A DNA stretch of 44,605 nt. It comes from Halorubrum halophilum. Its GTDB lineage: Archaea; Halobacteriota; Halobacteria; Halobacteriales; Haloferacaceae. The notes beneath the pieces are model-generated. The model saw nothing but the letters and a program-made list of their open reading frames with translations, was not told the DNA's origin and ran no database searches. This document shows, piece by piece, positions 1 to 44,605 of the stretch. The stretch spans positions 1 to 44,605 of the forward strand of contig NZ_BBJP01000007.1 of NCBI RefSeq assembly GCF_000739595.1, in the 5' to 3' direction. A program made the position numbers and the translations under genes. Each line of letters opens with the position of its first letter. The first letter of the stretch is position 1.

Positions 1-784
1 TCTCTCCTTGAATTAGGTAGTTGTTCCGGAAGCGTCGGACCGTGTCGTCTCGCGGCGTCCAGTCTGCGAGCCGGTAGTGCGTCCGGTAAACGTCGAAGCC
101 GCGCCACAGCCAAGCGAGGAACGCGGTCGCGTACGCGAACACGAGCCCCGTCCGGATCGCCCACGCGACGGCCGGCGAGAGGCCGAGGAACGTCCCCTCC
201 CAGCCGCCCCCGGGGAGCCGGTGTCCCGCGTTCGGGATCAGCTCCCGGCTGGTGATCGAGGGGAGCGACGACGCGAGCGCGTCGGCCCCGCCGGTGATCG
301 CGCCGACGAGCGCGGAGAACGCGCCGCCGACCGGCGTGTACGCGATGAGCCCGGCGGCGGCGACGAGGACGAACGTCAGCTCAGCGCGTTTCGCCCAGCG
401 GTGACCCCGGCGCGAGAGGTCGAACCCGAGGACGTCGACGGCGCCGTCGGGCACGCTTCCGGCGACGGGGACCGTGACGGCGAGCGCCATCAGGATCGCC
501 GTGAGAGCGGTCGCGACGAACCCGGCCGCGGAGCCGAGCGTCCCCGCCACGTTGCCGCCGACGGAGGTCGGAATGCTCGCGAGTATCTCGACGGTGAACC
601 CGACGATTCCGAACACCTGACCGACGCCGGCGAACACGCGACCGATCTCGAGCAAGAGCAGGAACGCGAGCCCGGCGAGCCACACCAGCGCCGGCCGCGG
701 GTTCTCTCGGATGCGATCTCGGAACAGCGTGTCGTCGTCCGGTTCCTCGAACTCGTCCGTGGAATCGCTCTGTCTCGTGCTCAT
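1..784 (-). CDS. dppC: DppC-type ABC transporter permease, partial (3' end outside window)
   Basis: The minus frame is open from an ATG at 784 to the left window edge, so only the first ~261 residues are seen. The ATG overlaps the stop of the upstream permease gene (ATGA overlap), which indicates translational coupling. The visible part has a short acidic N-terminus, hydrophobic segments near residues 33-50, 85-105 and 135-150, a long periplasmic-type region, another hydrophobic stretch around 215-230, and then a basic segment (WTPRDDTVRRFRNN) that usually precedes the first core helix of haloarchaeal DppC proteins. The conserved permease core with its EAA loop would lie beyond the edge. Haloarchaeal DppC proteins often carry such an N-terminal extension. 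With the two genes upstream this would be the second membrane subunit of a peptide or similar importer; the substrate is not known. Confidence 0.8.
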   Translation of the reverse strand, partial: MSTRQSDSTDEFEEPDDDTLFRDRIRENPRPALVWLAGLAFLLLLEIGRVFAGVGQVFGIVGFTVEILASIPTSVGGNVAGTLGSAAGFVATALTAILMALAVTVPVAGSVPDGAVDVLGFDLSRRGHRWAKRAELTFVLVAAAGLIAYTPVGGAFSALVGAITGGADALASSLPSITSRELIPNAGHRLPGGGWEGTFLGLSPAVAWAIRTGLVFAYATAFLAWLWRGFDVYRTHYRLADWTPRDDTVRRFRNNYLIQGE

Positions 785-1851
785 TGGTCGTACCCCACGC
801 GGGGATCGATGACGGTGTACAGGAAGTCCTGGAGGATGTTGAGTCCCAAGATGATCACCGTGAAGAGGAACAGCAAGGCCCCGGCCATCGGCAGGTCGCC
901 CTGCGTGAGGGCCTGGAAGAAGATCCGCCCGAGCCCGTTGATGTTGAAGATCTGTTCGACGATCACGGAGCCGCCGATGAGGAGGAAGGCCTCGCTCGTG
1001 ATGACCGGCAGCAGCGGGATCAGGGCGTTCCGGAAGATGTGCTTCCAGACGATCACCCGGTCGGAGAGCCCCTTCGCCTTCGCGGTCTCGACGAACTTCG
1101 AGTTGACCGTCTCCAGCATCGCGGTCCGCCCGATTCGGAGCTCCGCCGCCATCGACGCCGACCCGAGGATGAGCGCCGGCGGCAGGATGAGCTTGATGTC
1201 GATCGCCAGCGCCGTCCAGTCGTTGATGTACGGCAGGGGGAACATGAGAACGTCAGTGGTCGAGATCCACTCGAGCCTCGGGGTGCCGGTGATGCTGATG
1301 TTTCGGGCCGCGAAGTCCGGACCGAGGGTGTACCAGTTGATTCCGAGCAGCTCGCCGCCCTCACGGGTGCGCCGAAGCACCGCCAGCGCGATCACGCACA
1401 GCCAGAAGTTCGGCAGCGCCTGCCAGACGATACCGCCGAGGGAGGCCGCGTAGTCGCCGAGGGTGTTGGGGTTGAGCCCGGCGTAGAAGCCCAGGGGGAT
1501 CCCGATGAAAAGCGGCAGCAGGATCGCCCAGAACCCCAGCCAGAGCGTCGCGGGCGCGGCGTTGACGGCGATATCGAGGATGTCGCGTTCGGCCTGAACC
1601 ACCCACGACTGGCCGAAGTTGAAGGTGATGAAGTCGGTGATGAAGTCGACGTACTGTTCCCACAGCGGGTCGTTGAGCCCCAGCCGTTCCCGGAGCTGTT
1701 CTCTGTCCGCCGCGCCCGCTTGGGGGCCGAGCCGCGCGGCGACCGGATCGATCGGCCCCGCCCGGAGCATGATGAACAGGAACGTCAACACGGAGAACAA
1801 CACCGGGACGGTGAGCAGGAGCCGCTTGACGAAGTACTCCCAACGGCTCAT
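781..1851 (-). CDS. dppB: DppB-type ABC transporter permease
   Basis: 356 residues, the usual length for DppB/OppB membrane subunits. It opens with the typical MSRWEYFVKRLLLTVPVLF start helix, followed by a loop and then about five further membrane helices. The cytoplasmic EAA-type loop that contacts the ATPase is seen near residues 255-285 (TAKAKGLSDRVIVWKHIFRN). The C-terminus ends DFLYTVIDPRVGYDQ, normal for the family. It lies 105 bases downstream of the binding-protein gene and overlaps dppC by four bases, so dppA-dppB-dppC form one minus-strand operon. ATPase subunits are not in the window and may follow past the left edge. The substrate is inferred only from family (peptides, sometimes sugars or nickel). 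Confidence 0.9.
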   Translation of the reverse strand: MSRWEYFVKRLLLTVPVLFSVLTFLFIMLRAGPIDPVAARLGPQAGAADREQLRERLGLNDPLWEQYVDFITDFITFNFGQSWVVQAERDILDIAVNAAPATLWLGFWAILLPLFIGIPLGFYAGLNPNTLGDYAASLGGIVWQALPNFWLCVIALAVLRRTREGGELLGINWYTLGPDFAARNISITGTPRLEWISTTDVLMFPLPYINDWTALAIDIKLILPPALILGSASMAAELRIGRTAMLETVNSKFVETAKAKGLSDRVIVWKHIFRNALIPLLPVITSEAFLLIGGSVIVEQIFNINGLGRIFFQALTQGDLPMAGALLFLFTVIILGLNILQDFLYTVIDPRVGYDQ

Positions 1852-1956
1852 GGTATCTTACGGTCTCTTGGGGTCGTGGTGGGCATGGATCGGCTCAATA
1901 TTGGAGGGTGTCTCGTGCAATAACTAAGTGCTTCGATAGCGGGAGGTCGAGCGGTT

Positions 1957-3822
1957 CTACTCCGCTTCTTCCTCGAGGAGGGTCTGCCAGTCGAGGTAGA
2001 AGCCGTTGGTCTCGGTGGGCATCGTCGACGTGTCGGTGTTGCGCGGTTCGAGCTGGAACATCCCGTACGGGACGGCGGGCCAGCTCCAGATCCACCCGAG
2101 GCTGTACATCTGGAGATCGCCGTCCTCGCCGCGGCTCTGCAGGGTGGAGAACTGCGACGTCTCCAGCGACATGTTGATCCCGGTGCCGGAGATCAGGTCG
2201 CGAATGAGCTCGCCGGCCGTCTGGAACACCTCGCTCTCGTAGGTCGTAAGCGTCACATCGACCGGATCGTCGGGCGTGATGCCGGCCTCTTCGAGAACCG
2301 ACTGCGCGCCTTGTATGTCGCTCTCGCCGAGACTGTACGGATACGCGTCGAGGAAGTCGTTGTAGCCGTCGTTCCCGGTGGGCCAGATCGCCGGCGGAAG
2401 GAACGTGTAGGCCGCCGTGCCGCGGCCGGCGAACACCTCTTGGACGATCTGCTCTTTGTTCATCACGTACGCGATCGCCTGACGCGCCGCTCGCTCCGTG
2501 TTCGAGACGTTGAACGCGAAGTAGTACGTGCTGATCTCGGCGACGCCGACGTAGTTGACTTCCTCGTTCAGCTCGCCCGCCGGGCCGTACGTCCCGACCT
2601 GACGGCCGCGGTCGTCGGCCTCAGCGTCGACGGCGTCCGCCTCGTACGCGAACGTCGGCATCTCGAAGATGTCGGCGTTCTGTTCGAGGGCGTAGGTCCA
2701 CTGCGCTTGGCTGTCTTCGATGATCTCCCAGTTGACGGCTTCGACGCTCGCGACCTCACCGTAGTAGTCGTCGTTACGGACGACAGTGACATCCTCGTCG
2801 ACGTTGAACGCGTCGAGCTCGAACGGCCCGGTACCGTTCGCGACTTCGGTCGAGAACTCCTGGTGAGTGACCTCGCCGTCGTACCCGTCGATATCGCCGA
2901 CGTACCCCTCGGGAATGACCGAGAAGCTGCTGTACGCGATGACGTCGAGCACGTCGGGATTCGGACCGACGAGCTGGATTTCGATGGTCCGGTCGTCGAC
3001 GACTTCGATCGCGAGCGAGTCGGCGACGACGTTGCCGTCGTCGTCCGTCTCGGCGTCGATGCCGAGACCGACGGGCTGGTTAAGCGTAAAGCCCGCGCGC
3101 TCGGAGTTCTCCGACTCGACGGTGCGGCGCCAGGAGTACTTCACGTCTTGGGCCGTCATCTGGGTCCCGTCGTGGAACTGGACGTCGTCGCGGAGCGTGA
3201 ACGTCCACGTGGTGCCGTCCTCGGAGACCTCGTACTCCGCTAGCAGCTGGTTTTCGACCTCCGGGACGCCGTTGGGGAACGACGTCAGGTTCTCGTAGAT
3301 CTGCGTGATGACCCGGGAGGACTCCGTGTCCGTCGACATGATCGGGTCGAGTTCGTCGAACGTGCTGGCGATGAGGTTGAGTTCGCTCTGTCCCTCGACG
3401 GTCGTCGTGTTGAGCTGCTGCCAGTGGGAACCGAGCGCGCCAGTCAGCGGGACGTCGACGTAGTCGTACCAGAACCGCTCGGTGAGGCTGTGATACAGCG
3501 GGATGACCGCGGCGTCGTCGCGGACCGCCTCCTCCATCTCGATGTACGCCTCCTGTCGGAGTTCCTCGTCCTCCGGGAGGGGGTTGTTGACGGCGCGTTC
3601 CCAGGCGGCCTGCGCCTTGTCGGCGTTGGTGCGCTGGGGCTCGTCCTCGCCGTCTTCGCCGTCCGTTCCGTCTTCGCCGTCGGTGTCGTTACCGTCGCTG
3701 CCGTCGGAGGGCTCCTGATCGGAACAGCCGGCGAGGCTTACCGCCGCCCCGCCGCCAAGGAGGCCGAGTAGCCGTCGTCGGCTCGTGCTCTCAACAGCCT
3801 CTCCATTTGCTGGATCGGGCAT
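1957..3822 (-). CDS. ABC transporter substrate-binding lipoprotein, family 5 (Tat-exported)
   Basis: 621 residues from the chosen ATG at 3822. The N-terminus has a twin-arginine signal with lipobox (SRRRLLGLLG...SLAGC), so the protein is probably exported folded by Tat and lipid-anchored at the cysteine. A Ser/Asp/Gly-rich linker follows. The body is an SBP_bac_5 (DppA/OppA) domain: the frames ending LTSFPNGVPEVENQLLAEYE and TWTFTLRDDVQFHDGT are family hallmarks. The reading frame continues 19 codons upstream, but a TTTAGTATACG box centred 25 bases before 3822 implies a leaderless start there, and the upstream codons would bury the Tat motif. It is the first gene of the importer operon with dppB and dppC. 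Confidence 0.9.
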   Translation of the reverse strand: MPDPANGEAVESTSRRRLLGLLGGGAAVSLAGCSDQEPSDGSDGNDTDGEDGTDGEDGEDEPQRTNADKAQAAWERAVNNPLPEDEELRQEAYIEMEEAVRDDAAVIPLYHSLTERFWYDYVDVPLTGALGSHWQQLNTTTVEGQSELNLIASTFDELDPIMSTDTESSRVITQIYENLTSFPNGVPEVENQLLAEYEVSEDGTTWTFTLRDDVQFHDGTQMTAQDVKYSWRRTVESENSERAGFTLNQPVGLGIDAETDDDGNVVADSLAIEVVDDRTIEIQLVGPNPDVLDVIAYSSFSVIPEGYVGDIDGYDGEVTHQEFSTEVANGTGPFELDAFNVDEDVTVVRNDDYYGEVASVEAVNWEIIEDSQAQWTYALEQNADIFEMPTFAYEADAVDAEADDRGRQVGTYGPAGELNEEVNYVGVAEISTYYFAFNVSNTERAARQAIAYVMNKEQIVQEVFAGRGTAAYTFLPPAIWPTGNDGYNDFLDAYPYSLGESDIQGAQSVLEEAGITPDDPVDVTLTTYESEVFQTAGELIRDLISGTGINMSLETSQFSTLQSRGEDGDLQMYSLGWIWSWPAVPYGMFQLEPRNTDTSTMPTETNGFYLDWQTLLEEEAE

Positions 3823-3841
3823 ATCATACCGATTTTGGTAG

Positions 3842-3853
3842 CGTATACTAAAG
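3842..3853 (-). promoter_or_regulatory. TATA box of the binding-protein operon
   Basis: The minus strand reads TTTAGTATACGC here, about 25 bases before the ATG at 3822. This is the spacing of a haloarchaeal TATA box with a leaderless mRNA, and it decides the start codon of the lipoprotein gene. Confidence 0.55.
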
Positions 3854-3906
3854 CCTTCCTCAAAGTAACGTACAGACACTAAGAGAATCGGGATGCGACT
3901 GGACGG

Positions 3907-4284
3907 TCAATTGATCGCGCCGTTCTCGTCGGTTCCGTCCGCCTCGTCGTCGACCGAGACCAGCTCCATCAGCGGGTAGCCGTCGCGCATCGCCATCCGG
4001 GTTCGGACGGTCACGCCCTCGTAGGCGATCCGCATCTCGACGTCCATCAGCGAGCCCGTGAGTTCCGTGTAGCCGTTCTCGTGGTCGATCGCGTCGGCGA
4101 CCCGGTCGTCGCTGATCTCGACGGTTACCGACTCGCAGAACGGCTGGTTCTCGATCGACTCCGCCATCGCGGCCTCCAGACTGCGCGCGCTCGACGGGCT
4201 GACGGGCGTCCCCGCGAACTGGTGGTACAGCGAGCCGAACTTGATCCCGGCCTCGAAACACGCCTGCTGGGCGTCGGTTGCCAT
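3907..4284 (-). CDS. mptD: Archaeal dihydroneopterin aldolase (MptD-type)
   Basis: 125 residues, matching the short archaeal MptD family (formerly DUF372), which cleaves 7,8-dihydroneopterin to 6-hydroxymethyl-dihydropterin in tetrahydrofolate or methanopterin-type cofactor synthesis. The call rests on length and recognised segments: CFEAGIKFGSLYHQFAGTP near the N-terminus, SLEAAMAESIENQP, and YTELTGSLMDVEMRIAYEG in the second half. The ATG at 4284 is chosen because the family begins shortly before CFEAGIKFG; the same frame stays open far upstream but that part is the shadow of the divergent deaminase gene. It lies just upstream of the importer operon on the same strand but has its own position and probably its own promoter. 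Confidence 0.82.
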   Translation of the reverse strand: MATDAQQACFEAGIKFGSLYHQFAGTPVSPSSARSLEAAMAESIENQPFCESVTVEISDDRVADAIDHENGYTELTGSLMDVEMRIAYEGVTVRTRMAMRDGYPLMELVSVDDEADGTDENGAIN

Positions 4285-4340
4285 GGGCGAACTCCGGCGT
4301 CGGCGGGGAAAGAACGTTCGGAGGCGGCGCCGGCGGGGCG

Positions 4341-4411
4341 GGCGGGGGCGACTGCGCACCCCGTGTCGCTCGCGTCGCTCGCTCCGCCCCCACCGCCCCC
4401 ACCGCCCGCGC
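4341..4411. repeat. G-rich/C-rich inverted tract between divergent genes
   Basis: A run of G-blocks at about 4332-4350 is followed after ~35 bases by C-blocks at 4385-4411. GGGGGCG (4344-4350) pairs with CGCCCCC (4385-4391), so a hairpin is possible, and each strand also has G-runs that could form a quadruplex. It separates the divergent mptD and deaminase genes. Simple GC skew is an alternative explanation. Confidence 0.3.
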
Positions 4412-4458
4412 CGCCAGCGAACGGAAGGCGTTAGGTCCGCCGGCCGGAATCGGGAGCC

Positions 4459-5784
4459 ATGAACACGCTTCGCGTGACGGGCGGACGGGTGCTCCGTTCC
4501 GACGGCCGCGTGACCGAGTCGGACGTACTGGTCGACCGCGACGCCGGGACGATCGTCGCGGTCGACGACGAAACGCCAGAGGACGCGGCGAGCGAGAGCG
4601 TCGACGGGACGGCCGACGAGACCCTCGACGCCGACGGCGGTCTCGTGATCCCGGGGCTCGTCAACGCCCACACCCACGTCGCGATGACGCTCCTGCGCGG
4701 CTACGCCGACGACAAGCCCCTCGACCCGTGGCTGCGCGAGGACATCTGGCCGGCCGAGGCCGAACTCACGCCCGACGACATCGAGGCCGGCGCCGAACTC
4801 GGCGTGCTGGAGATGATCCGGTCGGGGACGACGGCCTTCGCGGACATGTACTTCGCGATGGACCGCGTCGCCGACGCCGTCGACCGCGCGGGCCTTCGGG
4901 CGCGCCTCGGCCACGGCGTCGTCACGGTCGGGAAGGACGCGGAGGACGCCCGCGCCGACGTCGAGGAGGGCCTGGAGGTCGCGGCGGCGCTCGACGGCGC
5001 CGCGGACGGCCGGATCCGGACCGCGTTCATGCCGCACTCGCTGACGACGGTCGGCGAGGAGTACCTCCGCGAGGGCATCGCGGAGGCGCGCGAGGCGGGG
5101 ATTCCGGTCCATCTCCACGCGAACGAGACGACCGACGAGGTCGACCCGATCGTCGACGAGCGCGGGGAGCGACCGATCGCGTACGCGCAGGATATCGACG
5201 CGCTCGGCCCGGACGACTTCTTCGCGCACGGCGTCCACCTGGACGGCTCGGAGATCGACCGGCTCGCCGACGCGGGGACCGCGATCGTCCACTGCCCGGC
5301 CTCGAACATGAAGCTCGCCAGCGGGATGGCCCCGGTCCAGCGCCTCCGCGAGGCGGGCGTCACGGTCGCGCTCGGCACCGACGGGGCGGCCTCGAACAAC
5401 GACCTCGACGTCTTCGACGAGATGCGCGACGCCGCGATGCTCGGGAAGCTCGCCGCGGACGACGCGAGCGCGGTGCCCGCCGCGGCGGTCGTGGAGATGG
5501 CCACCGCCGGCGGGGCCGAGGCGCTCGGTCTCCCCGGCGGCCGGATCGAGCCGGGCGCGGCCGCCGACCTCGCGGTCGTCGACCTCGACGCCCCGCACCT
5601 CACACCGGTCCACGACCCCGTCTCGCACCTCGCGTACGCGGCGCGCGGGAGCGACGTGCGCCACACCGTCTGCGACGGCGAGGTCCTGATGCGCGACCGC
5701 GAGGTGCTGACGCTCGACGCCGAGGCGGTTCAGGAGCGGGCGGCGGCGGCCGCGAGCGACCTCGTCGATCGGGTCGACGAATAG
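4459..5784 (+). CDS. mtaD: 5-methylthioadenosine/S-adenosylhomocysteine deaminase (amidohydrolase family)
   Basis: 441 residues, a metal-dependent amidohydrolase of the MTA/SAH deaminase type (also called DadD or AtzC/TrzA-like). These enzymes deaminate methylthioadenosine and S-adenosylhomocysteine to the inosyl forms. The metal ligands are visible: H71 and H73 in NAHTHVAMTLLRG, H218/H220 in HLHANET, H257 in FFAHGVHL and D308 in GTDGAASNNDLD. The WP segment (EDIWPAEAEL) is also typical. The N- and C-terminal parts form the small beta-sandwich around the barrel. A GCGTTAGG box ~30 bases upstream of ATG 4459 supports a leaderless start. With S-adenosylhomocysteine hydrolase encoded 2.3 kb downstream, SAM by-product recycling is the likely role. 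Confidence 0.85.
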   Translation: MNTLRVTGGRVLRSDGRVTESDVLVDRDAGTIVAVDDETPEDAASESVDGTADETLDADGGLVIPGLVNAHTHVAMTLLRGYADDKPLDPWLREDIWPAEAELTPDDIEAGAELGVLEMIRSGTTAFADMYFAMDRVADAVDRAGLRARLGHGVVTVGKDAEDARADVEEGLEVAAALDGAADGRIRTAFMPHSLTTVGEEYLREGIAEAREAGIPVHLHANETTDEVDPIVDERGERPIAYAQDIDALGPDDFFAHGVHLDGSEIDRLADAGTAIVHCPASNMKLASGMAPVQRLREAGVTVALGTDGAASNNDLDVFDEMRDAAMLGKLAADDASAVPAAAVVEMATAGGAEALGLPGGRIEPGAAADLAVVDLDAPHLTPVHDPVSHLAYAARGSDVRHTVCDGEVLMRDREVLTLDAEAVQERAAAAASDLVDRVDE

Positions 5785-5850
5785 TGATTAGGCGTTTTGG
5801 GTGATCGTGAGCGAGAGCGGAAGTACGTGTATCAATTCGGTTGATCGGTT

Positions 5851-6195
5851 GTTTATAAGTGATCGAGTGGTGTTGCTGTCGGCTGTTTATACGTGGTTGC
5901 TGGCTGCGGATCGACGGTGAACGCTTCCAAAGCCCCAGCCGTGAGGGCTCGATGGGCTCGTTGCGGTCCTCGTCACTCGCGTTGCTCGTTTCTGCGGTCC
6001 TTACGTCGCCCGTCTTCACCCTCACGGCTGCCCCTTTGAGTCCCGCCCGCCCGCAACCGCACCGCAGCCTCACACCTCCCCAGCCTCGCGGTTCGCGCTC
6101 TCCGAGCGCTCACCGCGTCCCTCGCGGGCTGGCTCGCGGCCGCCGGTGGCGGCCGCTCGCAGGCGCGCCACCGCGTCGTTATTTATAAGCGATCG
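5851..6195 (-). repeat. Structured intergenic element, copy 1 (inverted)
   Basis: Read on the minus strand it has the same order of blocks as the copies at 9.4 and 30.0 kb: GGTGGCGCGCC (6162-6172), two GC hairpins, GAGGCTGGGGAGG, CTCAAAGGGGCAG (6028-6040), a long-range stem, then CTGGGGCTTTGGAAGCG (5922-5938). The long-range stem pairs CCGTGAGGG (5939-5947) with CCCTCACGG (6019-6027, plus strand). Both ends carry TTTATAAGYGATCG in the same direction on the plus strand (5851 and 6182). No plausible protein is encoded. It fills the gap between the deaminase gene and the secreted repeat protein gene. Confidence 0.7.
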
Positions 6196-6207
6196 TCGCT
6201 ATCGCTT
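6187..6207. repeat. Short hairpin at the outer edge of copy 1
   Basis: AAGCGAT (6187-6193) and ATCGCTT (6201-6207) form a perfect 7-bp stem with a 7-base loop. It begins inside the TTTATAAGCGATCG edge motif of copy 1. From here to 6417 there is no gene or clear structure, only unique sequence. Confidence 0.4.
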
Positions 6208-6417
6208 GTATGTTTTTAAATATGCTCTTGCCATAACCGATCTGCAACACTCACTCCCGGCCTGATTCGCCACCGAAATCATCGATCGTGATCGGAGCGC
6301 GCCCGAGCCGCGGACCGATGCTATCAAGCCCGAACCGGCATCGATCAGGAGCGATTAACCGTCCGATCTCGCCGAATCCACGAACGGCCGAGTCAGCGCC
6401 GTTGACCCGAATACAAT

Positions 6418-6431
6418 CCGGTTTAAACCGG
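6418..6431. promoter_or_regulatory. 14-bp perfect palindrome upstream of the TATA box (possible operator)
   Basis: CCGGTTTAAACCGG is a perfect palindrome ~17 bases upstream of the TTTTTATA box that serves the next gene. This is where archaeal activators or regulators often bind, next to the BRE. Function is inferred from position only. Confidence 0.35.
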
Positions 6432-6445
6432 CTTAACGGAGTTCC

Positions 6446-6456
6446 CTTTTTATAGG
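6446..6456 (+). promoter_or_regulatory. TATA box of the secreted repeat protein gene
   Basis: CTTTTTATAGG lies ~26 bases before the ATG at 6477 and ~32 before the ATG at 6483, giving a leaderless or nearly leaderless mRNA. Confidence 0.5.
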
Positions 6457-6476
6457 ATAACGCTGCCACGGACCGG

Positions 6477-7982
6477 ATGCACATGAGCAAACGCACGATT
6501 GGCCTGCTGTTGATCGCGGTCGTCGCGCTCGGCGCGATGACCGGCGTCGCGGCCGCCGAGGGCGAACTCGGCGTGGCCGTCGACAAAGACGCGGACGGGA
6601 CATCGACGGTCACGGTGACCGAGAACGACACCGCGGTGGAGAACGCCACCGTGGTCGTGAGCGCGGTCGATGAGAACGAGTCGTACGCGGGAGCGGGCGA
6701 GTACGAGACGGACGCGAACGGCACCGTCGACCTCGAAGCCCCCGAGGAGAACGTGACGGTCGAAGTCGCGGCGGCCTCCGGGAACGAGACCGCCTCGACG
6801 ACGGCCGACCTCGAGGTCCCCGACGGCCTCGAGCTCGACGTCGAGAACACCGGCGGCGAGCCGATCGTGACGGTGACTGACAACGACACCGCGGTCGAGA
6901 ACGCCTCGGTGAACGTCACCGCCGCCGACGAGAACGACACCTACGTCGGCGCGGGCGAGTACGAGACGGACGCGAACGGCAGCGTCACCCTCGACGCCAC
7001 CGAGGAGGACGTGACGATCGAGGTGACCGCCGAGTACGAGAACGACTCCGTCACGGAGACGGTCGATCTCGAGACCCCCGAAGGACTCGCGCTCGAGGTC
7101 GAGAACACCAGCGGTGAGCCCGTCGTCACGGTCACCGACGACGGCGAGGCCGCGGAGAACGCCTCGGTGAACGTCTCCACCGCCGACGGCCAGAACGTCA
7201 CCTACGCCGGCGCGGGCGACTACGAGACCGACGAGAACGGTACGGTCACCCTCGACTCCGCCGACGAGAACGTCACGGTCGACGTGACCGCCGAGTACGA
7301 GAACAACTCCGTCTCGACGACGGTCGACCTGCTCGTGGAGGGTGACGAGGCCGAGGACCAGCCCTTCGGCCGGCTCGTGCAGGACTTCGTCGACCGTCTG
7401 CAGGACCGCGAGGGCGGCATCGGTGCCGCTGTCTCCGACTTCGCGACGGAGAACAACCCGGGGAACGCCCCGGATCACGCCGGGAACCCGGGCGGCCCGA
7501 GCGATGCGGGTAACGGAAGCGACACCGACAACGGAAACGACGCGGACAACGGAAACGACGCAGGCGACGCGGACGACGGCCCCGGTAACGCGCCCGATCA
7601 CGCCGGACCTGGCAACGATAGCGACGGCGAGCAGGGACCGCCGGACCACGCGGGCCAAAGCGGTGACGACGGCGACGACGCGAACGAGAGCGATGACGAC
7701 GAGGAACGCGGACCGCCGGATCACGCCGGGCCCAGCGATGACGACGGCGACGATGCTGACGACGAGGACGAAACGGACGACGGCGACGATGCCGACGACG
7801 CGGAAACGGAAGCGGACGACGCCGAGGAGAGCGACGACGGTGACGATGACGGTGAGGACGGTGACGATGACAGCGACGACGGAGACGCTGACGACGACGA
7901 TGACGATGACGACGGAGGCGCTGACGACGGCAACGCCGGAAACGGTCCGAGCAACGGACAGGGTAACGGTCCGCAGAACTGA
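6477..7982 (+). CDS. Secreted acidic cell-surface glycoprotein with three Ig-like repeats
   Basis: 501 residues. An N-terminal Sec signal peptide (SKRTIGLLLIAVVALGAMTG, cleavage near GVAAAEG) is followed by three repeats of about 85 residues with the shared core VTVTxNDTAVENAxV...YxGAGEYETDANGxVxLxA, resembling Ig-like or carboxypeptidase-regulatory-like beta-sandwich domains. Many N-x-S/T sequons suggest N-glycosylation. A short charged helix (FGRLVQDFVDRLQDREGG) follows. The last ~150 residues are a Gly/Asn/Asp tail with four NAPDHAG/GPPDHAG motifs and a long poly-Asp/Glu stretch. There is no C-terminal membrane helix, so it is probably released or held in the S-layer by other means. The start could also be the ATG two codons on (6483). 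The exact function is unknown; adhesion or surface structure is likely. Confidence 0.75.
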   Translation: MHMSKRTIGLLLIAVVALGAMTGVAAAEGELGVAVDKDADGTSTVTVTENDTAVENATVVVSAVDENESYAGAGEYETDANGTVDLEAPEENVTVEVAAASGNETASTTADLEVPDGLELDVENTGGEPIVTVTDNDTAVENASVNVTAADENDTYVGAGEYETDANGSVTLDATEEDVTIEVTAEYENDSVTETVDLETPEGLALEVENTSGEPVVTVTDDGEAAENASVNVSTADGQNVTYAGAGDYETDENGTVTLDSADENVTVDVTAEYENNSVSTTVDLLVEGDEAEDQPFGRLVQDFVDRLQDREGGIGAAVSDFATENNPGNAPDHAGNPGGPSDAGNGSDTDNGNDADNGNDAGDADDGPGNAPDHAGPGNDSDGEQGPPDHAGQSGDDGDDANESDDDEERGPPDHAGPSDDDGDDADDEDETDDGDDADDAETEADDAEESDDGDDDGEDGDDDSDDGDADDDDDDDDGGADDGNAGNGPSNGQGNGPQN

Positions 7983-8085
7983 CGGCGCGTCTCGCGCCGG
8001 CCCGGTTCGCGTATCGCTGACGCTTCTTTTTCCGGATGCGCTCGGTGTCGGCAGGGTTTAGTGCGCCGTGAGCGAACCGGAGAGT

Positions 8086-9375
8086 ATGAGCGAAACTTCG
8101 TATCCGCCGGTGTCACAGCACCTCTCGGACGTCGAAGCGGCCCGAGAGGAGGGCCGCCGGAAGATGGACTGGGCGCTCCAGCACATGCCGATTCTGAACT
8201 CCCTCCGCGACGAGTTCGTCGACGAGCAGCCGCTCGACGGCGAGACGATCGCGATGGCGATGCACGTCGAGGCGAAGACGGCGAACCTCGTCGAACTCCT
8301 CGCCGACGGGGGCGCCGAGGTCGCGATCACCGGGTGTAACCCGCTCTCGACGCACGACGACGTGTCGGCCGCGCTCGACACCCACGAGTCGATCACCTCC
8401 TACGCGGTCCGGGACGTCGACGACGAGGCGTACTACGACGCGATGCACGCCTGCATCGCCCACGAGCCCACCATCACCGTCGACGACGGGATGGACATGG
8501 TGAAGCTGGTCCACGAGGAGTACCCGGATCTCATCGACTCCATCGTCGGCGGCGCCGAGGAGACGACCACCGGCGTCGACCGGCTGCGCGCGATGGACGC
8601 CGACGGGGAGCTCCACTATCCCGTCTTCGCCGTGAACGACACGCCGATGAAACAGCTGTTCGACAACGTCCACGGCACGGGCGAGTCCTCGCTCGCGACC
8701 ATCGCGATGACGACGAACCTCTCGTGGGCCGGCAAGAACGTCGTCGTCGGCGGCTACGGCCAGTGCGGCAAGGGCGTCGCCAAGAAGGCGTCCGGGCAGA
8801 ACGCGAACGTCATTATCTGCGAGGTCGACCCCCGGAAGGCCCTAGAGGCCCACATGGAGGGGTACGAGGTCCTCCCGATGCGGGAAGCCGCGAAGAAGGG
8901 CGACGTGTTCATCACGACGACGGGTAACCGCGACGTGATCACCCGCGAGCACTTCGAGGAGATGGAGGACGGCGTCCTCCTCGCGAACGCGGGCCACTTC
9001 GACGTAGAGGTCAACCTCGAGGACCTCGACGACCTCGCGGTCGACCGCTACGAGGTCCGCGACGGCGTCGAGGGGTTCGAGATGCCCGACGGCCGCGTGC
9101 TGAACGTCATCGCCGAGGGGCGGCTCGTCAACCTCGCGGCGCCCATCTCGCTGGGCCACCCGGTCGAGGTGATGGACCAGAGCTTCGGCGTGCAGGCGGT
9201 CGTCGTCCGCGAACTCGCGGAGAACGGCGAGCGCTACGAGCCCGGCGTCCACGACGTGCCCGACGAGCTCGACCGCGAGGTCGCGGACATCAAGCTCGCC
9301 GCCGAGGGCGTCGAGTACGACGAGCTCAGTGATGAGCAGCGCGAGTACATGGACAGCTGGGAGCACGGGACGTAA
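8086..9375 (+). CDS. ahcY: Adenosylhomocysteinase (S-adenosylhomocysteine hydrolase)
   Basis: 429 residues. It hydrolyses S-adenosylhomocysteine to adenosine and homocysteine, keeping methyltransferases free of product inhibition. An NAD-binding Rossmann motif is clear at ~221-229 (GGYGQCGKGVA), followed by TTTGNRDVI and ANAGHFDVEV, which are signature blocks of the family. The N-terminal substrate domain has NPLSTHDDV and the block KMDWALQHMP. The length suits the shorter archaeal form. A GTG at 8068 is in frame, but a GGGTTTAG box at ~8054-8060 sits 27-30 bases before ATG 8086, so that start was preferred. The MTA/SAH deaminase gene upstream acts on the same substrate by another route. Confidence 0.93.
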   Translation: MSETSYPPVSQHLSDVEAAREEGRRKMDWALQHMPILNSLRDEFVDEQPLDGETIAMAMHVEAKTANLVELLADGGAEVAITGCNPLSTHDDVSAALDTHESITSYAVRDVDDEAYYDAMHACIAHEPTITVDDGMDMVKLVHEEYPDLIDSIVGGAEETTTGVDRLRAMDADGELHYPVFAVNDTPMKQLFDNVHGTGESSLATIAMTTNLSWAGKNVVVGGYGQCGKGVAKKASGQNANVIICEVDPRKALEAHMEGYEVLPMREAAKKGDVFITTTGNRDVITREHFEEMEDGVLLANAGHFDVEVNLEDLDDLAVDRYEVRDGVEGFEMPDGRVLNVIAEGRLVNLAAPISLGHPVEVMDQSFGVQAVVVRELAENGERYEPGVHDVPDELDREVADIKLAAEGVEYDELSDEQREYMDSWEHGT

Positions 9376-9387
9376 GGCAGCGGCGTC

Positions 9388-9700
9388 ATTTATAACTCGA
9401 AGTGCGGTGGCGCGCCCCGGTGAGCGGCCCAGAGGGTCGCTCACCGACGGTGCGAGGGAGTCGGGGCGGCGCTTATAAGCGCCGCCCCGACGAGGCTGGG
9501 GAGGCGTGAGGTGCGGGGCGGTTGCGGTCGGGCGGGACTCAAAGGGGCAGCCGGCGAGGCGAGCGCAGGCGACACAAGGACCGCAAGGAGGGAGCGCTAG
9601 CGACCGACTGAGGACCGCAGCGAGCGTGCGCTCACCTCGCCGGCTGGGGCTTTGGAGGAGTTCACCGGGCCGTCGGCAGGAACGGTTTATAAGCGATCGA
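9388..9700 (+). repeat. Structured intergenic element, copy 2
   Basis: Starts at ATTTATAA (9388) and ends at TTTATAAGCGATCGA (9686-9700). Blocks in order: GGTGGCGCGCC (9406-9416), a hairpin with arms GGTGAGCG/CGCTCACC, a 32-bp perfect palindrome (9460-9491), GAGGCTGGGGAGG, CTCAAAGGGGCAG (9538-9550), a stem CCGGCGAGG (9551-9559) with CCTCGCCGG (9635-9643), and CTGGGGCTTTGGAGG (9644-9658). The same plan is seen near 6.0 and 30.2 kb with different but still complementary arms. It fills most of the gap between ahcY and nucS; after it, only the nucS promoter region remains. Confidence 0.75.
9460..9491. repeat. 32-bp perfect palindrome within copy 2
   Basis: Each 16-base arm is the exact reverse complement of the other, centred on GCTTATAAGC at 9471-9480, with GC-rich outer arms starting GTCGGGGCGGC. 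It occupies the second hairpin position of the element; copies 1 and 3 have imperfect hairpins there with loops instead. Confidence 0.8.
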
Positions 9701-9815
9701 CAGCAGCATCGATCCCGTAGCGCACTCCACCACCGTCGACAACAACGACGTAAAACCGACCTCCACACACCTCGCCCTCGCGCCCTTTTTGAGCGACAAT
9801 CACGTACGACTCGTA

Positions 9816-10559
9816 GTGACAGTCACGAGCGTCCACGACCCGAGCCACCGCGAGGCCCTCTGGGAGCTGGAGGACGCCTTCGAGCGCGGCGACCTGATAA
9901 GCGTCTTCGGCCGCTGCACCGTCAGCTACGAGGGGCGCGCCGCCTCCGATCTGGGCGCCGGCGACCGGCTGCTCGTGTTGAAGCCCGACGGCGCTGCCCT
10001 CGTCCACACCGACGAGGGGCGCCAGCCGGTCAACTGGCAGCCGCCGGGGTCTGAACACCACGCCGCGGTGCGCGGGGGGCAGCTCCGCGTGCGCTCCACC
10101 AGAACTAACCCCGACGAGACGCTGATGGTCCGCTTCGAGCGAGTCCACCAGCTCTCCGCGATGGCCGTCACGGGCGGGCGCGACCTCACGCTCCACGGGA
10201 GCGAGGAGGACCTCCGGACCCGAATCTTGGAGCGCCCCGAACTCGTCGAACCGGGGTTCGAGCCGCGCGAGACCGAACGCCCCTCCAGCGCCGGCCCGAT
10301 GGACGTGTTCGGCGTCGACGCCGACGGCACCCCGGTCGTCGTCGAGCTGAAACGCCGGCGGGTCGGCCCGGACGCGGTCGGGCAGCTCGCCCGGTACGTG
10401 CGGGCGCTCAAGGAGGAGTTGGGGGGAGAGGAGCACGGCGACGACCCACCCACGGTCCGCGGCGTCCTCGTCGCGCCCTCGATAACCGATCGGGCCGCCG
10501 AGCGGCTCGCGGACCGCGGGTTCGACCACGTCGCGCTCGAACCGACGCCCGAGGAGTGA
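9816..10559 (+). CDS. nucS: Endonuclease NucS
   Basis: 247 residues. NucS (also called EndoMS) cuts branched or mismatched DNA and interacts with the sliding clamp; it belongs to archaeal non-canonical mismatch repair. The N-terminal beta-rich DNA-binding half has GRCTVSYEGRAASDLGAGDRLLVLKPDGALL-like sequence with VNWQPPG. The C-terminal nuclease domain has GPMDVFGVDADG...VVVELKRRRVG (acidic residue plus the E-x-K catalytic pair) and QLARYV. A CTTTTTGA box at ~9784-9791 is 27 bases before the GTG at 9816, which supports a leaderless GTG start; a TTG nine codons upstream overlaps that box and is rejected. The C-terminal end lacks an obvious PIP motif. Confidence 0.88.
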   Translation: MTVTSVHDPSHREALWELEDAFERGDLISVFGRCTVSYEGRAASDLGAGDRLLVLKPDGAALVHTDEGRQPVNWQPPGSEHHAAVRGGQLRVRSTRTNPDETLMVRFERVHQLSAMAVTGGRDLTLHGSEEDLRTRILERPELVEPGFEPRETERPSSAGPMDVFGVDADGTPVVVELKRRRVGPDAVGQLARYVRALKEELGGEEHGDDPPTVRGVLVAPSITDRAAERLADRGFDHVALEPTPEE

Positions 10560-10682
10560 TCGAGTAGAGTGATAACGCGTAACGCGGACTACTGAGGCGA
10601 GTAACGGCCCGAAAACGGGGTGACGACGCCTCACTATCGAAGGCTTTATCGCCGCAGCACCGGCTACATCGGACAAGTAGCC

Positions 10683-11213
10683 ATGTCTGACAAACCCGCC
10701 TCTATGTATCGGACGATCGACAAGCCGTCGTACACCCGCCGCGAATACATCACGGGCATTCCCGGTTCGAAGATCGCTCAGCACAACATGGGCGACCTCT
10801 CCGCGGAGCCGGACGACTACCCCGTCCAGATCAGCCTCCGCGTCGAGGAGGAGCTCCAGATCCGACACGGCTCGCTCGAGAGCTCCCGGCTCTCGGCGAA
10901 CCGCCACCTCATCAAGGAGCTCGGCGAGGGCAACTACAAGATGACCCTCCGCAAGTTCCCCCACCAAGTCATCCGGGAGAACAAGCAGGCGACCGGCGCC
11001 GGCGCGGACCGCGTCTCCGACGGGATGCGACAGGCGTTCGGCAAGCCGGTCGGAACCGCCGCGCGGCTCAACAAGGACGACATCGTCTTCACGGCGTACT
11101 GCGACGTCGAGCAGGCCTCCGTCGTGAAGGAGGCGTTCCGCCGCGCGTACAACAAGCTCTCGCCGCCGTGCCGGATCACGGTCGACCGCGGCGAGGAGCT
11201 GCTCGTCTCGTAA
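10683..11213 (+). CDS. rpl10e: 50S ribosomal protein L10e (uL16 family)
   Basis: 176 residues, the normal size of archaeal L10e, a protein of the large subunit near the peptidyl-transferase centre. Family segments are clear: [78 protein letters not shown] and the Cys/Arg-containing end [12 protein letters not shown]. The ATG at 10683 starts at the usual [10 protein letters not shown]; the open frame upstream is not conserved. A GGCTTTATC box at ~10639-10647 suggests a short leader. Confidence 0.95.
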
Positions 11214-11308
11214 CTCCGCGGACCCTTTTCGAGGCGCGGTTCTCGCAGTCGTGAGCCGCGCGCGCCGAGCCGAACTCCTGAAATACCTCGCTCGCGTACC
11301 GAACGGCA

Positions 11309-13363
11309 GTGTCACAGCAGTTGGCCGAGGTCGAGACGCTGTTCCTCCACGAGGCGCGGAGCGACTACACCGTCGTCGCGAACCGCGACGGCAACCGGGT
11401 GCTCCGCGGGCGGCTCGAACTCAAGGAGACCTCCGCAGGCCCGCGGCCGGGGAAGTTCCGCGTGATCCGCGACGGCGAGGACCAGCCCCGCCAGCCCGAC
11501 GAGTTCGTCGACCTCGCCCGCGCGGCCGGGCGGATCCGGATCTCCGAGCAGACCTCGCCGGAGAACCGGACGCGGCTGAAGGAGATGCTTGACGGCTACC
11601 AGCTTGAGGCGACGGCAGTCCGGACCTGCCGGCGCTGCGCGGGCGACGGGCGGTACGGCCCGATCACGAGCGAGAGTGCGATCGAACACAACGGCGAGCT
11701 GATCTGCCGCGACTGCGCCCGCCGGGAGCTGGAACGCGAGCTGTCGTACAAAGGCGAGTTCACGGGCGCCGCCGAGGAGCGACTCGAAGAGCTCCTCTAC
11801 GAGTCCGGCGACTTGGACCGGATCGTCAACCTCCTGCAGGGCGGGCTCGACCCCGACCTCACCAAGTACGACGAGGTCTCCGCGAACGTCGACGACGTCT
11901 CGCCGGTCCGGACCGAGGACCTGGATCTCCACACGGACCTCTCTGCGCACCTCCAAGGGCGCTTCGAGGAGCTGCTTCCGGTCCAGAGTCTCTCGGTCCG
12001 GAACGGCCTCCTCGACGGGAAGGACCAACTCGTCGTGAGCGCGACCGCGACCGGGAAGACCCTCGTCGGGGAGCTGACGGGGATCGACCGGGCGCTGAAA
12101 GGCGACGGGAAGCTCCTCTTCTTAGTCCCGCTCGTCGCGCTCGCCAACCAGAAGCACGAGGACTTCGAGGACCGCTACGGCGACCTGCTGAACGTCTCGA
12201 TCCGGGTCGGCTCCTCGCGGGTGAACGACGACGGCAACCGTTTCGACCCGAACGCCGACGTGATCGTCGGCACCTACGAGGGGATCGACCACGCGCTTCG
12301 GACCGGAAAGGATCTGGGCGACGTCGGCACCGTCGTCATCGACGAGGTCCACACCCTCAAAGAGGGCGAGCGCGGCCACCGGCTCGACGGGCTCATCTCC
12401 CGGCTGAAGTACTACAGCGAGAACCGGATGGAGACGCACTCGGGGTACGACGGCACCCAGTTCGTCTACCTCTCCGCGACGGTCGGGAACCCCGAGTGGC
12501 TCGCCGAGAAGCTCCGGGCGACGCTCATCGAGTACGAGGAGCGCCCCGTCCCAATCGAACGCCACGTCACCTTCGCGGACAGCCGCGAGAAGGCCCAGAT
12601 CGCCGACAAGCTCGTGAAACGGGAGTTCGACACGAAGTCGTCGAAGGGGTACCGCGGGCAGACGATCATCTTCACGAACTCGCGGCGGCGCTGCCACGAG
12701 ATCAGCCGGAAGCTCCGGTACGACTCCGCGCCGTACCACGCCGGCCTCGACTACAAGCGCCGGAAGACGGTCGAGCGACAGTTCGGGAACCAGGACCTCT
12801 CGGCGGTTGTCACCACCGCGGCGCTCGCGGCCGGCGTCGACTTCCCCGCCTCGCAGGTGATCTTCGACTCGCTGGCGATGGGGATCGAGTGGCTCTCAGT
12901 CCAGGAGTTCTCCCAGATGCTCGGCCGGGCCGGACGCCCGGATTACCACGACCGCGGCCGAGTCTATCTCCTCGTCGAGCCCGACGGCGTCTACCACAAC
13001 TCCATGGACCGCACCGAGGACGAGGTGGCGTTCACCCTCCTCAAAGGCGAGATGGAGGACGTGGCGACCCACTACGACGAGACCGCCGCGGTCGAGGAGA
13101 CGCTGGCGAACGTCGTCGTCGCGGGCAAGAAGGCCAAGCGGCTCAACGACCGCATGATCGGCGACGTGCCGACGAAACACGCGATCGGCAAGCTGCTAGA
13201 GTGGGAGTTCATCGACGGCTTCGAGCCGACGCCGCTCGGTCGCGGGATCACGAGGCACTTCCTCGCGCCCGACGAGGCGTTCTTTATGCTCGACGCGATC
13301 CGGAAGGGGACCGACCCCTACCAGATCGTCGCCGACCTCGAACTGCGCGACGACGAGGAGTGA
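11309..13363 (+). CDS. DEVH-box ATP-dependent helicase (superfamily 2) with zinc finger
   Basis: 684 residues. The N-terminal part carries a four-cysteine zinc-finger-like unit (CRRC near 106-109 and CRDC near 132-135). The helicase core follows: Q-type lead-in (LLPVQSLSVRNGLLDGKDQL), Walker A SATATGKT near 246-253, DEVH box near 345-348, SAT (YLSATVGN) near 387, and motif VI QMLGRAGRP near 535-545. This resembles the Ski2/Hel308 branch, but the N-terminal zinc-finger domain marks a haloarchaeal-type relative rather than Hel308 proper. It could act on DNA repair forks or RNA; the sequence alone does not decide. The GTG start at 11309 lies ~27 bases after a GAAATACC box. Confidence 0.85.
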   Translation: MSQQLAEVETLFLHEARSDYTVVANRDGNRVLRGRLELKETSAGPRPGKFRVIRDGEDQPRQPDEFVDLARAAGRIRISEQTSPENRTRLKEMLDGYQLEATAVRTCRRCAGDGRYGPITSESAIEHNGELICRDCARRELERELSYKGEFTGAAEERLEELLYESGDLDRIVNLLQGGLDPDLTKYDEVSANVDDVSPVRTEDLDLHTDLSAHLQGRFEELLPVQSLSVRNGLLDGKDQLVVSATATGKTLVGELTGIDRALKGDGKLLFLVPLVALANQKHEDFEDRYGDLLNVSIRVGSSRVNDDGNRFDPNADVIVGTYEGIDHALRTGKDLGDVGTVVIDEVHTLKEGERGHRLDGLISRLKYYSENRMETHSGYDGTQFVYLSATVGNPEWLAEKLRATLIEYEERPVPIERHVTFADSREKAQIADKLVKREFDTKSSKGYRGQTIIFTNSRRRCHEISRKLRYDSAPYHAGLDYKRRKTVERQFGNQDLSAVVTTAALAAGVDFPASQVIFDSLAMGIEWLSVQEFSQMLGRAGRPDYHDRGRVYLLVEPDGVYHNSMDRTEDEVAFTLLKGEMEDVATHYDETAAVEETLANVVVAGKKAKRLNDRMIGDVPTKHAIGKLLEWEFIDGFEPTPLGRGITRHFLAPDEAFFMLDAIRKGTDPYQIVADLELRDDEE

Positions 13364-13417
13364 AACCCGCCCGCGCAACGAAACGCTTTACCGGCCGATG
13401 CGGGTACGTATGGGTGC

Positions 13418-13488
13418 GGGACCGTGGGTTAGTGGTATACTCCGGGCCTTGGGTGCCCGTGACCCCGGTTCGAATCCGGGCGGTCCCA
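13418..13488 (+). tRNA. tRNA-Pro (anticodon TGG)
   Basis: A complete cloverleaf is visible: acceptor GGGACCG (13418-13424) with CGGTCCC (13481-13487), anticodon stem CGGGC/GCCCG with loop CTTGGGT (anticodon TGG), and T-arm CCCGGTTCGAATCCGGG. The discriminator is A at 13488. The CCA end is not encoded. A CTTTACC box lies ~30 bases upstream. Confidence 0.95.
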
Positions 13489-13490
13489 TT

Positions 13491-13524
13491 CTGCTGCTGC
13501 GAGCGATACCGCGAGCAGCAGCAG
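13491..13524 (+). terminator. Hairpin after tRNA-Pro (possible terminator or processing signal)
   Basis: CTGCTGCTGC (13491-13500) and GCAGCAGCAG (13515-13524) form a perfect 10-bp stem with a 14-base loop, starting three bases after the tRNA. No long T-run follows, so it may instead mark 3' processing. Confidence 0.5.
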
Positions 13525-13582
13525 TGGAGCGGATTCGAAGTAGGGAGTGAAGCGGGCGACGCCCCGGTTGCCGTGTTCGAGC

Positions 13583-14176
13583 TCAATCCCGTCGTTCGCT
13601 GATCGCCTCGGCGAGGCGCTCGTCCGGACGGCGCAGTTCGCCGGATTCGACCTCGTAGACGTAGCCGGTGACAGTCACGTCGTCGGGAATGAACGCCGAT
13701 TCGCGGAGGTACGCGACCTGCGCGGCGCAGGCCTCGTCGATGTCGTCGGTCATCTTCACCCAATCCATGAGGTCGGCGTCACCGATGTTCAGCGCCGGCA
13801 GCGCGGGATCGAGGTCGGTACCGTCGAGATCGCCGACCTGTGCTTCGAGCCCTTCGCGAACCGCTTTGTCGGGGGCGCTCATCATCCCGCAGTCGGTGTG
13901 GTTGATCACGATGATCTCATCGGTGTCGAAGAAGTTCGTCGTGAGCGCCGCCGACCGGATCACGTCGTCGGTGACCTTGCCGCCGGCGTTGCGGAACACC
14001 TGCGCGTCACCGAGTTCGATTCCCAGCGCGTCCTCGATCGGGATTCGCTCGTCCATGCAGGCGACGACGAGGAGGTTCTCGTCGGTGGGGATCCCCTCGC
14101 GACGACGACGGGCCCAGGCGGCCCGGTCGTCGACGGTGGCGTCGACACGTTCGTGGTGGTGCTCGTGGTCGGACAT
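13583..14176 (-). CDS. Beta-class carbonic anhydrase
   Basis: 197 residues. It interconverts CO2 and bicarbonate using a zinc ion. The zinc ligands and catalytic dyad are visible: C40, D42 and R44 in ACMDER, and H93 and C96 in HTDCGMM. FRNAGG is a further family block. The N-terminus MSDHEHHHER is His-rich. ATG 14176 is preferred; the frame also holds a TTG four codons upstream. It is convergent with the tRNA-Pro region and divergent from tRNA-Phe, so it appears to be a single-gene unit. Confidence 0.92.
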   Translation of the reverse strand: MSDHEHHHERVDATVDDRAAWARRRREGIPTDENLLVVACMDERIPIEDALGIELGDAQVFRNAGGKVTDDVIRSAALTTNFFDTDEIIVINHTDCGMMSAPDKAVREGLEAQVGDLDGTDLDPALPALNIGDADLMDWVKMTDDIDEACAAQVAYLRESAFIPDDVTVTGYVYEVESGELRRPDERLAEAISERRD

Positions 14177-14399
14177 CGAGTAGACCAACGGGCGGGATCA
14201 CCGGCCCGATTTCGGTGGGGACGGTCGCTGCCGGGGCCGCAGATCACCAGCAAGAATATCTGATTCCTGCGAGCGCGAAAACGAGTCATCAGCGACGAAG
14301 CGCAGTCAAGTGATGGCAGGCCGACGATGAGTCCGCGTTCGATCCGTCCGCCGCCTTTCGAAATCCTTTTGTCTCGAATCGGCGTTGGTCCGAGTGCGA

Positions 14400-14473
14400 G
14401 CCGCCTTAGCTCAGATTGGGAGAGCACTCGACTGAAGATCGAGCTGTCCCCCGTTCAAATCGGGGAGGCGGCA
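14400..14473 (+). tRNA. tRNA-Phe (anticodon GAA)
   Basis: Acceptor GCCGCCT (14400-14406) pairs with AGGCGGC (14466-14472). Anticodon stem CTCGA/TCGAG encloses loop CTGAAGA (anticodon GAA). The T-arm is CCCCGTTCAAATCGGGG and the discriminator is A (14473). A CCTTTTGTC box lies ~30 bases upstream. The last 21 bases are exactly repeated 126 bases downstream. Confidence 0.95.
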
Positions 14474-14599
14474 TATTCTGAACCCGTGAGCGCAGCGAGC
14501 GGGTGGAGAAACGACCCCGAGCCGATTTGAGCAGACGAATCGCGAGCCCGAGCGGAGCGAGGGCGAGCGTCTCGGCGAGTTCAAATCGGGGAGGCGGCA
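14453..14599 (+). other. Attachment-site-like direct repeat of the tRNA-Phe 3' end
   Basis: The 21 bases at 14453-14473 (T-arm and acceptor end of tRNA-Phe) recur identically at 14579-14599. The ~105 bases between them hold two GC-rich hairpins (ACCCG...GCGGGT near 14480-14502 and GCCC...GGGC near 14545-14565) and no gene. A duplicated tRNA 3' end is the classic mark of site-specific integration, but no integrase is left here. Confidence 0.6.
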
Positions 14600-14698
14600 G
14601 TTTCCTGCCGACAGATCTCACGAGCCCCGAGTGAACACCGATCCGTCCCACTTCCACGGGGAGGAACGCTCATTAGTCGTCCATCACTATCCACGCGG

Positions 14699-15193
14699 GT
14701 GAGCGACGACGGACGCGACCTCGACGATCCCGACGACGGACCGATCGCCCGCCGGAAGCGCCCGCTTCGGTACGCGATGAGCGCGGCCTACGTCATCGCG
14801 GGGATCACGCATTTCCTCGCGCCGAAGGCGTTCGCGCGGGTCGTCCCGCCCGGACTTCCGAAGCCTCGTGCCCTCGTGTATCTCTCCGGAATCGCGGAGG
14901 TCGGGCTGGGGTTCGGCGTCGCCTGCGATCGAACACGACGCGGGTCGGCGTGGGGGATCATGGCGCTTCTCGGCGCCGTCTTCCCCGCGAACGTGTACAT
15001 GGCGACCGACGACGTGGCGGCCGATCTCGCTCCCAACCGTCTCTCGGGGGTCGCCCGCGCGGTGGCGTGGGCGCGGCTCCCGTTGCAGGGCGTGTTGCTG
15101 CTGTGGGCGTGGTGGTACACGCGCTTGGAATCAGAACCTGGGTCCGGAACTGACGACGACGACGCTGGGCCCACAGAGATACGCACGCCATAG
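14699..15193 (+). CDS. DoxX-like small membrane protein
   Basis: 164 residues from the GTG at 14699. After an acidic head (SDDGRDLDDPDDG) there are four predicted membrane helices, and the second half of the first helix reads AYVIAGITHFLAPKAF, a typical DoxX/DoxX-like segment (G-x-x-H/K-F). The pattern AEVGLGFGVACDRTRRGSAWGIMALL also suits the family. A CATTAGTC box ~27 bases upstream supports the leaderless GTG start. DoxX-like proteins are linked to quinone or thiosulfate redox chemistry in some species, but the role here is not known. An acidic cytoplasmic tail closes the protein. It is followed 31 bases later by the amidohydrolase gene, which has its own TATA box. Confidence 0.7.
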   Translation: MSDDGRDLDDPDDGPIARRKRPLRYAMSAAYVIAGITHFLAPKAFARVVPPGLPKPRALVYLSGIAEVGLGFGVACDRTRRGSAWGIMALLGAVFPANVYMATDDVAADLAPNRLSGVARAVAWARLPLQGVLLLWAWWYTRLESEPGSGTDDDDAGPTEIRTP

Positions 15194-15224
15194 CTATACA
15201 AACCTGATCGCCCACTGCAGTCGT

Positions 15225-16091
15225 ATGCGCCTGGTCGATACACACACTCACGTCTGGGGGCCCGATACCGCTGACTTACCCTGGTACAGTGCCGATCTCC
15301 CGCCAGAGTGGTCTGGTCCGTATCCCCACACAGATCTCGTCGCCGACATGGATGCGGCCGAGATCGACGAAGGAGTATTGATGCCGACGTCGATCTACGG
15401 CCGCGACGAACGAGCCAACGAGTACACGCTCCGGGCGATCGAAGCCCATCCCGAGCGGCTGTGGGGCGTCGGTGTCATGGACTACTTCCAAGACGAACCG
15501 GACCTCAGACAGGCTGTTCGCCGCGTAACTGATCACGAACGAATGCTCGGGGTTCGGTTCCACGCCGCCTTCGAGTACGGGGAGACGCCCGGCGAGATGG
15601 ATCGGCAGGCGGACTGGATCGCCGACGACGCGCTCGACCCGCTGTACGACGAGCTCGCCGCGCAGGATGCGGCCGTGTTCGTCCTCGCGAAACCCGGACA
15701 GTACTCCACGCTCGCCACGCTCGCAGCGGCCAATCCCGATGTCACGTTCGTCCTCGAACATATGGGCTGGCCTGACGAGGGGATGGGCTCCGACGAAGCG
15801 CCCTGGACCGATATCGAGACGCTGGCAGAGCACGGGAACGTCTACGTCAAGGTGAGCTCGATTCCGAGGGCGTCAGGGGACGCATGGCCGTACGAGACAG
15901 CCGGGATGTTCATCCGGAAACTCCTGTCGTGGTTCGGTCCCGAGCGGCTCATGCTCGGCTCGGATTACCCTTGGCTGGACGACTGGGCATCGTATCGAGA
16001 GTGTCTCTCCTGGGTGGAAGCCGCTGAATACCTCTCGGCTCGGGATCTGTCGTGGCTTTCCTATCGGACGTTCGATACGCTTCGGGAGTGA
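15225..16091 (+). CDS. Amidohydrolase family protein (Amidohydro_2-type TIM barrel)
   Basis: 288 residues. The start MRLVDTHTHVWGPDT shows the two metal-binding histidines of the family, and LEHMGWPDEG near residue 180 and LMLGSDYPW near 245 give the later histidine and the catalytic aspartate. This pattern is shared by ACMSD-related decarboxylases and lactone hydrolases of COG2159; the substrate cannot be named. ATG 15225 is preferred because a GCTATACAAA box at ~15192-15201 is about 27 bases upstream and the conserved histidines follow at once. The codons upstream in frame overlap the DoxX-like gene and look like shadow. Confidence 0.8.
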   Translation: MRLVDTHTHVWGPDTADLPWYSADLPPEWSGPYPHTDLVADMDAAEIDEGVLMPTSIYGRDERANEYTLRAIEAHPERLWGVGVMDYFQDEPDLRQAVRRVTDHERMLGVRFHAAFEYGETPGEMDRQADWIADDALDPLYDELAAQDAAVFVLAKPGQYSTLATLAAANPDVTFVLEHMGWPDEGMGSDEAPWTDIETLAEHGNVYVKVSSIPRASGDAWPYETAGMFIRKLLSWFGPERLMLGSDYPWLDDWASYRECLSWVEAAEYLSARDLSWLSYRTFDTLRE

Positions 16092-16141
16092 CGCTGTCCA
16101 CCTCGCTGGACCCTTCCGAGATGCACCTCGAAGCCCGCGAA

Positions 16142-16477
16142 CTAGGGGCCGACGCGGAGCGGCGCGGCACAGCGGCGGCAGAAGTTGAAGCCCGACTCGT
16201 TGTCCGCTCCGCACTGGGGACACGTTGCAGCCGAGTCGTTCGGGTCGTCCGAATCGCCTCGGCCTTCCGCCTCCCCGCGATCGTCTCCGGATCCCGTCGG
16301 CGGTCCTCGCCCGTACTCCTCGTCATCCGTGTACTTCTCCATCTCCCCGGCCCGCCGACGCCGCTGCCGGTCGCGCGCGTCGCGGACGATTCCGCGGAGC
16401 ACGCGGAGTCCGACCCCCAGCGCGACGAGCAGCAGCGCTCCCGTGACCGCGAGGTAGGCCGGCCAGAGGTCGATCAT
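16142..16477 (-). CDS. Small membrane protein with C-terminal zinc ribbon
   Basis: 111 residues. One N-terminal membrane helix (WPAYLAVTGALLLVALGVGL) is followed by a basic stretch (RDARDRQRRRR), an acidic Gly-rich linker, and a zinc ribbon CPQCGADNESGFNFCRRC. The ribbon would face the cytoplasm. The ATG at 16477 lies ~27 bases after AATATCTAAG on the minus strand. Ribbon-plus-helix proteins like this are common in haloarchaea and have no known function. It is convergent with the amidohydrolase gene, 50 bases away. Confidence 0.75.
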   Translation of the reverse strand: MIDLWPAYLAVTGALLLVALGVGLRVLRGIVRDARDRQRRRRAGEMEKYTDDEEYGRGPPTGSGDDRGEAEGRGDSDDPNDSAATCPQCGADNESGFNFCRRCAAPLRVGP

Positions 16478-16552
16478 GGCACTTCTACGGACCGGAGACT
16501 TAGATATTGTGTGGTGATCTCATACGACATACCCGGCCGCGGCACCGATGAG

Positions 16553-17095
16553 TCAGTACCGCAGCGTGGCGTCGAGGATACCGACGGTCTGGCCAGCGCC
16601 GACGACCGCGAGCGCGACCGCGGTCCACGTCGACGAGGGCGCCAGTGCGACGCCGACCGCGCCGGCGACACAGCAGGCGGCTCCGAGGTCGTAGATCCTC
16701 ACACCCGCCTCGACGCGACGCCCGGTGTACGCAAATCCGGCCGCGGGGAGGAGCACCCAACCGTACAGGGAAACCGCGAGCAGGGCGTCCGGCCGGAGAC
16801 CGAGAGTTCCGCCGAGCGCGAGGAACCCCGCGACGCCCGCGAGCGTGACGGGCGTGCCCGCTACGATTACGAGCTTCCACGCCCGGAGCACGCCACTCCC
16901 CATCTCGCGCCACGAGGCGACGACAAACGCGACGAGAAGGGCGCTCATGACGACGTGCGCGACGAACAGCGCGTGTGTCGAAACGGCGCCGAGCACGGTC
17001 GCGGCGGCGACGAGCCACGCAGCCGGCACGAGCAGCGCGGGTCCGTTCTCGCGGAGGGATCGGAACACGGCGTGTGGATCGCCGCGGTCGAACAT
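16553..17095 (-). CDS. Hypothetical membrane protein, five to six helices
   Basis: 180 residues from ATG 17095 (MFDRGDPHAVFRSLRENGPALL). Five or six hydrophobic helices follow, with Ala/Val/Gly-rich sequence and few charged residues in the core. The frame extends 37 codons upstream, but that part is basic (RLSRRSVTARPTST) and unlike the acidic style of the region. I do not recognise the family. It lies upstream of the zinc-ribbon gene on the same strand with 75 bases between, where the latter has its own promoter. Confidence 0.65.
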   Translation of the reverse strand: MFDRGDPHAVFRSLRENGPALLVPAAWLVAAATVLGAVSTHALFVAHVVMSALLVAFVVASWREMGSGVLRAWKLVIVAGTPVTLAGVAGFLALGGTLGLRPDALLAVSLYGWVLLPAAGFAYTGRRVEAGVRIYDLGAACCVAGAVGVALAPSSTWTAVALAVVGAGQTVGILDATLRY

Positions 17096-17291
17096 AAACG
17101 TCTCTCCGGCGACTACCGCGCTCGCCGGATCGAGGGAACCGACGGATCGGTCGAGAAGGGGGGTCGAGGTCGGACGTGCGGTCACCGATCGTCTCGATAA
17201 CCGCATATTTCGGAGACGAACGTTCGCCTACAGCCGTGGTAACTCGACACTCGCAATCCTTATGCCCTACTGAGGCGTCCGTTAGGATGCA

Positions 17292-17486
17292 ATGGCGACC
17301 GGAAAGGTTGATTTCTTCAACGACACTGGCGGCTACGGATTTATTGAGACTGACGACGCTGACGACGACGTGTTCTTCCACATGGAAGACGTCGAAGGGC
17401 CGGACCTCGAAGAGGGCCAGGAGCTCGAGTTCGACATCGAGTCCTCGCCCAAGGGGCCGCGCGCGTCCAACGTCGTTCGGCAGTAA
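17292..17486 (+). CDS. cspA: Cold-shock protein (CspA family)
   Basis: 64 residues, a single OB-fold cold-shock domain that binds single-stranded RNA or DNA. The RNP1-like motif GGYGFIET and RNP2-like DVFFHMEDV are both present, as is the end SPKGPRASNVV. The Asp-rich loop (TDDADDD) shows haloadaptation. The ATG at 17292 is about 30 bases after CCTTATGCC. Such proteins usually act as RNA chaperones. Single-gene unit. Confidence 0.93.
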   Translation: MATGKVDFFNDTGGYGFIETDDADDDVFFHMEDVEGPDLEEGQELEFDIESSPKGPRASNVVRQ

Positions 17487-17711
17487 GCCGATCCGATACG
17501 GTGGGTCGGTCCGGCTGACGCCGAACGCGACTCTGACACGCGACAACGAGACTTCTGCCCGTCCCCGGATTCACGTCCGACGCGGGTTCTTATTACGACA
17601 CTGAGCGTCGCCGCCGTCGATCGATCCGAACGTCACGGACGGTCCCGAGCGGCGACGACGAGCGGTGGCCCGAGCGCACCGGTTTAAGAGGAGAACAGCG
17701 CGACGGCCCGG

Positions 17712-18026
17712 TCAGATATGCTGCCCGAAGAGCCCCCGGCCCTTCGTCACCTCGACGTCGCCCTCGACTTTCGTCTGGCACGCGAGACGCACGTCGTGGC
17801 TCGGGTGGTGCGGCGGGAACCAGAGTCGGGCCTTCTCCTTTTTGTCCGGCTCGCTCACCTCGCCGTCGACCTGGACCGCACAGGAACCGCACGACCCCGC
17901 GCCCCGGCAGTTAAGCTGGTTCATCTTGCCGTTGTACACGGAGAGGCCGGCCTCCGCCAACACGTCGCGCAACACTGCACCCTCCTCGCACTCGATCTCT
18001 TCTCCCTGGTAGGATACGGTCGGCAT
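17712..18026 (-). CDS. [2Fe-2S] ferredoxin
   Basis: 104 residues. Four cluster cysteines are seen: C40, C46, C49 and C83 (LNCRGAGSCGSC and LACQTK), with C-x5-C-x2-C spacing like adrenodoxin-type rather than plant-type ferredoxins. ATG 18026 begins MPTVSYQGEEIE, the usual start of this fold; ten in-frame codons upstream are basic and were left out. The C-terminus ends GLFGQHI. It would carry electrons for a redox enzyme in the cytoplasm, but no partner gene is adjacent. A second, membrane-bound ferredoxin is encoded at 28.7-29.3 kb. Confidence 0.88.
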   Translation of the reverse strand: MPTVSYQGEEIECEEGAVLRDVLAEAGLSVYNGKMNQLNCRGAGSCGSCAVQVDGEVSEPDKKEKARLWFPPHHPSHDVRLACQTKVEGDVEVTKGRGLFGQHI

Positions 18027-18226
18027 AGACGATCGAGTGGTACGCGACCGATCCACAAAGAGTCTGGGTAACGCGATCGGATCGACCGCGAGCGAGACGA
18101 GACGCGATCGAGTGACCGCGAGCAGGAAAGGACGCGAGCGGAACGACCGCGCGCGGGGGCGACGTGCGCCGAACGTCTGACGCCGGACGGGGCGTTTTTT
18201 ACCCTCGGAACCGCAGGATGGGCATA

Positions 18227-19381
18227 ATGGGACTCAGATGTCTGCTCGGGCACGATTTCGACGAGCCCGAACTACGGCGCGAGCGCGAGGAGGACGGGAA
18301 CGAGGTCGTCACCACCGTCACCGAGGTGAAGACCTGCGCTCGCTGCGGTGAGACGCAGGTGGTCAGCGAGAACACCGAGGTCACGACGATGGAGCAGTTG
18401 ACCGACGAGGCCACCGCCGCGGGCAGCGAGCCGACGGGGCCCGACACCGGCCCGGGGCACGAGACGCCCGGATCCGGCGTCGACGAAGGGGGCTCCGGCG
18501 GCGTCGAAGTCGGGACCGACGCGGGGACCGCGGCCGCGGTCGGGATCGACGACGACCCCGGCGGCGACGACGCCGTGATCATCAACGACGACATCGGCGA
18601 CACCGACGACGGGACGGACGACTCGGCGGATCCCGAGCCGGTCGACCCCGGGTCTGCAGGGGCGGAGCCGAGCCGGTCGAGCGAGCCGGCCCCGTCTGAG
18701 GCGGACGCGGACGAGGAGGCGGACGCGGCAGCCGAGAGCGACGGCGCGGAGCTGATAGACGACGGGCCGTCGGGGAGCGGCGACGACGGCGACTCCACCG
18801 CCGGCGACGGCCTCGAACGCGACGAGGGCGAGTACGCGGCGTACCCGGAGGCCGAGACGGAGGACGCGCCCGCCGACGAGGAGCGCGCCGAGACCGACGA
18901 CGGCGTGATCCTCGACGAGGAGGGCGAGGACGCGGACGACCGCGAGCGGGGCGCGTGGCCCGACGTGGACGAGTCGGAGGGGGGCGACGGCGAGGCGACG
19001 CCGTGGCCTGACCACGGCGGCGAGGACGAGGGGTTCAGCGCCGAGGTGGGCGAGGGCGACGCCGGCGACGTGGAGTTCGGCGGGGGGCTCACGCCCGAAG
19101 CCGCCGATCCGCCGGCCGACGACGAGGACGCGGAGTACGTCGAGGCACCGGCACAGGCGGCGGGCGAGGCGAACGGCGTGGCCCGGACCGGCGCGGTCGA
19201 CGAGGGTGCTGGGATCACTCACGGAAACAGTCCCGACCTCGAGACGTCGACCTCGGAGGTGACGACGGAGTACTACTGCCCCGAGTGCGAGATGACCCGC
19301 GCGGCCGACGGAAACTCCATGCGGGCGGGCGACATCTGTCCCGAGTGCAAGCGAGGGTACGTCGACGAGCGACCGATGTGA
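18227..19381 (+). CDS. Highly acidic protein with N- and C-terminal zinc-binding motifs
   Basis: 384 residues. The N-terminus MGLRCLLGHDF is followed by a CARCGE pair, and the C-terminus has CPECEMTRAADGNSMRAG with CPECKRGY, a second zinc ribbon. The ~270 residues between are almost wholly Asp, Glu, Gly, Ala and Ser and are probably disordered. This plan matches a haloarchaeal family listed as DUF7093 (recalled, not checked). A GGCGTTTTTTACC box is ~27 bases before ATG 18227; an earlier ATG at 18218 is less well placed. The TGA stop at 19379-19381 coincides with the end of the transposon that follows, so the last residues may have been altered by that insertion. Confidence 0.7.
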   Translation: MGLRCLLGHDFDEPELRREREEDGNEVVTTVTEVKTCARCGETQVVSENTEVTTMEQLTDEATAAGSEPTGPDTGPGHETPGSGVDEGGSGGVEVGTDAGTAAAVGIDDDPGGDDAVIINDDIGDTDDGTDDSADPEPVDPGSAGAEPSRSSEPAPSEADADEEADAAAESDGAELIDDGPSGSGDDGDSTAGDGLERDEGEYAAYPEAETEDAPADEERAETDDGVILDEEGEDADDRERGAWPDVDESEGGDGEATPWPDHGGEDEGFSAEVGEGDAGDVEFGGGLTPEAADPPADDEDAEYVEAPAQAAGEANGVARTGAVDEGAGITHGNSPDLETSTSEVTTEYYCPECEMTRAADGNSMRAGDICPECKRGYVDERPM

Positions 19382-19530
19382 ACTACCCCTGCCTACTCAC
19401 CGCCTTCGGCGGCTCCTTGAGGCAGGGGCTTCCTGTTTCTACGACGTGCTTTGCAGACACAACCGCAGTGTCCGCAGGGAGCGCAGTCTCCACAGGCGTT
19501 CCTTCGGAGTAGCCCACTCCTAGTTTGGTG
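19381..19530 (-). ncRNA. Predicted omega-RNA scaffold at the tnpB 3' end
   Basis: On the minus strand the last ~45 bases fold as an outer stem CCCCTGCCT/AGGCAGGGG (19386-19394 with 19420-19428) around an inner hairpin CCGCC-GAA-GGCGG (19400-19412), ending GGGGTAGTT. In TnpB systems the omega-RNA overlaps the 3' part of tnpB and runs through the right end into flanking DNA, which is its guide. The 5' limit given here is a guess. Confidence 0.5.
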
Positions 19531-20645
19531 AGTCCGCGAGAAAGAATGTTCCACGCCGCGTTTGCGTCTCTGTCCGCCTTGAAACCACAGGCTGGACAGG
19601 AGTGTTCACGCACCCACAGCGGCTTGTCGGTTTCGACGCCACACTGAGCGCACTCTTTGGTGGTTCCTTCGGGTCCAACTTCCGCGAAATACGTGCCTTC
19701 ACGCTCACACTTCGTTTCGAGCATGTCGGAGAAGGTATTCCACGCCGCTGACGCCGTATTGCGGCTGTTTCGCGGTGATTCGAGCATCCCTTTGACCTCG
19801 AGGTCTTCGACGGCCACCAGTTCGTACTCCCGAGCGTAGTAGTTCGAGAGTTTGTGCAGGAAATCACGCCGTTTGCGCTTGATTTTCTGGTGACACGCAG
19901 CGACACGCCGACGTTGGTTCTCCCAGTTGTTCGACTCGTACTCTTTGCGTGAGAGGTTCCGTTGCTCCCGTTCGAGTCTGTCGCGTTCTTCCGAGAGGTC
20001 GAGCGATTCGACTGCCGTTCCGTCAGTGTCGTGGGCATATTTCAGGATGCCCACGTCGATCCCGACCATCTCGTCAGTGCCAACATCCTCCAACGGTGGC
20101 TTGGCCGGCGGGTCTGTGTCCATCTCGATACCGAAGATAGCGAACCACTCGCCGGTTTTCTCCTGTTTGAGCGTGACTTCCTTGACTGTGGCGTCGTCAG
20201 GCAGCGATCGGTGGTGTTCGATGGGGATATCCGCGAGTTTCGACAGAGATAACACGGTCTGACCACCCTTCTTGTCGAGTTCGAAGCCAGACTGGTTGTA
20301 GGTGAAACTGCGAAACTCCCGAGGCGACTTCCACCGAAGTTCACCGACGGTGTAGCCCTGTTCTTTGAGCTTCCCGAGAGCGGTGATATTCTTGGCAATC
20401 CGCATGACCGTGGGCTGAAGTACTTTCGAATACACGTCGGTGAGTGCATCCCACCAGTCTTTGAGGTCAGGAAGCTCGTCACGAATCTTCCGCACACGCT
20501 GTTTAACGGTGCCCTCGTGTTCGGGGATCTGGTTGAACCGGTACAGGGCGTGGTTGTAGAGTTGTCGACAGGTATCGCGGTGGTAGTCTAACGTCTCGCG
20601 CTGGCGCTCGGTTGGCTTGAGGCGATACCTGTAGTTGTAGTTCAT
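19383..20645 (-). CDS. tnpB: RNA-guided endonuclease TnpB (IS1341-type)
   Basis: 420 residues. TnpB uses an omega-RNA to cut DNA next to a short adjacent motif, which favours retention of the transposon. All three RuvC residues are present: D197 (GIDVGILKYA), E280 (VAVEDLEV) and D360 (DRDANAAWNI). The zinc finger CAQC/CPAC lies at ~332-353. The N-terminal segment MNYNYRYRLKPTERQRETL with CRQLYNHAL is typical. ATG 20645 was chosen over an upstream start three codons earlier. The frame is unbroken, so the enzyme may be active. The last codons form the right-end hairpin, and the TAG stop lies at the very end of the element. No TnpA transposase is encoded nearby, so moving would need one from elsewhere. 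Confidence 0.92.
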   Translation of the reverse strand: MNYNYRYRLKPTERQRETLDYHRDTCRQLYNHALYRFNQIPEHEGTVKQRVRKIRDELPDLKDWWDALTDVYSKVLQPTVMRIAKNITALGKLKEQGYTVGELRWKSPREFRSFTYNQSGFELDKKGGQTVLSLSKLADIPIEHHRSLPDDATVKEVTLKQEKTGEWFAIFGIEMDTDPPAKPPLEDVGTDEMVGIDVGILKYAHDTDGTAVESLDLSEERDRLEREQRNLSRKEYESNNWENQRRRVAACHQKIKRKRRDFLHKLSNYYAREYELVAVEDLEVKGMLESPRNSRNTASAAWNTFSDMLETKCEREGTYFAEVGPEGTTKECAQCGVETDKPLWVREHSCPACGFKADRDANAAWNILSRGLTKLGVGYSEGTPVETALPADTAVVSAKHVVETGSPCLKEPPKAVSRQG

Positions 20646-20760
20646 TCCACGCACTTCGAGAGAGACGTGACAGACGTATCAACCCTAGCCGTCCGGAGTG
20701 AAAGTAGTCTCCCCGTGGGCCTGTGATCCGGCAACAAGCACGTGTCTGAGAGACGATGAC

Positions 20761-20840
20761 GGCGGTGTATCCCCTCCCTACTGCGCTGCTTGTCCGCTTG
20801 GGCGGACTGCGCTGCTCGTTGAGGAAGGGGGATTACCGCC
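20761..20840 (-). repeat. Second right-end-like hairpin upstream of tnpB
   Basis: An imperfect palindrome: GGCGGT (20761-20766) with ACCGCC (20835-20840), ATCCCC (20769-20774) with GGGGAT (20828-20833), and an inner stem GTCCGC/GCGGAC (20792-20797 with 20802-20807) flanked by a direct repeat TGCGCTGCT. It shares CCCCTxCCTACT...TTGAGGxAGGGG with the true right end, in the same orientation. It may be a relic right end of another element, or the left end of this one. Confidence 0.5.
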
Positions 20841-20975
20841 TATTCAGCTAAACGAGGACTCGTCGGGAGCGCTTCCTCCTCCGAGGGCGGCCGACCGCGA
20901 TCTCGATCCGCCGGCGAACCGGACGAAGACCCCGTGACGAAACTGGTTTACGGCCCCCTGTCGAACGAACGCGGC

Positions 20976-21359
20976 ATGAAGGAGTACAAGATGCGCCGCG
21001 GCGAGCATCTGGACGACCGCATGCCCGACCTGAAAGGCTCCGTCGAGGAGTACTTCGGCGACATCACCGACACCGAGGAGTGGCAGGGCCACGAGCTGTA
21101 CGTCGTCGAGGACCCCGACAACCCCGTGTTCGACCGCATTGTGGCTGGTGCGGCCGAGTACGGCAGCAAGAAGGACAAGCTCGCGGTCCACTTCGAGGAA
21201 CGGCCCGCGGAAGACGTGATCGCGGAGGGGAACGCCGACGCCGCCGCGGACGCGGTCGACGCGAAAAACGACTTCCTCCTAGAGGCGACGGGCCGTGACG
21301 CGAAGTCTCGGCGCGACTCGCTGAAGCGCGAAGTCGAGGACGACGCCCCCGACTACTGA
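20976..21359 (+). CDS. Conserved haloarchaeal protein (DUF5611-like)
   Basis: 127 residues. It starts MKEYKMRRGEHLDDR and continues with MPDLKGSVEEYFGDITDTEEWQGHELYVVEDPDNPVF, a sequence style I recall as DUF5611; function unknown. There are no cysteines, membrane helices or catalytic motifs. The C-terminal half is Ala/Asp-rich helix ending in a charged segment. ATG 20976 is supported by a CTGGTTTACGG box ~27 bases upstream; the in-frame codons further upstream would pass through that box. It stands alone between the transposon region and uspA. Confidence 0.7.
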   Translation: MKEYKMRRGEHLDDRMPDLKGSVEEYFGDITDTEEWQGHELYVVEDPDNPVFDRIVAGAAEYGSKKDKLAVHFEERPAEDVIAEGNADAAADAVDAKNDFLLEATGRDAKSRRDSLKREVEDDAPDY

Positions 21360-21523
21360 ACGACGAGCTCGCTTTCTTTGAGACCGATGTTTGACAGATT
21401 CGAGGCGTTTCGAGCGGCGTCGCCGTCGATCCGGCGAGTGTCAGGATCGATCGGTGAGAAAGTTTATTCAGAACCGAGTTAATTATTCGTTGCTTTTAAG
21501 CCCGCGGGGGACGAAGGGGACGT

Positions 21524-21979
21524 ATGAGCATCAAGACAGTCATGCTAGCGGTCGGAACGGAAGACGACGAGCGGGCCGAACAGCTCGCGGAGGAGGCCAT
21601 CGCGGTGGCGGAGCCCGCGGGCGCAGAGATCGTGGTGACTCACGTGTTCACCGACGAGGAGTTCGACGAGGCCAGGTCGCGGCTGGGCGTCGACGAGACG
21701 AGCGAGGGATCGACACCCGACGCCGTCGCCGAACGACACACGACGACGCGGGCAATTTCGAAGGCGCTCACCGAGGCCGGCGTGTCGCACACGGTCCGCG
21801 GCGCGGTCGGCGACCACGCCGACGGGGTCGTGGAGACGGCGTCTGCGGTCGGCGCCGACCGCGTCGTCGTCGGCGGGCGCCGTCGGTCGCCGACCGGGAA
21901 AGCCGTCTTCGGGAGCGTCGCGCAGGAGGTCCTCCTCTCGTCGCCGTGCCCGGTGACGTTCGTTCGCTCGGCGTCGTAA
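21524..21979 (+). CDS. Universal stress protein (UspA family)
   Basis: 151 residues, one Usp domain. MSIKTVMLAVGTEDDERAEQL forms the first strand and helix. The ATP-binding motif is partly seen as VVVGGRRRSPTGKAVFGSVAQEVLLSSPCPV (G-x2-...-G-S), so nucleotide binding is likely although spacing is close to canonical rather than perfect. Usp proteins are usually dimers that help cells survive stress; the target is unknown. The ATG is 27 bases after GCTTTTAAGC (21492-21501). Single-gene unit. Confidence 0.9.
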   Translation: MSIKTVMLAVGTEDDERAEQLAEEAIAVAEPAGAEIVVTHVFTDEEFDEARSRLGVDETSEGSTPDAVAERHTTTRAISKALTEAGVSHTVRGAVGDHADGVVETASAVGADRVVVGGRRRSPTGKAVFGSVAQEVLLSSPCPVTFVRSAS

Positions 21980-22100
21980 TCTCGTATTCGGCATTTTTGA
22001 GGGCATGAGGCCGCGTAGTACGGAATATTAGCGGCAACACGTTCCGGCGCGTTCCCATGAAGCGTCCCGCTTAAGTGACACCGGTCCGCGGGTTTACCCG

Positions 22101-23081
22101 ATGTACTACGTGGGCGTCGACCTCGGAGCGACGAACGTCCGGGCGGTCGTCGGCGACGAGACCGCGACCATCCTCGGATCGGAGTCGCGAGGGACCCCGC
22201 GCGGGCCGAACGGGATCGCGGTCACCGAGGCCGTCCTCGGCGTGATCCGCGGCGCGTGCGAGGACGCCGGAATCGACCCGACCGCGGCCGTCGCGGCCGG
22301 GATCGGCTCGATCGGCCCCCTCGATCTGGCCGCCGGCGTCGTGCAGGGGCCGGCGAACCTCCCGGACACCGTCGAACGGATCCCCCTCGTCGGCCCCGTC
22401 TCGCAGCTTCTCGACACCGACGAGGTCCACCTCCACAACGACACCATCGCGGGCGTCATCGGCGAACGGTTCCACTCCGAGCGCAACCCCGACGACATGG
22501 TGTATCTCACGATCTCCTCGGGGATCGGCGCCGGCGTCGCGGTCGACGGCAACGTGCTCTCGGGGTGGGACGGCAACGCCGGCGAGGTCGGCCACATGAC
22601 CGTCGACCCGCACGGCTTCATGACCTGCGGATGCGGGCTCGACGGCCACTGGGAGGGGTACTGCTCGGGCAACAACATCCCGAAGTACGCCCGCGAACTC
22701 CACGAGGAGGACCCGATCGAGACCTCGCTTCCGGTCGAAGACCCCGACTTCTCCGCGGTCGACGTGTTCGAGGCGGCCGGCGAGGACACCTTCGCCGACC
22801 ACGTGGTCGAGCAGGTCGCCCACTGGAACGCGATGGGCGTCGCCAACGTCATCCACGCGTATGCCCCGCTAGTCGTGAGCGTCGGCGGCGCGGTCGCGCT
22901 CAACAACCCCGAGCGGGTGCTCGACCCGATCCGCGAGAAGCTCGCCGACATGGTGTTCATCAACGTCCCCGAAGTGCGGCTCACCGAACTCGGCGACGAA
23001 GTGGTCGTGAAGGGCGCGCTCGCGAGCGCGCTCACGGGCGGCACGGGCGACCGGTCGCGGGTGGAGTCACCGCCCGGGTGA
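22101..23081 (+). CDS. ROK-family sugar kinase (glucokinase-like)
   Basis: 326 residues. The N-terminal phosphate motif is YYVGVDLGATNVRAVVGD. The middle has GIGSIGPLD, NLPDTVERIPL, HLHNDTIAGVIGE (the catalytic Asp in ND), SSGIGAGVAVDG and GNAGEVGHMTVDP. The zinc motif is CGCGLDGHWEGYCSG, close to the ROK consensus CGCGxxGCxE but with His where a third Cys is usual. This suggests glucokinase or a related hexose/amino-sugar kinase; the exact sugar cannot be read. The ATG follows a CGCTTAAGTG box by ~27 bases. Two tandem 20-base repeats lie just after the stop. Confidence 0.82.
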   Translation: MYYVGVDLGATNVRAVVGDETATILGSESRGTPRGPNGIAVTEAVLGVIRGACEDAGIDPTAAVAAGIGSIGPLDLAAGVVQGPANLPDTVERIPLVGPVSQLLDTDEVHLHNDTIAGVIGERFHSERNPDDMVYLTISSGIGAGVAVDGNVLSGWDGNAGEVGHMTVDPHGFMTCGCGLDGHWEGYCSGNNIPKYARELHEEDPIETSLPVEDPDFSAVDVFEAAGEDTFADHVVEQVAHWNAMGVANVIHAYAPLVVSVGGAVALNNPERVLDPIREKLADMVFINVPEVRLTELGDEVVVKGALASALTGGTGDRSRVESPPG

Positions 23082-23101
23082 GCGGCGGGTTAAAGAGAGG
23101 C

Positions 23102-23144
23102 GAAGGGGCGGGTCGGAGAGAGACGAAGGGGCGGGTCGGAGAGA
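23102..23144 (+). repeat. Tandem repeat, two copies of a 20-base unit (period 23)
   Basis: The unit beginning GAAGGGGCGGGTCGG occurs at 23102-23121 and again at 23125-23144, purine-rich, in the short gap between the convergent ROK kinase and PrsW-like genes. Confidence 0.8.
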
Positions 23145-23169
23145 CGGAGACAGCTCGTGAGGAACGCGA

Positions 23170-24180
23170 TCAGTCCTCAAACTCGGTCATTTCGGGCTTG
23201 ACGTCCGGATCGACCGCGTCGCGCGTCTCGAGGTACGCGTCCCGGTATCGGCGGAGCTTCCGCAGGAGAACGTACCCGAACGCGCCCTGAAACAGGATCA
23301 CGAAGACGAACAGGGAGACGAGCTGCGGAAGTCCGGTCACCAGCGAGAGTATCGTCGTGACCGGGCCGACGAGGGTGTTGTACAGCGCGTGGATCGCGGC
23401 GGCGATGACGAGCCCCTTCACGACGATCGGCCCGCGGTTTTCGGGGTTGAACTTGGCGAGCCCGAGGTAGTACCCCGCGAACGCGGAGTAGATGACGTGT
23501 CCTGGCCCGGCGAGGGCACGGAGCGCCGCGATCCCGTCCCCCGCGCCGAGCGTAGCGATGCTGAGCGACAGCTCCCCCAGATCGACGGTCTGAGCGATGT
23601 ACACCAGGTTCTCGATGACGACGAACCCCAGCCCGGCGATCGCACCGTACACCGCGCCGTCGATGACCGCGTCGAACCGGTCGTCGGTGTACGCGTACAG
23701 CCGGACCGCGAGCAGCTTCACCGTCTCCTCGATCGGACCGACAATCACGAAGAAGAAGAGGACGAGCCCGGGGAACCCGAACGGGTCGAAGAGCGGCTGC
23801 GCGCGACCGTTGAGGACCGCGGCGAACGTCGCGGTGAGGATCGAGAGGAGGAACGTCGCCACCAGCAGGGAGAGCGGCTCGCCGGTGGTCACGTCGGAGA
23901 CGTAGACGTACGCGGCGAGCCCGAGCGCGGGGATCGCGGAGAGCCCGACGAGCATCGCGATCGCCGGGTCGAAGACGAGCCCGAGCCCGAAGGAGCCGAG
24001 GATCGCGAGGAGCCCGAGGAGCGCGACGAGGACGACGATGGCCTTCGCCGACCGGGTGATGAGCCAGTGTAACGCGACGGAGAGCCCGTCGAGGGAAGTC
24101 CGCTCCTCCCACGTGGCGATGTCGTAGAGGTCGCGATCGTCGTCGGAGCGCGACTCGACCGGATCCGACCGAGATGGCAT
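23170..24180 (-). CDS. PrsW-like intramembrane metalloprotease
   Basis: 336 residues from ATG 24180. After a soluble acidic head (to about residue 40) there are around eight membrane helices. The family motifs are in order: GPIEETVKL (E151, E152, K155), FVVIENLVYI (E190), GPGHVIYSAFAGYYLGLAK (H228) and IHALYN (H264). In PrsW these Glu and His residues form the active site that cuts anti-sigma factors in Bacillus. Archaea lack sigma factors, so the substrate must differ. The long in-frame upstream extension to ~24477 is basic and overlaps the promoter of the divergent gene, so it was not used. The tail is cytoplasmic and charged. Confidence 0.85.
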   Translation of the reverse strand: MPSRSDPVESRSDDDRDLYDIATWEERTSLDGLSVALHWLITRSAKAIVVLVALLGLLAILGSFGLGLVFDPAIAMLVGLSAIPALGLAAYVYVSDVTTGEPLSLLVATFLLSILTATFAAVLNGRAQPLFDPFGFPGLVLFFFVIVGPIEETVKLLAVRLYAYTDDRFDAVIDGAVYGAIAGLGFVVIENLVYIAQTVDLGELSLSIATLGAGDGIAALRALAGPGHVIYSAFAGYYLGLAKFNPENRGPIVVKGLVIAAAIHALYNTLVGPVTTILSLVTGLPQLVSLFVFVILFQGAFGYVLLRKLRRYRDAYLETRDAVDPDVKPEMTEFED

Positions 24181-24308
24181 AGCACCCGGTTCGGGCCGGG
24201 GCGACTTAAGGCGTGGCAGGTTCGGGGTGTGATTAAGCGAGATACTCCGGTCGCGCCGCGCTCGACGGAGGCCGACAGGATTGAAACCGCTGCGACCGAA
24301 GGGGCGGT

Positions 24309-24701
24309 ATGCACTTCGACGCACGGACCCAGCAGGCCCTCCGCGAGGCGGGGCTCGATACGGACGCGATCGCAGCGGCGTCCGACCGAGTCGCCGAACT
24401 CGTCGACGAGGACGCCGACCGCCTCCGAGAGTTCTTCGCGCCGGACGGCCCCTACTACTCCGACATGGAGATGGCACACAGCGCGACCGAGGTCCAAGAG
24501 CACGCGACCGCGGACGTGGATCTGTTCACCCACGGGAGCGACCTCCGCGGGTACCTCTCGCTCGACGGCTGGGGCGTCCCGGTCGAGGGCGGACGGGTGC
24601 TGCGGACCGCGGACGACGAGACCCCCCTCCTCGTCGAGCTCTCGCTCGGCGCGACGGTCCACGACCGCGTCCGATTCGCGCGCGACCCCGACGAGCTATG
24701 A
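24309..24701 (+). CDS. Hypothetical acidic protein coupled to fau-1
   Basis: 130 residues. It begins MHFDARTQQALREAGL and contains HATADVDLFTHGSDLRGYLSLDGWGVPVEGGRV, with no cysteines or membrane helices. I recognise it only as a haloarchaeal conserved hypothetical (possibly DUF7532). Its stop overlaps the next start in an ATGA, so the two proteins are probably made together, which suggests a link to RNA processing. ATG 24309 is ~27 bases after GATTGAAACC. Confidence 0.7.
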   Translation: MHFDARTQQALREAGLDTDAIAAASDRVAELVDEDADRLREFFAPDGPYYSDMEMAHSATEVQEHATADVDLFTHGSDLRGYLSLDGWGVPVEGGRVLRTADDETPLLVELSLGATVHDRVRFARDPDEL

Positions 24702-26167
24702 AGGCCCGCGTGCGCGGCATCTACGCGACGGCGCTCACGCAGGCACTGCTCGACGCGGACCACGAGGTCGTCGACGCGTCGCCGCCGATCCGCCGACGCT
24801 TCGACGCCGAGTTCGGAAGCACGCCGCCCGACGCGCGGATCGCGACGACCGAAGACCGACAGGGCGTCGGCGCGCACGGCGACACGGACGCTGTGGGGGC
24901 CCTCCGCGAACTCCTGACCGGGACCGGGCTCGACGCGCTGGCGTGGCCCGACCCGACCCCCCCCGGGATCGTCCTCGACGGCGAGGTGACCGAGACGCTC
25001 GGCGGGGGGGCGGTGGTGCGGCTTCGGGTCGGCGGGAACGAGAGCGACGACGGCGGCAGCACGGGAGAGACCGCCGAGGGGTACCTCCCGTACGGGAGCG
25101 TCGACGACCGGGTCGAGACGGGCGATCCGGTCCGGGTACAGGTCCGCGAGTCCGCGGCGCCGTGGACGGATCGCCGACCCGAGTTGGACGGGTCGCTGCG
25201 GGCGGGCGGCGGGCTCGTCGCGCTCGAACCGGGCTCGGGCACCCGCGTCGACGTGCGGAACGACGAGGCCGCCCGAGAGCTGTCGGGGATGCTCGACCTA
25301 CTCGGGTTGGAACCGCCGGAGGGGTGGCGCGCCGTCTGGAAGCCCCCCGCGGGCGACGCGGACACCGAGGAGCTAGCGGCTGGGCTCGACCGCGCTGTCG
25401 CGGCGGCCGAGGGGCTCGACGACGCCGTCGACGCCGCGGGAGGGGTCGAGATCCTCGACGGATCGGAGTTCGTCCGCGACGAGCCGCTGGCGACCCCGAA
25501 GGCCGGAATCTGGGTGTGGTTCGGGCGCGAGAGCCGGTTCGCGCTCGACGACCGTCGCCGCGAGGCGACCGCGACGATGCCGGGCCACCACCGCGTGAAG
25601 GCGGGGTCGGCGGACGCGTCCACCGGGGTCGACCTCGCGGAGGCGCTCTGCGAGCCCGACGCGGACGCCGCGTTTCCGTTCGGCGTCGTGACCGACGCGT
25701 TCGGCCCGGCCGAGGGCGACATGCTCCGGCTCGAACACGGCAAGCCCGACGGGCGGCTGATCACGCTGGGCGAGGCGACGGTGACCGCGGTCGACGCCGA
25801 CGGCTCGGTCGCGGTCGAGCGCGAGATGACCGGCGGCGGCACGTACGACGGGCTGGACGTACCCCGCGAGGCGGGCGACATCGCGGAGACGAGCCTGAAG
25901 GAGGGTCGATGGTGGTACCCGACCACCTACCGCGGGCGCGACGGGACAGTGCGCGGGACCTACGTCAACGTCTGCACGCCGGTTGAGGTGTTCCCGGACG
26001 CCGCCCGCTACGTGGACCTCCACGTCGACGTGGTGAAACGCCCCGACGGGACCACTGAACGCCTCGACGACGACGAACTGCGGGACGCGGAGGCGGCCGG
26101 CGACGTGCCGGAACCGCTGGCGGAGAAGGCGCGGAGCGTGGCGTCGGCGCTGGAGAACGCGCTGTAA
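24698..26167 (+). CDS. Probable ribonuclease FAU-1 (RNase E/G-like, DUF402 C-terminal)
   Basis: 489 residues. The FAU-1 family binds AU-rich RNA and is related to the S1-like and core parts of RNase E/G; a role in 5S rRNA maturation has been reported for archaeal members. The N-terminus MKARVRGIYATALTQALLDADHEVVDASPPIRRRF is characteristic. An S1/OB-like region follows (GIVLDGEVTETLGGGAVVRLRVGG...GYLPYGSVDDRVETGDPVRVQV), and the C-terminal DUF402 domain has EGRWWYPTTYRGRDGTVRGTYVNVCTPVEV and RYVDLHVDVVKRPDG. Start overlaps the upstream stop by ATGA. The TAA stop lies at the edge of a decayed transposon end. Confidence 0.88.
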   Translation: MKARVRGIYATALTQALLDADHEVVDASPPIRRRFDAEFGSTPPDARIATTEDRQGVGAHGDTDAVGALRELLTGTGLDALAWPDPTPPGIVLDGEVTETLGGGAVVRLRVGGNESDDGGSTGETAEGYLPYGSVDDRVETGDPVRVQVRESAAPWTDRRPELDGSLRAGGGLVALEPGSGTRVDVRNDEAARELSGMLDLLGLEPPEGWRAVWKPPAGDADTEELAAGLDRAVAAAEGLDDAVDAAGGVEILDGSEFVRDEPLATPKAGIWVWFGRESRFALDDRRREATATMPGHHRVKAGSADASTGVDLAEALCEPDADAAFPFGVVTDAFGPAEGDMLRLEHGKPDGRLITLGEATVTAVDADGSVAVEREMTGGGTYDGLDVPREAGDIAETSLKEGRWWYPTTYRGRDGTVRGTYVNVCTPVEVFPDAARYVDLHVDVVKRPDGTTERLDDDELRDAEAAGDVPEPLAEKARSVASALENAL

Positions 26168-26463
26168 ACTACCCTACCCTACTCCCTCGGCGCTCCGCGC
26201 CTCGGTGCTTAAGAGTGTCGTCAGAAGCGGAGTTTCTGACTGCTAACCAGAAATCTCCGATTTCTGGTGATGGGGCTTTGATGTGGACTCCCAGCAATCA
26301 GTCCCCAGCAATAGGCTGGTAACTCTCGCCGTTCAACGTCAATGCTGAAGAGAGAGGGAACGATCGTCGAATCCAGCACGGACACAAAATCCATTCGTTC
26401 GTGAAAATCGCATATTCCTAACTGAAAACGGATATTTTGAGAGACAGTAGACGAAATACCCAC
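26163..26463 (-). pseudogene. Decayed TnpB-type element remnant with right end
   Basis: An AT-rich patch. On the minus strand the sequence nearest the FAU-1 stop reads GAGTAGGGTAGGGTAGTTTA, close to the right end of the intact element (GAGTAGGCAGGGGTAGTTCA), with an inner hairpin GGCGC-GGA-GCGCC (26189-26201). Upstream of it an 80-codon minus frame contains VERRELPAYCW...AGSPHQSP, which loosely matches the TnpB tail VETALPADT...TGSPCLKEP. No RuvC motifs remain. It is judged a truncated, decayed copy; the protein match is weak. Confidence 0.5.
26220..26268 (-). repeat. Twin hairpins with complementary loops
   Basis: Hairpin one: stem GTCAGAA/TTCTGAC (26220-26226 with 26234-26240), loop GCGGAGT. 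Hairpin two: stem ACCAGAAAT/ATTTCTGGT (26246-26254 with 26260-26268), loop CTCCG. The loops are complementary (CGGAG with CTCCG), so a kissing contact or an alternative long pairing is possible. It lies within the element remnant and may be its old guide-RNA scaffold. Confidence 0.6.
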
Positions 26464-26565
26464 AAGAATTATTAGTTAGCTATGGGGATCCGATATTGTG
26501 ATAGAGAATACCACGCATATTCGATCGAGCGAGCGAGAGGGAGACGGCGATCGAACCGGCGGACC

Positions 26566-27714
26566 GTGAGCGACGCGGCCAGAGCGGACGGGTCGGGCGG
26601 TGGATCGAGGAGCGGTACCGAGCCGATACGGCGCAGCGTCGAGGTCGAGTACTGGGTGATCGACGACGACGGGCGGCTCACCGATCCGGGCGACCTCGTC
26701 GACGCGTCCGCCGGGGTCGAGCGCGAGTTCGTCAGTCCGCTCCTCGAGATCAAGACGACGCCGTGCGAGTCGACGGCGGAGCTTCGCGACGAGCTGGTCG
26801 ACCGCATCGATCGGGTGCTCCGGCGGGCCGACGAGCTCGACAAGGGGCTCGTCCCGTTGGCAACACCGCTCCACGACGGCGATATCGTCGATCTGGAGGG
26901 GGAGCGGACACGGATTCAGGACCGCGTGGTCGGGGACCGCTTCGAGTACGTCCGGCACTGCGCCGGCACGCACATCCACGTCGAACAGCAGCCGGGCCGC
27001 GCGGTCGACCAACTGAACACCCTCACCGCGCTCGATCCGGCGTTAGCGCTCGTCAACTCCTCGCCGTACTTCGAACGGGAGCCGCTGGCCGCCAGCGCGC
27101 GGTCGGTGCTGTACCGCCGGCTGGCGTACGAACACCTCCCGAGGCAGGGCGAGCTGTGGCCGTATCTCGAGGACACCGAGGAGTGGGCGAGGCGGCTCGA
27201 ACGCCGGTACGAGGCGTTCGTCGCCGAGGCGGTCACCGCCGGCTGCGACCGGGAGACCGTCGAGGCGTGTTTCACCCCGGAGGGCGCGGTGTGGATCCCC
27301 GTCAAGCTCCGAGCGGCGTTCTCGACGGTCGAGTGGCGTTCGCCGGACGCCGCGCTCCCGAGCCAAGTCGTTCAGCTGGCGGACGACCTCGTCGAGGTCG
27401 TCGACCGAGCTGTGACCACGGAGGTGCAGATCGGAGGCGACGAGGGGCGCGTAACGGACGACGCCGTCGTGCTTCCGTCGTTCGACACGGTAACGGAGCG
27501 CGTCGAGGCCGCCATCCGCGACGGGCTCGAGTCGGACGACGTTCGGTCGTACCTGGACCGGATGGGGTTCGACGTGGACGCGTACAAGCCCCTTTCGGCG
27601 GAGCTACGAGGCGACGAGGCGCTCTCGGCGGCGGAGGCGAGACAGACGCGGCTCGACTACGCGGACCGGTTAAAACGCGACATCCGCCCTCGACAACCGG
27701 TGAGTGGCGACTGA
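26566..27714 (+). CDS. gshA: Glutamate-cysteine ligase, GCS2-type (haloarchaeal)
   Basis: 382 residues from GTG 26566. Haloarchaea use gamma-glutamylcysteine as their main thiol, made by this enzyme from glutamate and cysteine with ATP. The family pattern is clear: RRSVEVEYWVIDDDGRL (metal/substrate Glu) , EFVSPLLEIKTTPCES, HCAGTHIHVEQ and STVEWRSPDAALPSQV. An ATG at 26482 is in frame but adds 28 mostly basic residues (RARGRRRSNRRT), which do not fit the acidic style or the family N-terminus; a GCATATTCG box near 26515 suits the GTG with a short leader. The region from 26464 to 26565 holds these promoter-like AT-rich sequences. Confidence 0.82.
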   Translation: MSDAARADGSGGGSRSGTEPIRRSVEVEYWVIDDDGRLTDPGDLVDASAGVEREFVSPLLEIKTTPCESTAELRDELVDRIDRVLRRADELDKGLVPLATPLHDGDIVDLEGERTRIQDRVVGDRFEYVRHCAGTHIHVEQQPGRAVDQLNTLTALDPALALVNSSPYFEREPLAASARSVLYRRLAYEHLPRQGELWPYLEDTEEWARRLERRYEAFVAEAVTAGCDRETVEACFTPEGAVWIPVKLRAAFSTVEWRSPDAALPSQVVQLADDLVEVVDRAVTTEVQIGGDEGRVTDDAVVLPSFDTVTERVEAAIRDGLESDDVRSYLDRMGFDVDAYKPLSAELRGDEALSAAEARQTRLDYADRLKRDIRPRQPVSGD

Positions 27715-27776
27715 GGCGGAGATGTTGTCCCCGCCCGTCGGCGCCACGGTGACCGGTGTATCGATCGCGGCCGCTC

Positions 27777-28103
27777 TCAGAAGTGGTTCGCGGACTCGGT
27801 CTCGTGTTTCAGCTCGCCCCCGCGACCGCCTTCGACGGTGGAGGCGCCCTGATCGCCGGAGGAGGCGGTCCTGACCGTCACGTTGTCGACCTCCTCGAAG
27901 TCCATGATGAGGTCGCGGCGGATGTTGTCGGCGGTGATGTTCGAGATACCGCAGCCGGAGCAGGTGCCACCGAGTTCGACGACCACTTCGCCGGTCTCGG
28001 CGTTCGCCTCGCGCACGACGCTCGTGCCGCCGTGCATCTGGATGATCGGCATCTGTCCGACCATCCACTCCTCGACTCGGTCCGCGAGGCTCTCGTCACT
28101 CAT
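27777..28103 (-). CDS. NifU-like iron-sulfur cluster scaffold protein
   Basis: 108 residues, a single NifU C-terminal-type domain. The cluster-binding pair is C48-S-G-C51 in [22 protein letters not shown]. The N-terminal half has [22 protein letters not shown], normal for the family, and a polar tail of about 25 residues follows the fold. Such proteins carry or transfer Fe-S clusters. Nearby ferredoxin genes (28.7 kb) would be possible recipients. ATG 28103 is preferred, though a GTG two codons earlier is possible. Convergent with gshA. Confidence 0.87.
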
Positions 28104-28230
28104 TGCCACGTCTTCGCGGCCGAGCCTATGGAAGCTTGCGGTTTGCGAGCACGGCGAGAGCGAGAAAGGAACTGTATCACCGTCGATCCTGCGAGAACGA
28201 GTCGGGAAGGGGCGTTCGGTTACTCGACGA

Positions 28231-28557
28231 TCACTCCTCCCGGTCGTCAGCGCGCTCCGACTCGCTCGGGAGGCTCGTCGGGTCCGGCGGGTCGTCGCCG
28301 TGCATCGAGTCGTCGCGTTCGAGGAGGTACAGGAGCGGTCCGAGCGCCGCGAGCACGAGCACGCCGGGGAGCGGCGCGTCGGGGACGAGAAGCACGGTGA
28401 GCGCAGCGACACCCGACGTGACGAGGACGAAGGCGGCCCAAAGGCGCGGCGACCCGAGGTCGACGCCGACCGCCTCGGCGTCGCGGGAGACGAGCGCGGC
28501 CGCGACCGCGGCGAGGAACGCGGCGATCCCGACGCCGAGGACCGTGGTGACGGACAT
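28231..28557 (-). CDS. Small membrane protein, three helices
   Basis: 108 residues. Three predicted membrane helices: [40 protein letters not shown] and [19 protein letters not shown], then an acidic cytoplasmic tail ([12 protein letters not shown]...ERADDREE). I do not recognise a named family. It is upstream of the nifU-like gene on the same strand with a 127-base gap, and downstream of the membrane ferredoxin gene, so it may belong to a loose redox cluster. Confidence 0.7.
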
Positions 28558-28646
28558 ACGTCCCGTTCGGTCGAGAGGCGAAAAAGGGTGTCGCGAACGG
28601 GCGACGGATCCGAGAAGAAACCGAAAGAGGGGGAGAAAGACCGCGA

Positions 28647-28667
28647 ACCGCGGACCGCGGACCGCGG
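28647..28667 (+). repeat. Three tandem copies of ACCGCGG
   Basis: The 7-base unit ACCGCGG repeats exactly three times at 28647-28667, just downstream of the membrane ferredoxin stop. Each unit contains the palindrome CCGCGG. Confidence 0.85.
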
Positions 28668-28675
28668 CGCGACGC

Positions 28676-29278
28676 CTACGGCGCCTCGCCGGTCTCGATG
28701 CTGAAGGAGTCGCGGGGGTACGCGACGCAGGTCAGGGTGTAGCCGTTGTCGATCTCGGCGTCTTCGAGCATCTGCTGGTTGTCGTGCTCGACGAAGTCCT
28801 CGGAGGGACCGTCGGCGATCCGACCGGCACAGGAGACGCACTGGCCCTGCCGGCAGGCGTACGGGAGGTCCCACCCCTCGTCTTCGCCCTGTTCGAGGAT
28901 GGGCTCGTTGTTGGAGAGTTCGACGGTCTCGCCCTGCTTGACGAACTCGACCTCGAAGTACTCGACCTCGTCTTCGGGGATGTCTCCGGGGCCGGAGCCG
29001 CCGGCCTCGGCGTCCTCAAGCTCGCCCTCTTCCCCCTCGCCCCCGGCGGGAATGGCGCCGCCGCCACCGCCGCCGCCGATGGCGCGGTTACCGGGCTCGG
29101 GGAAGTCGGTCTCGGGGACCGCGGACGCGCGGCGTTCGAGCAGTTCGTCCGAGATGTCGGCCGCGGGCTCCCAGCCCGTCCCCTTCAGGCTGGTGACGAA
29201 AACGACGAGCAGCGTTGCGATCGCCCCGAGAACGATCGCGGGGACGTTCGCGATGTTCGCAATGAGCGGGTTGAGCAT
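28676..29278 (-). CDS. Membrane-anchored [2Fe-2S] ferredoxin
   Basis: 200 residues. One N-terminal membrane helix (about residues 8-30, [20 protein letters not shown]) anchors it. A linker follows with a run of seven glycines (68-74) and an acidic Gly/Glu stretch. From ~105 there is a ferredoxin domain with plant-type spacing: C142, C147, C150 (CRQGQCVSC) and C184 (LTCVAYP). Fusion of helix, flexible linker and ferredoxin suggests electron transfer close to the membrane, for example to or from a quinone-linked enzyme. ATG 29278 is the only good start. The soluble ferredoxin at 17.7 kb has different cysteine spacing. Confidence 0.85.
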
Positions 29279-29469
29279 ACGAGACGATATGGAGAGGTGG
29301 CTTAAGGCCGTTTTGATCGGTCCAACCGCGTGAGAGTCGCGAGGGCGGGGCCCGAGGCGCGCGACTGGGGCGCGGCCGCGCGCCACGTCACCGGAACGGG
29401 CCCACACCACGAAACGGACCCACGTCACGGAACGGACCATTTATCGGCCGAGCGGCCGACTGGACCCGC

Positions 29470-29952
29470 ATGGAAGTGAAATCGCGGCACCACCTCCGGA
29501 GCGACGACATCCAGGCGATCCGCGAGGCGGTCGGTGACCACCTCGGCGTCGACATCGACGGGGACACCTTCGAGTTCGTCGAGTTCGTGAACGCGAACTA
29601 CGAACTCGTACTCGTCGACGGCGAGCCGGCGGTGTTCTACGTCGACGACGACGAGCCGTTCCTCACCGTGCGAGGCGCGAACGACTACGAACCCAAGACG
29701 GGGGTCGTCACGGTCGACGCGGGCGCCATCTCGTTCGTCTCCGACGGCGCCGACGTGATGCGTCCCGGCATCGTCGAGGCCGACCCCGAGATCCGCGAGG
29801 GCGACCTCGTCGTGATCGCCGAGGAGACCCACGAGAAGGTGCTCGCGGTCGGCCGCGCGCTGGTCGACGGCGACGAGATGGCCGGCGACAGCGGGAAGGT
29901 CGTCGAGTCGATCCACCACGTCGGCGACGAGCTGTACGAGTTCTCGGCGTAA
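29470..29952 (+). CDS. PUA-domain RNA-binding protein (Tma20/MCT-1-like)
   Basis: 160 residues. The N-terminal pre-PUA part (MEVKSRHHLRSDDIQAIREAV) and the C-terminal PUA domain (VVTVDAGAISFVSDGADVMRPGIVEADPEIREGDLVVI) match the archaeal COG2016 group related to Tma20/MCT-1, which act on ribosomes or tRNA in translation. An ACCATTTATCGG box at ~29436-29447 is 27 bases before ATG 29470. The second structured element copy follows the stop after about 50 bases. Confidence 0.85.
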   Translation: MEVKSRHHLRSDDIQAIREAVGDHLGVDIDGDTFEFVEFVNANYELVLVDGEPAVFYVDDDEPFLTVRGANDYEPKTGVVTVDAGAISFVSDGADVMRPGIVEADPEIREGDLVVIAEETHEKVLAVGRALVDGDEMAGDSGKVVESIHHVGDELYEFSA

Positions 29953-30005
29953 GCGGGCGCGAGCGGTGTGTTGCTTATAAACGGTGCGAGCGAGCGCGAC
30001 GGCTG

Positions 30006-30383
30006 TTTATAAATGAACGGTGCGGTGGCGCGCCCCGGTGAGCGGCCCGAAGGGGCGCGAACCGACGGTGCGAGGGAGTCGGACGCCCGGAGTGAAGCGA
30101 AGGGCGGCCGACGAGGCTGGGGAGGTGTGAGGCGCGGTGCTGTGCGGGGCGGGGTGGGACTCAAAGGGGCAGTCGCGAGGAGCGCGCAGGCGACGTAAGC
30201 ACCGCAACGAGGGAGCGAACGAAGTGAGCGACCGAGTGAGGAGCACAGCGAGCGTGCGTGCTCCTCGCGACTGGGGCTTTGGAGGTGTTCTCCGCGGATC
30301 TAACAGCAATCGCTTATAAGTGAGCGGCTGGGGCTTTGTCAGTATTCGCGGCAGATCCGCAGTTACTATTTATAAACGATCGA
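30006..30383 (+). repeat. Structured intergenic element, copy 3 (with duplicated end)
   Basis: Begins at TTTATAAA (30006) with GGTGGCGCGCC (30024-30034), two hairpins (CGGT...ACCG and GTCGG...CCGAC), GAGGCTGGGGAGG, CTCAAAGGGGCAG (30160-30172), an 11-bp stem TCGCGAGGAGC (30173-30183) with GCTCCTCGCGA (30260-30270), and CTGGGGCTTTGGAGG (30271-30285). Then the end module is repeated: CTGGGGCTTTG again at 30328-30338, each followed by a TTATAA motif (30314 and 30368). A further CTTATAAAC lies at ~29974. It fills the gap between the PUA and EEP genes. Confidence 0.75.
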
Positions 30384-30462
30384 CTGAAGCGTCAACACCG
30401 TATTCGCCGATCTCGCGATCGCTCCGCGCCTTTTAATCGCCTCCCCTGTGACCCCCACGGTA

Positions 30463-31305
30463 ATGACCGCGATTCGGGTGCTGAGCTACAACGTCCGCTA
30501 CGCCAACCGCGGCGACCACCACGACGCGTGGCACGACCGTCGAGACGCCGTCGCGCGGCTCGTTCGCTTCCACCGCCCGGGCGTCGCCGCCTTTCAGGAG
30601 CCGCTGCCCGACCAGCGCGAGGACCTCCGCGAGCGGCTTCCGAGCTACGAGTTCGTTGGACGCGGGCGCGACCCTGGCGGCGAGGGAGAGGGATGCCCGA
30701 TCGCCGTCCGAGCCGACCGGTGGGAGGTCGCCGACAGCGACACGTTCTGGCTCTCCGAGACGCCGAGCGAGCGGTCGACCGACTGGGGGGCCGCCCACCC
30801 GCGGATCGCGACGTGGGCGCGGGTCCGCGCGGTCGACGGCGACGCCGCGCTCCTCCTCGTCAACACGCACTTCGACCACGTCAGCGCGCACGCGCGACGC
30901 GAGTCGGCGCGGCTGCTCCGCGAGCGGCTTCCAGAGCTAGCAGGGGCAGACGCCGACACCCCCGACTCGACGCCCCCCGTCGTGCTCGTCGGCGACTTGA
31001 ACTGCACACCGGGATCGGATCCGCACCGGATCCTCGTCGGTGACGATCCGGCGGGGGAGTCCGAGGTGGGGCCGACCGACGCCGACCGACTCGCCCTCCG
31101 CGACGCGGCCGCGGCCGCCGACCTCCGACACGGCCCGGAGACGAGCCTCACCGACTTCGCGCGACTGATCGACGGGCGCCGGATCGACCACGCGCTCGTC
31201 TCGCCCGAGGTGGGCGTCGAGGCGTTCGCGACCCTCGCGGACCGCGACGACCGGGGGCGATACCCCTCCGATCACCTGCCGGTGCTCGCGCGATTGGAGA
31301 TATAA
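30463..31305 (+). CDS. Endonuclease/exonuclease/phosphatase (EEP) family hydrolase
   Basis: 280 residues. EEP-fold motifs are in order: SYNVRYANRG (Asn), AFQEP (metal Glu), NTHFDHVS (catalytic His region), GDLNCTPGSDP (Asp/Asn) and SDHLPVLARLEI (final Asp-His). This group includes phosphodiesterases acting on DNA, lipids or phosphoinositides; the substrate cannot be named. A CCTTTTAATCG box at ~30428-30438 lies ~30 bases before ATG 30463, which is preferred to the GTG at 30448. There is no signal peptide. Confidence 0.85.
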   Translation: MTAIRVLSYNVRYANRGDHHDAWHDRRDAVARLVRFHRPGVAAFQEPLPDQREDLRERLPSYEFVGRGRDPGGEGEGCPIAVRADRWEVADSDTFWLSETPSERSTDWGAAHPRIATWARVRAVDGDAALLLVNTHFDHVSAHARRESARLLRERLPELAGADADTPDSTPPVVLVGDLNCTPGSDPHRILVGDDPAGESEVGPTDADRLALRDAAAAADLRHGPETSLTDFARLIDGRRIDHALVSPEVGVEAFATLADRDDRGRYPSDHLPVLARLEI

Positions 31306-31322
31306 GGAACGCTCGGAGAGCC

Positions 31323-32009
31323 CTACTCCTCGTCAGCGTACTTCTCCATCACCGTCTCGTAGCCGTGCTTGGCCGTCTCGTACGTCTCGCGGAGGTCGGC
31401 GATCGGCGTCTCGCTCGCGTCGACGCGGAGGTCGTCGTAGTACGGGTCCTCGGTCTCGTCGCCCGCGGTCGTCCGCACCAGCAGCGCCGCGGACTGGACC
31501 GGCAGGTCCTCCCGCTTGTCGCCGCCGGCGGCGTGGCCCGCCGCGAGCGCGTCGATCAGCCGCTCCGCCAGCGGGGCGTCGCCGTGCGCGTCCGACTCGT
31601 AGGCGGCCGCGGCGTCGTCGATCACGTCTTCGCCCGTCAAGAGATTGCCCGCGATAGTGTAGTTCTCGCCGACGACGTGGCCGTACCAGTCGTTACACTC
31701 CTCGCCGGAGAACGCGAAGGTCCCGTCGGCGTCGACCCCGTGGAGCTGGCGCTGGGGCTTCCCGTCGTCGGCGTTTAAAAGGGCCTCCAGGGCATCGTCG
31801 ACCGAGAGCCCGTCGCCGAGGTACTCGATCCCCTTCCGGCCCAACTCGACGTTGACGAGCGACTGGGTCGCCACCGCGCCGTCGGCCGACGCGAACGGAC
31901 ACAGCGTTCCGACCCCCGGGAGGCGCGTGGTCACCGCCACGCCGTACCGGATCTGGTCGTCGCCGTCGTCGTCCGTGTACCGCTCGCGAACGCAGATGCT
32001 GAACGTCAC
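31323..32009 (-). CDS. DUF1028 family protein (Ntn-hydrolase-like)
   Basis: 228 residues from a GTG at 32009. The start MTFSICVRER, then YGVAVTTRLPGVGTLCPFASADGAVATQSLVNVELGRKGIEYL, is the DUF1028 signature; the Thr at position 2 would be the nucleophile if it works like other Ntn hydrolases. GENYTIAGNLLTGEDVI is the second conserved block. The natural substrate is unknown. A CCCTTTTGC box on the minus strand is ~27 bases upstream. Convergent with the EEP gene, 17 bases apart. Confidence 0.82.
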   Translation of the reverse strand: MTFSICVRERYTDDDGDDQIRYGVAVTTRLPGVGTLCPFASADGAVATQSLVNVELGRKGIEYLGDGLSVDDALEALLNADDGKPQRQLHGVDADGTFAFSGEECNDWYGHVVGENYTIAGNLLTGEDVIDDAAAAYESDAHGDAPLAERLIDALAAGHAAGGDKREDLPVQSAALLVRTTAGDETEDPYYDDLRVDASETPIADLRETYETAKHGYETVMEKYADEE

Positions 32010-32420
32010 ACCGTAAATCGGTGGAGGTACCGCAAAAGGGTACGTTCCGGGGGCGACGTTTCCGGTTTCGCTCGCGATCGGACTGCACGCCGGGTCGCGT
32101 AGAGAGCGACGTCACTGTAGAGACGAAGTGGAAGCCGAAACAGGCGGTTACACACCCTTAAGCGGAGCCAAACCGCCGGCATCGGAGACGGTCGTAGTGT
32201 TATGGTTGGTGTCAACAGGCGACACACTTATGCGTGCGAATCCCTCCCATACATATAGCCTCGGTTACGGGCGAACGGCGATCCGTCGCGGGTCGCCCTC
32301 GACGACAGCGGTGTTCGCGGCTCGATGAGCCGTCGTCTCAGGCACGCAGAGCCGTGCCGCCACGCGTCGAGGGCGCTCGCAGCGAATCGCGCCCATCCGA
32401 GCAATCAGAGACGAAATACA
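32010..32420 (+). promoter_or_regulatory. Long upstream region of the prkA operon
   Basis: 411 bases without a gene. TATA-like boxes occur at 32153-32163 (CCCTTAAGC), ~32226-32232 (ACTTATG) and 32248-32260 (ATACATATAG). An inverted repeat GTGTC/GACAC sits at 32209-32213 and 32221-32225, beside these boxes. From the strongest box the leader would be ~135 bases, unusually long for this genome style. An in-frame upstream extension of PrkA (from 32325) is very basic and is not credible as protein. Confidence 0.45.
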
Positions 32421-34496
32421 ATGTCAGACCGACACACGCTCGAACGGCTCAGCGAGGAGTACCGGACGAACGTCCCGGACGACCTCCGGGAGCCTCGCTC
32501 GTTCGACTGGTACCTCGACGCGCTGTACGAGGAGCCGCGGATCGCGCGGAACGCCCACCAGCGCGTCGCGGACATGTTCGACCACTACGGCACCCGCTAC
32601 GACGAGGAGCACGGGGTCGTCGAGTACGCGCTCGCCGCGGACGACCCCCTTCACGACGGCGAGAACGTCTTCTACGGCCGCGAGGTCCACGAGGCGATCC
32701 ACGAGTTCGTCAACAAGGTGAAGTCCGGCGCCCGCGGGCTCGGCCCCGAAAAGCGGATCAAGCTCCTCTTGGGCCCCGTCGGCTCGGGAAAGTCGCACTT
32801 CGACTGGCTGGTCCGGCGGTACTTCGAGGCGTACACGCACGAGGAGGCCGGCCGGATGTACACCTTCCGGTGGGTGAACCTCTGTTCGGTGATCGACGAC
32901 CAGGATCCCGGCGACGACACCGTCCGATCGCCGATGAATCAGGACCCGCTCGTGCTCATCCCGCGCGAACAGCGCGAGGGCGTGATCGACGAGATCAACG
33001 AGCGGCTCGACGCCCCCTACACCCTCCGGAACGACCAACACCCGGACCCGGCCTCGGAGTTCTACCTGAACGAGCTGCTCGCGTACTACGACGACGACCT
33101 CCAGCGCGTCCTCGACGAGCACGTCGAAGTCGTCCGGCTCGTCGCCGACGAGAACCGCCGGGAGTGCATCGAGACGTTCGAGCCGAAGGACAAGAAGAAC
33201 CAGGACGAGACGGAGCTCACCGGCGACGTCAACTACGCGAAGCTCGCCGTCTACGGCGAGTCCGACCCGCGCGCGTTCGACTACGCCGGCGCGTTCTGTA
33301 ACGCGAACCGCGGGCTGTTCTCCGGCGAAGAGCTCCTGAAGCTCCAGCGCGAGTTCCTCTACGACTTCCTCCACGCCTCCCAAGAGTCGACGATCAAGCC
33401 GAAGAACAATCCCCGGATCGACATCGATCAGGTGATCGTCGGCCGGACGAACATGCCGGAGTACCGCGAGAAGACCGGCGACGAGAAGATGGAGGCGTTC
33501 AACGACCGCACCAAGCGGATCGACTACCCCTACGTGTTGGAGTACGAGAGCGAGTCGGAGATATACGGGAAGATGCTCGACAACGCCGACGTGCCCAACG
33601 TCCACGTCGAGCCGCACGCCCTGGAGATGGCGGGCCTCTTCGGCGTGCTCACCCGGCTGGAGGAGCCGACCGACGAGACGGTGAGCCTCCTCGACAAGGC
33701 GAAGGTGTACAACGGCGAGCTGGAAGACGAGGAGATCGACCGCCGAAAGCTCCGCGAGGACGCCGCCGAGTCCGCCGACATCGGCGAGGGGATGGACGGC
33801 ATCTCCGCGCGGTTCGTCGGCGACGAGATCGCCGAGGCGATCATGGACGCCACCCATCGCGACCGCAACTACCTCTCGCCGCTGTCCGTCTTCGACCACT
33901 TCGAGGCGAACCTCGGCGGCCACGGCTCGATCGCGGAGTCGGACCTCGATCGGTACGAGCGCCTACTGGAGACCGTCCGCGAGGAGTACCGCGAGCGCGC
34001 CATCGAGGACGTGCGACACGCGTTGGCGTACGACGTGGACGAGCTCCGCCGGCAGGGCGAGAAGTACATGGACCACGTGATGGCGTACATCGACGACGAC
34101 ACCGTCGACGACGAGCTGACGGGGAGAGAGACCGAGCCGGACGAGACGTTCCTGCGCGCGGTCGAAGAGCAGCTCGACGTGCCCTCTGACCGCAAGGACG
34201 ACTTCCGGCAGGAGGTGTCGAACTGGGTCTCGCGGCGCGCCCGCGAGGGGCGCGGCTTCGATCCCCGGGAGAACGACCGGCTCCGGCGCGCCTTAGAGCG
34301 CAAGCTCTGGGAGGACAAGAAGCACAACATCAACTTCTCGGCGCTGGTCTCCGCGACCGACCTCGACGACGAGGAGCGGAGCGCGTGGGTCGACGCCTTG
34401 GTCGACCGCGGCTACTCCGAGGACGGCGCCGCCGAAGTGTTAGAGTACGCGGGCGCGGCGGTCGCCCGCTCCGAGATCGAGGACGGCGGGGACTGA
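32421..34496 (+). CDS. prkA: PrkA-type AAA+ serine protein kinase
   Basis: 691 residues, close to bacterial PrkA/YeaG (about 640). The N-terminal AAA domain has Walker A GPVGSGKS at 118-125 and the block FCNANRGLFSGEELLKLQREFLYDFLHASQE, followed by IDQVIVGRTNMPEYR, typical of PrkA. The C-terminal domain (from ~430) is the kinase-like/regulatory PrkA_C part: PNVHVEPHALEMAGLFGVLTRLEEP and SPLSVFDHFEANLGGHGSIAES. In Bacillus and Escherichia, PrkA acts in sporulation or stress and starvation responses. One base separates its stop from the next ATG, so this is the head of a four-gene operon: prkA, a second PrkA-like gene, yeaH and spoVR. Confidence 0.9.
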   Translation: MSDRHTLERLSEEYRTNVPDDLREPRSFDWYLDALYEEPRIARNAHQRVADMFDHYGTRYDEEHGVVEYALAADDPLHDGENVFYGREVHEAIHEFVNKVKSGARGLGPEKRIKLLLGPVGSGKSHFDWLVRRYFEAYTHEEAGRMYTFRWVNLCSVIDDQDPGDDTVRSPMNQDPLVLIPREQREGVIDEINERLDAPYTLRNDQHPDPASEFYLNELLAYYDDDLQRVLDEHVEVVRLVADENRRECIETFEPKDKKNQDETELTGDVNYAKLAVYGESDPRAFDYAGAFCNANRGLFSGEELLKLQREFLYDFLHASQESTIKPKNNPRIDIDQVIVGRTNMPEYREKTGDEKMEAFNDRTKRIDYPYVLEYESESEIYGKMLDNADVPNVHVEPHALEMAGLFGVLTRLEEPTDETVSLLDKAKVYNGELEDEEIDRRKLREDAAESADIGEGMDGISARFVGDEIAEAIMDATHRDRNYLSPLSVFDHFEANLGGHGSIAESDLDRYERLLETVREEYRERAIEDVRHALAYDVDELRRQGEKYMDHVMAYIDDDTVDDELTGRETEPDETFLRAVEEQLDVPSDRKDDFRQEVSNWVSRRAREGRGFDPRENDRLRRALERKLWEDKKHNINFSALVSATDLDDEERSAWVDALVDRGYSEDGAAEVLEYAGAAVARSEIEDGGD

Positions 34497-34497
34497 G

Positions 34498-36951
34498 ATG
34501 TCCGAACGCGACACGCCGGACGGGGACGCGTTCGTCCGCGACGCCGACGAGACGCTTCGGGGGGCGTACGACCCGCCGATGAGCCTCGAGGAGTACGTCG
34601 ACCGGGTGTTGACGAATCCGACCGCGGCCGCCTCCGGCGCGCGGTACCTCCTCGCGGCCGTCGAGTCGCAGGGGACCCGCGAGGTCCGCGAGCGCGGCGA
34701 GCGGCTGGAGCGCTACCGCTTCTTCGACGATCCGTTCAACGACGGAGAACACGCCGTGCTCGGCAATACCGGGGCGCTCAACGCGTTCGTCGACGACCTC
34801 CGGGCCGCCGCCGCGGGGCGCGGCAGCGACGAGACGATCGTGTGGATCGACGGCCCCACGGCTACCGGGAAGTCGGAGTTCAAGCGCTGTCTGGTGAACG
34901 GTCTCCGGGAGTTCTCGAAGACCGAGGCCGGCCGGCGATACACGGTCGAGTGGAATGTCACCGGGGCCGGTGGCGGCGGAAACGGGGGCGGCGCGGGCGC
35001 CGCGTCGCTCTCGTACGGGGACGGCGGCAACGCCGGAGCGTGGTACCGGAGCCCCGTCCAGACGCATCCCCTCTCGGTGTTCCCCAAGGCGGTCCGGGAG
35101 TCGATCGCCGACGCCGTCGACGACGACGCCTACCCGATCGCGGCCGACGTGGACCTGGACCCGTTCAGCCGCGAGGCGTACGACCACCTCGAATCGGTGT
35201 ACCGCGACGAGGGGCGTCGGGACCTGTTCTCGGCGATCACCGACCGCGACCACCTGCGCGTGACGAGCTATGTCGTCGACGTGGGCGAGGGGATCGGCGT
35301 GCTCCACGCTGAGGACGACGGGAGCCCGAAGGAGCGGCTCGTCGGCTCGTGGATGGGCGGGATGCTCCGCGAGCTCGACTCGCGCGGCCGGAAGAACCCG
35401 CAGGCGTTCAGCTACGACGGCGTGCTCTCGCAGGGCAACGGCGTGGCGACCGTCGTCGAGGACGCCAGCCAGCACGCCGACCTCCTCCGTCGACTCCTCA
35501 ACGTCCCCGACGAGCGCCGCGTGAAGCTCGACAAGGGGATCGGGATGGATCTCGACACCCAGCTCATCGTCATCTCGAACCCCGACCTCGACGCCGAGCT
35601 CGACCGCCACGCCGAGCGCGAGGGGGCGGACCCGCTGAAGGCGCTGAAGCGCCGCCTCACCCGCCACGAGTTCCGGTACCTCACGAACCGGCGGCTGGAG
35701 GCGGAGCTGCTGCGGCGCGAGGTCGGCGGACCCCGGGGCGTGCCCACAGTTGACGGGGTCGAGGACGACGGGGAGGCCGAGGAGAGCGCCCCCGGCGACG
35801 ATCCGGCCCGAGACCCCGCGAGCGAGCCCGGCGCGGCGGCGCTCACGATCGGCGTCCGCGACGGCGACGGCGGGGTCACGGAGCGCGAGCTCGCGCCTCA
35901 CGCGGTCGGCGCGGCCGCGCTGTACGCGGTCGTCACGCGGCTCGACACCGACGATCTGCCGGCGGGAATCGACCTCGTCGAGAAGGCGGAGCTGTACGAG
36001 GCCGGCGAGATCCGGCGCGAGCGCGGCGGCGAGGAGGAGCGGGTCGCCGTCGACGACGTCGAGTTCGGCGACGGCGACGGCCGGAACGGCGTCCCGGTCA
36101 CCTACGTCCGCGACGCGGTCGCGGAGCTGCTCGGGTCGGACGCCGACCGCAACCACCCGGAACTGCCGGTCGAGCGGGTGGTCACGCCGACCGACGTGCT
36201 CGACGCGATGGCCGAGGGGCTCTCCGACGCGCCGGTGTTCTCGCAGGCCGAGGTCGCGGAGTTCGAGAGCCGGAAGTCGCCCGTGGCCGAGCGCGTGCGC
36301 GAGCGCCAGCGGGCGGACGTGGTCGACGCGATCCTCGCCGCGGAGACCGTCCCGGAGGCGACCGTGGCCGAGTACGTCGAACACGTGTACGCGTGGGACG
36401 CCGACGAGCCGGTCGAGACCGAGCGCGGTCCGGAGGAGCCGGACGCGCTTACGATGAAGGTGTTCGAGACGGAGACGCTCGGCCGGTTCGACGAGAGCGA
36501 CTACCGCGGGACCGACCCCGCCGAGTCGGTCGCGGCGTTCCGGCGCGAGCGGGTGATCCGCGCGCTCACCCGGTACGCGTGGCGGAACCGCGGCGACGCG
36601 TTCAGCGTCGACGACGTCGAGCTTGGCGAGATCCCGGAGCTGAAGGCGGTGCTGGAGTCGAACGACCTCGCGGACGTGAAACGGCGGTTCCCTGACCTCG
36701 ACCCCGCCGAGTGGGCCGACCCTCCCGCCGACACCGAGACGGAGCGCGTGAAGGCGGCGACGATATCGCGGCTGGTTGAGCGAGGGTACAGCCCCGCCTC
36801 GGCCGAGTTGACGAGCCGCGCCGTGATGCGGAGCGTCCGCGACGAGTGGACGGGGCTAACCGCCGACGGCGGCGCGGACGGGTCGCGCGACTCGGACCGC
36901 CCGAGGGGCGACCGCGGCGGCCGGAACGGAGGTGGTCGGACGTGGGACTGA
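34498..36951 (+). CDS. Second, divergent PrkA-like AAA+ protein
   Basis: 817 residues. Walker A is GPTATGKS at 119-126. Later blocks match the first PrkA in order: [28 protein letters not shown] and [16 protein letters not shown] in the AAA part, then [29 protein letters not shown] and [13 protein letters not shown] in the C-terminal part. It differs by a Gly-rich insert after Walker A (GAGGGGNGGGAGAA, ~155-170), a long acidic insert (~415-450), and an Arg/Gly tail. It is much less like bacterial PrkA and probably forms a partner subunit. The following gene's GTG overlaps its 3' end by 10 bases. Confidence 0.85.
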
Positions 36952-38324
36952 CCGAGGACCGCGAGCGCTTCCGCGAGGTGGGCGAACAGCGCCGCGAGGA
37001 CCTCGCGGAGTTCATCAGCCACGGCGATCTGGGCGGCTCCGGCCCCGATCGGGTCCGAATTCCCGTCAAGATTGTCGACCTCCCCGAGTTCGAGTACGAC
37101 CGGCGGGAGGCCGGCGGCGTCGGGCAGGGACGGGGCGGCCAGCCGCAGCCCGGACAGCCCGTCGATCCCGAGCCCGACGGCGACGAGGAGGGCGACCCGG
37201 GCGAGGAGGGCGGCGAGCACGAGTACTACGAGATGGACCCGGAGGAGTTCGCGCGAGAGCTCGACGAGGAGCTCGGGCTCGACCTCGAGCCGAAGGGAAA
37301 ACGGGTCGTCGAGGAGACGGAAGGCGACTTCACCGACACCGCCCGCGCCGGCCCGCGGGGGACCCTCGACGTGGACGAGTTCTTCAAGCGCGGGCTGAAG
37401 CGGCACCTCGCGACCGACTTCGACGGGGAATACGTTCGCGAGGGACTCCGCGTCGCCGACGCCGACGTCGACGACGTGTTCGCGTGGGCGCGCGACCAGG
37501 GGATCCCCGTCTCGCGGGCGTGGATCGCCGACGCCGCGGCGACCGCGGCGGACGAACACGACGGGCCCGTGGAGGCGCTGGACCGGTGGGAGAGCTTCGA
37601 CGCGCTCGACGACGAACTCGACCGCGAGCCCGCCACGCACCGGATCCGCCGGGAGGGGCTCGACAGCGTCCCCTTCCGCCGGGAGGACGAGCGGTTCCGC
37701 CACCCCGAGGTGATCGAGAAGCGCGAGCGCAACGTCGTCGTCGTGAACGTCCGAGACGCGTCCGGCTCGATGCGCGAGACGAAACGCGAGCTGGTCGAGC
37801 GCGTGTTCACGCCGATGGACTGGTACCTGACCGGGAAGTACGACGCCGCGGAGTTCCGGTACGTCGTCCACGACGCCGAGGCGTGGGAGGTCGACCGCGA
37901 GGAGTTCTTCGGGATCCAGTCGGGCGGCGGCACCCGGATCTCGAGCGCCTACGAGCTGGTCGCGGAGATCTTAGCGGAGTACCCCTACAGCGAGTGGAAC
38001 CGCTACGTGTTCGCCGCCGGCGACTCCGAGAACGCCGGCAGAGACACGACCGAGTCGGTGATCCCGCTGATGGAGTCGATCGACGCCAACCTCCACGCGT
38101 ACGTGGAGACCCAGCCGGGCGGCGCCGCGCCGAACGCGCGCCACGCCGACGAGGTCGAGGACGCGCTCGGCGACGCGAGCGATGTCGCCGTCGCCCGCGT
38201 CTCAGACTCCGAGGACGTGACCGACGCCATCTACGAGATCCTCAGCACGGAGACGGAGGGCGACGTGACCGCGACCGCCGGCGAGGCGGCGAGGGGGCGG
38301 ACCGACAGGGGTGACCGCCGATGA
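36942..38324 (+). CDS. yeaH: YeaH/DUF444 family protein with von Willebrand-like domain
   Basis: 460 residues from GTG 36942, which overlaps the end of the previous gene. The N-terminus [20 protein letters not shown] with [29 protein letters not shown] is typical of DUF444, followed by a Gly/Gln/Asp-rich loop. A metal-site-like DASGSM (near 272) lies in [20 protein letters not shown], and [24 protein letters not shown] matches the second VWA half. In Escherichia yeaH is co-transcribed with yeaG (prkA) and is a likely adaptor. The ATGA overlap with spoVR shows coupling. Confidence 0.88.
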
Positions 38325-40405
38325 GAGACGAGCGCGTCGAGGCGAAACGCGAGGCGGAGTCCCTCGACGAGCCCGCCGCGGAAGCGCGCGAACTCGCCGA
38401 ACGGCTCGGGTTAGCGCCGTACCCGGTCCGGTACTGGGTCGTCGATCACGACGAGATGAACGAGCTGATCGCGTACGGCGGCTTCCAGCGGCGCTACCCC
38501 CACTGGCGCTGGGGGATGAACTACGAGCGCCAGCGCAAGAAGGACCGTCACGGGCTCGGGAAGGCGTTCGAGATCGTCAACAACGACGACCCGAGCCACG
38601 CGTTCCTTCAGGAGTCGAACTCGGCGGCCGACCAGAAGGCCGTGATCACCCACGTCGAGGCGCACGCCGACTTCTTCGCGAACAACCGCTGGTTCGGGCT
38701 GTACGCCGACCGCGGCGAGGGCGGGCCGAACGCCGCGGCGCGGCTGGAGCGTAACGCCGACCGGATCGCCGCCATCGCTGACCGCTCGGCGGTCGACCGC
38801 GACGAGGTCGAGCGCCTGATCGACGCCGTGAGTGCGTTAGAGGACACGATCGACCAGCACAACCCGGTCGACGCCGCGCGCTCGGTCGACGAGCCGGGAG
38901 TCGCCGAGGACGTGAACGACCCCAATGAGGACCCGCTCGCGGCGATCGAAGACCGGATCGCGGAGCTGGACCTCTCCGAGGAGGTGCGCCGCGACGTGTT
39001 CGACGACGAGTGGCTCGAGGCCAGAGGCGAGGGCGTCGAGCCGGAGGAGCCGCGCCCGGACGTGCTCGCCTTCCTCCGCGACTACGGGAAGCGGTACGAC
39101 CCCGAGAGCGGGAAGGCGGTCGACCGCGAGCCGTGGGAGACGACCGTCATCGACGCGCTCCGCGAGGAGGCGTACTACTTCGCGGGACAAAAGTCGACGA
39201 AGGTGCTCAACGAGGGATGGGCTACATATTGGGAATCGGTCATGATGGGCGGCGAGGGGTTCGCCGGCCCCGACGAGTTCCTCACGTACGCCGACCACAT
39301 GTCTCGGGTGCTCGGTTCGCCCGGGCTCAACCCCTACAAGCTCGGATTCGAACTGTGGACCCACGTGGAGCTGCGGGCCGCCCGCCGGGACGTGATCGAC
39401 AAGCTGCTTCGAGTCGAGGGAGTGACGCCCGAGAACTTCCACTCGCGGATCGATCTGGACGAGGTCGCCGCAGCGCTCGAACCCCATCCCGCGATCGCCG
39501 GGGCGGGGCCGGCGACGCTCGACGAACTCTCCGACCTCGCCGCCGACGGCGACCCGCGCGTCGACGCCGAGGCGGTCGACCGGGCGCTGTCGGCGCGGGG
39601 CGAGGAGCTGACGGGGACCGAGGGCGGCGGCGAGACCGGCCCCAGAACAGACCCGGACATCGAGCGCTACCCGTGGAAGCTGCTCACGCGCGAGGGGCTC
39701 GCGGAGCGCCACTACGTCCTCTCGCGGCCCGAACACCGGGGCGCCCTCCGGAACGTCTCGCGGGAGACGCTGGCCGAACGGGCGCGGTACATGTTCGACG
39801 TCGATCGGTACGCGACCGTCGACGAGGCGCTCGCAGACGTGGACCGAACCGCCGGCTGGGACCGGATGTTGGAGGTTCGGGAGAGCCATAACGACGTGAC
39901 GTTCATCGACGCGTTCCTCACCGACGAATTCGTGCGCGAGGGGAACTACTTCACCTACGAGTACAGCCACGCGACCGAACAGCACCACGTCGCCAGCGTC
40001 GACACCGACGACGTGCGGAAGAAGCTCCTCCTCCGGTTCACGAACTTCGGGAAGCCGACGATCGTCGTGCTCGACGGCAACTTCCGGAACCGGGGCGAGC
40101 TCCTCCTCGGCCACCGGTACAACGGGGTCGCGCTCGACGAGGAGTCGGCGAAGGCGACCCTGGAGCGCGTCTTCGAGCTGTGGGGACGGCCGGTGAACCT
40201 CGCGACGATCCGCGTCGAGTACTCCGAGGAGGCGATCCGGCGCGCCAAGCGGCGAGGCACCGAGCCGGGGGGCGAAGAGGTCGGCGTGCGCTTCCAATAC
40301 GACGGCGGCGAGGTGACGGAACACGACCTCGACCCCGAGATCAGAGAACGGATCGCGGCGGACGAGGTCGACTACGACACGAAACCCGACGACTGGCTGG
40401 CGTGA
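38321..40405 (+). CDS. SpoVR family protein (YcgB-like)
   Basis: 694 residues. SpoVR/YcgB signature blocks are clear: [86 protein letters not shown] and [20 protein letters not shown]. It is longer than bacterial YcgB (~510) because of an acidic Glu/Asp-rich insertion around 190-260 and added C-terminal sequence. SpoVR affects spore cortex formation in Bacillus; archaea make neither spores nor such cortex, so its job here is unknown but must be tied to the PrkA pair and YeaH in the same operon. Its ATG overlaps the yeaH stop (ATGA). Confidence 0.9.
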
Positions 40406-40450
40406 GGAGCGGAACGGAAAAGGGTCGACGAGCCGCGAACGGCGGCGGTC

Positions 40451-41149
40451 CTACGCCAAGTCCGCGACCAGCGCGGCGACGGCGTCCGTCTCCTCCTCGT
40501 TGATCCCGTGACCCATCCCCTCGTAGATCCGCTCGTCCACGTCCGCGCCGAGCGCCCCCAGCACCTCGGCGGTCTCGTGGACCCGCTCCTCGGGGATGTG
40601 CGGGTCGACATCGCTGCACCCGAGGAACGCTGGCGTCCCCGCGAGCGCGGCGGCGGCGTCCCCGTCGACCGCGGCCGCCGCGTGAGAGACGTAGTCGTCG
40701 AGATCGATCGACTCACCGATGAGCCCACCGCTCAGGACCGCGAGCCCGCCGTACCGCGTCGGGTTCCGCGCGACGAACTCGCTCGCGAGGCAGGCGCCCT
40801 GCGAGAAGCCCCCGACGACGACGCGCTCGGCCGGGACCCCCGCGTCTGTCGCGGTCTCGACCGCGCGACCGACCGCTCGCAGCCCGGAGCTCCGACCGGG
40901 CTCGTTCTCGGCGACCGGCGCGAGGAAGGAGTTCGGATACCACGTGTTCGCCGCCGCCTGCGGCGCGATGATCGCGACGTCGCCGTCGCCGGCGACCTGC
41001 TGCCCGAACTCGACGATGCTGCGCGCGGTCGCGCCGCGGCCGTGGACGAGGATGACGGCGGCGTCAGCCGTCTCAATGTCGGTGCCGGCAGTCACCAGCG
41101 GCTCGTCGGCGTGCGGATCGTCGCCCGCGTGCGGCGATCCTCGGCTCAT
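40451..41149 (-). CDS. Alpha/beta hydrolase (phospholipase/carboxylesterase type)
   Basis: 232 residues. AVILVHGRGATARS is the oxyanion-side loop, S116 lies in the nucleophile elbow GGFSQGAC, an Asp near 180-182 follows GCSDVDPHIP, and H214 lies in GMGHGI. The pattern fits the YpfH/Abhydrolase_2 group of small esterases. The ATG at 41149 overlaps the stop of the VOC-domain gene (ATGA), so the two are co-translated, an arrangement known in haloarchaea where a glyoxalase-like protein pairs with an esterase. The substrate is unknown. Confidence 0.85.
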   Translation of the reverse strand: MSRGSPHAGDDPHADEPLVTAGTDIETADAAVILVHGRGATARSIVEFGQQVAGDGDVAIIAPQAAANTWYPNSFLAPVAENEPGRSSGLRAVGRAVETATDAGVPAERVVVGGFSQGACLASEFVARNPTRYGGLAVLSGGLIGESIDLDDYVSHAAAAVDGDAAAALAGTPAFLGCSDVDPHIPEERVHETAEVLGALGADVDERIYEGMGHGINEEETDAVAALVADLA

Positions 41150-41760
41150 ACGCCGACGCCCGCGTCCGCGTCGGGGAGGTCGTGCTTCTTCACGGGGAGA
41201 CCGAGCTCCTCTAAGGCGCCCTTCATGTGCCGGTCCTGTGCGAAGTCGGCGCCGTCCTCCTCGCGGAGACGCTGGGCGGTCGCGAGGACCTCGCCCTTGC
41301 GGTCGTCGGGGATCTCGTACTTGTCGGCGGAGAGCTCGATGACGAGCCCGTTGTTGTCCTGGGTGTAGATCGAGTGGAAGATCCCCCGGTCGAACACGTT
41401 GTACCCCTTGCCGGCCTCTTCGAGGGCCGCCATGATGTCCTCGTACTCGTCGGGCTCAACGCTGAAACAGAGGTGGTGGACGGCACCCGTTCCCGCGCGC
41501 TGGCCGCGCGCGGAGGGTCGGTCGTCGCTCACGAAGAAGGTCAGAATCCGACCGTCGCCGGTGTCGAAGAACAGGTGCGTCTGCGAGGGGTCGTCGAGGT
41601 TCGGCTGGCGGAGGACGAGCGGCATGCCGAGTAGGTCGCGGTAGAACGCGATCGTGTCGGCCTCGTTGCTCCCCCAGACCGTGATGTGGTCGGTACCAGT
41701 GGTGTGGAACGGTGCGTCGGGCAGGTCCGTCGTGACCGGAGCCGCGGATTCGTCGCTCAT
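41146..41760 (-). CDS. VOC family (glyoxalase/ring-cleaving dioxygenase-like) protein
   Basis: 204 residues. Metal ligand candidates are H25 (TGTDHITVWG), H95 or H96 (GAVHHLCFSV) and E142 (LVIELSADKYEI), the order found in glyoxalases and extradiol dioxygenases. HLFFDTGDGRILTFF is a typical strand. The N-terminal module holds two beta-alpha-beta repeats; a helical tail of about 55 residues follows. A CTTTTATCC box on the minus strand (~41784-41793) is 27 bases before ATG 41760, so this is the first gene of the two-gene operon. Confidence 0.87.
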   Translation of the reverse strand: MSDESAAPVTTDLPDAPFHTTGTDHITVWGSNEADTIAFYRDLLGMPLVLRQPNLDDPSQTHLFFDTGDGRILTFFVSDDRPSARGQRAGTGAVHHLCFSVEPDEYEDIMAALEEAGKGYNVFDRGIFHSIYTQDNNGLVIELSADKYEIPDDRKGEVLATAQRLREEDGADFAQDRHMKGALEELGLPVKKHDLPDADAGVGV

Positions 41761-41892
41761 ACCACCGATACGAGACGGACACGGATAAAAGCGAAAGGGA
41801 CCGCCGAGCCACCCGCTGACATCGGTGTTATCCGATCGGAGGGCGGGCCGCCGAAACGAACCCCTTAATCCGGGGAATGCGAACCGGAAGAC

Positions 41893-42039
41893 ATGGAGAT
41901 ACTGCTACACTCCGGACTCGAACACCCGAACACCCTGTGGATCGCGATCGCCGCGGTCGTCTCGTTCGCGCTCGGCGCCGTTTCGGCGACGTACAGTCGA
42001 CGGCTCGCGTCCCCGTTCCGAGACTCCGCCGAGGAGTGA
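41893..42039 (+). CDS. 48-residue membrane protein
   Basis: A small gene, 48 residues (MEILLHSGLEHPNTLW...). It has one membrane helix of about 20 residues (LWIAIAAVVSFALGAVSA), then a basic YSRRL turn and an acidic end (DSAEE). A CCCTTAATCC box lies 27 bases before the ATG, as for other leaderless genes here, and the codon use fits the region. It resembles short haloarchaeal membrane proteins of unknown role. No partner is evident; its 3' end is 43 bases from the convergent small gene. Confidence 0.65.
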   Translation: MEILLHSGLEHPNTLWIAIAAVVSFALGAVSATYSRRLASPFRDSAEE

Positions 42040-42082
42040 TCGCCGGGGCTCGAACCGGGACACGGCCCGCCGGATCGAGCGG

Positions 42083-42292
42083 CTAGGGCCGCTGCCAGAC
42101 CGGCGGGGCGACGCCGAGCGCCCGAACGACAGCCGGGTAGCCGAACGCGACGACGAACACGAGCAGCATCGACGGGAGGAACGAGAGCGATCCGACGACG
42201 CGCTCGACGAGCGCTAACACGACGAACATCACGACGAACATCACGCCCCAGTGGGGTGCGAGCTGTCGGACTTTCTCCGCGGTATCGGTCAT
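42083..42292 (-). CDS. Small membrane protein, two helices
   Basis: 69 residues. MTDTAEKVRQLAPHWGVMF begins a first membrane helix that runs through VVMFVVLALVERV, and a second helix follows (SFLPSMLLVFVVAFGYPAVV). The end is APPVWQRP. No motif is seen. A GTATATCC box on the minus strand (~42312-42322) is 27 bases before ATG 42292. The 180 bases between this gene and the next to the right hold only that promoter. Confidence 0.7.
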   Translation of the reverse strand: MTDTAEKVRQLAPHWGVMFVVMFVVLALVERVVGSLSFLPSMLLVFVVAFGYPAVVRALGVAPPVWQRP

Positions 42293-42471
42293 ACGCCTCG
42301 CAACGGGCCCGACGGATATACGTTGCCGGTCACGGCGTGCGCGTCGAGAGCGGCGAACTCCCGTCGCTCACGCCGTTCGCTTGCGGGCGCTCCCGTCGAA
42401 CCCGGGAAAAGAACCGAGTGCGGTTGTCGGACAGAAATCGACGAAGGGAGCTGACCGGACGGTGCCGGGCG

Positions 42472-43326
42472 TCAGTACCGCGAGGGGATGAACGTCGTCG
42501 AGAGCAGCAGGACGACCGAGAACAGCGAGAGGATCAGCACGCGCGTCAGCCCGGAGTTGTACTGCTCGAACTGATCGATCTCCGCGACCTGCGCTTCGTA
42601 TCCCTCGATGTCACTCGACATCGTCAGCGTGGACGCGTCCGGGAAGTTCGCAACGAAGTCCGTCTCGCCGAGCGTCACCGTGGACTCCTCTTCGACTTCC
42701 ATCGAGTTGGTCTGCGTCGCCTCCCAAACGATCACGGCCTGATCGGCGGATACCTGATCGACGGTCACGGACTGGCCGCCGTAGTCGAACGAGTCGCCGG
42801 TCGCGTACGACTGCTCGTCGGGAGCCGGGAAGTACTCGTCTGCCGGAACGAGCGTCGACTCACCGTTTTCGGTGACCACGACGTACTCGCCGTCGTCGCG
42901 CTCGACCGTCTCGTTGTCCGCGTTATCGTCGGCCTCGAGGATCGCCTGTCGGTCAAGCACCTCGACGAGGGTGAACTCGGACGGGTCGTCACCGGTGATC
43001 TCGACGCGCCAGTCGCGGTCGCCGACCGTAACCGTGGACCCGTTCGCCCAGGTCTCGGACTGATCTACCGTGACTTCCCGCTCGATCGTCGCCACTATCG
43101 AGGTCGTGGCGCTCCCACCGTGGCCACCACCGCCCTCTTCGACCTCGGAAATGTCGGCGACGACGTACTCCGCGCCGTCCACTTCGAACGTGTCACCGGA
43201 AGACAGTTCGAGATCGGGGTTCTCGAACGCGACCTCCGGACTCTCAGCCGTCACAGTGAGCACACCGGCCACGCCCGCGACGAGAAGGAAGAGCGCGGCG
43301 TACACGGCCACAGCGCGTCGTTGCAT
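42472..43326 (-). CDS. Membrane-anchored extracellular protein of unknown function
   Basis: 284 residues from ATG 43326 (MQRRAVAVYAALFLLVAGVAG). One N-terminal helix and one C-terminal helix (LTRVLILSLFSVVLLLSTTF) bracket an acidic outside domain rich in beta strands, with repeated patterns such as GDTFEVDGAEYVVADI, GSTVTVGDRDWRVEI and GDSFDYGGQSVTVDQV, which look like four related barwin- or sandwich-like repeats. A GGGGHGG loop occurs near 65. I do not recognise the family. The start is set by a GTTATACACC box ~25 bases upstream on the minus strand. A basic upstream extension of 29 codons was left out. Confidence 0.7.
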   Translation of the reverse strand: MQRRAVAVYAALFLLVAGVAGVLTVTAESPEVAFENPDLELSSGDTFEVDGAEYVVADISEVEEGGGGHGGSATTSIVATIEREVTVDQSETWANGSTVTVGDRDWRVEITGDDPSEFTLVEVLDRQAILEADDNADNETVERDDGEYVVVTENGESTLVPADEYFPAPDEQSYATGDSFDYGGQSVTVDQVSADQAVIVWEATQTNSMEVEEESTVTLGETDFVANFPDASTLTMSSDIEGYEAQVAEIDQFEQYNSGLTRVLILSLFSVVLLLSTTFIPSRY

Positions 43327-43621
43327 AGTTCCAGCATGGGTCACCCGGTGTATAACGGTTACTAAGCCGTGCTCCCGAAGCGCGAAACGAAGCCGACGCG
43401 GAGTACCGGTCAACGCGGTAGGGCGACGCGGTCTCGGCGGTGAATATCCGGCAGCGACGGACGGTTGGGCCCGAGAGAACCCAAGTGAACGCGAACAGTA
43501 GACAACCGAAACTGATCGAATACAATATAGATTTCATTAGATCCGTCGATCAGGTGAGAAACACGTCTTAACGAATCGCTTCTGCAACAGTACTTTAATT
43601 GCCCGCTGCCGAACACCAGCA

Positions 43622-44425
43622 ATGACAGATCCCGACAGGGCGACTCCGCCGGAAGTGCTCGACAGCAAGCGCGACGCAACGCGGTACCAGGTTCTCGTGG
43701 AGATCGCGGCCCGGCAGCCCGCAGTGAGTCAAACGGAGATCGCCGACGCGATCGGCGTGACATCACAGGCCGTCAGCGACTACGTCAGGGACCTCGTTGA
43801 GCACGGCTACGTCGAGAAGGAAGGGCGTGGACGGTACGCGGTGACGAAAGAGGGCGTCGACTGGCTGATCTCCCGGACCGACAGCTTAGAAGCGTACCTC
43901 GACCGCGTCAGCTCAGACGTCCTCGGCAGCGTCGACGTCGACGCCGCGATCGCGATGGCCGACGTCTCTGAGGGGAGCGACGTCGGCCTCGTTATGCGTA
44001 GTGGCGTCCTGCACGCGAACCCCGCGGGTGGGACGGCGACAGCAGTCACCGTCACCGCCGCCTCGGCGGGCCAAGCTGTCGGCGTCGCGGACTTCGAAGG
44101 CGTGGTCGACTACGACACCGGATACGTCACGGTCCTCCCCGTTCCGGCGGTCACGGACGCCGCGTCGGTGGATCCCGAAATACTCCCGGAGATCCGTCCG
44201 TCGGAGGGCCTCCTCGCCGTCGCCGGTACCGAAGCGTACGCGCTCGCGACGCAGGCGGACGCGCGCCCGGACATCCGATTCGGGACCGCCGACGCGGTTG
44301 CCGAAGCCGCGGTGCGAGGACTAGACGTGCTACTGGTGGTTACGGCCGACCAACTGCCACAACACACCGCGCGACTCCGCGACGAGAGCATTCCGCACGA
44401 AGTGATCGACGCAGGCGACTTCTGA
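43622..44425 (+). CDS. Winged-helix transcriptional regulator (MarR/TrmB-like head)
   Basis: 267 residues. The N-terminal DNA-binding winged helix covers about residues 17-90: SKRDATRYQVLVEIAARQPAVSQTEIADAIGVTSQAVSDYVRDLVEHGYVEKEGRGRYAVTKEGVDWL. The rest is a larger beta-rich domain (GVLHANPAGGTATAVTVTAASAGQAVGVADFEG and so on) with no recognised ligand motif. The plan is found in a family of archaeal regulators. A CAGTACTTTAATTG box is ~28 bases before ATG 43622. No target is evident; the divergent membrane protein gene to the left is a candidate. Confidence 0.78.
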   Translation: MTDPDRATPPEVLDSKRDATRYQVLVEIAARQPAVSQTEIADAIGVTSQAVSDYVRDLVEHGYVEKEGRGRYAVTKEGVDWLISRTDSLEAYLDRVSSDVLGSVDVDAAIAMADVSEGSDVGLVMRSGVLHANPAGGTATAVTVTAASAGQAVGVADFEGVVDYDTGYVTVLPVPAVTDAASVDPEILPEIRPSEGLLAVAGTEAYALATQADARPDIRFGTADAVAEAAVRGLDVLLVVTADQLPQHTARLRDESIPHEVIDAGDF

Positions 44426-44452
44426 GACGAAGTCGAAACGAATTTCGAGAAA

Positions 44453-44528
44453 AGCCAAGGGCCGGATTTGAACCGGCGTTGGGCGGCTCTGCAGGCCGCT
44501 GCGTCTGACCAGACTCTGCCACCTTGGC
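44453..44528 (-). tRNA. tRNA-Cys (anticodon GCA)
   Basis: On the minus strand the acceptor GCCAAGG (44522-44528) pairs with CCTTGGC (44454-44460), with T as discriminator at 44453 as usual for Cys. The anticodon stem GCGGC/GCCGC has loop CTGCAGA (anticodon GCA). The T-arm is GCCGGTTCAAATCCGGC. A GGCTTAAACG box lies ~27 bases upstream (44552-44561). Confidence 0.95.
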
Positions 44529-44572
44529 GCTATCGAACGTACCGCAGTCGAGCGTTTAAGCCTAGCGGTCGC

Positions 44573-44605
44573 ATGTGGTGGAAGGCGCTCTCGCTCGCTA
44601 CACAG
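44573..44605 (+). CDS. Possible gene start at right edge (partial)
   Basis: An ATG at 44573 opens a frame (MWWKALSLATQ) that is still open at the window end. Eleven codons are too few to judge; the AT-rich box at 44552-44561 could also serve it. Confidence 0.2.
   Translation, partial: MWWKALSLATQ

Follow-up and report, generated by a model that had tools for sequence, protein, structure and literature searches.

A putative mobile double-hairpin element of Halobacteria inside a solitary tnpB right end of Halorubrum halophilum

The window, that is, the whole stretch of 44,605 nucleotides of Halorubrum halophilum DNA that was analysed, contains a region (26163-26463) with a G+C content of 0.50, compared with 0.58-0.75 per kb in the window. 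The genes and features in and around this region are as follows.

24281..26167 (+), DUF402-domain host gene (PF04167, 2.2e-16), whose stop codon abuts the terminus of the right end
26164..26340 (-), solo tnpB right end (RE) with the double hairpin inside; only the last codons of tnpB are left
26164..26215 (-), outer part of the RE, with the right-end hairpin and the conserved terminus ..AGGGTAGGGTAGTTTAC
26216..26272 (+), double-hairpin element, here called T1, with its flanking TGs: TG (26216-26217), TC..GA (26218-26270), TG (26271-26272)
26220..26240 (+), hairpin HP1, GTCAGAAGC-GGA-GTTTCTGAC, 9 pairs including one G.T, 3-nt loop GGA
26241..26245 (+), linker TGCTA, joining HP1 and HP2
26246..26268 (+), hairpin HP2, ACCAGAAATC-TCC-GATTTCTGGT, 10 perfect pairs, 3-nt loop TCC
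26298..26345 (-), TnpB C-terminus remnant, ..LNGESYQPIAGD-stop, as read from the sequence
26482..27714 (+), GCS2-domain gene (PF04107, 1.7e-9), downstream of the fossil and the AT-rich stretch

Three tRNAs were the only Rfam matches in the window, and the 80-aa minus-strand frame over the solo RE gave no Pfam match. The covariance model of the double hairpin, R1, matches the window at 26217-26272 with an E-value of 5.7e-22.

The initial annotation described this region as a transposon fossil with a decayed right end, in agreement with the features expected of a solo tnpB right end: the two RE flanks of the hairpins (26162-26216 and 26273-26340) show 91% identity with the RE of an intact tnpB element, presumably of the IS1341 type, on another contig of the same genome (G000:C37), the TnpB C-terminus remnant is present, and a tnpB open reading frame is absent. 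In the RE of the intact element the two flank pieces directly adjoin, with no hairpins between them; on the tnpB strand, the empty site reads GCCC-CA-CCCT and the filled site GCCC-CA[TC..GA]CA-CCCT. The intact protein is of 415 aa, and its reading as TnpB is based on its sequence and on published descriptions. The copy closest to the window RE (26164-26340, 177 nt) is found in another species (G006:C81:236-412, 94% identity), hairpins included. The locus query matched 51 of the 52 genomes of the genus, its own included; outside its own genome, all of the matches listed that reach the end of the DUF402 gene stop at the gene end, and the RE was missing at this locus in the 14 relatives inspected. 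Since the closest copy elsewhere already carries the hairpins while the locus of the relatives lacks the RE, the RE would have arrived carrying T1. T1 would then have come into the window as a passenger of the tnpB RE, which presumably landed behind the DUF402 gene and afterwards lost tnpB. The closing helix of the window RE is broken in the predicted fold.

The two hairpins lie back to back at the positions given in the initial annotation, with TGCTA between them. The perfect pairing claimed for both stems holds for the 10 pairs of HP2 and is slightly overstated for HP1, which includes one G.T. The fold of 26210-26275 as DNA reaches -13.8 kcal/mol (z -5.2, none of 200 shuffles as low), and that of 26163-26300 as RNA gives z -2.9 (1 of 200 shuffles as low). 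A scan for neighbouring hairpins with stems of at least 8 and G.T allowed detected 8 pairs in the window, HP1/HP2 among them, while 12 shuffled versions averaged 0.4. When stems had to be at least 7 long and made of Watson-Crick pairs alone, the window and the shuffles both gave 0, the HP1/HP2 pair being missed because HP1 holds a G.T. The seven other neighbouring pairs (3022-3068, 5037-5086, 6496-6543, 31192-31242, 34956-35014 and two more) may originate from codon usage. The loops were also proposed to complement each other as kissing loops. GGA and TCC are indeed complementary in the window copy, but over the family the complementarity is at chance, with 3 of 30 observed against 3.8 by permutation and 9 of 82 against 8.7 expected in a larger set, and kissing loops were therefore rejected.

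A search for the twin hairpins in other genomes, as the initial annotation had advised, detected copies both with and without tnpB nearby. The common organization is TG[TC-HP1-TGCTA-HP2-GA]TG, about 55 bp in total (53-59 nt when counted from GTC to GAT, boundary errors aside), with boundaries derived from 15 flank clusters. In the copies listed, the foot of HP1 is GTC (or GTG) and that of HP2 is GAT (or AAT). In an alignment of 30 sequences (A1), of which the linker and the outer HP1 pairs were fixed beforehand by the search pattern, the linker TGCTA is invariant and the spacing of the hairpins constant. The stems of A1 covary: 96.5% of 593 cells are paired, compared with 27-43% in slid controls, and double changes were found in 52 cells, compared with 17 in shuffles. 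Where the stem is perfect and the loop 3 nt long, the loop consists of purines alone or of pyrimidines alone in 82 of 90 cases for HP1 and 81 of 102 for HP2; free triplets would give one quarter, and the copies counted are related to each other. The HP1 loops GAA and TTC are about equally frequent. This loop pattern is suggestive of tips that invert, together with copying within the palindrome that keeps the stems perfect.

The strict HP1-TGCTA pattern was found in 27 of the 52 genus genomes, at 76 places counted, while the reversed pattern gave none among the same 52. With model R1 at E <= 1e-6, matches were obtained in 223 of the 292 genomes sampled from the class, related units included; the matches between 1e-6 and 1e-10 are not all T1, ten in the own genome being a related unit, T3, and the number 223 therefore counts a wider family than T1. 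In a phylum sample R1 matched 25 of 33 Halobacteria compared with 1 of 163 other genomes (the split was tallied from the listing), and in a named genome collection at least 117 stretches matched, of which the 80 listed are all Halobacteria by title but one MAG titled Euryarchaeota. By these matches T1 appears to be restricted to the class. At the 80 listed loci at least 83 T1 copies are present: tnpB right ends hold 23 of them, a large intergenic repeat holds 29, and 31 lie elsewhere. These three contexts were set by flank patterns, and at least one copy placed elsewhere (L283) also resembles an RE. Copies within one host context are related by descent, and independent events are therefore far fewer than copies.

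For a comparison of insertion sites, 77 of the 83 copies were kept (both flanks were required) and clustered at 60% identity over 25 nt on each side, a threshold that may merge distinct sites; T was found at -1 in 14 of the 15 resulting flank clusters and G at +1 in all 15. As judged from these flanks, the insertion site of T1 is a TG dinucleotide and no duplication exceeds these 2 bp; the flanking TG could represent either a 2-bp duplication or a T/G target without duplication, both of which fit. Precise presence and absence of T1 is seen at many sites when related sequences are compared. An acyl-CoA synthetase gene (L295; PF00501, 2.9e-87) contains a 57-nt T1 that adds 19 in-frame residues (ITGTQGVPVSSQKSKISGD) and leaves the frame open, while T1 is lacking in 12 of 12 aligned relatives; in this respect it is like the in-frame gene insertion of Rickettsia RPEs. 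T1 also interrupts a GNAT gene (L254), whose joined flanks match PF00583 across the junction, and a gene for carbonic anhydrase (L259), whose joined flanks match PF00484 across the junction. In Halocatena marina (L282) and Halobacteriales YIM A00013 (L317), T1 breaks two different tnpB frames, apparently at the same codon, before HR(E/K)LPDDA. In Halocatena pleomorpha, T1 lies at the same site of a Pfam-less protein gene in five paralogous places (L265, L278, L286, L299 and L314); this gene family may itself be mobile. T1 belongs to the structural class of double-hairpin elements, since the adjacent hairpins insert as one unit and empty sites exist. On this combined evidence the twin hairpins of the window are very probably a copy of a double-hairpin element of Halobacteria that is mobile, miniature and non-autonomous.

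T1 also sits inside another twin-hairpin unit, T2, within a large Halorubrum repeat (..CGTGAT[GTC..GAT]GACGAG..). T2 also occurs without T1, in two tnpB right ends (L137 and L168), where it occupies the apical loop. The Halorubrum-type intergenic repeat is a GC-rich, large family, present in the window at 6000-6191, at G000:C102:48379-48829 and at L029-L058, and its places in the own genome that were scored number no fewer than 40; some copies carry T2/T1 and others T3, a third twin-hairpin unit. T3 (CACGAGAGC-hairpin-AGCCA-hairpin) is also found in the 3' end of tnpB frames (L129, L133, L138 and L141), with ACGTT on both sides.

The initial annotation supposed that an RNA structure had been kept after loss of the protein. 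In this line of thought, the tnpB reRNA/omegaRNA scaffold would have had the hairpins ancestrally as a functional module, which selection on RNA preserved in the fossil and which most relatives lost. The hairpins do lie within the scaffold region, their stems covary, and T1-bearing right ends exist beside open TnpB frames. In a tree of 123 TnpBs, however, T1 is carried by 5, with at least four changes and at one scaffold site, while 118 are without such an insert by pattern; 7 of the original 130 TnpB rows were dropped for length, and a T1 may have been missed in rows with internal stops. Each T1-carrying TnpB stands beside near-identical TnpBs without T1 (91-96% identity); between carriers from different lineages the identity is 47-75%. 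Among 130 right ends sorted by motif, T1 was detected in 5 of 42 with AGGGTGGGG, leaving 37 ends of this motif without it, and in 0 of 22 with AGGGTAGGG, numbers too small to establish a TG preference of the RE site; the other 66 belong to neither main motif (63 other and 3 AGGGAGGG). T1 is present, furthermore, in protein genes and intergenic repeats, the kissing loops are at chance, and the window copy has a G.T within an RE of which the helix is broken. The ancestral-module reading is accordingly very improbable. The hairpins are instead a separate small insertion in the RE, optional in the scaffold and common outside it, so that the proposed retention of RNA structure does not hold: the window stems are still paired because the passenger arrived paired, and no selection on RNA is required for their good pairing. 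If this is right, perfect hairpins in decayed DNA need not imply a conserved RNA.

Sequence comparison shows that T1, where it inserted in tnpB right ends, occupies a single site of their long closing helix, within the reRNA/omegaRNA scaffold. On the tree this took no fewer than four changes, some of which could represent right-end recombination rather than fresh insertion. In predicted RNA folds T1 forms a side branch of this helix, and its palindromic pairing fits an RNA role in carriers too. A right-end hairpin and a pseudoknot have been described for haloarchaeal omegaRNAs, and the portions of those descriptions available do not mention such inserts. The same or nearly the same T1 hairpins are found in REs at different sites within each of several species (L298/L306, L281/L303 and L258/L304), and a T1-bearing end can therefore still be spread.

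Literature searches, with preprints and most subscription journals outside their coverage, gave no report of T1. The nearest haloarchaeal precedent is SMR-A of Haloquadratum walsbyi (HqIRS42/43/55); of 192 element-in-element events reported, 104 are insertions of this kind into near-terminal palindromes of IS605-type elements (PMC3119063). SMR-A elements are described there as short and gene-free, with no reported target duplication and a preference for IS605-type palindromes (PMC3119063); T1 is likewise flanked by at most a 2-bp TG, and 23 of its 83 listed copies lie in tnpB right ends. SMR-A elements differ in being about 110 bp in length, in having inverted terminal repeats and in forming families dissimilar to each other (PMC3119063, as far as available), whereas T1 is about 55 bp, class-wide and also present in genes; this separation from HqIRS42/43/55 is drawn from their description, which in the parts consulted mentions no two-hairpin anatomy.

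Among bacterial systems, REPINs (REP doublets with RAYT) share with T1 a two-hairpin mobile dimer, compensatory stem changes and tandem clusters, but the feet of their hairpins are tagged with GT[AG]G, and they have an associated RAYT gene and a longer spacer (PMC3116915, PMC6006769, in the parts accessible). The feet of T1 are TC/GA in place of GT[AG]G, and its linker is of 5 nt. CGTC-REPs and Rickettsia RPEs resemble T1 as palindromic dimers found in genes, sometimes in frame, with no dedicated transposase, while CGTC-REPs are distinguished by an unpaired CGTC at one end, stems of 8-9 bp and loops of 4-5 nt (PMC3733652, available in part). In T1 the GTC of CGTC is paired within HP1, and copies outside the tnpB ends and the Halorubrum repeat mostly read GTCGCC, CGTC being absent there. 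Mitochondrial double-hairpin elements also consist of two small hairpins as a unit, are found in structured RNA genes and in tandem, and insert into protein genes without frameshift, no flanking duplications being reported for Allomyces in the accessible text; they differ from T1 in residing in organelle genomes and in unrelated sequence, and the same text describes no target dinucleotide for them (PMC2800124).

One conceivable origin of T1 is the fusion of the ends of a core-deleted IS200/IS605 element (PATE). T1 has two hairpins of subterminal type and lacks a target duplication, and Haloquadratum is known to have PATEs, one version of which, 52 bp long, consists of the termini alone. However, an element in which HP1 and HP2 stand separately was found in 0 of 52 genomes by exact pattern, none of them having an HP1 foot without the T after it, and neither the linker nor the distance between the hairpins varies in A1. 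As HP1 was never apart from the linker T in these genomes, the two hairpins together make up the unit, and derivation from a core-deleted IS is distinctly unlikely.

For the movement of T1, we suppose that the hairpins are seen as single-stranded DNA shapes, in which the hairpin feet, the linker and the TC/GA ends would matter and the stem sequence would be irrelevant, and that the moving enzyme is supplied in trans. The best candidate would be a Y1 HUH transposase that works on DNA while it is exposed as a single strand, as with REPINs and the ends of IS200/IS605 elements, although we hold this step at somewhat below even confidence. A Y1_Tnp match was found in 41 of 52 genomes with a profile that is not RAYT-specific, and it was absent from four T1-bearing genomes (G014, G018, G028 and G007), which weakens the proposal of Y1 in trans. 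A simple dependence of T1 on Y1_Tnp was rejected on the same ground. These four genomes would also agree with passive, transposase-free spread by template switching or as repair filler, to which the loop flips and perfect stems, both pointing to copying within the palindrome, can be added. In contrast, the precise ends and the TG target in the 15 flank clusters indicate an enzyme, and passive spread is unlikely. With an enzyme in trans, the perfect stems and flipping loop tips may still arise from copying or inversion within the palindrome and not only from selection on RNA.

We further propose, as a rather doubtful generalization, that T1, T2 and T3 form one archaeal lineage of mobile double-hairpin DNA, spread over the class and moved without a REP-type enzyme, recognised by shape, with loop tips that flip at each move or replication, with mutual nesting, and with repeated invasion of one helix of the TnpB guide RNA, which may tune or blunt the nuclease. 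If the reading of T1 itself as a mobile element is right, gene-free mobile DNA of about 55 bp has spread through a whole archaeal class, into structured guide RNAs, genes and other repeats; natural T1 insertions would show which parts of the TnpB guide RNA tolerate an extra domain, and T1 would offer a testable case of hairpin-only elements moving without a known transposase.

T1 was not found in viral contigs, and phages gave no match; among plasmids a single T1 was detected, in Halobacterium sp. DL1, within the 3' part of an annotated IS605 transposase gene. Tandem arrays of T1 occur. In Halorubrum aquaticum (L326), T1 lies at both ends of a 5044-bp contig in inverted orientation, and the host repeat therefore breaks assemblies.
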